DNA from: Eubacteriales bacterium
GTDB taxonomy: Bacteria; Bacillota; Clostridia; UBA1381
DNA: 55,621 nucleotides
NCBI GenBank assembly: GCA_018384175.1
Contig: JAHAZB010000035.1
Location: 1 to 55,621 of the forward strand
Reading direction: 5' to 3'
A program made the translations under genes and the position numbers. Under the pieces are notes generated by a model. The model searched no databases, was not told the DNA's origin, and saw nothing but the letters and a program-made list of their open reading frames with translations. Below are positions 1-55,621 of the stretch, in pieces; position 1 is the stretch's first letter, and each line of letters opens with the position of its first letter.

Positions 1-85
1 TATCTATATTTTGTGGTTAATTGCATTGACAATAATGGCGGAATATGGTATAATAAGTCAAAATAAAGATACTGGGGGAAATAAA

Positions 86-373
86 ATGGCTGTAAATGTT
101 AAATGTCCTAAGTGTGGAAGTACAAAAGTTCAATTATCAAAAGAAATGAGCAAACATGGTTGTCTTTGGACTGTTTTGTTTGGTATATACTATTTTATGT
201 GGATAATGATTAAATGGTGTATAGGTTTAATGATTTTTATATGTTATGATTGGTGGATGGCAATTGTAAAGAAATCTTCTGGAAAAGGTCATGTTTGGCA
301 ATCTAAAAGATGGTTCTCTAACAGAAGAAGAATATTCTTCTGCCATGATTGTGGTCATAATTTTAGAGCATAA
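86..373 (+). CDS. Small zinc-ribbon membrane protein (hypothetical)
   Basis: ORF from internal ATG (MAVNVKCPKCGSTKVQL...FFCHDCGHNF) with two CxxC pairs and a hydrophobic central segment. Confidence 0.6.
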   Translation: MAVNVKCPKCGSTKVQLSKEMSKHGCLWTVLFGIYYFMWIMIKWCIGLMIFICYDWWMAIVKKSSGKGHVWQSKRWFSNRRRIFFCHDCGHNFRA

Positions 374-375
374 TT

Positions 376-2553
376 TTAACTATATAAATATATTTTTTTC
401 AAATCACACCTTTCGCTACTATGTGAAAGGTGTCTTTGTATTACAAACCTTTCTGCTTTGTCTCTTTCCCAACCTTTGGAGACATAATGCTCAACTGCTA
501 ATTGACAATGGTACTTACGGAACTCGTGATTTTTCCCCGTCTGTGGGAGTTCTAATGCTTTTGTAATTCTTCTTATCTCATTACTCATTGTAAGTCTTGC
601 CATTTTCTCATTTTTAGGCAAATCAAAGAGTTTTTCTGTTGGTTGCTTATCTTTTATTAACTCCTGGAAGAAAGACCTATACTGTGGCAAAATAGGTCTA
701 AAAGATACTTTTCCACCTTTGCCAATAATCTTTACTGTGTTATGACTTTCGTATCTTTTCTTTATATCTTCAGCAATATCCGAAATATGCAAAGCATCAA
801 TATGTACCTGACCTGTCTGCACAAAGAATTCTTTTAAGAAATCATTTGCTTCCTTAAGCTTTTCATTCTCACTCTCCAGCTGACGAACCCTGTCCTCTGA
901 GGATTGTGAAAACTTAATTTCATCAGTTATAGATTTAGATATTCCTGACTGTAATACTTCTTTACCGTCATCATAAACTCCGCGTCCGTGTCCACCTTCC
1001 TTAGAATCTCCAGCAGCTCCAGAAACATCTCCGTCGGCTCTTTTGCCAGTTGAACTAACGCTAAAGCTTGATGTTTTGTTGCGTTGAATCTCATTTTCTC
1101 TAATAGATCCAAAAATTCTTTCTGCCTCTCTTCTGTCATACAATACACCTTCTTCAAAATTGTTATTTGCGTATGTTATAAATATTACTTCCGGCTTACC
1201 GCGTTTGTATGTGCTCAAAATCGTCTTACCCGAAAGCTTCACTACAAATGCAAAGTCCTTCGTTCTTAAGTCTTTGTCCCAATCAAATTTATTAACAGCA
1301 TTATAATATTGCGCCCATTCAGCACGCGATAAAGCTTTGTGAAAATCATTTTTCATACTACCAACAGGCAGTGCTCTTTCAGAATAATCCTCTATTGAAA
1401 AAGAGCCTTTCTCTCCACCTGCATCTGTAATACTATTATACTCTGCAGGAGAGTATCTGTCAATCGTATCAAACTCACTGCTGCGGTATTTTTCGACTAT
1501 GTCAGAAAACACCTCGCCGTACTCATTCATACCGGCAAGCGTGTCTGCCACAAACTCCTGCCATACATCCTCTTTATTTCCATATATGGTCATATAATTG
1601 CTATACCGCTCCATAGAAAGAATTTTTTCTCTTTCTTCTTCACTCAGCCTTCCGAGAATTTCTTCCTTTACCGCCTGCATTTTAGGCTCATCCCAATTTA
1701 TATGTACATCCTCATGCTCCTGCAGTATCTGCGGTGCAAATTCTCCATCATAACGCAGATACATTTTGGACTTCCCAACTATAAATCCATCTGTTATAAA
1801 GCCGTCCTTTCCCTCAACTGTTACCTCTGCCGCTCCAATATATAGCTCTGCTGCTATCCCCTTTTCTTCCAATCCTTCTACCAAATAACGCATATCATCA
1901 TTATACGCATCCTTGTCTATTAAATCTAATTTAATTTTTCCTTCCTCATTATCCCCGACATACCTCAATGTCTTTTGCCTTGTTTTTCCTTCTGTACGAA
2001 GCTCCTTTGCTGTACTTTGGCGCTCATTTTTTGATTTCCCCTTATTTTGGAATTCATTTTCCGAAAGGCTTCCGCCTTGCTTGCCGGCACTCGCATCACC
2101 TGACCGTTTGCCGCCTTCATATAAAATACCATCTCTGCCATTTCCATTCACTCCTTCTCTTATTCCTGCTACACCTGTATTTGTAGGGACCGGCGTCCCC
2201 GACAGTCCGCTCGATAATGACATAAAATCCTTGACAGTAGCTCCGCCTCGTGATATAATCCAATTAACGAGAGTATCTTCAGAAACCGCATCAGGCAATT
2301 GGAGCCTGTTTGAGAGGATTTGTTGTATACTCTCGTTGTTTTTTGTATAGATAACATTTGCTTCATTATCGCCCAATATAGGAGATATATTCTTCTTCCC
2401 ATAAGCACTTGCCACTTGATTTTCTAACTCTATTGCACCTTGCTTATTGATATGAATTGGTATTATAACGGGGTTGCCCTTTGCATCTGCCCACATTCCG
2501 TATCTGCTTAATACATCATCTGACAAAACATTTGGGTTGATGTTTTGTGTCAA
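376..2553 (-). CDS. Mosaic phage/ICE-type polyvalent protein: HExxH zincin-like region, coiled coil, C-terminal tyrosine-recombinase-like segment
   Basis: 725-aa ORF; HEDVH followed by WQEFVADTLAG; SEDRVRQLESENEKLKEANDFLKE coiled coil typical of MuF-type phage proteins; C-terminus IIGKGGKVSFRPI ... HEFRKYHCQLAVEHYV ... RHLSHSS ... Y resembles tyrosine recombinase motifs. Starts at TTG; may be 5'-truncated. Confidence 0.55.
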   Translation of the reverse strand: MTQNINPNVLSDDVLSRYGMWADAKGNPVIIPIHINKQGAIELENQVASAYGKKNISPILGDNEANVIYTKNNESIQQILSNRLQLPDAVSEDTLVNWIISRGGATVKDFMSLSSGLSGTPVPTNTGVAGIREGVNGNGRDGILYEGGKRSGDASAGKQGGSLSENEFQNKGKSKNERQSTAKELRTEGKTRQKTLRYVGDNEEGKIKLDLIDKDAYNDDMRYLVEGLEEKGIAAELYIGAAEVTVEGKDGFITDGFIVGKSKMYLRYDGEFAPQILQEHEDVHINWDEPKMQAVKEEILGRLSEEEREKILSMERYSNYMTIYGNKEDVWQEFVADTLAGMNEYGEVFSDIVEKYRSSEFDTIDRYSPAEYNSITDAGGEKGSFSIEDYSERALPVGSMKNDFHKALSRAEWAQYYNAVNKFDWDKDLRTKDFAFVVKLSGKTILSTYKRGKPEVIFITYANNNFEEGVLYDRREAERIFGSIRENEIQRNKTSSFSVSSTGKRADGDVSGAAGDSKEGGHGRGVYDDGKEVLQSGISKSITDEIKFSQSSEDRVRQLESENEKLKEANDFLKEFFVQTGQVHIDALHISDIAEDIKKRYESHNTVKIIGKGGKVSFRPILPQYRSFFQELIKDKQPTEKLFDLPKNEKMARLTMSNEIRRITKALELPQTGKNHEFRKYHCQLAVEHYVSKGWERDKAERFVIQRHLSHSSERCDLKKIYLYS

Positions 2554-2628
2554 ATCCTTAAATTTCCTTAACTTTTCACTGCAAATATATTAACATAGAA
2601 ATAACCAAAAACCAAAGGATAAATAGGC

Positions 2629-4788
2629 ATGATTAAGAATCAGAAATGGATTAGGGCAGACTTTGCAAAGGACTACAAAACCTGCCCTGTTTTCAGAAAA
2701 GAGTTTGATGCAACAGACGTCAAGAAGGCAACCCTTGAAATCACCGCAAAGGGTATATACAATGCCGAAATCAACGGCAAAAAGGTATCGGATGAAATTC
2801 TTGCTCCCGGCTTTACGGTATATAAATACGGACATCAGTACCAGACCTACGATATAACGGATTTACTTGCAGAAGGCAAGAATACCATTGATGTTACGGT
2901 TTCCGCATTTTGGTATCACGGAAGAATCGTTCTTCTGCACAGCTCCAAGGCAAGAGAAACCGATTGGGAAGCCGAAATCATCGGTCTTATCACACTTGAA
3001 AAGAAGGACGGAAGCGTAGAATACATATCTACCGACGGAAGCTGGACGGCAGGAACGGGACCCGTTGAGTTTGCCGATATTTACGACGGCGAAATCTATA
3101 ACGCAACTAAGGAGATTTCAGGACTTGTTCCCGTAGTTGTTGATGAAAATGCCTCCACCGATATGCTTATTCCTCAAGAAGGCGAAGCCGTCAAGGAGCA
3201 TGAGATTCTCACTCCCATTGACATTATTACAACACCTAACGGCGAAACAGTGCTTGACTTCGGTCAGAATCTTACCGGTTATCCCGAAATTACCGTAAAA
3301 GCAAAGGCAGGCGATCAGATTTCTCTGTCATTTGCTGAAATCCTTGACAAAAACGGCAATTTCTACAATGAAAACTACAGAAGTGCACTTTGTCAGTATG
3401 TCTATACCTGCAAGGACGGACTTAACGTATATAAGCCGGGACTTACATTCTACGGCTTCAGATATTTAAGGGTTGACAAATTCCCCGAATCGGCAGTTCT
3501 TTCAAAGGATAACTTCAAAGCAATTGCCATCTATTCCGATTTTAAGAAGACGGGAAGCCTTGTAAGCGGCCACACAAAGCTTAATCAGCTTTTCCACAAC
3601 ATCTTCTGGGGACAGAGATGCAACCTTGTTGACATTCCCACAGACTGTCCGCAGAGAGACGAGAGACTTGGCTGGACGGGTGATGCGCAGGTTATCGCAA
3701 AGGCGGCTTCATACTGCTTCGACCTGGAAAAGTTCTTTACAAAGTGGCTTCGTGATTTGAAGTGCGAGCAGGACAACAGCGGAAACGTAAGCTTTATCGT
3801 TCCCAATCTGTTTGAGCATCACCAAATCGCCACAGCCTGGTCTGATGCTGCGGTTATCATTCCGTGGCAGATTTATTCCGCATACGGCGACAAGGAATTC
3901 TTGAAAGAAATGCTTCCTCTTATGGAAGGACACCTTGATGCAATAGTCAAGGATTCCGGTGATTTGTATGCATGGAAAACAGGTGCAAACACTCATCAGT
4001 TCGGCGACTGGCTTGGTATGGACGCTCCTGCAGGAAGCTACAGAGGTTCAACCAACCCCGAGCTTATCCAGGCGGCTTACTATGTTTACGATATTTCCCT
4101 TGTTATCAAGGCTTATGAAGCGTTGGGACTTGATGCAACAGAATACAAGGAAAGATATGCAAAGGCAAAGGAACGCTTCAACAGCGACTTTACCGAATAC
4201 AAGACACAGACAGAATGTGTTCTTGCACTCCATTTTGACCTTGCATATGACAAGGCTGCCGTTGCAAAACAGCTTGCCGAAATGGTACACTCAAACGGCG
4301 ACAAGCTGACAACAGGCTTTGTGGGTACGCCCTATCTTCTCCACGCACTTTCTAGTAACGGTTATGCCGACCTTGCATACACGCTTCTTCTCCAGGAAAG
4401 CTATCCTTCATGGCTGTTCAGCGTAAATATGGGTGCTACAACCATGTGGGAGCACTGGGACGGAATAAATGACAAGGGCGACGTATGGTCAAAGGATATG
4501 AACTCCTTTAACCACTATGCATACGGTGCTGTGGCAGACTGGGTTTATGAGTTTGCCGCAGGTATAAAGGCAGACGAAGCAGGCTTTGCAAAGGTAACGG
4601 TAGAGCCTCATCCCGATGAAAGACTGGGCAGCCTTGATGTGTCTATTGATACACGAAACGGCAAGGTTTCCTCCAAGTGGATTTATAAAAACGGCAAGGC
4701 AAGATATGAAATCTCCGTCCCCGTAGATGCTGATATCGTAATTGAAGGCAAAAAGTACAGCGTAAAGCCCGGAACATATATGTTTTAG
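2629..4788 (+). CDS. Alpha-L-rhamnosidase (GH78 family)
   Basis: 719 aa with PTDCPQRDERLGWTGDAQV and the rhamnosidase N-terminal and six-hairpin-type regions; RBS upstream of ATG. Confidence 0.9.
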   Translation: MIKNQKWIRADFAKDYKTCPVFRKEFDATDVKKATLEITAKGIYNAEINGKKVSDEILAPGFTVYKYGHQYQTYDITDLLAEGKNTIDVTVSAFWYHGRIVLLHSSKARETDWEAEIIGLITLEKKDGSVEYISTDGSWTAGTGPVEFADIYDGEIYNATKEISGLVPVVVDENASTDMLIPQEGEAVKEHEILTPIDIITTPNGETVLDFGQNLTGYPEITVKAKAGDQISLSFAEILDKNGNFYNENYRSALCQYVYTCKDGLNVYKPGLTFYGFRYLRVDKFPESAVLSKDNFKAIAIYSDFKKTGSLVSGHTKLNQLFHNIFWGQRCNLVDIPTDCPQRDERLGWTGDAQVIAKAASYCFDLEKFFTKWLRDLKCEQDNSGNVSFIVPNLFEHHQIATAWSDAAVIIPWQIYSAYGDKEFLKEMLPLMEGHLDAIVKDSGDLYAWKTGANTHQFGDWLGMDAPAGSYRGSTNPELIQAAYYVYDISLVIKAYEALGLDATEYKERYAKAKERFNSDFTEYKTQTECVLALHFDLAYDKAAVAKQLAEMVHSNGDKLTTGFVGTPYLLHALSSNGYADLAYTLLLQESYPSWLFSVNMGATTMWEHWDGINDKGDVWSKDMNSFNHYAYGAVADWVYEFAAGIKADEAGFAKVTVEPHPDERLGSLDVSIDTRNGKVSSKWIYKNGKARYEISVPVDADIVIEGKKYSVKPGTYMF

Positions 4789-4852
4789 TCTTAGAAAAGA
4801 GAAACCCTTATGAATCATTTTGTCGATAAAATATAAGAGCGTCTGACTGACG

Positions 4853-5067
4853 ATGACAAAAAAACAGTATGCTGATATTTACGAGCCGACAGTTGTTGCC
4901 GTTCCCGATAAAAATGCTGGAACAAAGTTACCGTCATGCGTGACGGCAGAATAAGAGTCTACGGAGACTATAACCAGATAAGCATATTCGACCACGGAGA
5001 ATTCCGTTGCTACAAGGAGTCATTAGACGGCGGTCTTTCCTGGAAAAAGCAGACCGCTATCAAATAG
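4853..5067 (+). pseudogene. Fragment of an Asp-box (BNR/sialidase-like) protein, frameshifted
   Basis: ATG at 4853 gives MTKKQYADIYEPTVVAVPDKNA; after an apparent 1-nt deletion the reading continues WNKVTVMRDGRIRVYGDYNQISIFDHGEFRCYKESLDGGLSWKK (Asp-box S-x-D-x-G-x-S-W). Confidence 0.5.
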
Positions 5068-5129
5068 AGTTTTACTGCGTAGATGATTTAGTACCGAAGA
5101 ATCATCTGCTTAGAAAAATAGAAGAAGCA
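5049..5129 (+). pseudogene. N-terminal fragment of an IS1182/IS5-like transposase
   Basis: ADRYQIEFYCVDDLVPKNHLLRKIEEA resembles the conserved transposase N-terminus (..DLVPxxHLLRKI..); no catalytic core follows. Confidence 0.5.
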
Positions 5130-5236
5130 AAAAGGAGTGGCAGGAACACAGTGAATTCGAGCAGCTTTCCTGCGATGAATGAACTGTTGTTCCAACAGGC
5201 CCCAACGGGGAAATCCCTCCTTCTCCGCTATACGTA

Positions 5237-5273
5237 AAATCCGCATAATAGCTTAAGGCTATTATGCGGATTT
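5237..5273. terminator. Bidirectional intrinsic terminator
   Basis: Perfect 16-bp stem AAATCCGCATAATAGC-TTAAG-GCTATTATGCGGATTT, A/T tracts on both sides. Confidence 0.75.
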
Positions 5274-5274
5274 A

Positions 5275-5874
5275 TTATTTCGTATACAATATCTGCTTAG
5301 ATATCCTGCTTTCACAATACTCATATACTTCAACAACTATATTATCTTCAAAAACAAAGGTAAGCATTACAGGGTCTATAAAATTCATATCAATTTGATA
5401 CTCTATCAAGTCTTCACCGTTTGTATCGGCAAAGGGCATATCCGGTGTACCGAGAAGTGCTGTTACATCCTCCCTTGTCATATCCGAAAAGTCGGTTTGA
5501 TTTGTCATATCACTAACCATATAATGTCTTACTTCAGGATAAGTCTGCCACTTTTCTGTATTAAAGCCCTTAAAGTACAGACGTACCGAAAAAATTATAC
5601 CCACTGATATAAACGCATATGTAATTATTGATACAACTGAAAGCAGGGCTGCTTTTCTTAGTGGCAGTTTTGAGCGGAACTTTATAATCACGGGTGCCAC
5701 AAATGCAATAATCGGTAATATAAAGTAAACAAAATGCCAAAGCTCTTTCCCCAGTATATTCATCATTACATCATCAAATAACTGCATCAGAACAGACAAA
5801 ACGAATATTCCAAAGGTAATAAAAGCACTTAAAATCAACCACAATATAGTGTTTGTTATATTATTCATTTCCAT
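5275..5874 (-). CDS. Hypothetical membrane protein
   Basis: 199 aa with several hydrophobic segments; abuts the DHHW gene. Confidence 0.6.
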   Translation of the reverse strand: MEMNNITNTILWLILSAFITFGIFVLSVLMQLFDDVMMNILGKELWHFVYFILPIIAFVAPVIIKFRSKLPLRKAALLSVVSIITYAFISVGIIFSVRLYFKGFNTEKWQTYPEVRHYMVSDMTNQTDFSDMTREDVTALLGTPDMPFADTNGEDLIEYQIDMNFIDPVMLTFVFEDNIVVEVYEYCESRISKQILYTK

Positions 5875-5877
5875 CCC

Positions 5878-7068
5878 TTACTCAAACTCAAACAAATCCT
5901 TACTGTCAGACAAGCCGCTATAAAAAACAATTACATAATCGGGCTTGATTTTTTGTATATACTCTGACATTTTCAGCTTATCGCCCACATATCCGGAATT
6001 TTCACGAATATCAACTACATACGTCTCCCCCATTACAAGCGACAAAAACGGCACAAGTGCACACGCATAGGAATCGCGGATAATAACAATTTTCTTGCCG
6101 TCGGGGTTTTTGTGATTTATTATAATCTGTTCTCTGAAATCTCCGCCGCTGTAAGTTACATAAGGGTTCAGGCTATAATGGTCTTTAACTTCCATATTAT
6201 TCATATAAAGAACCGTTTCGGTGAAGTCGCCTTCCCTCACAGAATTTTTATATGGCTGTTTCTCGGTGAGACTCGTCTCAAACTTTGGTGTAATAACCTC
6301 AAAGTCATCCGCTCCGTATGGAGTAAAGTTAATACCTACCTTCTTGCCCTGCGAGCCTAAAAACCAGTCCTCATAGGTTTCAATATTATAATTATCTATA
6401 TCGAGAATTGCCTTATCATATTTCACATCAAGCCTGTTGGAAATCCTTTCAGATGCCCAAAGTCCCCATCGTGGTTTCCAATGATGGTCGGTTACAAAGA
6501 ACATTTCCTCAGCTGTGATTTCTTCATCCGCTGCCGTTTCTATCAGACTCAAAAATGGAATATTCCTCGATTTTATCATTTCAGAAAATCTGTAGCAATT
6601 AGAGATTGTGTAATCGGTTACATTTGGCGGATATGAAAAATCATAACCCTTCATCGGAGCCATAACATACAAAAATTCCGCCCCATTATCTTTGGCATCC
6701 GCATAGAGCTTGCTGACATTTTCGGCATAAGACTCAAGTGTATTATTCTCTGCCTTACCGCGCATACTTCCAAGATAGCCATTATCTGCTCTTACAACCG
6801 TAATATCATCCTTTACAACAACACGTGTACCTATAAGACGATTAAATGTTGAATATGCATTCATTGCCCAATCGTGATACGAAAGGTTCGAGATAACTGT
6901 TTTTTCGGTGTTGTCAGTAAACGTATCAAAAGCATCAAAAACACCTTTTTCTGCCGTATCGGTCTTAAATACCGAGAAGTCATTTTGAAGTTGTTCTCTA
7001 AGATTTTCCGAACACAGTCCTCCGACTATTATAACCGCCGAAAGTACAAATACAAATATATGCTTCAT
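5878..7068 (-). CDS. DHHW-family / AlgX-AlgJ-like SGNH-type protein (polysaccharide O-acetylation)
   Basis: FFVTDHHWKPRWG motif, signal-like N-terminus, IVIIRDSYACALVPFLS block; adjacent to an MBOAT gene. Confidence 0.8.
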   Translation of the reverse strand: MKHIFVFVLSAVIIVGGLCSENLREQLQNDFSVFKTDTAEKGVFDAFDTFTDNTEKTVISNLSYHDWAMNAYSTFNRLIGTRVVVKDDITVVRADNGYLGSMRGKAENNTLESYAENVSKLYADAKDNGAEFLYVMAPMKGYDFSYPPNVTDYTISNCYRFSEMIKSRNIPFLSLIETAADEEITAEEMFFVTDHHWKPRWGLWASERISNRLDVKYDKAILDIDNYNIETYEDWFLGSQGKKVGINFTPYGADDFEVITPKFETSLTEKQPYKNSVREGDFTETVLYMNNMEVKDHYSLNPYVTYSGGDFREQIIINHKNPDGKKIVIIRDSYACALVPFLSLVMGETYVVDIRENSGYVGDKLKMSEYIQKIKPDYVIVFYSGLSDSKDLFEFE

Positions 7069-7079
7069 AGTAGCCTCCG

Positions 7080-8492
7080 TCAGAAATTAAAGTAGATAAA
7101 CGGATTGTAGGAATTGCTGACAAGTCCCGAAATGCAAAGCGCAAACAATGCCGTCAACGCAACTGCATAAATCACATCTCCCACAAATCCAGACTTTATC
7201 CTTGTCAACTGCTTGGTAGCCGGAGTTGAGCAAATCGCACCAATCGCAAGAAGTACAAAGCTCTGCGTAAAATATCCCGTAAAAATGCCATCAGCCAAGC
7301 CTGCACCGGTAATACCAAACATTATACCTATATATCCCATCGCATCGGATATCGAGTCCGCACGGAAAATTACCCAGCCAAGTATAACAAACAGCATAGT
7401 GTAAAGCCATTTAAGCAGATTTGGTATTTTCCAATTATTGAAGCCCGAAAGCTTTTCAAAGCAGAGGAGAACAAAATACATAAGTCCCCATACAAGAAAA
7501 GTCCAGTTTGCACCGTGCCATATGCCTGTCAGTGCCCATACCGCAAAAAGATTTAATACCAGTCTTGGCTTTTTAACTCTACTTCCGCCAAGAGGAAAGT
7601 AGACATAATCCCTGAACCACGAGCCTAATGAAATATGCCATCTCCGCCAGAATTCAGTTATGGAGTGTGATATGTACGGATAATCGAAGTTCTCAAGGAA
7701 ATGGAAACCGAACATTTTTCCCAAGCCTATTGCCATATCGCTGTAACCCGAAAAATCAAAGAAAATCTGGAATGTGTATGCGATTGCACCAAGCCACGCC
7801 ATTGCAGTTGAAAGCTCGTCTGTCGGTGCAAGTTCAAAAGCCTTGTCCGCAAGAAGTGCAAAGTTATTCGAAAGAATAACCTTCTTTCCGAGACCTATAA
7901 TAAACCTGGAAAATCCACCGAAGAAATCTTCTGTATTTTCACGTCTGTTTTTTATTTCATAAGCAACCGTTTCGTATCTTACGATAGGTCCTGCAATAAG
8001 TTGAGGAAAAAATGCAATATAAAGTCCGACATTCAAAATATTCTTTTGTACTTCTCCCTTGCCCCTTGCAACGTCTAACACGTATGACATTGCCTGAAAG
8101 GTAAAAAAGCTTATTCCGATAGGAAGTACAATTTTACTTATAACAGGACTTGTGCCAAATATACTGCAAATAATACTCTCGGCAAAGTTAAGATACTTAA
8201 ACACAAACAGAAGACCGAGGTCAAAAATACAGGTAGCGATAATTGCAAGCCGTATACCGATTTTACTTCCCTTTCTTTTTGCTCTGTCAACCATAAGACC
8301 GAAAAACCAGTTTACTATAATTGAAAGCATCATTACCAATACAAATTTAGGTTCACCCCACCCGTAGAAGAAGATGCTCGCCGCAAACAGAAACAGATTT
8401 TTCAGGAAAAGACTTCTATAAAAAAGAAGATAATATGCCATTATCACAATCGGCAAGAAGAAATATATAAAGATTGTGCTGGAAAAAAGCAT
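7080..8492 (-). CDS. MBOAT family O-acyltransferase (AlgI/DltB-like)
   Basis: Multi-TM; YPYISHSITEFWRRWHISLGSWFRDYVYFPLGGSR and WHGANWTFLVWG. Start placed at MLFSSTIF. Confidence 0.9.
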   Translation of the reverse strand: MLFSSTIFIYFFLPIVIMAYYLLFYRSLFLKNLFLFAASIFFYGWGEPKFVLVMMLSIIVNWFFGLMVDRAKRKGSKIGIRLAIIATCIFDLGLLFVFKYLNFAESIICSIFGTSPVISKIVLPIGISFFTFQAMSYVLDVARGKGEVQKNILNVGLYIAFFPQLIAGPIVRYETVAYEIKNRRENTEDFFGGFSRFIIGLGKKVILSNNFALLADKAFELAPTDELSTAMAWLGAIAYTFQIFFDFSGYSDMAIGLGKMFGFHFLENFDYPYISHSITEFWRRWHISLGSWFRDYVYFPLGGSRVKKPRLVLNLFAVWALTGIWHGANWTFLVWGLMYFVLLCFEKLSGFNNWKIPNLLKWLYTMLFVILGWVIFRADSISDAMGYIGIMFGITGAGLADGIFTGYFTQSFVLLAIGAICSTPATKQLTRIKSGFVGDVIYAVALTALFALCISGLVSNSYNPFIYFNF

Positions 8493-8676
8493 TATACCTA
8501 TCCTCCGTAACATAGTATAATTCAAAAAAATTATATCATAAACAAAAAATGGTGTCAATGACAGAAAATTGGCATTAAAACAACATAAAAGCACAAAATT
8601 GATATTGACATCAGATTATCTTTATGGTAAAAGTTAGTTGATGTAAAAATAACAGCAATAAGGCGGAGGAAAAACA

Positions 8677-10617
8677 ATGAGTAAAGCATACATCAAAATA
8701 ATTAAAATGCCGGTTAACGTAATAGAGAAGTCCAGCCCGTATCCCGATATGAGCGATACCAGATACTACTTTAAAGCCGGAGAGGGTTTGGAGAACGAAC
8801 TGTTTTTAGACAAGGGAACGGTTAAAAATATTTTCCCATATACTATGCAGGACATCTACTCGACAGAGCTTGTTAATAAGAAGGTAAAGACTGTTGTTCT
8901 TGAAAACAAGTACATAAAGGCTGTATTCTTACCCGAATACGGCGCAAGACTTATGTCTATTTATGACAAAACGAAGAAAAAGGATATAGTTTACAACAAC
9001 GATGCTATAAGAATTACGAACATAGCTCTCCGAAATGCATGGTTTGCGGGCGGTGTTGAGTGGAACAGCGGTATGCGTGGTCATACACCATTTACCTGCG
9101 ACAATGTTTTTTGCGAGATTATCGAGAACGGCGAAGAACCCGTTTTGAGATTTTATGAATGGGAAAGAATAAGAAAACAGTTTTTTGAGGTTTGTGCATA
9201 CCTTCCAAACGAAAGCAGACAGCTTTTTGTAAAGGTAAGACTCATCAACTGTAAGGACGAGGAAAACGAGGCTTATTGGTGGTCAAATATCGCTATTGAG
9301 GAAAAGCTCACCACAAGAGTTATAACCAACTGCGATGATACATATGCCCACAACTATAGCGGCGAAATCGTCAGAATTCCTGTTCCGTACAGAGGTCGTA
9401 CCGATATTACATATCCTACCCGAAACCAGGAAGCTGTTGACTATTTCTTCAAGACCTTTGATGACAGGCAGAGATTTGTAATGACTGCCGAGGATGACGG
9501 AAATGCTTTTTATCAGACATCCACAAACATCCTCAAAAGCAGAAAGGAATTTGTATGGGGTATGAATATGTCCTCATTCAACTGGCAAAGAGCTCTTGTT
9601 GGAACAAACAATGCATATCTTGAGGTTCAGGCAGGACTTGCAAATACGCAGATGGAATATCTGCCTATGCCTGCTAATGCTGAATGGGAATGGACAGAAG
9701 CCTATGGTATGACAACGGTAGATACCGAAAAGATTTTCTCTGACGACTGGACTGTTGCAAGAGAAGAAGGCGCAAGAGCAGTCGAAAGCGAATTAAATGA
9801 CGAGCAGCTTTTGAAGGCGGAGAATGAAATAAAGAAAATTTGTAAAAAGCAGGGTGAGCTTGTTCATAAGGGCTCAGCATGGGCAAGTCTTGAAAGCAAA
9901 ATCAATTACAGTAAGTGGTATGATATGTTTGCCCAGATTCCGCTTGAAGATGAACAAAAGCCGTGGCTTGAGCTTATTGAAACAGGAAAGTTTGTATGTC
10001 CTGACAAGGTAAGGGACAACCCAGCAGGATATATCTATGACAAAAAGCTTAAAGCTTTGCTCGAAAAGTGTACTGACAACTGGTACGCATATTTCCATCT
10101 TGGACTTATGTATTTTTATGAAGAAGATATTCAAAATGCAAAAGACGCATTTGAAAAATCACTGTCTATCAAGGAAAATCCGTGGGCATACTATGCACTC
10201 TCTCAGCTGTATATGGAGTGCAAAGATTATAAAACAGCACTGGCAAACATCAAAAAGGCATATAAATTCAATAAAAAAGATATTCGAATCCTTAAAGAGC
10301 TTTACAGATGTGCATCAGCAGCAGGCAAATCAGATGAATACATCAAGGTCTACGAAAAGCTACCCCAAAATATCAAGGATATTTCAAGAATCAAGCTTTG
10401 TCTTGCAGGAGCATATCTTGATATCGGTGATATAGATGCTTATGAAAAGCTTATGTCTATACCGTTCAGACTTTGCGATATTCGCGAGGGTGAAGCATCA
10501 GCAAGAACTGTCTGGAAAAAATATCTTGAGCTTAAGTATATGACTGATGAAATGTCCGAGCAGGAAAGAGAAAAAATCGTAGAAATGTACACTATTCCGC
10601 ACTGGATGGACTATTAA
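8677..10617 (+). CDS. DUF5107 domain protein with C-terminal TPR repeats
   Basis: VVLENKYIKAVFLPEYGARLMSIYDK...GGVEWNSGMRGHTPF is DUF5107-like; C-terminal helical repeats (WYAYFHLGLMYFYEEDIQNAKDAFEKSLSI). Confidence 0.75.
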   Translation: MSKAYIKIIKMPVNVIEKSSPYPDMSDTRYYFKAGEGLENELFLDKGTVKNIFPYTMQDIYSTELVNKKVKTVVLENKYIKAVFLPEYGARLMSIYDKTKKKDIVYNNDAIRITNIALRNAWFAGGVEWNSGMRGHTPFTCDNVFCEIIENGEEPVLRFYEWERIRKQFFEVCAYLPNESRQLFVKVRLINCKDEENEAYWWSNIAIEEKLTTRVITNCDDTYAHNYSGEIVRIPVPYRGRTDITYPTRNQEAVDYFFKTFDDRQRFVMTAEDDGNAFYQTSTNILKSRKEFVWGMNMSSFNWQRALVGTNNAYLEVQAGLANTQMEYLPMPANAEWEWTEAYGMTTVDTEKIFSDDWTVAREEGARAVESELNDEQLLKAENEIKKICKKQGELVHKGSAWASLESKINYSKWYDMFAQIPLEDEQKPWLELIETGKFVCPDKVRDNPAGYIYDKKLKALLEKCTDNWYAYFHLGLMYFYEEDIQNAKDAFEKSLSIKENPWAYYALSQLYMECKDYKTALANIKKAYKFNKKDIRILKELYRCASAAGKSDEYIKVYEKLPQNIKDISRIKLCLAGAYLDIGDIDAYEKLMSIPFRLCDIREGEASARTVWKKYLELKYMTDEMSEQEREKIVEMYTIPHWMDY

Positions 10618-10672
10618 GAATTCTTTTTGGAAAAGAAAATACTGATTTTAATAAATTTTTTATAAAAAAGTA

Positions 10673-10701
10673 TTGAAATTAGAAAAAAAATGTGATAATA
10701 T
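10673..10701 (+). promoter_or_regulatory. SigmaA-type promoter for rpsB-tsf
   Basis: TTGAAA - 17 nt - TAATAT. Confidence 0.65.
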
Positions 10702-10818
10702 ATCTTGGTATGACATTACACACATTCTGGGATTGCGGCAGTGTTGCCTTATTATATAAGGTTCTGACTGCAAAATGAACAGAATGGAGGAAAACAAAAA
10801 AACAAGGAGGAAAACAAA

Positions 10819-11562
10819 ATGTCAAACGTAATTTCTATGAAACAGCTTCTCGAAGCAGGCGTCCACTTCGGTCATCAGACCAGAAGATGGAACCCGAAAA
10901 TGGCGGAGTACATCTTCACCGAAAGGAACGGTATCTACATTATCGACCTTCAGAAGACTGTAAAAAAGGTTGAGGAAGCTTACTACTTCATCAAGGATGT
11001 AGCTGCAGAAGGTAAGACAATTCTTTTTGTAGGTACAAAGAGGCAGGCTCAGGATTCCATCAAGGAAGAGGCTGAGAGAGTTGGAATGCATTATGTAAAT
11101 GCAAGATGGCTCGGCGGTATGATGACAAACTTCAAGACAATTCAGAAGAGAATTGACCGCTTGGCTCAGATTAACAAGATGGAAGAAGAAGGCACATTCG
11201 ACCTTCTCCCTAAGAAGGAAGTTATCAAGCTTAAGGCTCAGAGAGACAAGCTTGAGAAGTACCTCGGCGGTATCAAAGAAATGAAGAAGCTTCCGGGCGC
11301 ACTTTTCGTTGTTGACCCAAGAAAAGAGAAGATTGCTATCGCAGAGGCTAAGAAGCTTGGTATCCCCGTTGTTGCTATCGTTGATACTAACTGTGATCCG
11401 GATGAGGTTGATTATGTAATCCCCGGTAACGATGATGCTATCCGCGCTGTTAAGCTTATCGCTTCAACAATGTCTAACGCAATCATCGAAGGCAGACAGG
11501 GTGTTGATGCAGTTGCTGCTGATGCTGAGGCTGAAGAAGCTGCTGAAACAGTTGAGGAATAA
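10819..11562 (+). CDS. rpsB: 30S ribosomal protein S2
   Basis: [22 protein letters not shown]...; strong SD. Confidence 0.98.
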
Positions 11563-11585
11563 TTCTTACAAGGAGGATATACAAA

Positions 11586-12488
11586 ATGGCATTTTCCGCA
11601 CAAGACGTTAAAACATTAAGAGAAATGACCGGCTGTGGTATGATGGACTGTAAAAAGGCTCTTACCGAAACAGACGGTGATATGGATAAAGCAGTAGAGT
11701 TCCTTAGAGAAAAGGGCTTGGCTACTGCAGCTAAGAAGGCTGGCAGAATCGCTTCTGAGGGTATCGTTAAATCTTACATCGACGGCAAGGTTGGCGTACT
11801 TGTAGAAGTAAACTCAGAAACAGACTTCGTTGCAAAGAACGACGAGTTCCTTGATTTCGTTGCTAATGTAGCAAAGACAGTTGCAGCTAACAATCCTGCA
11901 GATGTTGAAGCTTTGAAGGCACTCCCCATGGTTGGCGGCGAAGGCACAGTAGGCGACGAGCTTACAGCTAAGATTGCAAAAATCGGCGAAAATATGAACA
12001 TCAGACGTTTCGAGAGAATCGAAACAACAGGCGTTGTTGTAGATTACATCCACGCTGCAGGTAAGATTGGTGTTCTTGTTGAGGCTGACTCTGAAGATAA
12101 TGATGCTACAAGAGAGTGCCTTAGAAACGTTGCAATGCAGGTTGCAGCTCTTAATCCTAAGTACCTCTCAAGTGCTGATATTCCTGACGATTACAAAGAG
12201 CATGAGAAGAACATTCTTATCGCTCAGCTCCAGAACGATCCGAAAAATGCAAACAAGCCTGCTAACATCATCGAGAAGATGATTGAAGGCCGTCTTGCAA
12301 AGGAGTTCAAAGAGGTTTGTCTCTTAGAGCAGGAATACGTTAAGGCTGAGAACAAGGAAAGTGTTGCTAAGTACGTTGCAAGCGTTGGCAACATCACTCT
12401 CAAGCAGTTCGCTCGTTTCGAGACAGGCGAAGGTCTTGAGAAGAAGGAAGATAACTTCGCTGATGAAGTTGCTTCAATGGTTAAATAA
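11586..12488 (+). CDS. tsf: Elongation factor Ts
   Basis: VKTLREMTGCGMMDCKKALTETDGDMDKAVEFLREKG. Confidence 0.98.
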   Translation: MAFSAQDVKTLREMTGCGMMDCKKALTETDGDMDKAVEFLREKGLATAAKKAGRIASEGIVKSYIDGKVGVLVEVNSETDFVAKNDEFLDFVANVAKTVAANNPADVEALKALPMVGGEGTVGDELTAKIAKIGENMNIRRFERIETTGVVVDYIHAAGKIGVLVEADSEDNDATRECLRNVAMQVAALNPKYLSSADIPDDYKEHEKNILIAQLQNDPKNANKPANIIEKMIEGRLAKEFKEVCLLEQEYVKAENKESVAKYVASVGNITLKQFARFETGEGLEKKEDNFADEVASMVK

Positions 12489-12501
12489 GTTAAATAACTC
12501 A

Positions 12502-12531
12502 AAAAGCTACCTTATAACTAAGGTAGCTTTT
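12502..12531 (+). terminator. Intrinsic terminator after tsf
   Basis: AAAAGCTACCTTA-TAAC-TAAGGTAGCTTTT stem-loop. Confidence 0.8.
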
Positions 12532-12540
12532 CTTCTGTTT

Positions 12541-13009
12541 GGCTCCCTCTGACGAGGGAGCTGTCGAGCCTAAACGATACTGAGGGAGAGATTACACAGA
12601 TTCTTTAACCATTCTATCTATAAACTCACATACACCATAAAAATTCTTATCCACATCAATATTACATACGCGAAAAACTCTCAAGTTCATTTTTTACAAT
12701 TCTTTTGTTCTTATAGCATCTTTTTCAATCTGTTCAGCGGTATAATGTCCTCCACCATCAAGCTCAATTACCAATCTTGGCTTTGCGCAATAAAAATCAA
12801 CTATGTAATTACCTATTGCCTTTTGTCTTTGTAATCTTATTGGATAGTGCCTTAAAAACTCATACCACAGTTTTCTCTCCCACGGAGTTATATTCTTACG
12901 AAGTTCCTTTGCAAAGGGTATATTTTCTCTGTTGTAAGGTTTCATTTTCTCTCCCTCCGTCTTTGCTATACGCAAAAACACCTCCCTCTATCTGAGGGAG
13001 GCTTACTCT
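12541..13009. mobile_element. Repeat-flanked DUF559 element (MITE-like termini)
   Basis: Left end GCTCCCTC-TGAC-GAGGGAGC hairpin plus ACTGAGGGAGAGATTACACAG; right end CCTCCCTC-TATCT-GAGGGAGG hairpin; a DUF559 gene fills the interior. Confidence 0.6.
12592..12981 (-). pseudogene. DUF559 (Vsr/endonuclease-like) gene interrupted by an in-frame TAA
   Basis: NITPWERKLWYEFLRHYPIRLQRQKAIGNYIVDFYCAKPRLVIELDGGGHYTAEQIEKDAIRTKEL*KMNLRVFRVCNIDVDKNFYGVCEFIDRMVKESV; reading resumes in the same frame after the stop. Confidence 0.75.
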
Positions 13010-13661
13010 ACTTACTTGCTTCTATTCGTTCGGCAACCATCATATCCTTAATCTTCATAAGTCTGGTTATATTTGAACGTTCCGACTCGTCGAGCTTCAT
13101 TGTAATGTATTTAATGGTATCCTGATAATCGGGTATCATAACATATTCAAGCGCATTAACTCTACGTCTTGTACGTTCAATTTCACCTGCAAGCATACCT
13201 GCCGCTTTTTCAAGCTCAGCAAGCTTTAGCATATCAGCTGACACATCGGACAGCGCAGAAATGGCATCGTCCAAATCTCCGCCGGTATATGCATAGCCGT
13301 AGGAGAACATATCCCCTTCCGCCGTTGCTCTTGTGGTTGTCTTGAATACAGGAATATCCACACTCATTATATTTCTTTCTCCGACCTCTAAGGTTACCTC
13401 CTGTTTTGGAAGCAACAGAGCGGAGTCTATAACCTCACGTTGCAAAACCGAGCCCGCAATAGCAAAGCTTTGGTTTGCCGCCTTAAGTTTTTTCTCGGTA
13501 TTTTCACGCAAAACCTTTGCCTCACGCACAATATCAAGAAACTGTCTCATAAGCTCATCACGCTTATCCTTCAAAAGCTTATGACCGCGAAGTGCAACAG
13601 CAAGGCTTTTTTTGAGCCGTGTAAGCTCCATTCTGGTCGGATTTACATTTAGCTGTGCCAT
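13008..13661 (-). CDS. ntpD: V-type ATP synthase subunit D
   Basis: MAQLNVNPTRMELTRLKKSLAVALRGHKLLKDKRDELM; end of the V-ATPase operon. Confidence 0.95.
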   Translation of the reverse strand: MAQLNVNPTRMELTRLKKSLAVALRGHKLLKDKRDELMRQFLDIVREAKVLRENTEKKLKAANQSFAIAGSVLQREVIDSALLLPKQEVTLEVGERNIMSVDIPVFKTTTRATAEGDMFSYGYAYTGGDLDDAISALSDVSADMLKLAELEKAAGMLAGEIERTRRRVNALEYVMIPDYQDTIKYITMKLDESERSNITRLMKIKDMMVAERIEASK

Positions 13662-13688
13662 ATCTTTTCTCCTTTCTTACAGTACATT

Positions 13689-15059
13689 TTACTTACCATA
13701 ATAGAGATCAAGATATTCGTCTTTGATTCTTTTCAATTCACTTCTTGGCAAAATTGACAACAGCTTCCAGCCGATTTCGAGTGTTTCTTCAATAGTTCTG
13801 TTTGTTGTATATCCCTGTGAAACATACTGTTTTTCAAATTCATCAGCAAACTTTGCATAGAGCTTGTCAACATCAGAAAGTGCCGCTTCACCAAGAATTA
13901 CCATAAGTTCCTTAGCTTCTTTACCACGTGCATATGCCGCAAAAAGCTGGTTCATAGTATTTGCATGGTCTTCTCTTGTCTTACCCTTACCTATACCCTT
14001 ATCCTTAAGTCTCGAAAGACTCGGAAGAACATCAATAGGCGGTGCAATATTCTTTCTGTAAAGCTCACGGGAGAGGATAATCTGACCCTCTGTAATATAA
14101 CCTGTAAGGTCAGGAATCGGGTGAGTCTTATCATCCTCAGGCATGGAGAGGATAGGAATAAGAGTGATTGAACCGTCCTTACCCTTAAGTCTTCCTGCAC
14201 GCTCATAAAGAGTTGCAAGGTCGGTGTACATATAACCTGGGTATCCACGTCTGCCCGGTACTTCCTTTCTTGCCGCCGAAACCTCACGAAGCGCATCGGC
14301 ATAGTTAGTAATATCTGTCATAATAACCAAAACGTGCATACCACACTCAAATGCAAGATATTCAGCCGCAGTAAGTGCCATACGCGGCGTTGCAATACGT
14401 TCAATTGCAGGGTCATTTGCAAGATTTATAAAGAGAACCGTTCTCTCCATAGCACCTGTCTTCTTAAAGTCCTCAACGAAGAAGTTAGCTTCCTCGAATG
14501 TGATACCTATAGCCGCAAATACAACGGCAAATTTCTCGTTAGTACCACGAACCTTAGCCTGTCTTGCAATCTGTGCCGCAAGGTTTGCATGTGGCAGACC
14601 GCTACCAGAGAAAATCGGAAGCTTTTGTCCTCTTACAAGAGTATTCAGTCCGTCAATCGCACTTACACCCGTCTGTATAAACTCCTCAGGATAGTTTCTT
14701 GCTGCAGGATTCATCGGTGTTCCGTTGATATCAGCACGTTTTTCGGGGATTATTTCAGGCTTGCCGTCTTTGGGATGACCAAGACCGTCAAATACTCTGC
14801 CGAGCATTGCCTCAGACACGCCAAGCTCAATTCCGTGTCCTAAAAATCTTACTTTTGAGTCGGACAGATTGATGCCCGCACTACTTTCAAAAAGCTGTAC
14901 AAGTGCATCAGAGCCGTTTACCTCCAAAACCTTGCAACGACGGCGCTCACCGCTTGCAAGCTCAATTTCACCAAGCTCGTTATAGGTAACACCGCTGACA
15001 TTTTTAATCAGCATAAGAGGGCCTGCAACCTCCTGTATGGTTCTGTATTCCTTAGGCAT
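13689..15059 (-). CDS. ntpB: V-type ATP synthase subunit B
   Basis: [29 protein letters not shown]...[19 protein letters not shown]. Confidence 0.97.
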
Positions 15060-16828
15060 TATTTCTCCTCCCTCTTTATAGCGTCTATTTCTGATGAAAG
15101 CTCAGTTAAAATTGCATCATATTCAGCCGCAACCTTATTTTCTTCCACATACTTAATACGTCCTATTCGCTCACGGGCTGGGATTGAAACAAGCTTGTTT
15201 ATGCTTGCTCCATCTTTTAGTGCCGCTTCTGTCATATCATAGAACTTAAGCAAGAGTCTCATCATTACACATTGTTTTTCAAGCGAAGCGTAAGTATCAA
15301 CCTCGTGGAATGCGTCCTGATGCAAGTAGTCCTCACGAATTGACCTCGCAACCTCAAGCTTGAGTCTATCAGATGCAACAAGTGCATCCATACCTACAAG
15401 CTTAACAATTTCGTCAAGCTCTGCCTCATCCTGCAAGAGTGCCATAATTCTGTTTCTCTGCGGCATCCAGTCAGGCGATACGTTATCAGAATACCATTTC
15501 TCCATCATATCAAGATAGAGAGAATAGCTCTTAAGCCAGTTAATAGCAGGAAAATGTCTGCGGTAAGCAAGTGAAGAGTCAAGTCCCCAGAAAACCTTAA
15601 CAATTCTAAGTGTTGCCTGAGATACAGGCTCGGAAATATCGCCGCCCTGTGGTGATACCGCACCTACGATACTAAGTGCACCCACTCTTCCGTCGCTACC
15701 TTTAGACACAACACGTCCTGCTCTTTCGTAAAAGCCTGCTAAGCGGCTTGCAAGATATGCAGGATATCCTTCTTCACCCGGCATTTCCTCCAGTCTTCCG
15801 CTCATTTCACGAAGAGCCTCTGCCCAACGTGATGTGGAGTCTGCAAGAAGAACTACCGAATAGCCCATATCACGAAAATATTCCGCAATAGTAATACCTG
15901 TGTAAATACTTGCCTCACGTGCCGCAACCGGCATATCTGAGGTGTTAGCAATAAGAACAGTTCTCTCCATAAGTGTCTTGCCTGTTCTCGGGTCTTTGAT
16001 TTCAGGGAATTCGTTAAGAACATCGGTCATTTCGTTACCACGTTCTCCACAGCCGATATATACAACTATGTCCGCATCTGCCCATTTAGCAAGCTGATGC
16101 TGTACCACCGTTTTACCGCTGCCGAAAGGTCCCGGAACTGTTCCGACACCACCCTTTGCAATCGGGAAAAGTGTATCTATTACTCTCTGACCGGTAACAA
16201 GAGGTACGTCAGGAGAAAGCTTTTCCTTGTACGGTCTGCCAACACGAACAGGCCATTTTTGCATAAGCTTTACTTCATATATTTCGCCCTTGTCTGTCTT
16301 AATCTTACCAACCACCTCGTCAACTGTGTAGCTGCCACTGTTAAGCTCTATAAGCTCACCGTTCACATCAGGTGGTACCATTATTTTATGCGATACAACG
16401 TCTGTTTCCTGAACAGTACCCAAAACGTCGCCGCCCTCTACTCTGCCAAGTTTCGCCGTCGGCACAAAGTCCCATTTCTTCTCTCTGCTAAGAGCCGGAA
16501 CATCGACACCACGCTCTAAGTTAGTGCCTGCCTTTTCCATAATAGCGTCAAGAGGTCTTTGAATACCGTCGTAAATGCTCTTTATAAGACCGGGGCCAAG
16601 CTCAACCGAAAGAGGTGCACCTGTTGAGATTACCTCCTCACCGGGACCCATACCCGATGTTTCTTCATAAACCTGAATTGATGCGTCCTCGCCGTGCATT
16701 TCGATAATCTCGCCAACAAGACCGAGCTTACTTACACGGACAACGTCATACATATTCGCATCGCGCATACCGCCTGCAATTACAAGGGGGCCCGATACCT
16801 TTTTGATTATTCCGCTTTTATCAGCCAT
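15059..16828 (-). CDS. ntpA: V-type ATP synthase subunit A (catalytic)
   Basis: [39 protein letters not shown]. Confidence 0.98.
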
Positions 16829-16846
16829 CGTAATTATCCTTTCAGT

Positions 16847-17167
16847 TTATTCTTCATTGAATATAATATCAGAGCCAACCGCCTGTTCTACATATCGTTT
16901 AAGCGCCGCTCTGCCCATACCGAGATTTTCTCTCACACTCGGTATCGCAATTATTGCCGGAAGTTGCTTTTCACGGTATAAATCCTGTTCCTCCTGCATT
17001 TGACTTAAATACTGCTCGGTTACGTAGATTATACCATAGCCGCCCTCTGCAAGACGTGTAAGACTATCCTTTGCTTCGTCTATACCTTCCACCGGATATA
17101 TGTTAAGTCCGAGTGCTGAAAAGCCGCATATGCTGTCGTAATCACCAATAACACCGATTTTATACAT
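16847..17167 (-). CDS. V-type ATP synthase subunit F (NtpG-type)
   Basis: MYKIGVIGDYDSICGFSALGLNIYPVEGIDEA; position in operon. Confidence 0.9.
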   Translation of the reverse strand: MYKIGVIGDYDSICGFSALGLNIYPVEGIDEAKDSLTRLAEGGYGIIYVTEQYLSQMQEEQDLYREKQLPAIIAIPSVRENLGMGRAALKRYVEQAVGSDIIFNEE

Positions 17168-18107
17168 ACATATCACGCTGCCTTTCCCTTATTACTTCCT
17201 CTCCTACACCATTTTCCTTACAGGAAAGAATTATTCGTACTGCTTGAACCTCAAAGCTTTTTCCTATTAAAAATGCCATAATCGGACGGAAGCTCAGACA
17301 CTCCGCCTTTGCGCCCTTTACATATGCCAGACGTTTGTTATCACACCAACGCTCAAAGCTGCCTAAGGAGGTTACATCAGCATTATCAAATACTGATGTT
17401 ATAATGTCCTTAACCGCATCGACATCTGCAGCCTCGACAAGTCTTGTGTATAAGCTGTCATCAGGCACAAGTGCATTCTTTGTAAATTCCTTTGACTTAG
17501 CCGATTTTTTACATCGCCATGCAGTCTTCATATTATTAAGCTTTACCATAAGCTCAGCCCAACCGATTATAAATTCATCCTTTTCGGTCTTTGCACGTTT
17601 TAATAAAGCAAGCTGCTGTGCTTTGTCCACATAGACCTCCATTAACTGTCCGTCCATAGTGGTTGTCAGAATTTTGTATGCTTCCTCTGCAACATCTGCC
17701 ATAAACGCAGGAAGTACAGAAAAATCACCATCCGTCAGACTATCGGAAATCTCCTGAGGCTCAACTGCCGACGGCGTTAATACCATCTTGGTCCAGTCAG
17801 CCTTTGCCAGCTTTGATTTTAATATTGTTTTTAAGTTATGGAAATCATTTTCCCAGAGCAAAAGGTCTATAGGTGTCTGTTCATCACAGACTTCATATGC
17901 CGCATCCCATGCTCTTTTAAGTTCATTTTTTGTAAGCTCGTCAACCGTATCGCCTGTCCAGCCTCGGTCGGTCAGAATTCGTCTTGAAGCCGCCATATCC
18001 TCCGCTGCTATCAAAGCTTCGATATCGGTACGAGTCAGCATTTTATTTTCAATCGTTTTGATATATGCCACGGCATATGCGTACTCAACATCCTTCAAGT
18101 AATTCAC
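17160..18107 (-). CDS. ntpC: V-type ATP synthase subunit C
   Basis: YAYAVAYIKTIENKMLTRTDIEALI; position in operon. Confidence 0.92.
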   Translation of the reverse strand: MNYLKDVEYAYAVAYIKTIENKMLTRTDIEALIAAEDMAASRRILTDRGWTGDTVDELTKNELKRAWDAAYEVCDEQTPIDLLLWENDFHNLKTILKSKLAKADWTKMVLTPSAVEPQEISDSLTDGDFSVLPAFMADVAEEAYKILTTTMDGQLMEVYVDKAQQLALLKRAKTEKDEFIIGWAELMVKLNNMKTAWRCKKSAKSKEFTKNALVPDDSLYTRLVEAADVDAVKDIITSVFDNADVTSLGSFERWCDNKRLAYVKGAKAECLSFRPIMAFLIGKSFEVQAVRIILSCKENGVGEEVIRERQRDMYV

Positions 18108-18682
18108 TCCTTACAGCACCCTGATGCAATATCTGAAAATGTGTTATACTTATCCTCAAAAATCGCATCAAATGTACAATTAAGCTCTACTCTGCCGTAA
18201 CGGACCACAAAGCCCTTCTGTCCCAAATCCTCATCGGATAATGTAAGCTTACCCTTGATTTTTGACAGGCTTTCAACAAAGTCCTGCGGCATATTCTTCT
18301 TATCCTCGGCAGAAAGGAGAATTTCTCCTTCCATATCCTCGGCATTATTTTTATAGATTTCGGTCAGCAGTGCAAAATACTCATCTGTGGAAAGATTCAT
18401 AATACGTGCCTTTGCCTCTGCAATAATCTCGGCTACCACCGCATTTTCAGTAGCAAGAATTGCTTCTCGCTCCTTCGCATTCAGCAAAGCCTTTGCACTT
18501 TCTTCTGCCTGCTCATTTACAGCTGCTATATCTTCAGCCGCTTTAGCTTTTATCTTTTCTTCTTCAGCACTATATTCCGCTTTGATACCCTCTATAAGTT
18601 CAAGAGCATCGGCTTTTTTACTCTCTGCAGTCATTACTGCATCAGAGATTATTTTGCCTGTAATTAGTTCTAATCCTGCCAT
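18104..18682 (-). CDS. ntpE: V-type ATP synthase subunit E
   Basis: Charged helical stalk protein with C-terminal domain; position in operon. Confidence 0.88.
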   Translation of the reverse strand: MAGLELITGKIISDAVMTAESKKADALELIEGIKAEYSAEEEKIKAKAAEDIAAVNEQAEESAKALLNAKEREAILATENAVVAEIIAEAKARIMNLSTDEYFALLTEIYKNNAEDMEGEILLSAEDKKNMPQDFVESLSKIKGKLTLSDEDLGQKGFVVRYGRVELNCTFDAIFEDKYNTFSDIASGCCKE

Positions 18683-18781
18683 TATATATCTTTCCTTTCA
18701 TTGTAAATTCCACAAATCCCTACGATTAACAACTCTTAATCCAAGGTGCGAATAATGGTGAGATGCGGAAACTTAACCATT

Positions 18782-19255
<474 letters not shown>

Positions 19256-19277
19256 CTATCCTTTCGTATTTGAAATT

Positions 19278-21263
19278 TTAATTTTTGAATCTGAAATATT
19301 TTGTATTAAACCCAAAAGGCTTATATTTTTTACCGCCGCCCTCGTAGAACTTCTGATAGAATTCCACATACTGCAGACGGTTTGTGTGGACATATGCACC
19401 AAGCATATTTATTGCAAAGTTAAGTGCGTGTCCGAAAATAGAAATTGCTATAAATGCTATCATTCCGACAACAGAATCCCCGCCAAGCGAACCTAATACA
19501 TTGATTACTGATGCGATAACGCCTGTTGCAAGACCTAACGCCATAAGTCTTGAATATGAGAGAATATCTCCAACATAGCTTGTTATATCATAAAGGCTCA
19601 ATATACCTCCGAAAAGCTTCATTATCGGATTTTTTTGATTTCTGCCCTGAGTCAGTATCAAGCCTGCCGCTGATCCAATAAGCATTACCAGACCAACGGT
19701 TTCGAGTATCTTTATTCCCAAAGCCATTCCGCCAGCAAAAACCGCAAGCCCGAATAACAGCACAAACCAGAATCCTGAATCACATATTGCTGCAAACTTA
19801 TCGCCATCCCGCCATGTCATATAGAACTTGGTAGCAATTGCAGTCAGTATATGAACAAGTCCAAATGCCACACTCATTATGAGCAGCTGCAAGGGCTTTT
19901 GTACAGGGTCCATCAAAATCGGCGTAAATGCAACCGAGCCATCACCGAAGGTTTTGGATACAGTCGCTATCATATCACCGAAGAAGCTGCCGTACATTAT
20001 TCCCCAGAATGTCGTAGACACTCCGCAGAAGAAGAACATCTTATAAGCTCTTCTTTTATCCTTCTCCATAAAGCTCCCAAATCCCAAAAGACCGCAGACT
20101 ATCATCAAAATCAGTCCGTATCCTGCATCAGAGAACATCATTCCAAAGAAGAAATAATAGAAAAATGCCATAATCGGGTTAGGGTCAACATCGTGTGATG
20201 ACGGCATTGAATAGTCTGACGTAATACCTTCAACAGGCGACACAAAAGCATTGTTTTCAAAAGCTTTCGGTACATCCTCCTCTACATCAGGTTCGATAAG
20301 CTCTGCCGATACAATGAACTGTTTCTCAAGCTCAGGTAAAAGCTTTTCTCCTGCTTTTTCAGGAATATATCCCGAAACAAAGAACGCATTTTCTGTTATT
20401 CCTACTCTTGCAAGAGTGTTATACTTTTCACGTCTTAAGGAAAGCTTGTCATAGAAAAGCTCTATCTTGCCCTTGTTAGTCGCAAGCTCTTTAATACGTA
20501 TTTCACCATCTTCGTATTCATTCTTTAGCGCCTCACATCTTGCCCGAAGCTCTTCAGAATACTCCAACGGTGTCTTCCCAACTGTATTGATTGGCGGAGC
20601 AAGAAGATTTATCCCTGCCAAAACAGGCTCTACTCGTTTAGCAGCATCGTTGTGATACATCACAAACACCGCTGTCTGCTGGCAATCCTTAGAGAGTATT
20701 TCAAAGTAAACATCTTGTATTTCGGCATCATTAAATACTTTCCAAAGCCGTTCCTCATCCCATTCGCCATCAAGTGTTCCTATACGAATATTTACCTTAC
20801 CTACCGTTTTCGTACCAAGTGGTATATCAAGCATTTTGTAAGGCTCAAGTGAACGGATTGTTGCTTCATAAGAAGCAATATCCTCTCTGTTCTTTTCTCT
20901 TTGCTTGCGTAATTTTATAACCTCTGACACCAGCGCTGTGATTTCGGCCATTTCGCCACTCGTAGCAGCATAGTTATCTGCACTGATTTCAGGCCTTATA
21001 TAAAACATTCCGCCTTTAGCCTGAGAATAAGGTCTTAATATATCCAGTGCTTCACTTGCCGAGGACATATACTGGTCAAGCTGAGAAATGACAGTAGCCG
21101 TTTCACGGCTCTCTAAGCCTTCCTCTCTGCTGTCCGAAATGTCAACCACTCCGCATCGTTGCAGATATTCAATAAGCCGCTTTCGTTCGTTGTTTAGTCC
21201 GACTATCTCAAGCCGCTTCATTTTTGTAATCGCCAAACTGTTCCCCCCTTTGTTGCTAATCAA
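19278..21263 (-). CDS. ntpI: V-type ATP synthase subunit I
   Basis: AITKMKRLEIVGLNNERKRLIEYLQ N-terminus; GYGLILMIVCGLLGFG and SYVGDILSYSRLMALGLATGVIA in the membrane region. Confidence 0.96.
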   Translation of the reverse strand: MISNKGGNSLAITKMKRLEIVGLNNERKRLIEYLQRCGVVDISDSREEGLESRETATVISQLDQYMSSASEALDILRPYSQAKGGMFYIRPEISADNYAATSGEMAEITALVSEVIKLRKQREKNREDIASYEATIRSLEPYKMLDIPLGTKTVGKVNIRIGTLDGEWDEERLWKVFNDAEIQDVYFEILSKDCQQTAVFVMYHNDAAKRVEPVLAGINLLAPPINTVGKTPLEYSEELRARCEALKNEYEDGEIRIKELATNKGKIELFYDKLSLRREKYNTLARVGITENAFFVSGYIPEKAGEKLLPELEKQFIVSAELIEPDVEEDVPKAFENNAFVSPVEGITSDYSMPSSHDVDPNPIMAFFYYFFFGMMFSDAGYGLILMIVCGLLGFGSFMEKDKRRAYKMFFFCGVSTTFWGIMYGSFFGDMIATVSKTFGDGSVAFTPILMDPVQKPLQLLIMSVAFGLVHILTAIATKFYMTWRDGDKFAAICDSGFWFVLLFGLAVFAGGMALGIKILETVGLVMLIGSAAGLILTQGRNQKNPIMKLFGGILSLYDITSYVGDILSYSRLMALGLATGVIASVINVLGSLGGDSVVGMIAFIAISIFGHALNFAINMLGAYVHTNRLQYVEFYQKFYEGGGKKYKPFGFNTKYFRFKN

Positions 21264-21294
21264 AAAAGAAAAGCAGAAACAAGAGCCGCAAAGC

Positions 21295-21606
21295 TTATTC
21301 CTTTACCGCATCTGTAATTCTGCTTATTATCATTTCCTTCTTCTCAAGCATAGCCGCACGTTTATTTGCGCACTTCTGCTCAATATCGCTTTCTGCCGCA
21401 GCTAAAAGCTCAGCCACACGTTTTTTCGCATCATCACGTGCATTTTGCACACTCAAAGCCGCAGCAGCTTTAGTATCTTCCAAGCCACTTTGTGCTTCTT
21501 TACCTGCAGCTGCAACCATATCTGCAGCTTCCTGCTCGGCAGTCCTCAATATCTGTGATGCTTTTTCTTCGGCAAGTTTTACCTGTTCAATTGATTCCTT
21601 TGCCAT
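21295..21606 (-). CDS. V-type ATPase stalk subunit H-like (AtpH/NtpF)
   Basis: Ala/Glu/Lys-rich coiled coil; first gene of the operon. Confidence 0.75.
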   Translation of the reverse strand: MAKESIEQVKLAEEKASQILRTAEQEAADMVAAAGKEAQSGLEDTKAAAALSVQNARDDAKKRVAELLAAAESDIEQKCANKRAAMLEKKEMIISRITDAVKE

Positions 21607-21738
21607 AATGAAAACTCCCTTTCTCTTACGGAAAAACTTTGCTGTATTTTTGCAATATCTATTCTGCGTCCATCAGAGTGCATTTATTCATATTACACCA
21701 TATATTGCATAATTTTCAAAAATTTTCCTATTATATAT

Positions 21739-21768
21739 ATTATATTCCAATTGCACAGTATTTGTCAA
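21739..21768 (-). promoter_or_regulatory. SigmaA-type promoter for the V-ATPase operon
   Basis: On the minus strand TTGACA - 18 nt - TATAAT. Confidence 0.65.
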
Positions 21769-21890
21769 TAAATAATCTGTTATTTTTTCGCAAGAATTTC
21801 GACAATATGCAAAATTCCGTTAAATTTTTTACAAAGATTATTATGTACTTACATTACCATCCGGTAAAAACTATTTATAACATATGAAAA

Positions 21891-21922
21891 AAAGCAGCTA
21901 TAACCTCTGTTATAACTGCTTT
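21891..21922 (-). terminator. Terminator downstream of tsaD
   Basis: AAAGCAGCTATAAC-CTCT-GTTATAACTGCTTT stem-loop. Confidence 0.75.
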
Positions 21923-21926
21923 ATAA

Positions 21927-22934
21927 TCATAGTTGTAATGATGGTATTGCATTTAGGTCATGCTCTGCAAAATCACCTTTCAAGTAGCCGAAATATCCTG
22001 CCGCAGCAATCATCGCACCGTTATCGGTACACAAAATAGGCGGCGGATAGATAACAGATATACCATGTTTAGCACATTCTTCGGTCATCAACGCACGAAG
22101 ACTGCTGTTTGATGCGACACCGCCTGCAAGCGCAACCGTCTTTACATTCGCATCAAGCGCTGCAGACAAAGTGTGTGTGCACAGCGCTTCGCATACCGCC
22201 TGCTGAAAGCTTGCTGCAATATCGGCTTTATTTACTTCTTCGCCCTTCTGCTCTGCTTTATGAAGATAATTTATTACTGCCGTTTTTACTCCTGAAAAGC
22301 TGAAATCAAGTGAGTCCTCGGACATTTTAACTCTCGGAAATTCAACAGCGTGAGGATTTCCCTCCTTTGCAAGCTTATCAATAAGTGGTCCGCCGGGATA
22401 ACCAAGCCCAAGAACTCTCGCAATTTTATCAAAAGCCTCTCCAGCCGCATCATCACGAGTTCTTGCTATAACCTCAAAATCAGAATAGTCATTTACCTTT
22501 ACTATATGGCTGTGTCCACCCGATGCTACAAGACACACATAAGGTGGTTTAATGTCAGGATGTGCTATATAATTAGCCGTTATGTGTCCCCTTATATGAT
22601 GCACCGGCACCAACGGTTTATTAAGTGCGTATGAAAGAGCCTTTGCATATGATACACCAACAAGCAAAGCTCCTACAAGGCCCGGACCATACGTTACTGC
22701 TATTGCATCTATATCATCAAATGTAACTCCTGCCTTTTCCAAAGCTTCATCAACTACCGGAGAAATATTCTCAATATGCTTTCTTGATGCAATTTCAGGC
22801 ACTACTCCGCCGTATATTTTATGTAAGTCTATTTGTGAATTAATTACATTCGAAAGCACCTCGTTACCGTTTTTAACAACGGCTGCTGCAGTTTCATCAC
22901 AGGAGCTTTCTATACCCAATATCAATTTATCCAT
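21927..22934 (-). CDS. tsaD: tRNA N6-adenosine threonylcarbamoyltransferase
   Basis: [20 protein letters not shown] ... HIRGHITAN. Confidence 0.98.
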
Positions 22935-23395
22935 CAGTTATCTCCTAATATCAATGTCATTATTACCGCATTTTCAGTCGGCAAATGATAATAGTTCTTT
23001 CTCTCACCCAAGGATTCAAAGCCGTACTTTGCATACAAGCTTTGTGCCGCAAGGTTACTCTTTCTCACTTCAAGTGTAAGCAGATAAAGGTTATTATCAT
23101 ATGCTGCTTTAATTACCTTTTCAAGCATAGCCGATGCAAGCCCTTTTCTTCTGTATTCGGGACTTACTGCTATGTTAGTTATGTGTCCCTCATCTATAAC
23201 CTTCCAGAAGCCTATATATCCTACAGGAATTTCCTCCACCGTTGCCACATAATAGTATGCCATTTCATTTTCCGTTTCATCGATGAAGGATTGCTCCGAC
23301 CACGGAACAGCAAAACATACCTTGTCCAATTCCGCAAGATATTTAGTGTCCCTTTTGTTTATTTCTCTAATACTAAAATCTATCATATTTCCCAT
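22934..23395 (-). CDS. rimI: Ribosomal-protein-alanine N-acetyltransferase
   Basis: [20 protein letters not shown]...[22 protein letters not shown]; start trimmed to just after the upstream stop. Confidence 0.88.
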
Positions 23396-23396
23396 A

Positions 23397-23834
23397 TCAC
23401 TGTTTTTCAATTTTGTCAGCACATTTTTTAAGTGCCGTAAAAAGCTTCTCGGCACATTTTTCATACTCCTCAACATCCGAGCCATATGGGTCAGGAATAT
23501 CACCGTCCATTTCAGCATATTCGCAAATGGTAAAGGTTTTTTCGCTTGCATACTGGTCCAAAATCATCTTGTGTGCCGCAGTCATGGTCAAAATCAAATC
23601 GCTATTTTCGATAAGCTCTGCATTGATTGTTTGCGAATGGTGGCCAAGAAGGTCAATATCATACTTCTTCATTGCAACAATAGCTTCTGCCGAAGCGCCA
23701 TCTCCATCGTTTGCAAATAAACCTGCAGATTCAATTCTTACATCAAGATTTCTCTCAACAGCAATCTTGTTAAACAGTGCCGCAGCCATCGGTGAACGGC
23801 AAGTATTACCTGTGCATATAAACAATACATTCAT
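23397..23834 (-). CDS. ywlE: Low-molecular-weight phosphatase, YwlE-like (protein arginine phosphatase)
   Basis: VLFICTGNTCRSPMAAALF P-loop; ..DIPDPYGSDVEEYEKC.. Confidence 0.85.
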   Translation of the reverse strand: MNVLFICTGNTCRSPMAAALFNKIAVERNLDVRIESAGLFANDGDGASAEAIVAMKKYDIDLLGHHSQTINAELIENSDLILTMTAAHKMILDQYASEKTFTICEYAEMDGDIPDPYGSDVEEYEKCAEKLFTALKKCADKIEKQ

Positions 23835-23869
23835 CTGTGTAATTCTCCTAAACGTATTTAGTGTCCCTC

Positions 23870-24901
23870 TTATATATGTATAACTCTGCCACCAGCAGCC
23901 TTATACAGACGGTTTCTGACAGCAAGTCCGTAGTCCTCATCTTCTTCAAACTGCGCATAAACTTTTTTTACACCAAGCAGGTCAAACTGTCTAAGTGCAT
24001 CAAACAGGCGTTCTGCGTAGCTGATGTTATCATCTCCCATATACAAAACAGTTTCCGCATCAAAGGCAAATCCGTCATAGCACATAACACCTATTACCGT
24101 TTCTTTATCGTCTGTTATACGGCTTCTTATTTCATCAAAAGTCTTCTGCTTATCGCCTGCTATAACTGTTACTTCGGCATCAGGTGCATAATGTTTGTAT
24201 TTCATACCGGGCGATTTTGGTTTTTCACCTTCTGCAACCTGCTCTGTTACATGTCGGTCAATTTTAACTTCATCAATTACTTTTAAGAGGTCTGTTTTTG
24301 TGATGCCACCCGGTCTTAGTATATTGACTGTTCCCTTTGCCAGCTCAACAACAGTAGATTCTACTCCCACGCTGCACATTCCGCCATCAATTATTGCATC
24401 GACTCTTCCGTTCATATCAGCTATAACGTGTTCGGCTTTCGTTGGGCTTGGTTTTCCGGAAAGATTGGAGCTTGGTGCTGCAATTGGAACGCCCGCCGCA
24501 TTTATAAGCGCCCTCGCAATCGGATGAGACGGTATTCTCACAGCAACTGTATCAAGACCTGCGGTTACTGCCGCCGGCAATGTTTCCTTCTTTTTGAGTA
24601 TAACCGTAAGAGGCCCCGGAGAATAGGCTTCAAAAAGCTTATATGCTTCCTCAGGCACTTCACGCGCAACAGTTTCAAGCTGTGATATATCCGACAAATG
24701 TACAATCAAAGGATTATCTGATGGTCTGCCCTTTGCTTCAAACACTTTATAAGCAGCATTTTCATCAAAAGCATTTGCACCCAAGCCATAGACCGTTTCT
24801 GTCGGAAAGCACACTAATCCGCCGGCTCTTATTATACCGCCCAGTTCTGAAATTCTTATATCATTTTCATCAGTTATTTTAACTATCTTTGTTTCTCTCA
24901 T
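23870..24901 (-). CDS. ywlC: Threonylcarbamoyl-AMP synthase (Sua5/YwlC)
   Basis: GGLVCFPTETVYGLGANAFDENAAYKVFEAKGRPSDNPLIVHL; C-terminal Sua5 domain. Confidence 0.95.
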   Translation of the reverse strand: MRETKIVKITDENDIRISELGGIIRAGGLVCFPTETVYGLGANAFDENAAYKVFEAKGRPSDNPLIVHLSDISQLETVAREVPEEAYKLFEAYSPGPLTVILKKKETLPAAVTAGLDTVAVRIPSHPIARALINAAGVPIAAPSSNLSGKPSPTKAEHVIADMNGRVDAIIDGGMCSVGVESTVVELAKGTVNILRPGGITKTDLLKVIDEVKIDRHVTEQVAEGEKPKSPGMKYKHYAPDAEVTVIAGDKQKTFDEIRSRITDDKETVIGVMCYDGFAFDAETVLYMGDDNISYAERLFDALRQFDLLGVKKVYAQFEEDEDYGLAVRNRLYKAAGGRVIHI

Positions 24902-26337
24902 TTGTATTGTCCTAACAGTCCGTATTTTATATCCCAAAGCTTCTGGGATAAATCAACATAGTACTTATGCGGGTTTTCAAAACGCTTAACCTCGTCCCAA
25001 AGTCCGTCTATCTCCATCTTGCAGTATTCGCGCAAGGTTTCCAAAGATGGCTGTTTATACACAAGCTCACCTTTTTTGAAAATCGGTTTCAACAGAGGTC
25101 TTGCATAGAAATCCGTAACCGTTTTCCTCTTCCAGCTATGCTCCGCATCAAAAATCTCATAAGGCTTTGTATCGTCAATTTCCTCGCCGTGAAGTGTGAT
25201 AACATCGGCAATTGCTGCAGAAGTTTCACGTGAATACAGGCGATAAACCTGCTTGAAGCCCGGTGTAGTTATCTTGCCCACATTTTCCGAGACCTTGATT
25301 TTCGGAATTATTTCTCCATCTTCATTTTCTATCGCCGCAAGCTTATATACACCACCAAATACCGGTGAAGATTTTGATGTTATAAGCCTTTCACCCACAC
25401 CGAAAAGGTCAATTTTTGCACCCTGTATTATCATATCACGTATAATATACTCATCAAGCGAATTGGATGCAACAATTTTACAGTCAGTATATCCTGCTCT
25501 ATCGAGCATTTTCCTACATTCTTTAGACAGATACGTTATATCTCCAGAATCAATCCTGACTCCCTTGGGACGTTTTCCAAGAGGCTTAAGAACTTCATCA
25601 AATACTTTGATTGCATTCGGTATGCCTGATTTTAGTACATTGTAGGTATCGACAAGCAGTGTACAGCTATCAGGATATTCTTCCGCATATGTCTTAAACG
25701 CTTCGTATTCGTTATCAAAAAGCTGTATCCAGCTGTGAGCCATAGTTCCCATGGCTGTAACACCGAAATCTCGGTCGGTTGCTGCGCAAGCTGTTCCTGC
25801 ACAGCCTGCTATATATGCCGCTCTTGCGCCAAGAATAGCCGCACTGTAGCCTTGCGCACGTCTTGAGCCGAACTCCATTACAGGTCTACCCTGTGCGGCA
25901 CGTACAATTCTGTTCGCTTTAGTTGCAATAAGGCTTTGATGATTGATTGTAAGGAGTATCATCGTTTCGACAAACTGCGCCTGCACAACCGGCCCTCGTA
26001 CCACAACAACCGGTTCGTTCGGGAATATGGGGGTTCCCTCCGGAATCGCCCACACATCACAACAGAATTTGAAATTCTTGAGGTATTCCAGATATTCTTC
26101 GGAGAAAATGCCCTTACTTCTCAGATATTCAATATCTTCTTTGGTAAAAGAAAGCTTTCTAAGATACTCTATAAGCTGCTCAACACCTGCCATTATAGCA
26201 AAGCCGCCATCATCCGGTACACGACGGAAGAACATATCAAAATAAGCTATTTTATCTCCATAGCCTTTATTAAAAAAGCCATTTGCCATTGTAAATTCAT
26301 AAAAATCTGTCAACAAAGTATAGTTATTTGTATCCAT
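24898..26337 (-). CDS. pncB: Nicotinate phosphoribosyltransferase
   Basis: LLTDFYEFTMANGFFNKG ... VRIDSGDITYLSKECRKMLDRAG ... FGVGERLITS. Confidence 0.95.
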   Translation of the reverse strand: MDTNNYTLLTDFYEFTMANGFFNKGYGDKIAYFDMFFRRVPDDGGFAIMAGVEQLIEYLRKLSFTKEDIEYLRSKGIFSEEYLEYLKNFKFCCDVWAIPEGTPIFPNEPVVVVRGPVVQAQFVETMILLTINHQSLIATKANRIVRAAQGRPVMEFGSRRAQGYSAAILGARAAYIAGCAGTACAATDRDFGVTAMGTMAHSWIQLFDNEYEAFKTYAEEYPDSCTLLVDTYNVLKSGIPNAIKVFDEVLKPLGKRPKGVRIDSGDITYLSKECRKMLDRAGYTDCKIVASNSLDEYIIRDMIIQGAKIDLFGVGERLITSKSSPVFGGVYKLAAIENEDGEIIPKIKVSENVGKITTPGFKQVYRLYSRETSAAIADVITLHGEEIDDTKPYEIFDAEHSWKRKTVTDFYARPLLKPIFKKGELVYKQPSLETLREYCKMEIDGLWDEVKRFENPHKYYVDLSQKLWDIKYGLLGQYK

Positions 26338-26452
26338 CTCAAATTCCTTTCAAAACCGTCTTGAAAATACGCAAAAATCGTTCACATAACCCGAAAGCTC
26401 AGGAATCTGAACGATTTTAATGATGCTACCACCTATGTAATCAGTTATAATA

Positions 26453-26905
26453 TCAATACGAGCCGCCGCCTCTGCGATAACCGCCCGAACGTTTTGAATC
26501 GTTTGAACGTTTAAGAGCCTGCATCTTTTCGTCAGAATCCTGCTTAAATCTGCTGAGCATATCATCAAACGACATCTCGGAATTATTGTTTGCACTCCAG
26601 TCAATATCTGCCGGACGAACAGGCGCTTTAGGTCCCGGTTCACTTTGCTTACCGGCTACACGTTTCTTAGGTTCAAGTGCCTGTTTGATAGACAGACTTA
26701 TTTTTCCGTCATCATCTATCTTCACAACCTTAACCTTAACCTCGTCGCCTTCTTTAACGTGGTCGTTTATGTTCTCAACATAATCTCTCGCAACCTCAGA
26801 AATATGTACCAATCCCGACTTTTTACCGGGGAGCAATACAAATGCACCGAACGGCATTACCTTAGATACTTTACCCTCTAATATACTTCCAATCTCAAAT
26901 GACAT
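26453..26905 (-). CDS. yabR: S1 RNA-binding domain protein (YabR-like)
   Basis: GSILEGKVSKVMPFGAFVLLPGKKSGLVHISEVARDYVENI. Confidence 0.85.
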   Translation of the reverse strand: MSFEIGSILEGKVSKVMPFGAFVLLPGKKSGLVHISEVARDYVENINDHVKEGDEVKVKVVKIDDDGKISLSIKQALEPKKRVAGKQSEPGPKAPVRPADIDWSANNNSEMSFDDMLSRFKQDSDEKMQALKRSNDSKRSGGYRRGGGSY

Positions 26906-26981
26906 TTTGGAAATCCTTCCTCCTTAGTATATACTAAAACTGATTATTTACTAAATTTATTATACAGAATTCTATTCCTAA

Positions 26982-27281
26982 TTACTCCTCAGAAACATCT
27001 ATAAAGACTATTTCATCATTTTTTACCATTCCGAGCTTATCACGTGCAACCTTTTCGATATACTCGTCTGAATCAGCATTCTCCCTCATTTTATCAACCT
27101 CTGCCTGCTCTTCCTTAGCAGCTTCGATTTCATTCTCAAGCTCTGCTATTTCCTGCTTGTTTTGGTTTATTTCGGGTTGAATGCTTATTCCGCGTATTAT
27201 CATTACGATTGCCGCCAACGCACACAGAATACCTATTCCGAGAGTGCTTTTTAAGAAATTTTGCTTTTTTTCTTTGCTCAT
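26982..27281 (-). CDS. divIC: Septum formation initiator DivIC/FtsB-like
   Basis: N-terminal TM helix, coiled coil, YIEKVARDKLGMVKNDEIVFIDV. Confidence 0.85.
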   Translation of the reverse strand: MSKEKKQNFLKSTLGIGILCALAAIVMIIRGISIQPEINQNKQEIAELENEIEAAKEEQAEVDKMRENADSDEYIEKVARDKLGMVKNDEIVFIDVSEE

Positions 27282-27738
27282 TTACAAATCTCCCAACCAA
27301 GACGAAGAGTCTTTTTTGTAGTATATGTAACAATCTTCCTGCCAAATTAATTGACATCATTATAATTTTATGCAAAAATCTTATCGGTGTCAATAGTATT
27401 TTGAAAATAAAAAGAGAAATTTTCAAAAAAAGTGCCCATATTTTCTCAAAAACCGTTACTATTACTCTTCCTACCGTAAAAAAGTAAAGAATATTCCCTA
27501 TCAGAAAGGCTATCGGCATATAATAACGCAAATTAGTATGATTATAATACTGTGCAGTAAAAACAATAATAAAACAGTAGCCCGCTGAAACAAATAGTCC
27601 TGTCAAGACCGACTTTGTACTTTCCAATTTAATATACATAAAAATTGTCCTGACCAGATGATAATACATCCCTGACAAAGCCCCTGCTATACACATATAT
27701 AAAAACCCTGCCGTCTCAAATCCTATTGGTACATACAT
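27136..27738 (-). CDS. yabQ: Spore cortex biosynthesis protein YabQ
   Basis: Multi-TM protein between yabP and divIC; conserved gene order. Confidence 0.75.
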   Translation of the reverse strand: MYVPIGFETAGFLYMCIAGALSGMYYHLVRTIFMYIKLESTKSVLTGLFVSAGYCFIIVFTAQYYNHTNLRYYMPIAFLIGNILYFFTVGRVIVTVFEKIWALFLKISLFIFKILLTPIRFLHKIIMMSINLAGRLLHILQKRLFVLVGRFVNEQRKKAKFLKKHSRNRYSVCVGGNRNDNTRNKHSTRNKPKQAGNSRA

Positions 27739-28043
27739 TATTTGAATATACCCGAAAGAATACTCTTTTTCTCATGCTTTTTCCTGTATTCAAGAACAGA
27801 TACCATGCCTGCCACCTCTGCATTTTTTGTTTCTGTGGATATGCTGACTATTTTTAGTCGTTCTCCTTTGACCGTAAGCATTCCCATATTAGTATCCATT
27901 TCAATCTGTGTATCTGAAAAGCTCAGCACATCATTAACACCGGACACGCTAAGACTCTCTCTGTTTATCAGATTGAGATTTTGACCTTCCTTTAATTCCT
28001 CCACTCTCGTGATACGTTCTATTGCCATATCATTTTCCTCCAT
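27738..28043 (-). CDS. yabP: Sporulation protein YabP
   Basis: NRESLSVSGVNDVLSFSDTQIEMDTNMGMLTVKGERLKI. Confidence 0.88.
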   Translation of the reverse strand: MEENDMAIERITRVEELKEGQNLNLINRESLSVSGVNDVLSFSDTQIEMDTNMGMLTVKGERLKIVSISTETKNAEVAGMVSVLEYRKKHEKKSILSGIFK

Positions 28044-28057
28044 TCCGCCAACAAAAA

Positions 28058-28081
28058 AGGCATATACCAAAGTATATGCCT
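28058..28081 (-). terminator. Terminator between mscL and yabP
   Basis: AGGCATATAC-CAAA-GTATATGCCT, T-run on the minus strand. Confidence 0.75.
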
Positions 28082-28096
28082 ATAAAATGCGGAATA

Positions 28097-28504
28097 TTAT
28101 TTGTTTTTGAGAAGGTCGCGGATTTCTGTAAGAAGCTTTGTCTCCTCTGAAATCTCAGGTTCAGCTTCTACTTCAGGTTCCTCTTCCTTTTTCTTTCTGA
28201 GAGCTTCCATCTTCTTAGATGCGGTGTTTATTACCTTAATCATAGCAAAGATTGCTATTGCAGTAAGAAGGAAATCTATAACGGCCTGCAGGAACAAGCC
28301 GTAGGGAATTTCCGTTACACCTATTACTCCCTTAAGGTCTGCTACCGACACCTTGCCCGTAATGATTGTCAGAAGCGGCATTATTAGATTCTGGGTAAGC
28401 GCTGTAACAATGTTAGCAAAAGCAGAACCCATAATAACACCGACTGCCAGGTCAATTACGTTTCCTCTCGTAATGAATTCTTTAAATTCCTTAATGATTG
28501 ACAT
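28097..28504 (-). CDS. mscL: Large-conductance mechanosensitive channel
   Basis: KEFKEFITRGNVIDLAVGVIMGSAFANIVTALTQNLIMPLL. Confidence 0.97.
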   Translation of the reverse strand: MSIIKEFKEFITRGNVIDLAVGVIMGSAFANIVTALTQNLIMPLLTIITGKVSVADLKGVIGVTEIPYGLFLQAVIDFLLTAIAIFAMIKVINTASKKMEALRKKKEEEPEVEAEPEISEETKLLTEIRDLLKNK

Positions 28505-28554
28505 TGGTTTTACCCCCCGTTTATTTTTTAGACCATCCGGTCTTTGTTACATTG

Positions 28555-29955
28555 TTATCCCAACAGCTCGTCTATTGCCTGCGCTGATGCTTTTCCGGCT
28601 CCCATTGCAAGAATGACAGTTGCCGCTCCGGTTACTGCATCACCGCCTGCATAAATAGCATCTCTTGAGGTTTTGCCCTTTTCATCAGCAATTATACAAC
28701 CCTTTGCATTTGTTTCAAGACCTTTTGTTGTCTTTTTAATCAGCGGATTAGGTGTCTGTCCTATTGCAACAATAGCCGTATCAATTTCCACCGTATGCTC
28801 TGAGCCCTCAATTTTAACAGGTCTGCGTCTGCCTGAGCTGTCAGGCTCACCAAGCTCCATATCTACCACTTCAACAGCCTTAAGCCATCCGTCTTCTCCG
28901 ATAAGCTTTACAGGATTAGCAAGCAATTTGAAGATTATGCCCTCTTCCTCAGCATGCATAACCTCCTCTTTTCGTGCAGGCAGCTCCTCTCTGCCACGGC
29001 GATAGATGATATATACATTCTCTGCGCCAAGACGCTTTGCTGAGCGAGCCGCATCCATAGCAACATTTCCTCCGCCGAATACTGCAACATTCTTGCCTAC
29101 ATAAACGGGTGTATCATATTCAGGGAATTTATAGCCTTTCATAAGGTTTATTCTTGTCAGAAACTCATTTGCGGAATAAACGCCGTTAAGGCTCTCGCCC
29201 TCTATCCCCATAAATGACGGCAAACCTGCACCGGTACCGATAAACACCGCATCAAAGCCCATTTCATCAACAAGCTCATCTATCATAATCGTCTTGCCGA
29301 CAATTACATTCGTTTCAATATTTACACCAAGCTTTTTAAGTCCATCAATCTCTCTCTGCACTATCTCTTTAGGTAATCTGAACTCTGGTATGCCATACAT
29401 AAGCACACCGCCAGCCACGTGAAAAGCTTCATATACTGTTACTTCATAGCCCTTTTTCGCCAAATCGCCTGCCGCAGTTAAGCCTGCCGGACCTGAGCCT
29501 ATAACAGCTACTTTCTTACCGTTTTTCTCAGGAACAGCAATTTCATCAACAACATTTTTCATATGCCAGTCAGCACAAAAACGTTCAAGTCTGCCAAGCG
29601 CTACACTCTCACCCTTTATACCACGAACACATTTTGACTCGCACTGTCTTTCCTGCGGGCAAACTCTGCCGCAAACAGCAGGAAGTGAATTGGTTTCCTT
29701 TATCTTCTGATAAGCCTTCTCAAACTCACCCTCTGCAACAAATGCAATGAATTCTGGAATTTTGACACTTACAGGGCATCCCTGCACACACGGCTTATTC
29801 TTACAGTTGAGGCATCTTTTCGCCTCATCTATCGCCATTTCCTCCGTATAACCCTTCGCAACCTCAAGAAAGTTTTTATTTCTCTCGTTAGGACATTGCT
29901 CCGGCATCGGATTTTTATTCAAAGACATATTAGGCATTATTCTCTCACTCTCCAT
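28555..29955 (-). CDS. NADPH-binding glutamate synthase-like / NfnB subunit
   Basis: CLNCKNKPCVQGCPVSVKIPEFI...GKKVAVIGSGPAGLTAAGDLAKKGYEVTVYEAF; paired with an NfnA-like gene. Confidence 0.9.
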   Translation of the reverse strand: MESERIMPNMSLNKNPMPEQCPNERNKNFLEVAKGYTEEMAIDEAKRCLNCKNKPCVQGCPVSVKIPEFIAFVAEGEFEKAYQKIKETNSLPAVCGRVCPQERQCESKCVRGIKGESVALGRLERFCADWHMKNVVDEIAVPEKNGKKVAVIGSGPAGLTAAGDLAKKGYEVTVYEAFHVAGGVLMYGIPEFRLPKEIVQREIDGLKKLGVNIETNVIVGKTIMIDELVDEMGFDAVFIGTGAGLPSFMGIEGESLNGVYSANEFLTRINLMKGYKFPEYDTPVYVGKNVAVFGGGNVAMDAARSAKRLGAENVYIIYRRGREELPARKEEVMHAEEEGIIFKLLANPVKLIGEDGWLKAVEVVDMELGEPDSSGRRRPVKIEGSEHTVEIDTAIVAIGQTPNPLIKKTTKGLETNAKGCIIADEKGKTSRDAIYAGGDAVTGAATVILAMGAGKASAQAIDELLG

Positions 29956-29956
29956 A

Positions 29957-30808
29957 TCAGTCTGGTTTTGAAATTCTGCCTATACGGCAATGTCCCTCAT
30001 CACAGGCACGTTTTTCGTGTGATTTGAACATTTGCTGTCTGTTCAATGCCGAATCCCAATCAATAAGGTGTCCGTCAAAATCAGGACCGTCAACGCAAGC
30101 AAACTTGGTCTCTCCCCCAACTATAACACGGCAACCACCGCACATTCCCGTTCCGTCTATCATAACAGGATTCATACTTACAATTGTCTTTATTCCGTAC
30201 TCTTCGGTAAGTCTGCACACAGCACGCATCATAACAAGCGGTCCTATTGCAATAACTGCATCATATTTTTCGCCAGACTCTATGAGCTCCTTTAGTCTGT
30301 CTGTAACAAACCCCTTAGTTCCGTTAGAGCCGTCATCGGTCGTAATTACAAGCTTATCCGAAACCTTATCGAGTTCATCCTCAAGGATTATAAAGCTCTT
30401 ATCACGAAAGCCTGCAATAGTATGCACCTTGCTTCCTATTGCATGTAGCTTTTTAGCCTGAGGATAAGCAATAGCAGTACCCAGTCCACCGCCTATAACT
30501 GCAACCTTATTAAACCCTTCAAGCTCGGTCGGCATTCCAAGCGGTCCTGCAAAATCAAGGAGTTCATCTCCTTCTTCAAGCTGTGATAAGTCCCTTGTCG
30601 TTTTACCCACAATCTGAACTATTATGGTAATGCTGCCCTTTTCTCTGTCAAAATCGGACACCGTAAATGGCACTCTTTCGCCATATTCATCTATTCTCAA
30701 TATTATAAATTGCCCCGGTTCTGCCTTTTTCGCAACAAGCGGTGCTTCTATTTCCATTTTGAAAACCTGTGGATTAAAGGTTTCTTTTGAAAGTATTCTA
30801 TATGCCAT
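29957..30808 (-). CDS. Ferredoxin-NADP reductase-like NfnA subunit
   Basis: PFTVSDFDREKGSITIIVQ...GGGLGTAIAYPQAKKLH...MIDGTGMCGGCRVIVGGETKFACVDGP. Confidence 0.9.
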   Translation of the reverse strand: MAYRILSKETFNPQVFKMEIEAPLVAKKAEPGQFIILRIDEYGERVPFTVSDFDREKGSITIIVQIVGKTTRDLSQLEEGDELLDFAGPLGMPTELEGFNKVAVIGGGLGTAIAYPQAKKLHAIGSKVHTIAGFRDKSFIILEDELDKVSDKLVITTDDGSNGTKGFVTDRLKELIESGEKYDAVIAIGPLVMMRAVCRLTEEYGIKTIVSMNPVMIDGTGMCGGCRVIVGGETKFACVDGPDFDGHLIDWDSALNRQQMFKSHEKRACDEGHCRIGRISKPD

Positions 30809-30882
30809 TATATCACTCCCCAAACATCGCTCCAATTATTTTATCATATATACGTCTAAATTTCAAGTGCTGTTTTTGTTTC

Positions 30883-31347
30883 TCATAATTTACAGACATC
30901 AATCCACGCAACCGAGCCGGAAAGGTCTTCCAATTCTGCTATTGTGAGCTCTATTGCACTGTTTGAGCTTCCACACGCAGGAAAGACCGTTTCAAAGCGT
31001 TTGAGCGATTCATCAAGGTAAACCACCACGCCGTCATTTACCGCAAACGGGCAAACACCGCCAACAGCATGTCCGATAAGCTCTTCTGCCTCCTCAAAAG
31101 CCAGCATTTTAGCTTTCGTACCAAACTGTGCTTTATACTTCGGATTATCAATTCTGGCATCTCCTGCCGCAACTACCAACACCACTTTATCTTCCACATG
31201 AAAGGATAATGTTTTTGCAATACGGCAACCCTCGCATCCGAGCGCTGCTGCTGCAAGCTCAACCGTTGCACTTGACGAATCAAATTCCTGTATTCTGTCT
31301 GCAATTCCCCTCTCAGCAAAATAGGCTCTTACTCTTTCTATTGCCAT
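30883..31347 (-). CDS. YbaK/EbsC-type aminoacyl-tRNA deacylase
   Basis: IAKTLSFHVEDKVVLVVAAGDARIDNPKYKAQFGTKAKML...GHAVGGVCPFAV. Confidence 0.9.
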   Translation of the reverse strand: MAIERVRAYFAERGIADRIQEFDSSSATVELAAAALGCEGCRIAKTLSFHVEDKVVLVVAAGDARIDNPKYKAQFGTKAKMLAFEEAEELIGHAVGGVCPFAVNDGVVVYLDESLKRFETVFPACGSSNSAIELTIAELEDLSGSVAWIDVCKL

Positions 31348-31378
31348 ACCACGCTCTCCTTTTACGCCTTCAAAATTA

Positions 31379-31411
31379 AAATCCCGCCAATATCCTCAAT
31401 GACGGGATTTA
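31379..31411 (-). terminator. Terminator-like hairpin
   Basis: AAATCCCG ... CGGGATTT inverted repeat. Confidence 0.55.
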
Positions 31412-31414
31412 TTG

Positions 31415-32125
31415 TTATCTCCACACAATTTCGCTCCATACACGGCGCGATTTAGTTGCTATTGCAAGTCCTATTACAGTAAGAAGATTAGTAATCCATA
31501 TAAATATGTTCTTATTGAACCACGTATACCAGTCCTTTGTAAAAAACGGAACATCGTTTATAATCAGACATACAAACGGTGCTATAAGATTTACCGCATA
31601 TGTAACCGCAAAAAGAATTACTACATCCTTTTTATGCTGCTTTATTATTTTCGACAACAGTAAATATAAGACTCCCTCTATGAAACATAGTACAATCCCT
31701 GTTATACCAACTTGTCCATAAAGCATCTTTATCATAATCGGGTCTTCACCCACGTCGATATAACCACCGAAGATATTATACGACATAATATCAGCAACCA
31801 GTCCACAGAAGAAGAAAAATGATGTAAGCGAAAGCAGCTTTCCAATCAATTTAATCTTTTCTATAAATTGCATATACATCTTAGATGGTGCTGCTATTAC
31901 TATCGGCATCAACACAAGTGTTATTCTCAAAAATGTATAACACATTGTGGACAAGTTGATTTTTTTGTGTGCTTGTATAGACGTAATAAACGGAAAAAAT
32001 TCCATTGCAAGATACGGGATAAGCATTATAATTGCCAATATCAGAAATGTCATAGAACAATACTTGATTTTTTTCTCCCTTTTCTTTTTTTCCGTATCAC
32101 CGTGATAGTGATGGTGTTCCATCAA
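31415..32125 (-). CDS. Hypothetical multi-TM protein, paralogue A
   Basis: 236 aa, His-rich N-terminus MMEHHHYHGD, several TM segments, C-terminal VWSEIVW. Confidence 0.65.
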   Translation of the reverse strand: MMEHHHYHGDTEKKKREKKIKYCSMTFLILAIIMLIPYLAMEFFPFITSIQAHKKINLSTMCYTFLRITLVLMPIVIAAPSKMYMQFIEKIKLIGKLLSLTSFFFFCGLVADIMSYNIFGGYIDVGEDPIMIKMLYGQVGITGIVLCFIEGVLYLLLSKIIKQHKKDVVILFAVTYAVNLIAPFVCLIINDVPFFTKDWYTWFNKNIFIWITNLLTVIGLAIATKSRRVWSEIVWR

Positions 32126-32137
32126 AAATGTCCCCCT

Positions 32138-32863
32138 TTAATATTCATCATCTTCAAAATCTAATTGCAGCTCTTCTCCCCAGATACTTTCCATCCACAA
32201 GCTGTCTGTTTGTGCGGCAGACCATAGTCCTATCGTCATGAATAAAGCCGATAACAGCCACATTGTGTTATTGGTAAACCATTCAGCATAAATTTCCAGT
32301 TCACCGTTTACTGCAATACATATCATTGGTGATATAAATCTTATCAGAAATATCACCGAAAAGATAATTGCCACTGTCTTTCTTTTCCTGTGCATCATAA
32401 TAGCAGCAACAAAATACATAAGACTTATAGCCAGCGACAGCAATACTCCTGCAAGACTGGTTGTGCCCCACATCAAACGGTTTGCAGCTATGTAGTTAGA
32501 TGTAATTGCCTGATAAAGAAACATTTTTTCTGTATCAAGCAAATCCCTGAACGTATAATAATTAAGATACTCAAACGCCCACATCACACCTGAAAGAGCA
32601 GATATCGAAAACGCCACCAGAAACACCTTTTCCAACAATATTTTAGGAAAAAACGCATTACGTCTCACAAAGAATATAACAGGCAAAAGCAAACACTCAA
32701 ACCTGAATACAGCATACACAAAATTCGTAAGTGTAAAAGCTCTGTACTCTATCATATTCATTATATAGTCCATATGTGATGTCAAAACATAAATGATGCC
32801 GAAAACTACGCTCATGCCCATAAGAAACAAATATCTTTTACGTCCGTTCGAAAGAAAAATCAT
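32138..32863 (-). CDS. Hypothetical multi-TM protein, paralogue B
   Basis: 241 aa; same C-terminal pattern (ISPMICIAVN...TIGLWSAAQTDSLWMESIW) as the adjacent ORF. Confidence 0.65.
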   Translation of the reverse strand: MIFLSNGRKRYLFLMGMSVVFGIIYVLTSHMDYIMNMIEYRAFTLTNFVYAVFRFECLLLPVIFFVRRNAFFPKILLEKVFLVAFSISALSGVMWAFEYLNYYTFRDLLDTEKMFLYQAITSNYIAANRLMWGTTSLAGVLLSLAISLMYFVAAIMMHRKRKTVAIIFSVIFLIRFISPMICIAVNGELEIYAEWFTNNTMWLLSALFMTIGLWSAAQTDSLWMESIWGEELQLDFEDDEY

Positions 32864-32952
32864 AATAGCCTCCTGTTATATAAATATTTTTAGCCTATCA
32901 TTGAGTCATCTATCTTTTGAATAGAATATCTTCCGTTTTCAACATTCCACGA

Positions 32953-33033
32953 TTAACCCAAATTACACAGATTCGGAAAATGCGTACAGTTTTCTTCAAA
33001 CGTCATTTCCTGTATAGCTTTTTCTATGTCCAT
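32953..33033 (-). CDS. Possible 26-aa peptide or remnant ORF
   Basis: ATG after GGAGG; MDIEKAIQEMTFEENCTHFPNLCNLG. Short. Confidence 0.25.
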   Translation of the reverse strand: MDIEKAIQEMTFEENCTHFPNLCNLG

Positions 33034-33191
33034 ACCATTCCTCCATAGTGTTGCCAATTCCTGTCTTTTCCCGAATTCAAGTCAGACTCACCTATATATT
33101 TTAGATTGTATTATTCATAGTTTTTTCTTTTTGTAACTTTTATCCCTTCGCATTATTATAGAATCAGCGAACGATTTAGATGCCAATCGGT

Positions 33192-33548
33192 TTATCTTAG
33201 CACATACTCAGAAATCATTTTACAAATCTCTTTTATGTTAGATTCTCCTCTGAATTCAAATTTAACTTTTCCTACACCAGAAAAATATAGTTCTAATTCA
33301 CAATCCGACATATTCCCATACCATAATTTTTCACCCAAACCTACTGTTTCAACAGAATAAACCTGAATTTTAGAATATGGTATCGACGTATAATCTTGTT
33401 TTGTCCCTGTTATTCCCTGTGCATTCATGGATATTATTCTTTTATTTGTAAAAACAATCTGATTGCGTAATCCTTTATATGTAGAAATAATACTTTCATC
33501 TGAAATCAGTAATGGTCCAACTAACTGCTCTGCCTTTTCGTTCTCCAC
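33192..33548 (-). CDS. PH-domain-like protein
   Basis: ISTYKGLRNQIVFTNKRIISMNAQGITGTKQDYTSIPYSKIQVYSVET is bacterial PH-like. Confidence 0.7.
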   Translation of the reverse strand: MENEKAEQLVGPLLISDESIISTYKGLRNQIVFTNKRIISMNAQGITGTKQDYTSIPYSKIQVYSVETVGLGEKLWYGNMSDCELELYFSGVGKVKFEFRGESNIKEICKMISEYVLR

Positions 33549-33592
33549 CTTTTTTAACTTGAAAAATGTTGTGTTCTTGAAATCAATCCTTT

Positions 33593-33955
33593 TTAATCTC
33601 CTTTTGTATTTTCTTTTGCGGTATTTACCGAAGATATTAAGAGTTTACGAATTTTACTGCATTTATCATACATTTCTTTATATTCTTGCTCAGTAATCAT
33701 TTTTGTGTCCTTGAATAATCCTAACCAATAATCACTTTCATAACACTCTTTGAGTGCAATTTGAAACTTATTTATAAAATCAGGTTTACTTGCAGCATAA
33801 TTTGCTTCGTGTATATTAGCTCCTATACTTGTGCCACTTCTTAAAAGTTGGTTGAGCAATACATTTCCTTTTCTTTTTTCTTTAATCTCTGCACACAAAT
33901 TAACTACATCTACCGCAAATTGCTTTGACAATTCTACAAGCTTATTTTCCTTCAT
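33593..33955 (-). CDS. Four-helix-bundle protein (S23 / 23S rRNA-intervening-sequence protein family)
   Basis: LLRSGTSIGANIHEANYAASKPDFINKFQIALKECYESDYWLGLF is the family signature. Confidence 0.92.
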   Translation of the reverse strand: MKENKLVELSKQFAVDVVNLCAEIKEKRKGNVLLNQLLRSGTSIGANIHEANYAASKPDFINKFQIALKECYESDYWLGLFKDTKMITEQEYKEMYDKCSKIRKLLISSVNTAKENTKGD

Positions 33956-33973
33956 GCTTATTCTCCATTTTAA

Positions 33974-34153
33974 TGAATTGACAACTCCGTTGTCATGAAT
34001 TGGATTTTATCCATGAATTGTTGCTATCGCAACATAAATTGAATTGCCTTTAATGCACCTCAAGGTGCAATTCATGAGTCGCAGACTCAATTCATGAAAC
34101 TGCAGGTTTCAATTCATGCCGTCAGGCAATTCATTGAGTTTGCTTTGCAAACT
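33974..34153. repeat. Array of short perfect hairpins with 5-nt TGAAT/ATTCA linkers ('fishbone' element)
   Basis: Hairpins 33979-33995, 34001-34013, 34019-34034, 34054-34069, 34075-34089, 34095-34111, 34117-34128, 34137-34153; linkers listed in findings. Confidence 0.9.
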
Positions 34154-34279
34154 TATTATATCACACAAAAAAATCTTTTTCAATAGCAAAAGAAATATTT
34201 GTTTTTTTTGCTTTACAATGGCGAAAAATAATTGTATAATATAAGATAGAATAATATTATTTAAGGAATGAAAACGTAG

Positions 34280-34930
34280 ATGTTTAATTTGCAGTCAATA
34301 TTGATTGGTTTACCAACAACTCTATTAGCACTTACTGTACACGAGTTTGCTCACGGCTGGGTTTCAACCAAATTAGGTGATCCGACTCCACGTTATGAAG
34401 GACGGCTTACAATGAACCCTATGGCGCACTTGGACCTTATTGGTACAATTCTAATGATAATTACCGGTTTCGGTTGGGCAAAACCCGTTAGAATTAACCC
34501 CAACTACTACAAAAACAGAACAAAGGGTATGGCACTCGTTGCAGCAGCAGGACCTTTAGCTAACTTCTTTCTTGCCTTTATCGGCATACTAGTGGGTTAT
34601 ATTATTATCCTTTTATGTCTTCTGGCAAATGTGCCGGGTACGGTTATCCGTTCTCTTGAAAACATTGTTTTTGTATTTGCATTCAGAAACCTTTGCTTTA
34701 TGGTGTTTAACCTGATTCCCCTGCCGCCTCTGGACGGCTTTAAGGTAGCAGGACTATTTATACCAAATCGCATATACTACAACATACTCCGCTATGAGCA
34801 GTATGTAATCCTTGTTATTATGCTCTTGTCCCTTTCGGGTGCATTTAACAGCATAATAGGTACCGGAGTTAATTTCTTTATGAATATGCTTTTTAATGCA
34901 GTATGGAGCATATTAGGTATTTTTATATAA
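34280..34930 (+). CDS. Site-2 protease family (M50) membrane metallopeptidase
   Basis: LTVHEFAHGWVSTKLGDPTPRYEGRLTMNPMAHLD...NLIPLPPLDGFKV. Confidence 0.93.
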   Translation: MFNLQSILIGLPTTLLALTVHEFAHGWVSTKLGDPTPRYEGRLTMNPMAHLDLIGTILMIITGFGWAKPVRINPNYYKNRTKGMALVAAAGPLANFFLAFIGILVGYIIILLCLLANVPGTVIRSLENIVFVFAFRNLCFMVFNLIPLPPLDGFKVAGLFIPNRIYYNILRYEQYVILVIMLLSLSGAFNSIIGTGVNFFMNMLFNAVWSILGIFI

Positions 34931-34950
34931 AGGTATAGGAATAACAAATT

Positions 34951-35670
34951 ATGGAAAAAATGCAGTATAAGCTTGAAAGCTTTAACGGACCTCTTGACCT
35001 TTTGTTGCACCTTATAACAAAGAATAAGGTAAGCATATGGGATATACCCATTGTCGAGATAACAGAGCAGTATTTAGAGGCAATAGAGGGCATCGAAGAC
35101 TCTGCCCTTGAGGATACAAGTGAATTCTTGGTATTGGCGGCACAGCTTTTGTACATCAAGTCAAAAATGCTTCTGCCAAAGCCTGAAACAGATGAAGAAG
35201 AGGAAGACCCGCGCGAAGAACTTGCACGTCGCTTAGAGGAGTACAAGCTCTTTAAGGAAGCATCGGCAAGTCTTCGTAAGAACGAATTTTCATCAAGGTA
35301 TATGTTTTTTAAGCCGGAGGAAAAGATTGAGTTCCCCCTACCCGAATATGACAGACATCACGAGGTGGACGAGTTACTTGATGCATTTGCGGCTATTATA
35401 GCTCGTAAGGAACGCAGGAAGAAGCCTGAAAAACGTGCTTTTTCAGGCATAGTCGGCAGAGAAAAGGTATCGGTTGAGGATATGGTTGAAAAGGTATGCA
35501 AATACTTAGCAAAGACTCCGAAGCTTAACTTTAAGTCGGTCTTTAAGCCTGACGACTCAAAGCCGGAAATGATAGCAACATTCTTAGCAATACTCGAAAT
35601 GATTAAGCTTAATAAAATAAAAGCAGAATATGACAACGACAGAAAAGATTTTGTGCTGACCGAGTGTTAA
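34951..35670 (+). CDS. scpA: Segregation and condensation protein A
   Basis: YKLESFNGPLDLLLHLITKNKVSIWDIPIVEITEQYL. Confidence 0.96.
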   Translation: MEKMQYKLESFNGPLDLLLHLITKNKVSIWDIPIVEITEQYLEAIEGIEDSALEDTSEFLVLAAQLLYIKSKMLLPKPETDEEEEDPREELARRLEEYKLFKEASASLRKNEFSSRYMFFKPEEKIEFPLPEYDRHHEVDELLDAFAAIIARKERRKKPEKRAFSGIVGREKVSVEDMVEKVCKYLAKTPKLNFKSVFKPDDSKPEMIATFLAILEMIKLNKIKAEYDNDRKDFVLTEC

Positions 35671-35701
35671 ATTCGCTTTGAAGGGAGAAAGCAGACTAAT
35701 T

Positions 35702-36307
35702 GTGGAAAATGTAAATATAGAATATGCCATAGAGGGAATACTCTTTGCAGCAGGCGAGCCGGTCAAAAGCTCAAAGCTTGCGGCAGTGCTTGAGTCTACT
35801 ATCGAAGAAATTGACAAAGCAGCAAAAAAGCTTCAGGAAAGCTATGATTCCAATATGCGAGGACTTAAAATAATAGAAATTGACGAAGGATATCAGCTTT
35901 GCTCAAGACCTGAGTATTATGCGTACATACAGGACGTTTTAGGTGAACAGCGCAGACAGGCATTATCAAATGCCGCTATGGAAGCTCTAGCGATTATAGC
36001 ATATAAGCAGCCGGTAACCAAAGGTCAGGTTGAATTTATAAGAGGTGTAAACTCTGACGGTGCGGTAAACCGACTTGTTGAGCGTGGCTTAGTCGAGGAA
36101 TGTGGAAGACTTGATGCTCCAGGAAGACCGATACTCTTCCGAACAACACAAAATTTCTTAAGATGCTTCGGACTAAAAACACCGCAGGAACTTCCGGCAA
36201 TTGATTTTTCAAAAATCAGCACCGAGTATGAGCAGTACGAAATCGAATCCGCAGATACCGAGGAAACGATTGATATAGCAGAAGTTGACGAAAATACTGA
36301 AGAATAA
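35702..36307 (+). CDS. scpB: Segregation and condensation protein B
   Basis: YAIEGILFAAGEPV...RRQALSNAAMEALAIIAYKQPVTKGQVEFIRGVNSDGAVNRLVERGLV; GTG start assumed. Confidence 0.94.
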   Translation: MENVNIEYAIEGILFAAGEPVKSSKLAAVLESTIEEIDKAAKKLQESYDSNMRGLKIIEIDEGYQLCSRPEYYAYIQDVLGEQRRQALSNAAMEALAIIAYKQPVTKGQVEFIRGVNSDGAVNRLVERGLVEECGRLDAPGRPILFRTTQNFLRCFGLKTPQELPAIDFSKISTEYEQYEIESADTEETIDIAEVDENTEE

Positions 36308-36325
36308 AAACGGAGGTGGCATCGG

Positions 36326-36931
36326 GTGCTTATTGCCTTATTGATTATAGCGGCAATAATAATTATAGCCGTCGGTATAGTTTTCCTTATACCTATACGC
36401 GCCATTATAAGCTTTTATAAAAACCCGAACGGTGCCGGACTCGAAATTGCATTTATGCTTGCATTTTTCCGTTTCAAAATTCATCCGTCGGAGAAAAAGC
36501 CAAAAAAACAGGTAAAAAAGAAAACAACATCACCCCCAAAGCAGAAAAAAACGCTAAAAGAGAAAATAACGGGCGGAATAGACCTTTACAACCTCATATC
36601 AGACGATGCACGGGGTATAATAAGCTATATAGTGCACAACGCCTTTTGTTTTGAAAACCTTAGCTTTTATCTGCACTACGGAACAGGTGATGCGGCAAGT
36701 ACAGGGATTTTATACGGAGTAATAAGCGGTATTGTCTACGGGCTTTTTGGTGCTATCGCCAATTCATCAAAGACAAAAAAATCAGAAATTACAATCAATC
36801 CCGATTTTAATGCCGCAGTCTTCGAAACAAACGGCGAGTGCATAGTAAAGATAAGAAATGTGCATATTATTGTTATTGCAGTAAAGCTTTTGAAGCTATA
36901 CTTAAAGATAAAAAAACGGAAAGGAACGTGA
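36326..36931 (+). CDS. DUF2953-type protein
   Basis: N-terminal TM; GTGDAASTGILYGVISGIVYGL; located between scpB and ytfJ. Confidence 0.75.
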   Translation: MLIALLIIAAIIIIAVGIVFLIPIRAIISFYKNPNGAGLEIAFMLAFFRFKIHPSEKKPKKQVKKKTTSPPKQKKTLKEKITGGIDLYNLISDDARGIISYIVHNAFCFENLSFYLHYGTGDAASTGILYGVISGIVYGLFGAIANSSKTKKSEITINPDFNAAVFETNGECIVKIRNVHIIVIAVKLLKLYLKIKKRKGT

Positions 36932-36936
36932 TTAAA

Positions 36937-37365
36937 ATGGCAGATCATCCAATTCAGGGTCTAATGGACACAGCTATGAGTAATATCAAGGCAATGGTAG
37001 ATGTAAATACCATTGTTGGAAATGCTGTTACAACACCCGATAATACTGTAATTATACCTATTTCAACGGTATCGTTCGGTTTTGCAGCCGGCGGAAGCGA
37101 GGTTTCCGGCAAAAAGCCGAATGTTATTGACGGTACAACACAGCCTTTGTTCGGCGGTGGTGCAGGCGGCGGTGCAAATGTTAAGCCGGTAGCATTTCTG
37201 GTTGTAGGCAACGGAAATGTAAGACTTCTCCCCATCACCAATTCTTCATCACCCGTTGATAAGATTATTGACCTTATGCCCGAAATGGTAGATAAGGTAA
37301 ACGGTGCAGTTTCTTCTTTGAAAAACAAAAAGAAGAAGGACGATACACCAGAAGACGAGGAATAA
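36937..37365 (+). CDS. ytfJ: GerW/YtfJ family sporulation protein
   Basis: MDTAMSNIKAMVDVNTIVGNAVTTPDNTVIIPISTVSFGFAAGGSE. Confidence 0.92.
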   Translation: MADHPIQGLMDTAMSNIKAMVDVNTIVGNAVTTPDNTVIIPISTVSFGFAAGGSEVSGKKPNVIDGTTQPLFGGGAGGGANVKPVAFLVVGNGNVRLLPITNSSSPVDKIIDLMPEMVDKVNGAVSSLKNKKKKDDTPEDEE

Positions 37366-37369
37366 TTCC

Positions 37370-37399
37370 GTAGGGGCTGATGCCTGCATCAACCCCTAC
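37370..37399. repeat. REP-like palindrome / terminator
   Basis: GTAGGGGCTGATGC-CT-GCATCAACCCCTAC. Confidence 0.55.
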
Positions 37400-37438
37400 A
37401 TTATTTTACCTATATAACAGGAAAGGTTAAAAACAAAA

Positions 37439-39280
37439 ATGGCATTTAACGAACGCGACAAAATACTTACAAAGGTACAAAAGCCAACACGTTATACTGG
37501 TGGTGAGATAAATTCAGTTATGAAAAATCCTGCCGATGTTGATGTGCGTTACGGCTTTGTTTTTCCTGATACATACGAGATAGGAATGTCCCATCTGGGC
37601 ATAAAAATTCTATATCATACACTCAATGAACGTTCTGATACATGGTGCGAGCGTGTATTTGCACCGTGGAGTGATATGGAAGCCCTTATGCGAGAAAACG
37701 GTGAAAAGCTGTTTGCGCTTGAGTCCGGCGACGAGGTTATTGATTTTGATATACTTGGTATCACACTTCAGTACGAGCTTTGTTATTCCAACGTTGTAAA
37801 TATGCTCGACCTTGCAGGAATTCCTGTTCTTGCAAAAGACAGAGATGAGAGCTATCCTATCATTTGCGGCGGTGGCCCTTGCGCATATAATGCCGAGCCG
37901 GTTGCCGAGGTTTTTGATTTCTTTATGCTCGGTGAGGGTGAGGAGCTTATTCACGAAACAACCGACATTTATATTGAGTGGAAAAAAAGCGGTAAAAAGG
38001 ATAAAAAATCTTTCCTCGAAAAGCTTGCTCAATTAGACGGAGTATATGTTCCGTCCTTTTATGATGTTTTATATAAAGATGATGGTACAATAAAGAGCAT
38101 CACTCCCAATAACCCTACCGCAAAGCCCGTTGTTACCAAACGTATTATGGCGGATTTTGATAAAACACCTGCACCAGACAAAATAATTGTGCCTTTTGGC
38201 GAGGTTGTCCACGATAGAGTTATGCTTGAGGTTTTTCGTGGTTGTATACGCGGTTGCCGTTTCTGTCAGGCAGGTTATGTTTACCGCCCTGTACGTGAAA
38301 GACGCAGCGAAACTCTTACAAAGCTTGCAGAGAGTCTGCTTTCTTCAAGCGGTTATGACGAGATTTCATTATCATCGCTAAGCACAAGCGATTACCGTGA
38401 GCTTAAATGCCTTACCGATAATCTTCTAAGAATAACAGAGGAGAAGAAAATCGGTCTTTCTCTGCCATCTCTGAGAATAGACAATTTCTCCCTCGAGCTT
38501 ATGAATAAGGTACAAAAGGTCAGAAAAACAGGTATTACCTTTGCGCCTGAGGCAGGAACTCAAAGGCTTCGTGATGTTATAAACAAGAATATAAACGAAG
38601 ATAATATTCTCAAATCGGTAAAGTTACTATTTAGCGGCGGTTGGACTAACGTCAAGCTGTATTTTATGATAGGACTTCCAACCGAAACCGATACCGATGT
38701 AGAAGGAATTGCAGAATTATCAGAAAAGGTTCTGGGCGAGTACTTTGCTATTCCGAAAGAGGAAAGAGCAAAGAACATAAATATAACAGTCAGCACCTCA
38801 AGCTTTATTCCAAAACCATTTACGGCATTTCAGTGGGAGAAGCAGAACACTCGTGAGGAGATTGTTGAAAAGCAGGATATCTTAAAACGTACAATCAAAT
38901 CAAAGCGCATACGCTATAACTGGCACGATAATAAGACCAGCTATTTAGAGGGTATTTTTGCTCGTGGCGACAGACGTTTGTGCAAGGTTATATTAGAAGC
39001 TGTACGCCTTGGTTGCCGTTTTGACGGATGGGACGAGCATTTCGCATTCGATAAATGGATGCAGGCTTTTGCCAACTGCGGCGTTGACCCTGACTGGTAC
39101 TTAAGGAAACGTGAGTATGACGAGGTTCTCCCCTGGGACCATATCAGCGTCGGCATCACAAAGAGCTTTTTCTTAAAAGAAAGTGAAAAGGCACAAAGAG
39201 CCGAAACAACACCTAACTGCCGCGAAAAATGTGCAGGCTGTGGTGTAGCATCCTTTAAGACGGGGGGTTGTTATGAGTAA
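37439..39280 (+). CDS. B12-binding radical SAM protein, TIGR03960-type
   Basis: YGFVFPDTYEIGMSHLGIKILYHTLN...EVFRGCIRGCRFCQAGYVYRPVRERR (CxxxCxxC). Confidence 0.93.
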   Translation: MAFNERDKILTKVQKPTRYTGGEINSVMKNPADVDVRYGFVFPDTYEIGMSHLGIKILYHTLNERSDTWCERVFAPWSDMEALMRENGEKLFALESGDEVIDFDILGITLQYELCYSNVVNMLDLAGIPVLAKDRDESYPIICGGGPCAYNAEPVAEVFDFFMLGEGEELIHETTDIYIEWKKSGKKDKKSFLEKLAQLDGVYVPSFYDVLYKDDGTIKSITPNNPTAKPVVTKRIMADFDKTPAPDKIIVPFGEVVHDRVMLEVFRGCIRGCRFCQAGYVYRPVRERRSETLTKLAESLLSSSGYDEISLSSLSTSDYRELKCLTDNLLRITEEKKIGLSLPSLRIDNFSLELMNKVQKVRKTGITFAPEAGTQRLRDVINKNINEDNILKSVKLLFSGGWTNVKLYFMIGLPTETDTDVEGIAELSEKVLGEYFAIPKEERAKNINITVSTSSFIPKPFTAFQWEKQNTREEIVEKQDILKRTIKSKRIRYNWHDNKTSYLEGIFARGDRRLCKVILEAVRLGCRFDGWDEHFAFDKWMQAFANCGVDPDWYLRKREYDEVLPWDHISVGITKSFFLKESEKAQRAETTPNCREKCAGCGVASFKTGGCYE

Positions 39281-39935
39281 ATTTGTGATTAAATATTCAA
39301 GGGGCGACAGGGTAAAGTATATTTCGCACCTCGATTTTGTTAGAATGTTCCATCGTGCAGTAAGACGTTCAGGACTCGATTTTATGTTCTCACAGGGCTT
39401 TAATCCTCACCCTATTATGACTGTTGCAGTTCCACTTTCAGTCGGCGTTACTGCGGACGGCGAATATATGAACGTGGGCTTTGAAACAACACTTAACGAA
39501 AATGAGCTTATGTCTATACTAAACGGCGTTCTTCCCTCTGGCTTTGATGTAAAAACCGTAAAGAAAACTGAGGGTAAGGAATACGATTTTAACCTGATTG
39601 AAAGAGCAGAATATATCCTTGACATCGAATGTGATAACCCCAACTCGATTGATGTTGATTCTCTTATGTCAAATACCGAAATTTCCGTTTTGAAGAAAAC
39701 AAAAAGCGGCGAAAAGGAAACCGATATAAAACCGCTGATACATAGTCTTGAAAGAATTGAACCCGAAAGCGGAAATATCGGCATCAGAGCAATTCTTGCA
39801 GCAGGAAATATGGCAACATTAAAACCTGAAACATTGGTAGATGCCATAAATAAGTACCAACCGGATGGTAAAATTACATTCTTTGCTGCTCATAGAAAAG
39901 CTTTGCTTACAAAGGACAATAAAGAATTATTGTAA
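39273..39935 (+). CDS. Radical SAM-associated protein, TIGR03936/DUF2344-type
   Basis: YSRGDRVKYISHLDFVRMFHRAVRRSGLDFMFSQGFNPHPIMTVAVPLSVGVTADGEYM. Confidence 0.93.
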   Translation: MSKFVIKYSRGDRVKYISHLDFVRMFHRAVRRSGLDFMFSQGFNPHPIMTVAVPLSVGVTADGEYMNVGFETTLNENELMSILNGVLPSGFDVKTVKKTEGKEYDFNLIERAEYILDIECDNPNSIDVDSLMSNTEISVLKKTKSGEKETDIKPLIHSLERIEPESGNIGIRAILAAGNMATLKPETLVDAINKYQPDGKITFFAAHRKALLTKDNKELL

Positions 39936-39953
39936 TTTTTCCAAAAAAAATGC

Positions 39954-39982
39954 TTGACAAATACCGATACCTGTGCTATTAT
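39954..39982 (+). promoter_or_regulatory. SigmaA-type promoter for tRNA-Glu
   Basis: TTGACA - 17 nt - TATTAT. Confidence 0.7.
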
Positions 39983-39996
39983 AGTTAAGTCGGTAT

Positions 39997-40071
39997 GGCC
40001 CGTTGGTCAAGCGGTTAAGACTCCGCCCTCTCACGGCGGCGACAAGGGTTCGATTCCCTTACGGGTCACCA
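39997..40071 (+). tRNA. tRNA-Glu (anticodon CTC), CCA encoded
   Basis: GGCCCGT acceptor pairs with ACGGGTC; anticodon arm CCGCC-CTCTCAC-GGCGG; T arm AGGGTTCGATTCCCT. Confidence 0.93.
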
Positions 40072-40078
40072 TTTCAAG

Positions 40079-40122
40079 AATCGCATAAATGCTTGCAATC
40101 CTAAGTGTTTATGCGATTTTTC
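40079..40122 (+). terminator. Terminator after tRNA-Glu
   Basis: AATCGCATAAA...TTTATGCGATTTTTC inverted repeat. Confidence 0.6.
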
Positions 40123-40193
40123 TTTGTTTTAATTTTCCCTTTTACTCCTAAAAAATCCATAAAGATAACGAAATGGTTTAGTCAAAAGTGTAG

Positions 40194-40681
40194 TCAGATT
40201 TTCCAAAGTATCAATAACGTCTCAAACAAAAAATGCGACCCATTATCCGAGGTCGCATTTTCTTTTCCCAAACCCGATGCACCCAGAATTTGTTTTCTGT
40301 GGTGATTTTTTTTATCCTTACCTATACGAGCATAATTTCTCAGATTAAAGGTTTCGTCAATTCCACTCTTGTTAGTTTCTATGACCATACCGGAATCCTC
40401 GTTGATGTCTTCTCGTTTTCTATTTTCTGCATCGGTAAAAAAGTTTTCTGCAACAAGAGCATTAAGCACTTGCCTTTGAACATGTGCATAATCTCCAAGC
40501 TTTTTGTTGTACTTTCAATAAAGTCATAGGAATATTTCTCACCATACAACACCTCATCGCCTTCGGCAGCATGGAATCGCATAAGTTCACTCTGTGTACC
40601 ACCCTTGAAGTAATTGTCGATATCTCGCATGACTCTGTCGGCAGATGTTCCTTTGTCATATGAAGATGCTCGTTTGCTCAT
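40194..40681 (-). pseudogene. Frameshifted remnant of a phage/ICE polyvalent-type protein
   Basis: SADRVMRDIDNYFKGGTQSELMRFHAAEGDEVLYGEKYSYDFIES in one frame, then YNKKLGDYAHVQRQVLNALVAENFFTDAENRKREDINEDSGMVIETNKSGIDETFNLRNYARIGKDKK in another. Confidence 0.45.
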
Positions 40682-40734
40682 AAATGAATATATCTATTTT
40701 TACAATAATGAAAGAATAAAACTTAAAACAAAGC

Positions 40735-40761
40735 TGACTCCGCTCGAAAAGCGGAGTCAGT
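40735..40761. terminator. Hairpin CTGACTCCGCT-CGAAA-AGCGGAGTCAG
   Basis: Perfect inverted repeat. Confidence 0.6.
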
Positions 40762-40869
40762 ATGTTGCTTAAATTTAATATTTATGCCATAGGCACTCTT
40801 TTTTGTGCTGTCTGCACAAACTGGTGCAGTTCACAATAATTAGGATTTTTAATCTTTTATTTAGTTTTA

Positions 40870-41715
40870 TTACAAAAGTTCTATTTCATATTCCGCTTCA
40901 AATATTTCCCCTGCACCGATATTATTTTCATATTCTCTTTCGCTGAGTTCACCGCAAAAATCCTTTGCATCGCATCTGCCGTACCACGGTTCAACGCAAA
41001 CAAACGGTGCATTCTTTTTAGTTGGCGACCACAGTCCAAACAACGGTGCTGTGAATTTAACGGTAACGTATGGTCTTTTTTCGCTATCGCAAAGAGAAAC
41101 CTCTTTCGCCTGTGCATTTTCTATTATAAGCGCATCGTTATCAAACATACTGTTTTCGATTTTAACATACCCGTCATTTTTGAGCGTAAACTTATTGTCT
41201 TTTGCATATAATCCGCTTTCATCAGCCAGGTTATAAATTATATCATTTGTTGTGTCAAATCTGAAGTAGTTGTCCCCTTCCTTCAAATTAAATGCAGGGT
41301 GCGCACCTATGGCAAAGCTCATAACCCTGTTACTGTCGTTTTTAACCTGCCAGTTTACCTTTATGCTCGAACCAACAATTGTATACTTTATTGTAAGTGT
41401 AAATTCAAATGGGTATTTTAAGAGAGTTTCTGCGTTCGACTTCAGGACATAAGTAGCAGAATTTTCAGTGCTATCCATAAGCTCAAAATCGCAATCCCTT
41501 GCAAATCCATGCCGACCCATTGTATATTTTTCACCATCTATGATATATGTCTGGTCTTTTAGCTTGCCAACAAAGGGGAAAAGCACCGGAGATGTTCTCG
41601 CCCAGTATTTTTCATCAGCACACCACATATATTCATACCCGTTTTTTATGGCAGATTTAAGCTCTGCTCCATGCTTTGCAATCTCGATTGATATAATACC
41701 GTTATTAAGCTTCAT
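40870..41715 (-). CDS. Aldose 1-epimerase family protein
   Basis: AELKSAIKNGYEYMWCADEKYWARTSPVLFPFVGKLKDQTYIIDGEKYTMGRHGFARD. Confidence 0.9.
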   Translation of the reverse strand: MKLNNGIISIEIAKHGAELKSAIKNGYEYMWCADEKYWARTSPVLFPFVGKLKDQTYIIDGEKYTMGRHGFARDCDFELMDSTENSATYVLKSNAETLLKYPFEFTLTIKYTIVGSSIKVNWQVKNDSNRVMSFAIGAHPAFNLKEGDNYFRFDTTNDIIYNLADESGLYAKDNKFTLKNDGYVKIENSMFDNDALIIENAQAKEVSLCDSEKRPYVTVKFTAPLFGLWSPTKKNAPFVCVEPWYGRCDAKDFCGELSEREYENNIGAGEIFEAEYEIELL

Positions 41716-41795
41716 TTTTCTTTCCTCCTATTTATGATTTTAACTTTGTTGTATTTCATATGATTGCGATGCATAAGGTTTAGATGTAAACCTTT

Positions 41796-41940
41796 CAAAT
41801 CTCCCTCGCCTAAAGGGGGGGCTGTCTGCGAAGCAGACCGGGGGATTCTTTTTTCTATTAACCAAATCCCTTTTTCGTATCCCTCCACCACCTTCGATGA
41901 TCTCCCTCCCTTCAGGCAATGGAGGCTTTTTTTGATTTCG
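41796..41940. mobile_element. Short MITE-like element, similar termini to the DUF559-containing element
   Basis: TCTCCCTCGCCTAAAGGGGGGG-CTGTCTGCGAAGCAGAC-CGGGGGATT at one end, CTCCCTCCCTTCAGGCAATGGAGG at the other. Confidence 0.45.
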
Positions 41941-41971
41941 TCAACATTCGACATAATATTCTCATGTTAAA

Positions 41972-43408
41972 TTATGCATTAACCGAATAGTCTTTCTTAA
42001 ATCCATGTGCCCCGAATATTTGCCATTTACCCACACCAAGTCTTTGCATAATTGCCTTACGTTCTTCCATACATAACGTAGGGTCAGTATCAACAGATGT
42101 CATAAGTATGGGAGCATATTGATTATATTCTGCTTGTTGGGCAGTAAGTCCATGTATATTTATATAAATATCCCCTGTAATAGCAATATGGTTATTATAG
42201 TCAATCAACACAATCTCGCCCGGAAGATGTCCGCCCTTGCCCTCATAAACCTCAAAATGCAGTTCTTCAAAATCAAAAAATCCAATTTGAGTAAGAGGTT
42301 CCGTTATTTTTTCCATATCTTCCCACAAAACCGCGATTTTATCTGGATTCGTGCATTGATATGAAGTAAGTAATTTACAAATATTGATATAGGGCTTATG
42401 TAGTGGATTCCTCTCTCGATAACCATTTTCGCCACTAAATTCATTCGTCAAGCAAAGTGCAGTTTTATGACTTGCAATAATCTCGTCAAACAAAGGCAGG
42501 AGACCGCAATGGTCAACGTCAGCATGTGTTATAAGTATAGTCTTTTTGATTTCGTTATAATTAGGGATAATTTGTTTGAAAATATCTTGCATTTCCTCTG
42601 CATAACACGCGTATCCGCTATCTACAAACAGGATACAGTCGTTACTTTTTATAATGATAGTATTACTTCCGCAAGGCGGTTCTATCAAAATAATTTCTGT
42701 GCTTTCAGTAATTTTATGCGTGCTTATACGAGGAGAAAAACTCTTACCTTTCGAAGCGGCAAGTAGTTCGGCAAATTTGCTGATACTGTCAAATGTCCGA
42801 TACGGAGATAAGCCTTGCTCATCCAATGTCTGCATTGCAAGATTAACGTGAACTAAAAGTTCTTGGCGTATTGTTTCAGATAACCCCATCATCTGAGACA
42901 GTCCCATAACATAGGCATTATAAAATATGCTGTTGTCATATACTTTTTCCGAGCTGTTATAATCAATCACACGAACTTTACACAGTTTTTCTGCTTCAGT
43001 TAAAAAATTGGATATTTTGTCATAATCATCAACATATAATCCCATCTTAAAATACTGATAGTCAGTCCCGTTTTCTTGTGAACTTATATATGATATATTA
43101 AAATTGAATTCATCAATAAGTGTCAAAACATCCGTAACACTTCCAGGTACATCCTTCAGGCAAAATTCAAGTAAAACAATGCTTGTTTTTGTATCGGTAT
43201 TCTGAAGATAACCAATCTTCTCAAGCTCTTCATCTGCTCTTTTCAGTTGTTCCTCGGTTCCCTCTGCATCAATAAATAATGTATGCGAATCAACCGCCTT
43301 ATTGTAACTTACACGGGTAATATTAATCCCCAATGCCGAAAAGCACTTGCTCGCCCTCAAAAATGCACCAATACGGTTTGGCATTGAAGTTACATATGTT
43401 TTTCTCAC
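41972..43408 (-). CDS. ACT-ACT-metallo-beta-lactamase-fold fusion protein
   Basis: N-terminal MPNRIGAFLRASKCFSALGINITRVSYNK and DVPGSVTDVLTLIDEFNFNISYISS (ACT-like); C-terminal LITHADVDHCGLLPLFDEI (MBL HxxDH-like) and GGHLPGEIVLID. Confidence 0.8.
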   Translation of the reverse strand: MRKTYVTSMPNRIGAFLRASKCFSALGINITRVSYNKAVDSHTLFIDAEGTEEQLKRADEELEKIGYLQNTDTKTSIVLLEFCLKDVPGSVTDVLTLIDEFNFNISYISSQENGTDYQYFKMGLYVDDYDKISNFLTEAEKLCKVRVIDYNSSEKVYDNSIFYNAYVMGLSQMMGLSETIRQELLVHVNLAMQTLDEQGLSPYRTFDSISKFAELLAASKGKSFSPRISTHKITESTEIILIEPPCGSNTIIIKSNDCILFVDSGYACYAEEMQDIFKQIIPNYNEIKKTILITHADVDHCGLLPLFDEIIASHKTALCLTNEFSGENGYRERNPLHKPYINICKLLTSYQCTNPDKIAVLWEDMEKITEPLTQIGFFDFEELHFEVYEGKGGHLPGEIVLIDYNNHIAITGDIYINIHGLTAQQAEYNQYAPILMTSVDTDPTLCMEERKAIMQRLGVGKWQIFGAHGFKKDYSVNA

Positions 43409-43612
43409 AGCATTTCCCTCCTTTCATCCTCAGTGCATATAGTTATTTATGCTTCAACTATGTTCATAATACTTTATTCTTTGATAAACTTAAAGCCACC
43501 CAAGTTGCTATAAATTATATCTCTTAGCCAGACTTTGTCTAATTCATTATAACACCAATTCCTCCTCTTTTCAATAAATAATTTCTTCTCTATGATATTT
43601 ATGTAAATTCTA

Positions 43613-43641
43613 TTGACAATTTATGGGCTTAACGATATAAT
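43613..43641 (+). promoter_or_regulatory. Consensus sigmaA promoter for glutamine synthetase
   Basis: TTGACA - 17 nt - TATAAT, both hexamers perfect. Confidence 0.8.
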
Positions 43642-43750
43642 TATTTCATATATTATGATAGGAATAATAGACGCTTAACCGCAATTATATCAAGGCTTGA
43701 ACGTCTTTTTACCGGTTTATAATCGTAATTTGAAAGAAGGAGCTTATACG

Positions 43751-45826
43751 ATGTCTGTATCAAAAATTTTCGGCGAAAATGTATTCAATTTATCTACTAT
43801 GAGAGAGAGGCTTCCAAAAGCCACTGTCAAATCTCTCGAAAAGACGATAAAGGATGGTACTCCTCTCGACTTATCAGTTGCGGAGGTTGTTGCCAACGCA
43901 ATGAAGGACTGGGCAATTGAGAAGGGCGCAACACACTACACCCATTGGTTCCAGCCTATGACAGGCGTTACTGCTGAAAAGCATGATGCTTTTATTTCTC
44001 CTGCTGAGGATGGAAAGGTTATAATGGAATTTTCCGGAAAAAACCTTGTAAAAGGCGAGGCTGATGCTTCAAGCTTCCCCTCAGGCGGTATCCGTGCAAC
44101 ATTCGAGGCAAGAGGCTACACCGCATGGGACCCGACTTCATTTGCATTTATCAAAGACGGAACTCTTTGCGTTCCGACAGCTTTTTGCTCCTTCAGCGGC
44201 GAAGTTCTTGACAAAAAGACTCCTCTTATGCGTTCAGTAGAGGTTCTTTCAAAAGAATCACTTAGAATATTAAAGCATTTCGGCTCAGATGCAACAAGAA
44301 TTGAATCCTACGTCGGTGCCGAGCAGGAATATTTTCTTGTTGACAAGGAGCTTTATGAACAGAGAAAAGACCTTATGCTCACAGGCAGAACACTTTTCGG
44401 CTGCAAGCCGGCAAAGGGTCAGGAGCTTGATGACCATTACTACGGTGTAATTAAGGAAAGAGTCTCCGCATATATGAAAGAGCTCGACAAGGAGCTTTGG
44501 AAATTAGGTGTACTGGCAAAGACAAAGCATAACGAAGTTGCACCAGCACAGCACGAGCTTGCACCAGTTTATGATACAACTAATATTGCAACCGACCACA
44601 ACCAGCTCACAATGGAAATGATGAAGCGCATTGCTCAGCGCCAGGGGCTTGTATGCCTGCTTCACGAAAAGCCATATGACGGCATTAACGGTTCAGGAAA
44701 GCACAACAACTGGTCTTTGGGCACAAACCTGGGCGAAAATCTGTTAAAGCCGGGTAAAGACCCCTTACACAACAGACGTTTCCTCTTGTTCCTTTCTGCT
44801 GTCATTAAGGCAGTTGACACATACGGTGATTTACTCCGTATGACTATTGCCACAGCAGGCAACGACCATCGTCTCGGTGCTAACGAAGCACCGCCTGCGA
44901 TTGTTTCTATGTTCCTCGGCGATGACCTCACCGCCGTTCTTGATTCAATCAAGAATGGAACAGATTCCTATGACAGCGTAAAGGGTGTTATCGAAACAGG
45001 TGTACTGTCGCTTCCGTCTATTAAACGTGATACTTCAGACAGAAACAGAACATCACCATTTGCCTTTACCGGTAACAAGTTTGAGTTCAGAATGCCCGGC
45101 TCATCACAGTCGGTAGCAGATATAAACATCGTACTTAATACAATCGTAGCAGATGCTCTTGCAGACTTTGCAGATGCATTGGAAACTGCCGCAGACCCAA
45201 TGGCTAAGATTGACCAGCTCATAAGAGAAACAATTACTAACCACGGCAGAATAATATTTAACGGCAATTCTTATTCTGATGAATGGCACGAGGAAGCGAA
45301 AAAGAGAGGTCTGCCAATACTTCCGACAACGGTCGATGCTCTGCCGGTATTTATTACAGACAAGGTTAAAAAGCTGTTCACAAGACATGGTGTATTTACC
45401 GAAATTGAAGTCGAGTCAAGATACGAAATACTTCTCGAAAGCTATATCAAGACAATTAACATCGAGGCTCTCACCACTCTTGAAATGGCAAAGCAGGAGA
45501 TACTTCCGGCATGTCTTTCATATACAGACAGCGTAGTAGCTTCAGTTGCAATGAAGGACAGCATCGGTATAAAAGCACCCGCTACAATGGCACTTGCTAC
45601 AAAGCTTTCAGACGGCACAGAAAAGCTTCTTGCTGCAATTGATGCACTGGATGCTGTTATGGCATTTGTACCGCAGGCAATAGAGCTTGAAACTGCAAAT
45701 TATTATAAAGACAAGGTTCTGCCTGCAATGGATGCTGTAAGAGCAGCTGCAGATAGTATGGAAACGATTGTTGCCAGAGACTACTGGCCGTTCCCGACCT
45801 ATACAGACCTATTGTACAGAGTATAA
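43751..45826 (+). CDS. glnN: Glutamine synthetase type III
   Basis: MTGVTAEKHDAFISP...GGIRATFEARGYTAWDPTSFAF...GAEQEYFLVD...GSGKHNNWSLGTN. Confidence 0.96.
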   Translation: MSVSKIFGENVFNLSTMRERLPKATVKSLEKTIKDGTPLDLSVAEVVANAMKDWAIEKGATHYTHWFQPMTGVTAEKHDAFISPAEDGKVIMEFSGKNLVKGEADASSFPSGGIRATFEARGYTAWDPTSFAFIKDGTLCVPTAFCSFSGEVLDKKTPLMRSVEVLSKESLRILKHFGSDATRIESYVGAEQEYFLVDKELYEQRKDLMLTGRTLFGCKPAKGQELDDHYYGVIKERVSAYMKELDKELWKLGVLAKTKHNEVAPAQHELAPVYDTTNIATDHNQLTMEMMKRIAQRQGLVCLLHEKPYDGINGSGKHNNWSLGTNLGENLLKPGKDPLHNRRFLLFLSAVIKAVDTYGDLLRMTIATAGNDHRLGANEAPPAIVSMFLGDDLTAVLDSIKNGTDSYDSVKGVIETGVLSLPSIKRDTSDRNRTSPFAFTGNKFEFRMPGSSQSVADINIVLNTIVADALADFADALETAADPMAKIDQLIRETITNHGRIIFNGNSYSDEWHEEAKKRGLPILPTTVDALPVFITDKVKKLFTRHGVFTEIEVESRYEILLESYIKTINIEALTTLEMAKQEILPACLSYTDSVVASVAMKDSIGIKAPATMALATKLSDGTEKLLAAIDALDAVMAFVPQAIELETANYYKDKVLPAMDAVRAAADSMETIVARDYWPFPTYTDLLYRV

Positions 45827-45847
45827 ACCAAAGAAAGAGAGAGACAA

Positions 45848-47074
45848 ATGAAGGGAAATCTATTAGTAGGACAGTCAGGTGGTCCCACCTCTGTTATAAA
45901 CGCATCATTGGCAGGTGTATACAAAGCCGCTGTCGATATAGGGATTGAAACAGTTTACGGAATGCGTTACGGCATTGATGGTTTTATTAAGGGAAAATAT
46001 ATTGATATGTCGGACTATATCAAAAGCGACCTTGATGTTGAGCTTTTGAAACGTACACCATCATCATTTTTAGGCTCATGCCGTTATAAGCTTCCTGCAC
46101 TTGATACAGACAGCAATGACTACGAAATAATATTTAATCGTCTTAATGAGCTTAATATTAAATATGTGCTCTATATAGGCGGAAACGATTCTATGGACAC
46201 TATCCAAAAGCTATCCGAATATGGCAAGAGAATCGGCAGCGATATTGCATTTGTCGGTGTTCCTAAAACTATCGACAATGACCTCGCCGCAACCGACCAT
46301 ACTCCCGGCTTTGGCTCTGCCGCAAAGTATATTGCAACTTCTGTCAAGGAGATAATCCGTGATTCCAAGGTATATGACATTAAATCGGTTACAATAGTAG
46401 AAATTATGGGAAGAAATGCAGGCTGGCTTACCGCTGCAGCAGCTCTTTCCGAAGGCGAGGACTCAACGGGGCCGGATATGATTTATCTGCCGGAAAAAAG
46501 CTTTGATACAAACAAGTTTTTAGACCGTGTAAATGCATTGGCAGATGAAAGACATAATATAATAATCGCAGTTTCCGAAGGTATAAAATCCGCTGATGGC
46601 AGCTATATCTGCGACGGTCTTGACGGAACAAAGGGTGTGGATATATTCGGACATACTATGCTCGGTGGAACAGCTCTTACTCTTTCGGGACTTGTAGGAA
46701 GTGAGCTTGGCTTAAAGAGTCGCGGAATTGTTCTTTCGACGCTCCAGAGAAGTGCCGCGCACATACCGTCAGGCTGTGATGTATCAGAGGCTTTCAGCGC
46801 AGGTGCAGCCGGTGTTAAGGCAGCGGTAGATGGAATGACTGGAATAATGATAACCTTTGAAAGAGTTTCCGATACTCCGTATCTGATGAAAACGGGCACT
46901 GCCGACATTAACAAAATTGCAAACGAAGAAAGACTTGTTCCTTCCGATTGGATTTTGGAGAACGGTTTGCTCAAAAAAGACGAAATTACAAGGTATATTA
47001 AACCTCTTATCGAAGGTGAGCTTGCTCCGATAATGACAAACGGTCTTCCAAGGCATCTTGTAATTGAGAGATAA
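45848..47074 (+). CDS. pfp: 6-phosphofructokinase, PPi-dependent type
   Basis: VGQSGGPTSVINASLAG; YIGGNDSMDT; VPKTIDNDLAATDHTPGFGSAAKY. Confidence 0.92.
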   Translation: MKGNLLVGQSGGPTSVINASLAGVYKAAVDIGIETVYGMRYGIDGFIKGKYIDMSDYIKSDLDVELLKRTPSSFLGSCRYKLPALDTDSNDYEIIFNRLNELNIKYVLYIGGNDSMDTIQKLSEYGKRIGSDIAFVGVPKTIDNDLAATDHTPGFGSAAKYIATSVKEIIRDSKVYDIKSVTIVEIMGRNAGWLTAAAALSEGEDSTGPDMIYLPEKSFDTNKFLDRVNALADERHNIIIAVSEGIKSADGSYICDGLDGTKGVDIFGHTMLGGTALTLSGLVGSELGLKSRGIVLSTLQRSAAHIPSGCDVSEAFSAGAAGVKAAVDGMTGIMITFERVSDTPYLMKTGTADINKIANEERLVPSDWILENGLLKKDEITRYIKPLIEGELAPIMTNGLPRHLVIER

Positions 47075-47077
47075 TGA

Positions 47078-47114
47078 TAAAAGGTGTTATGTGATAAACA
47101 CATAACACCTTTTT
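47078..47114. terminator. Bidirectional terminator
   Basis: AAAAGGTGTTATGTG-ATAAA-CACATAACACCTTTTTT. Confidence 0.8.
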
Positions 47115-47128
47115 TGTATCACCGAATA

Positions 47129-48187
47129 TTATTGTCTGATAATGTTTGCCCTTGTATTAGAGCCTTCACCGTAAACTTCAATTCTTGTAGTCATATTATC
47201 GGTTTCTATTCCAAAGTCTTCATTTATCATTGCCTTTGTTTCTTCCATATCACAAACATAATACCATTTACCATTCTGACGTTGGTCGGAACCAGGCAAT
47301 TGATAGGTATGTACCTTTTCTGTAGAAAGACTTCCGAGATAATTTGCATATTTCGCAACATCTGTAGCAGAAATATTTGTTGTAAGTTCTGTTTTTATCT
47401 GAGTAAAGATTTTCGGCAGCTTCCATATAAGCGAAAGACCGAGTTTCTGCTCAATTATCGCTTTTATCACATTCTGCTGACGTTCCGACCTTGCATGGTC
47501 GCTGTCGCCTTTACGATATCGCATAAGCTGAAGCACCTGTTCGCCGTTAAGCTTTTGCACTCCGGGCTTTAAGTGAATATACAAATCCTGCACAGGGTCT
47601 TCATAGTTCATTCCTCTGCCGCCGCCCTCTACATCCGGAACATCATAGGTGATTTTACCGAGTGTATTGAGTAGGTTTTCTGCCGCATCGAATGAAAATT
47701 CCACATAATAGTTTATTGGAATACCGGTAAGCTGTGTTACGGCTTCTGCCATTCCTATCGGGCCTACAATTGTACCGTCGCCCTTTTTGGTAGGCAATGA
47801 ATGTACTTCTGTCATCTTCCTTGTCATAGAACGATTTTTGACATAAACCTTAGTATCACGAGGTATTGACAAAAGATTCAGCTCTGCAGTTTCCAAATCA
47901 AAAGATGCTACCATTATAGTATCAGACCTTAAACCTTCCTGGTCAACACCAAGTAAAAGGGCATTTATCTTTCCGCTCTCAGAGTCAATCGGCGCAAGCA
48001 GGTCTGACTCATCCACAAAACCAAAGCCCAGCATCACGAATACTCCCACTACCAACGTAATGAATATTCCGATAATCCACTTCAACACTGCTCCAAAACT
48101 TCTTTTCTTTTTAACTTTCTTGACAGGGTGGGTACGCATAGGTTTTCCGGTATTTCTTGCCGTACTCTTGCTCCTTGCTCTTCTCAC
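47129..48187 (-). CDS. LytR-CpsA-Psr (LCP) family protein
   Basis: INALLLGVDQEGLRSDTIMVASFDLETAELNLLSIPRDTKVYV; LMRYRKGDSDHARSERQQ. Confidence 0.94.
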   Translation of the reverse strand: MRRARSKSTARNTGKPMRTHPVKKVKKKRSFGAVLKWIIGIFITLVVGVFVMLGFGFVDESDLLAPIDSESGKINALLLGVDQEGLRSDTIMVASFDLETAELNLLSIPRDTKVYVKNRSMTRKMTEVHSLPTKKGDGTIVGPIGMAEAVTQLTGIPINYYVEFSFDAAENLLNTLGKITYDVPDVEGGGRGMNYEDPVQDLYIHLKPGVQKLNGEQVLQLMRYRKGDSDHARSERQQNVIKAIIEQKLGLSLIWKLPKIFTQIKTELTTNISATDVAKYANYLGSLSTEKVHTYQLPGSDQRQNGKWYYVCDMEETKAMINEDFGIETDNMTTRIEVYGEGSNTRANIIRQ

Positions 48188-48214
48188 TGCAAATAACTCC
48201 TTTTATCTTTTGTT

Positions 48215-49480
48215 TTAGTCTAACTGTATGACTTCCGTCTTTGAACCCTCCGATTCGGTTTTTATATCTTCGTTTCCGGTACTTCCCGGTTTCTTTGTAG
48301 GTTTAGGTGTTGCATCAGAAACACCGCTTTGAGTAGCAGGTGTTGCCACCGGTTTTGGTGTTGAGGTTTCTTCCTTCATATTTTCAGGCTCTGGCATTGA
48401 TGTCGATTTCGGAGTTGATGTTGCCTTAGGTGAAGATGTAGGTTTCGGACTGCTTTCAGTCTTATTATTACTTTCCTTTTTACTGTTCGTATTGGATGTG
48501 TCAGTCTTTTTGTCCCCACCCGGATCTGTCTTGCCCTTAGTTCCGGTCATAATTCCACTCGCATCATACCCAAACTGAGTTTCTACCAATGTTTTAATTT
48601 CATCAATATTGGCAAGCCAATAGGATGCCCTATACTCATCTCCCGAAAAATTACCGGGAAGCTGGTACATAATAATATTTTCCGAGGAAAGCTCCTTCAG
48701 ATTAGGAATATACTTACCTACTTCTGCCACCGTAAAATTGGTTTTAATATCATTTTTAATAACCTTAAACAAATCCGGCAGTTTCCCGATTATGCTCAAA
48801 TTCAGTTTTTGCTCAGCAAGCGCTTTTACAAACTGTTGTTGCATCTTTACACGGTCTATATCTCCGCCGGGGTATTTTCTGAAACGTACAAGCTGTTCCG
48901 CCTTATTTCCATCCAGAACCTGCAGTCCCGGTTGTAAATCAATATACAAATCCTGTGCAGGGTCTGTGTAATACATACGTCTCGGAACATCAAACTCAAT
49001 ACCGTCCAACGCATCTATTGCGTTGCGAAATGCCTCACATGAAAAAACAACGTAGTAGTTTATCGGTATACCGGTAAGTCTTGAAACCGCTTCTATCGTT
49101 CCATGCACACCATTCATTTCTCCATTTTTCCTAAGACTGTACGCTGCATTTATCTTCTGCCATGACTTCCCTATATACATCCTCGTATCACGCGGTATAG
49201 ATAACATATTCACCTTATCGTTATCAAGGTCATACGATGCAATTATGATAGTATCCGTACGCATACCATCTTTATCAACACCTAAAAGGAGAACATTTGC
49301 TTTTCCGGTAGCTTTATCAACGGGCATCACATAGGTGCCGTCAATTCCTCCTGACATAGGAAATAATACGCTGTGAAATCCCAACATAAGAACAGCAATC
49401 GCACAAACTGCAAACAGAGAAACAAGAAGTACTTTCATTCTCTTTTTTGCTTTACCATCCCCGACTCTTGCTCTTTTCAT
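48215..49480 (-). CDS. LCP family protein with Ser/Thr/Pro-rich C-terminal tail
   Basis: ANVLLLGVDKDGMRTDTIIIASYDLDNDKVNMLSIPRDTRMYI; tail PKPTSSPKATSTPKSTSMPEP... Confidence 0.94.
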   Translation of the reverse strand: MKRARVGDGKAKKRMKVLLVSLFAVCAIAVLMLGFHSVLFPMSGGIDGTYVMPVDKATGKANVLLLGVDKDGMRTDTIIIASYDLDNDKVNMLSIPRDTRMYIGKSWQKINAAYSLRKNGEMNGVHGTIEAVSRLTGIPINYYVVFSCEAFRNAIDALDGIEFDVPRRMYYTDPAQDLYIDLQPGLQVLDGNKAEQLVRFRKYPGGDIDRVKMQQQFVKALAEQKLNLSIIGKLPDLFKVIKNDIKTNFTVAEVGKYIPNLKELSSENIIMYQLPGNFSGDEYRASYWLANIDEIKTLVETQFGYDASGIMTGTKGKTDPGGDKKTDTSNTNSKKESNNKTESSPKPTSSPKATSTPKSTSMPEPENMKEETSTPKPVATPATQSGVSDATPKPTKKPGSTGNEDIKTESEGSKTEVIQLD

Positions 49481-49652
49481 CTGATGCTTTTTTCCTTTCT
49501 TATCGTATAGCTTTCTAAATTATATCATCAAAGTGCTCCATATGTCAACATTTTATACCCTCGCAATATGTCAATTGTATTACACGAATGTAAACTTTCT
49601 ATAAATCAAGGTCCTCAGCTTCCAAGGTATCTAACGACATCTCTTCCAAATC

Positions 49653-51914
49653 CTAATTGTATTGGATTTTTGACAGTTTATAAAGCATCGTAGCAGATTC
49701 TGCTCTTGTAACATTCCTATTCGGCATATAATTGTTGCCATCACCGCCCGAAACAACTCCGGTACTATACAGCTTTGCTACATAAGAGCTTGCCCAATGC
49801 GGAATTTGTTCACTGTCCGCAAAACCAATTTCCTCATCTATATCAAGTTCAGGCATTGTTCTGCCGATAATTGCAGCCGCTTCTGCACGTGTAATTTCAT
49901 CGTTAGCGGCAAATACCACACCATCATCCGTCTGTTTTCCACTTATAAAGCCCAAAGATGAGAGTGCATTTATACTACCCTTTGCCCAGTTCGGCAAAAC
50001 ATCTGTAAAATAGTCTTCTTTAATTTCGTGTTCCTTTGTGTCAAGCTTCATATATCTTGCAAGCATTACGGCGAATTCTGCACGGCTGATGCTGTTATCC
50101 GGCTTAAAGTATAGTCCGTCATCAGTTTCATATCCACTTATGACATCCATATCAGCAAGCTCGTTTATCATATCTTTTGCCCAATGTGTTGAAGCATCCT
50201 TAAAAATATTGTCTCTTGTAACGGTAACCGGAATTCTTGTAATAGTATTCCCTGCAGTAATGATTATATTTCCCTTTGTAGTTACGTCTGCTTTGGCAGA
50301 AAATACACCATTTTCCACTGTTCCGATTTCGCCCTCAGCATCAAACGCAAACAGCGAATCGTCTGCTATAAGCTCAGCAGAGCCTACAAAAGCTTTTGCA
50401 GACAGTTCAATCTTTTCTCCGTCAGGAACTGTCAATGATTGTATTTCCTTTTTGCCAGAATAGAGTTTTATTGTATCGGGAGTATCATAGACATAATTTT
50501 CACTTACCGACTGTACTGCTCCGCTTTTTGCCGTAATACGTACAGTTCCATTTCCGATAAGTGTGGCAGTATTCTCTTCCAGATAACTCTCCCCATCTAT
50601 AAAATACTCAACCGACTGCAGCTCTGTTTTATAGTATGCGGTATCTATTCCAATGCTTGAAAGCTCAACCTTCGTTCCGCTCAGATATTTGTTCTGATGC
50701 GGCGTTGTGTATATGCTCGCCAGAATATCTGTACGCGGTTTATTATTTTTTAGAAATATAAAATTTGCCACCGGACGCAGACTACCGTCTGACGGTGAGT
50801 TGATAACCGCTATTTCATCAGCTCCGGGATATACTCCCGAAATAGATGTTGAGCCTCCACCGTCAAGATTTATAGCTTCTACACAGCCAAGCTCTGCCAT
50901 ACGTGCTGCAAGAGTTTTTAACTGTACACCATAGCTTATCCCCTTTTGTCTTCCGTCTATTACATAGAAAACGACCTTACCTTCGTCTGTTATACCAACA
51001 GCAGTTCTGGGTGCCGCACCTTTTGGCAGATTACTGCTTACATTACCATCTGATATAAGAGTTTCTCCCACACTTGCAAGTGCCTCGCTCACATCAGCCC
51101 AACGTTCATCTCCGTCAGCACTGCAGCTGATTTTAACAGTATCGCCTTCGTTTAAGCTATTAATCAGATTCCGGTGATAATCGTAGCTACCGTCAACATT
51201 TACAGTAATCACCATTTCTCCTTCGTTAAGAGCCACCCCACCGGTATGTTGGCTTTTACTCTTTACAACTGCCTCAAACTCACCGCCAACTCTAAGAGAT
51301 TCATCTGTTTCTACAACAACCGAAACAACCTCCGCCTCATTTTCCGTATTATCAGAAAAGTCAGGTGTAAACAAGGTGATATACGGCAAGGTTGCGCCAT
51401 TGAATTTGTTTACATTTGCTATTCCAACATCTCCTTCCTCTGTTGACAAACTCACATTTATCGCAAGCGGTGCAATAAATGCTGCGCCATCAGAGTTGAA
51501 TCCTATGCCCTGAAGAGTTGTGGAATCTTTTGAAAACACCCTGCCTTCTGAGATAATATGTCCCATAGTTACACCATTTTGCAGCGAAAAGAATGCCGCA
51601 TTTATCCCTATCATCGGTCTCATTCCGTTTTCACGCATATACGCCGCAGCCTGTGCTGCCGTTTTCTTTCCAAAAATCGATTCACCGGTTACCACAACAG
51701 GCACAGTGTCAGAATTGGGAGTATACTCCGCATAATACTCACTTTGAAGACCTACCCCCTCCTGATCAGACATAAACTTATTCTCATAAAGCATTGTACC
51801 GTCTGAAATCTCATAGCTTTTACTGCCTACTGTCTCACTTCCCAGTACAGCCGAAAATGCTGTCTGGCTGACAAGCATAGCAGCAACAAATACAGATAAT
51901 ATCCTTTTTCTCAT
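49653..51914 (-). CDS. Phosphodiester glycosidase (NAGPA-type) with three C-terminal SLH domains
   Basis: PRTAVGITDEGKVVFYVIDGRQKGISYGVQLKTLAARMAELGCVEAINLDGGGSTSI; SLH repeats at C-terminus. Confidence 0.9.
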   Translation of the reverse strand: MRKRILSVFVAAMLVSQTAFSAVLGSETVGSKSYEISDGTMLYENKFMSDQEGVGLQSEYYAEYTPNSDTVPVVVTGESIFGKKTAAQAAAYMRENGMRPMIGINAAFFSLQNGVTMGHIISEGRVFSKDSTTLQGIGFNSDGAAFIAPLAINVSLSTEEGDVGIANVNKFNGATLPYITLFTPDFSDNTENEAEVVSVVVETDESLRVGGEFEAVVKSKSQHTGGVALNEGEMVITVNVDGSYDYHRNLINSLNEGDTVKISCSADGDERWADVSEALASVGETLISDGNVSSNLPKGAAPRTAVGITDEGKVVFYVIDGRQKGISYGVQLKTLAARMAELGCVEAINLDGGGSTSISGVYPGADEIAVINSPSDGSLRPVANFIFLKNNKPRTDILASIYTTPHQNKYLSGTKVELSSIGIDTAYYKTELQSVEYFIDGESYLEENTATLIGNGTVRITAKSGAVQSVSENYVYDTPDTIKLYSGKKEIQSLTVPDGEKIELSAKAFVGSAELIADDSLFAFDAEGEIGTVENGVFSAKADVTTKGNIIITAGNTITRIPVTVTRDNIFKDASTHWAKDMINELADMDVISGYETDDGLYFKPDNSISRAEFAVMLARYMKLDTKEHEIKEDYFTDVLPNWAKGSINALSSLGFISGKQTDDGVVFAANDEITRAEAAAIIGRTMPELDIDEEIGFADSEQIPHWASSYVAKLYSTGVVSGGDGNNYMPNRNVTRAESATMLYKLSKIQYN

Positions 51915-51929
51915 AACTAAACCCTTTCC

Positions 51930-54900
51930 TCATAGAAACGCTGCTTGATTTCTCACACCGGCTAAAACAGGCAAATCATATGAATGATTGGAAGACGGAA
52001 TCCATACTTCCTTCGACCACCCAAGTATTCCACCCTCAGACAGCGGTGTTGTAAATAATCTCACACCAATTCTGTTGTTGGAAACAGTCGTACCTCCATA
52101 GTTTCCCTCACCATCGGCAACAATATCCATTTTTACAGCATAATTACCGTAAATTTGTTCCGACGTACCATCAGGGCAAATTCTTGCCACCACACCATAA
52201 GAAGAAATGCTCGGATTAACTGCCACAGATGCCGAAACAGTTCCGTTCTCATTAAACCCACAGATGCCTCCTGCATAAGATGGCATATCCTTTTTTATTT
52301 CCGCATCATTAGTCTGTAAAATCGAGCCGGTTGCATATGTGTTTTGTATAATAGCCGTTTCATTATAACCACACACGCCGCCCGCATAGCTTTTTAATGT
52401 ATATTGCTTAATATCACATCCCGAAAAGCTGTTCATTACAATCCCGCCTGCAGCAAGTCCATTCACTCCGCCGCTGTAAGCAATAGCAATCGCCTTTCCC
52501 GGCTGCTCGGTAATTATATTCCCCATGCTTGAGCATTTATAAACCTCTCCGTCATTCTGGATAGCACATGTACCGCCCGAATACATCGTAGTTGCCTGTT
52601 GTCTTATATCGGCAGAGCTGAATGTATTACATATCATACCACCGCTGTTATAGCCACAGATGCCGCCCACAACAGATTCAGACACTCCGCCCATTTTACT
52701 TGTTTTCACAGTTCCCGAAAATGTCGCGTCATCTACAAATCCCTCATTGTGTGCACATATACCTCCTATTACGGTATTCTTTGCACCTGACTCTATATCT
52801 CCTGACGTAGTAACTACCTTTATTGTTCCGTAATTGTATCCTGCAATACCTCCTGCATATGAGCCCTGACCGCCTGCTTTTATTTTTAAGTCATTAACGC
52901 TGCAGTTCTCAATCGTTCCATAGTTCACAGCAGCTATGGCACCAATTATCTCGCCACCTGTATAACGCGGTGCAGTCAGGTTAAGATTTCTGACAGTTCC
53001 GCCGTAAACCACTCCGAAAAGGCCGCAATTCCCATTCTCGCCCGTTTCTGTAATAAGGTTGTATATTGTCTTTCCTCCACCGTCAAGAGTCCCCGAGAAG
53101 CCTTCCTCAACCACATCCGTGTCAGCAGCCGGCCTCCATTTCAGGTTAGTACCAAAATAAAGGTTATCAACTAAAAGATAATGCTTATCAGGATTGTCAA
53201 TCATTCCCAGAAGCTCTTCTGCCGTGCTTACCCTTATCGGCGTATATTCTGTCGTTCCTGAAATCAGTTCAGGACTTTTAGTACCTAAAGGTCTTGGCAA
53301 CAGATATGCCTCGCTTCTGCCACCGCCCGTCCAGTCCGACTTATTCCAACCAAGCAAGCCACATAGCTTATCAATGTCAATAAGCTCCTCCCATAACAAG
53401 TCTGCACCATTGCCGTTATTTATCTCGTTTACACCAGACTCGGACGTGGTAATCATTCCAGAGTACGCATAGTTACAAATTGTATCCGAATCCTTTTTAT
53501 TTGTTGTAACTCGTCCGCAGTTTCCCAGCAACATATCATACACATACACAGATGCCGCAACACAGTTTTCGATTTTTCCGCCAACATTGACAGATGCAAT
53601 ACCGCCTGCGTAAATATCGGCAACTACCGTATATGCTGCAGAAAGAGAGTTTTTAATAATGCCGTAATTTTGTCCTGCTATGCCTCCTGCAAACGAACCG
53701 GCTTCAACCATATAAACACCGCTTAAGCAATTTTCTATCCTTCCGGCACTTTCGCCGAAAAGTCCGCCTGCGTTATTGGTAACTACTCCAACTCTGCCCG
53801 AAACAGTGCACGAGGTGATTTTTGCATCAAGAAATTCACCCGCAATTATACCGGCATTTGCCCTTGCTTTTACCTGACCATCAACCGTCAGATTCTTTAT
53901 CTCACCCTTAGTTATACGTCTGAAAAGTCCCGCATAGCTACTATCCGTATTTACCACCAAATCGTCTATTCTGTATCCTACTCCGTCAATACTTCCGTAA
54001 AAATTTTCAATCGGCTCCCATTCTCCTTCAAGCTTTATATCATTTTCGAGAACAAATGCCTTATCATTGAAAAATCGTATTGCAGATAGTTCATCCTGAG
54101 TTTTGATACTATAAGGTTTTTCTTTTGTTCCGTCTCCGCTTGCAAAAGGCAGAGGCGTAACATCAGATATTTTAATAACATTGGATTTTTTACCGTCAGG
54201 CGTTACAGCCATAAGATATATATTATACCTTTTCCCTATCTCTCCCTCAATCTCAGCAACGCGCTGTCTGTTCGCCTGAATTGTCGAGGTGAGTTGTTTA
54301 TTTATATTTACAGAAGACATAATACCCGGAAGCTCTGCACCGCTTACCGCGTAATAGATATTGCAAGGCATATTCGTACATACCTCAAGACGCATTTTCC
54401 CATATTCACCTATTTCAGCAAGTCGTGGATAACCCATAACAAACCCCGGCTCAGATGTACGTGCGCCCCTTGCACCGATTATTAAAACAGCAGCCTCAGC
54501 ACGCGAAAGATTACCTTTCGGTCGCAGAGTTTTGTCGGGGTATCCTTTAATTATACCCTTATTAAGCGCATACGCAAAGGCGCTTCGTGCCCCTTCTGTT
54601 ACACTGTTTCTGTCAGAAAACTCCGCTCCTATATTGTAACCCGATAAAAATCCAAATGCACGGGAAAGTATTATAACAGATTCCTCTCTCGTGAGGTTGT
54701 TTTCCGGACGGAAGGTGCCGTCATCGTAGCCGGATATTATCCCAATCTCTGCAGCGCTTATAATATACGGCGCATAAAAGCTGTCAGCTTTTATATCCGA
54801 AAAGCTGACCGTAGCCGACTTCGGTTTTGCACCTAAGGCACGGATAATTGCCACAACAAACTCTGCACGACTTATATTCTTGTCCGGCATAAAGGACACA

Positions 54901-55037
54901 CCATTACCCGACATTATGTTTTCTGATTTTATCTCTTCTATATATTTTTCAGCCCAATGCCCGTTTGTGTCTGCCACCGCAACAAGCGGAACTGCAAACA
55001 ACATAATCAGACATATTAGCAGTCTTATTTTTCTCAC
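51930..55037 (-). CDS. SLH-GLUG repeat surface protein
   Basis: GTG start after AAAGGAG; signal peptide; three N-terminal SLH repeats; many GGIAGYNYGTI / GGICGYNSGG GLUG motifs. Confidence 0.9.
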   Translation of the reverse strand: MRKIRLLICLIMLFAVPLVAVADTNGHWAEKYIEEIKSENIMSGNGVSFMPDKNISRAEFVVAIIRALGAKPKSATVSFSDIKADSFYAPYIISAAEIGIISGYDDGTFRPENNLTREESVIILSRAFGFLSGYNIGAEFSDRNSVTEGARSAFAYALNKGIIKGYPDKTLRPKGNLSRAEAAVLIIGARGARTSEPGFVMGYPRLAEIGEYGKMRLEVCTNMPCNIYYAVSGAELPGIMSSVNINKQLTSTIQANRQRVAEIEGEIGKRYNIYLMAVTPDGKKSNVIKISDVTPLPFASGDGTKEKPYSIKTQDELSAIRFFNDKAFVLENDIKLEGEWEPIENFYGSIDGVGYRIDDLVVNTDSSYAGLFRRITKGEIKNLTVDGQVKARANAGIIAGEFLDAKITSCTVSGRVGVVTNNAGGLFGESAGRIENCLSGVYMVEAGSFAGGIAGQNYGIIKNSLSAAYTVVADIYAGGIASVNVGGKIENCVAASVYVYDMLLGNCGRVTTNKKDSDTICNYAYSGMITTSESGVNEINNGNGADLLWEELIDIDKLCGLLGWNKSDWTGGGRSEAYLLPRPLGTKSPELISGTTEYTPIRVSTAEELLGMIDNPDKHYLLVDNLYFGTNLKWRPAADTDVVEEGFSGTLDGGGKTIYNLITETGENGNCGLFGVVYGGTVRNLNLTAPRYTGGEIIGAIAAVNYGTIENCSVNDLKIKAGGQGSYAGGIAGYNYGTIKVVTTSGDIESGAKNTVIGGICAHNEGFVDDATFSGTVKTSKMGGVSESVVGGICGYNSGGMICNTFSSADIRQQATTMYSGGTCAIQNDGEVYKCSSMGNIITEQPGKAIAIAYSGGVNGLAAGGIVMNSFSGCDIKQYTLKSYAGGVCGYNETAIIQNTYATGSILQTNDAEIKKDMPSYAGGICGFNENGTVSASVAVNPSISSYGVVARICPDGTSEQIYGNYAVKMDIVADGEGNYGGTTVSNNRIGVRLFTTPLSEGGILGWSKEVWIPSSNHSYDLPVLAGVRNQAAFL

Positions 55038-55125
55038 AAGTACCGTCTCCTTTCGGAAAACTTCATTCTTATTGTTATATTCTATCACTAATTACACAAT
55101 TAGTAAAGAGAATAGGATATAAAAA

Positions 55126-55157
55126 ATTACCTGCAAATAAACTTTGCAGATAATTCT
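55126..55157 (-). terminator. Terminator-like hairpin
   Basis: AATTACCTGCAAA-TAAAC-TTTGCAGATAATT. Confidence 0.6.
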
Positions 55158-55160
55158 CTT

Positions 55161-55559
55161 TTATTTTTCAGGGTCTACCATATTCGGTCTTGTTATAGAA
55201 ATCGTAAATGTTTCATCGTCGTTTGTTACCTCGACCATTATCGAACAGTCAAAATTTTCAGATGCTATTGCTGCAACATCCTCGCCAAGAAAGGCTGCAT
55301 CATAGTTATTGAGTAAATAGTAAAGATAATTTTCCTTATCCTCAGAAGGCTGCTCACTTTTATATGTGTACTCTGCTTTGGTGATAACTCTGCCATCCTC
55401 CGTTTTTTCAAGATTTTCAGATATCAGCTTACGGTCTCCGAGGGCCTCTGTAAAAGATATTACAAGGTCGTTATGAACACGGTAATTTTTTATCTCTTTG
55501 CCACAAGAGCAAAGTGCTATTATACACATCAGCAGTGCCATTATTCTGATTCTTTTCAT
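55161..55559 (-). CDS. Putative small lipoprotein
   Basis: MKRIRIMALLMCIIALCSCGKE lipobox-like N-terminus. Confidence 0.6.
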   Translation of the reverse strand: MKRIRIMALLMCIIALCSCGKEIKNYRVHNDLVISFTEALGDRKLISENLEKTEDGRVITKAEYTYKSEQPSEDKENYLYYLLNNYDAAFLGEDVAAIASENFDCSIMVEVTNDDETFTISITRPNMVDPEK

Positions 55560-55621
55560 AATTAAAGATTCCCTTCTCAAAATTCCCCTTTAATATTGTT
55601 TTTATTTCTAATAAGTATTAT

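Follow-up and report, generated by a model that had tools for sequence, protein, structure and literature searches.

A fishbone hairpin array before an IVP gene, probable left end of a mobile cassette inserted at promoters in gut Clostridia

The locus and its hairpin array

The window analysed is a stretch of 55,621 nucleotides from a Eubacteriales bacterium (contig JAHAZB010000035.1), in which an array of hairpins, at 33974-34153, lies between a promoter and a gene of the IVP family (Table 1). The array was read along the minus strand, which is the coding strand of the adjoining IVP gene. The window element starts at the base right after the -10 box of the promoter. The IVP gene, the only one in this genome, begins 18 nt 3' of the array on the same strand, and is followed by a cargo gene and by the right end of the element. 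An M50 peptidase gene flanks the whole on one side, and membrane-protein genes on the other. Between the right end and the membrane-protein gene (32864-33150), an apparent decayed ORF (MDIEKAIQEMTFEENCTHFPNL...) is present, possibly an earlier insertion. PADLOC found no match for the IVP and bPH proteins of the window; it matched the nucleotidyltransferase cargo of another element, weakly, to a candidate system.

Table 1. Positions of the features at the locus, all on the minus strand
Feature	Position	Strand	Basis or remark
Resident host promoter, TTGAAA (34183-34178), 17 nt, TATAAT (34160-34155)	34155..34183	-	best promoter match of the region, 11/12, extended -10
Whole inferred mobile element, ~1 kb: array, IVP gene, cargo gene, right end	33155..34154	-	missing between the flanking genes in G010, G011 and G063
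Outer (left-end) hairpin, AGTTTGC-aaa-GCAAACT	34137..34153	-	sequence; equivalent hairpin abuts TATAAT in 34/46 family copies
Left half-array, 4 x (TGAAT linker + hairpin), h1 to h4	34054..34133	-	sequence; covariation over 14 homologues
h1	34128-34117	-	sequence
h2	34111-34095	-	sequence
h3	34089-34075	-	sequence
h4	34069-34054	-	sequence
Central arm GGCAATTCA (34048-34040), then first right linker ATTTA	34035..34048	-	sequence
Right half-array, 3 x (hairpin + ATTCA linker), h5 to h7	33974..34034	-	sequence; covariation
h5	34034-34019	-	followed by ATTCA
h6	34013-34001	-	followed by ATTCA
h7	33995-33979	-	followed by ATTCA
IVP gene, 120 aa, four-helix-bundle protein, 23S_rRNA_IVP (PF05635 / TIGR02436)	33593..33955	-	Pfam 3.4e-26; NCBIfam 7.8e-30
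Cargo gene, bacterial PH-domain protein (bPH_1), GTG start	33192..33548	-	Pfam 1.2e-31; missing at the relatives' empty site
Right end, TTGGCATCT, 17 nt, TATAAT	33155..33186	-	IVP-less copies end in the same tail; follows the cargo gene in several linker families

The array consists of seven hairpins spaced by exact 5-nt linkers, four of them after TGAAT and the others before ATTCA. At its centre, the arm GGCAATTCA is complementary to TGAATTGCC, that is, to linker 1 and the 5' arm of h1. A first-pass annotation, made from the sequence alone, had listed stems, loops and linkers, and each of them was recovered at its coordinates; the seven stems all start with TG and finish with CA, and the right linker is indeed the reverse complement of the left one. 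Its count of three hairpins per side had to be changed to four plus three. It was right in seeing a structured element. What it overlooked was the host promoter abutting the array, the mobility, and three further parts: IVP gene, cargo gene and right end.

Folded as RNA, the window array has a z-score of -5.47, equalled by 0/200 shuffles, and an automated search counted 14 linker-hairpin-linker units in it, as many as across all 149 shuffled loci (536 kb). The Rfam 15 covariance models gave no match to the array, with E values up to 1. In agreement with the first-pass annotation, there is no terminator-like site (G+C-rich stem followed by a U run) at 32700-34400, and no relationship to REP or attC sequences was found. 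The inverted CRISPR layout that it had evoked goes no further than appearance: no cas genes are adjacent to the array, and the constant part is a 5-nt linker, as opposed to the CRISPR repeats of more than 20 nt.

Fourteen TGAAT-type arrays, taken from MAGs of mostly ruminant-gut Clostridia, were aligned. Stem cells were paired in 92.4% of cases, versus 28-43% in slid controls, and two-sided changes affected 15/40 pairs when 4.6 were expected, a level that none of 500 shuffles reached. Covariation of the stems is supported by these figures. RNAalifold preferred, over separate hairpins, a ladder in which left linkers are paired with right linkers. This ladder is no proof of linker-linker pairing, because linkers barely vary within a family: rung by rung, linker covariation within families was not significant, except that in family B the first right linker best fits the innermost left linker. 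The complementarity of left and right linkers, which holds in all families, supports either pairing of some kind or a symmetric mode of recognition.

As for a fortuitous origin, by chance palindromes or degraded repeats devoid of function, it would suit the single copy of the array in its own genome (88% complete). We give it practically no credit, and rejected it on the covariation, the existence of a multicopy family, the fixed position before IVP genes, and the zero counts in controls. The annotation had staked its case on recurrence; many instances were found in related genomes, with covarying stems and conserved linkers.

Linker families and the IVP protein

IVP genes were gathered at the family, order and class levels. 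Many of them are directly preceded by a fishbone array, with about nine linker versions (GCTAAAT, GTGATAT, TCGATAT and others), and in every linker family the right linkers are the reverse complement of the left ones. Most often, the first stem arm is repeated at the centre, between four hairpins on the left and three on the right, and a centre equivalent to that of the window array is seen in other families. A strict symmetric array was found at most 400 nt 5' of the IVP gene in 35 of the 149 loci and elsewhere in 2, against 0 in shuffled loci.

Placed on the IVP tree, linker type changes 13 times (minimum 10; shuffled mean 63), and types B, A, D, D2, E and C each fall on one side of a branch. 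Each IVP clade spans several host families, and it is the clade, rather than the host, that predicts the linker. Judged from this tree, the IVP protein and the linker are co-inherited.

Not all families share the position seen in the window. In families B, C, F and G, the array comes after a terminator or a tRNA gene, and the target may be something other than a -10 box; in B and C, there is an apparent promoter between the array and the gene. A role as leader of the IVP mRNA is thus not universal. Family D arrays (L032, L092, L107, L118, L096, L151) are repeatedly situated right at the 3' end of a 23S rRNA methyltransferase gene (rlmD-like C-terminus) that, by eye, seems to be the same each time, which would be a second type of preferred site. 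At three loci (L163, L166, L169), the left half-array is repeated directly after the IVP gene, a sign of duplication or recombination at arrays.

The AlphaFold model (AF2) of the window IVP has a pLDDT of 93. Pentameric structures of the S23 family (2RLD, 2GSC) match it and, at a greater distance, so do Avd (4DWL) and the Avd of a DGR ribonucleoprotein (8UB7); for the Avd fold, TM values are about 0.76-0.85. To our knowledge, the function of the IVP family has been unknown for decades, and we know of no catalytic domain in IVP. The family has been described as functionally uncharacterised (PMC11270868) and as encoded within selfish rRNA intervening sequences (PMC4990558), and the likeness of PF05635 to Avd has already been noted (PMC10053308).

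The classical IVS form was met in one complete genome (G276; L069, L079-L082), where 23S rRNA genes contain several identical IVP copies, with short repeats and no hairpin array upstream. Other IVP clades (L014, L010, L034, L048, L146-L148, L150) are found after tRNA genes or in intergenic DNA, flanked by degenerate short repeats (for instance GTGCAAA..., with its reverse complement beyond the gene) and no hairpins. These clades possibly follow the same principle, minus the side hairpins.

Insertion after -10 boxes and copies without IVP

Among 46 copies having an outer hairpin, 34 have a left end in direct contact with TATAAT (allowing 1 mismatch), versus 13.5% by chance. A -35 box is present as well in 22/46, compared with 1.9% expected, and its spacing is nearly always 17 nt. 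Apart from the promoter boxes, the 30 independent regions upstream show no relationship to one another (mean identity 0.28 to 0.37), so that the promoter belongs to the host.

Empty sites were found for three elements. For the window, G010, G011 and G063 have a divergent promoter with 17-nt spacing between the flanking genes, and neither array, nor IVP gene, nor bPH gene. In G239, an array stands in front of one gene (L253); the orthologous promoters in two congeners (L307, L292) have none. The array before a PHP gene in G180 (L245) is missing in G531 (L289), where the same TTGCTT-N17-TATAAT is present. Compared in this way, these genomes, which are draft MAGs with element boundaries read from few sites, show insertion immediately downstream of the -10 boxes of resident promoters, in one orientation. 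Together, the comparisons support mobility and a preference of target. Left and right hexamers agree more than when permuted (p = 0.035, n = 20), which is only suggestive of a duplication of the -10 hexamer.

A covariance model detected TGAAT-type arrays in 34 of 392 Clostridia genomes. With the exact h1 pattern, 14 matches were obtained in G180 and 12 in G498, and the reversed control gave 0 in all 18 genomes. An IVP gene lies within 400 nt in only 2 of 39 model-derived copies. Somewhere in the genome, an IVP gene is present in 31 of the 34 array genomes (some matches being weak) versus 101/393 in the class sample, an association that is confounded by phylogeny. No IVP was shown in G239, in G475 and, apparently, in G117, although arrays are present, so that the present spread need not depend on a resident IVP. 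Such a distribution of arrays and IVP genes is the pattern of a master element accompanied by non-autonomous, MITE-like derivatives. Two copies at different sites of one genome (L086/L087) are 98% identical over 636 nt, and in two different host families (L210/L211), array and downstream DNA are 99.6% identical from the left end onward. In G180, another array (L247) stands where a spoIVB-like gene ends, and the last codons of this gene recur after the array, as if its end had been duplicated.

IVP-less copies often finish in GCATCT-N17-TATAAT, or in a variant form of this conserved tail. Specific tails numbered 60 across all loci and 0 in reversed controls. In many copies, as at 33155-33186, the 17 nt from GCATCT to TATAAT are a -35-like spacing, while GCATCT does not match the -35 consensus. 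In families A, D2 and E, the right end encloses one cargo gene downstream of IVP. Genes that are enclosed or follow directly encode P-loop kinases, small membrane proteins, a nucleotidyltransferase, HNH and NUDIX proteins, and one small gene can stand behind arrays of differing linker families (L117/L149, L096/L151). That every downstream gene is cargo was rejected: many are resident, such as prfB after L159. Finally, elements are stacked: the TATAAT of one right end can be followed directly by a further element, whether of its own linker family or of a different one.

Proposed mechanism, alternatives and known systems

We consider it probable that the array is the structured left end, as well as the leader, of a mobile cassette inserting after -10 boxes, of a class that seems undescribed. 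Such a cassette would start with the outer hairpin and the fishbone array, continue with the IVP gene and a single cargo gene, and close with GCATCT-N17-TATAAT. The host promoter would transcribe the array first, then IVP, the cargo and the resident gene. The IVP protein is a homologue of pentameric Avd; its most likely role is to bind the repeated linkers exposed by the hairpins, both in cis and, on copies lacking IVP, in trans. Insertion after a -10 box, always in the sense orientation, suggests the melted -10 region of open promoters as the target, and a folded single-stranded nucleic acid as the moving form that enters it. Because IVP has no known catalytic domain, cutting or copying would be the task of a partner enzyme encoded elsewhere. 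Put together, these steps would make a new mechanistic class, in which an Avd-like IVP ring reads the linkers of a single-stranded intermediate, the promoter is hijacked for the cassette and its cargo, and the far-end TATAAT is rebuilt as a landing site; we propose it tentatively, as one possibility.

In TRAP-type leader binding, a ring-shaped oligomer sits on evenly spaced short repeats of a leader. A regulatory RNA of this kind, in which the IVP pentamer would bind the 5' leader and autoregulate its own mRNA, as well as other array-led genes in trans, dispersal being due to ordinary horizontal transfer and recombination, would account for the sense orientation of arrays at transcript 5' ends, the covarying stems with constant linkers, the coevolution of linker and IVP, and the multicopy leaders before diverse genes. 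The three comparisons with discrete presence or absence at -10 boxes and the unrelated promoter sequences upstream of the copies argue against it, families B and C seem to place the promoter after the array, and a regulon leaves unexplained why elements of different linker families are stacked in tandem, each after the TATAAT of the one before. The present arrays also differ from TRAP leaders in that the spacers are hairpins and the words of both strands are present, and IVP-linker binding is putative. As the whole explanation, we find this somewhat unlikely; regulation is compatible with mobility, so that IVP control of array-led genes may be a second function of the cassette.

Two other proposals retain mobility and change the enzyme. 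The IVP fold, which matches Avd and the DGR ribonucleoprotein, and a left end near the expected transcription start, would suit a retroelement in which IVP-bound array RNA is copied into cDNA by a reverse transcriptase from another locus, for integration at promoters. We hold this rather improbable: the element has no reverse transcriptase, and its right end coincides with another TATAAT, instead of an RNA 3' end or poly-A. Resemblance to diversity-generating retroelements stops at the fold, no RT being found among the flanking proteins tested, nor a template repeat or variable repeat in the element. A Y1 HUH transposase acting in trans on end hairpins and inserting a non-autonomous, IS200/IS605-like element (PATE) 3' of single-stranded TATAAT would explain directional insertion after a short AT-rich motif, a left-end hairpin, the lack of terminal inverted repeats and the non-autonomous copies. 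Yet, among 18 array-bearing genomes that were tested, 5 yielded no Y1 domain (one of them G239, 92% complete), the seven Y1 loci examined are flanked not by arrays but by unrelated palindromes or repeats of their own, the end hairpin varies in sequence (AGTTTGC, GATTTCATC, GCGGTC), and the possible target duplication would not fit. It appears decidedly improbable, and Y1/RAYT was rejected as mobiliser, being missing from several array-rich genomes. The Y1 genes at these loci (L312-L318) are RAYT-like, of about 180-285 aa, and several have palindromes such as CTTACCAAAAGGGA-cgg-TCCCTTTTGGTAAG.

The promoter-inserting cassette has parallels among known systems. The 23S rRNA IVS of Coxiella and Leptospira, called selfish, share the protein family and complementary folding flanks (PMC4990558), and rRNA insertions of CPR bacteria exist in ORF-containing and ORF-less versions (PMC11270868). 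Unlike the 23S rRNA IVS, the window element resides in a promoter, not in rRNA; constant linkers separate its hairpins, it carries a cargo gene, and it ends in GCATCT-N17-TATAAT. As MITEs, the arrays are short, multicopy, non-coding and structured, with longer coding relatives, but the coding copies have no recognisable transposase, and the orientation at -10 boxes is strict. No terminal inverted repeats were seen by eye, the outer hairpin and the GCATCT tail being unrelated. Hairpin ends, a fixed orientation and directional insertion 3' of a short motif are shared with IS200/IS605, PATEs and REP/RAYT, from which the cassette differs by its seven-hairpin fishbone ends and by having no Y1 transposase, either in the element or linked to arrays. 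Integron cassettes also combine a structured site with a single small accessory gene, and the tandem array-gene-array-gene stacks recall them; however, no integrase was seen at the element, the array comes before the gene, immediately next to a host promoter, and no attC layout was apparent by eye.

In the open-access papers searched on IVP, hairpin arrays and promoter-targeting MITEs, no account of these arrays was found; they seemingly belong to a family of small mobile cassettes in gut Clostridia that had escaped description. The elements appear to form a little-noticed mobilome, in which 5' UTRs would be rewired by precise insertion at transcription starts and small accessory genes ferried from one host family to another. 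By entering at the -10 box, the cassettes would link DNA mobility to promoter opening. The fishbone arrays are a candidate nucleic-acid partner for the widespread, uncharacterised IVP ('four helix bundle', S23) proteins and, since array sequence co-diverges with IVP, this partnership is directly testable in vitro. A single-stranded, promoter-inserting cassette would, if true, be the first function for stand-alone IVP/S23 proteins.

A search of viral contigs with A1 as query returned one distant IVP. On two unannotated phage contigs of human-fecal origin, MT835590 and MT835815 (L179, L180), IVP genes were led by arrays of other linker families.
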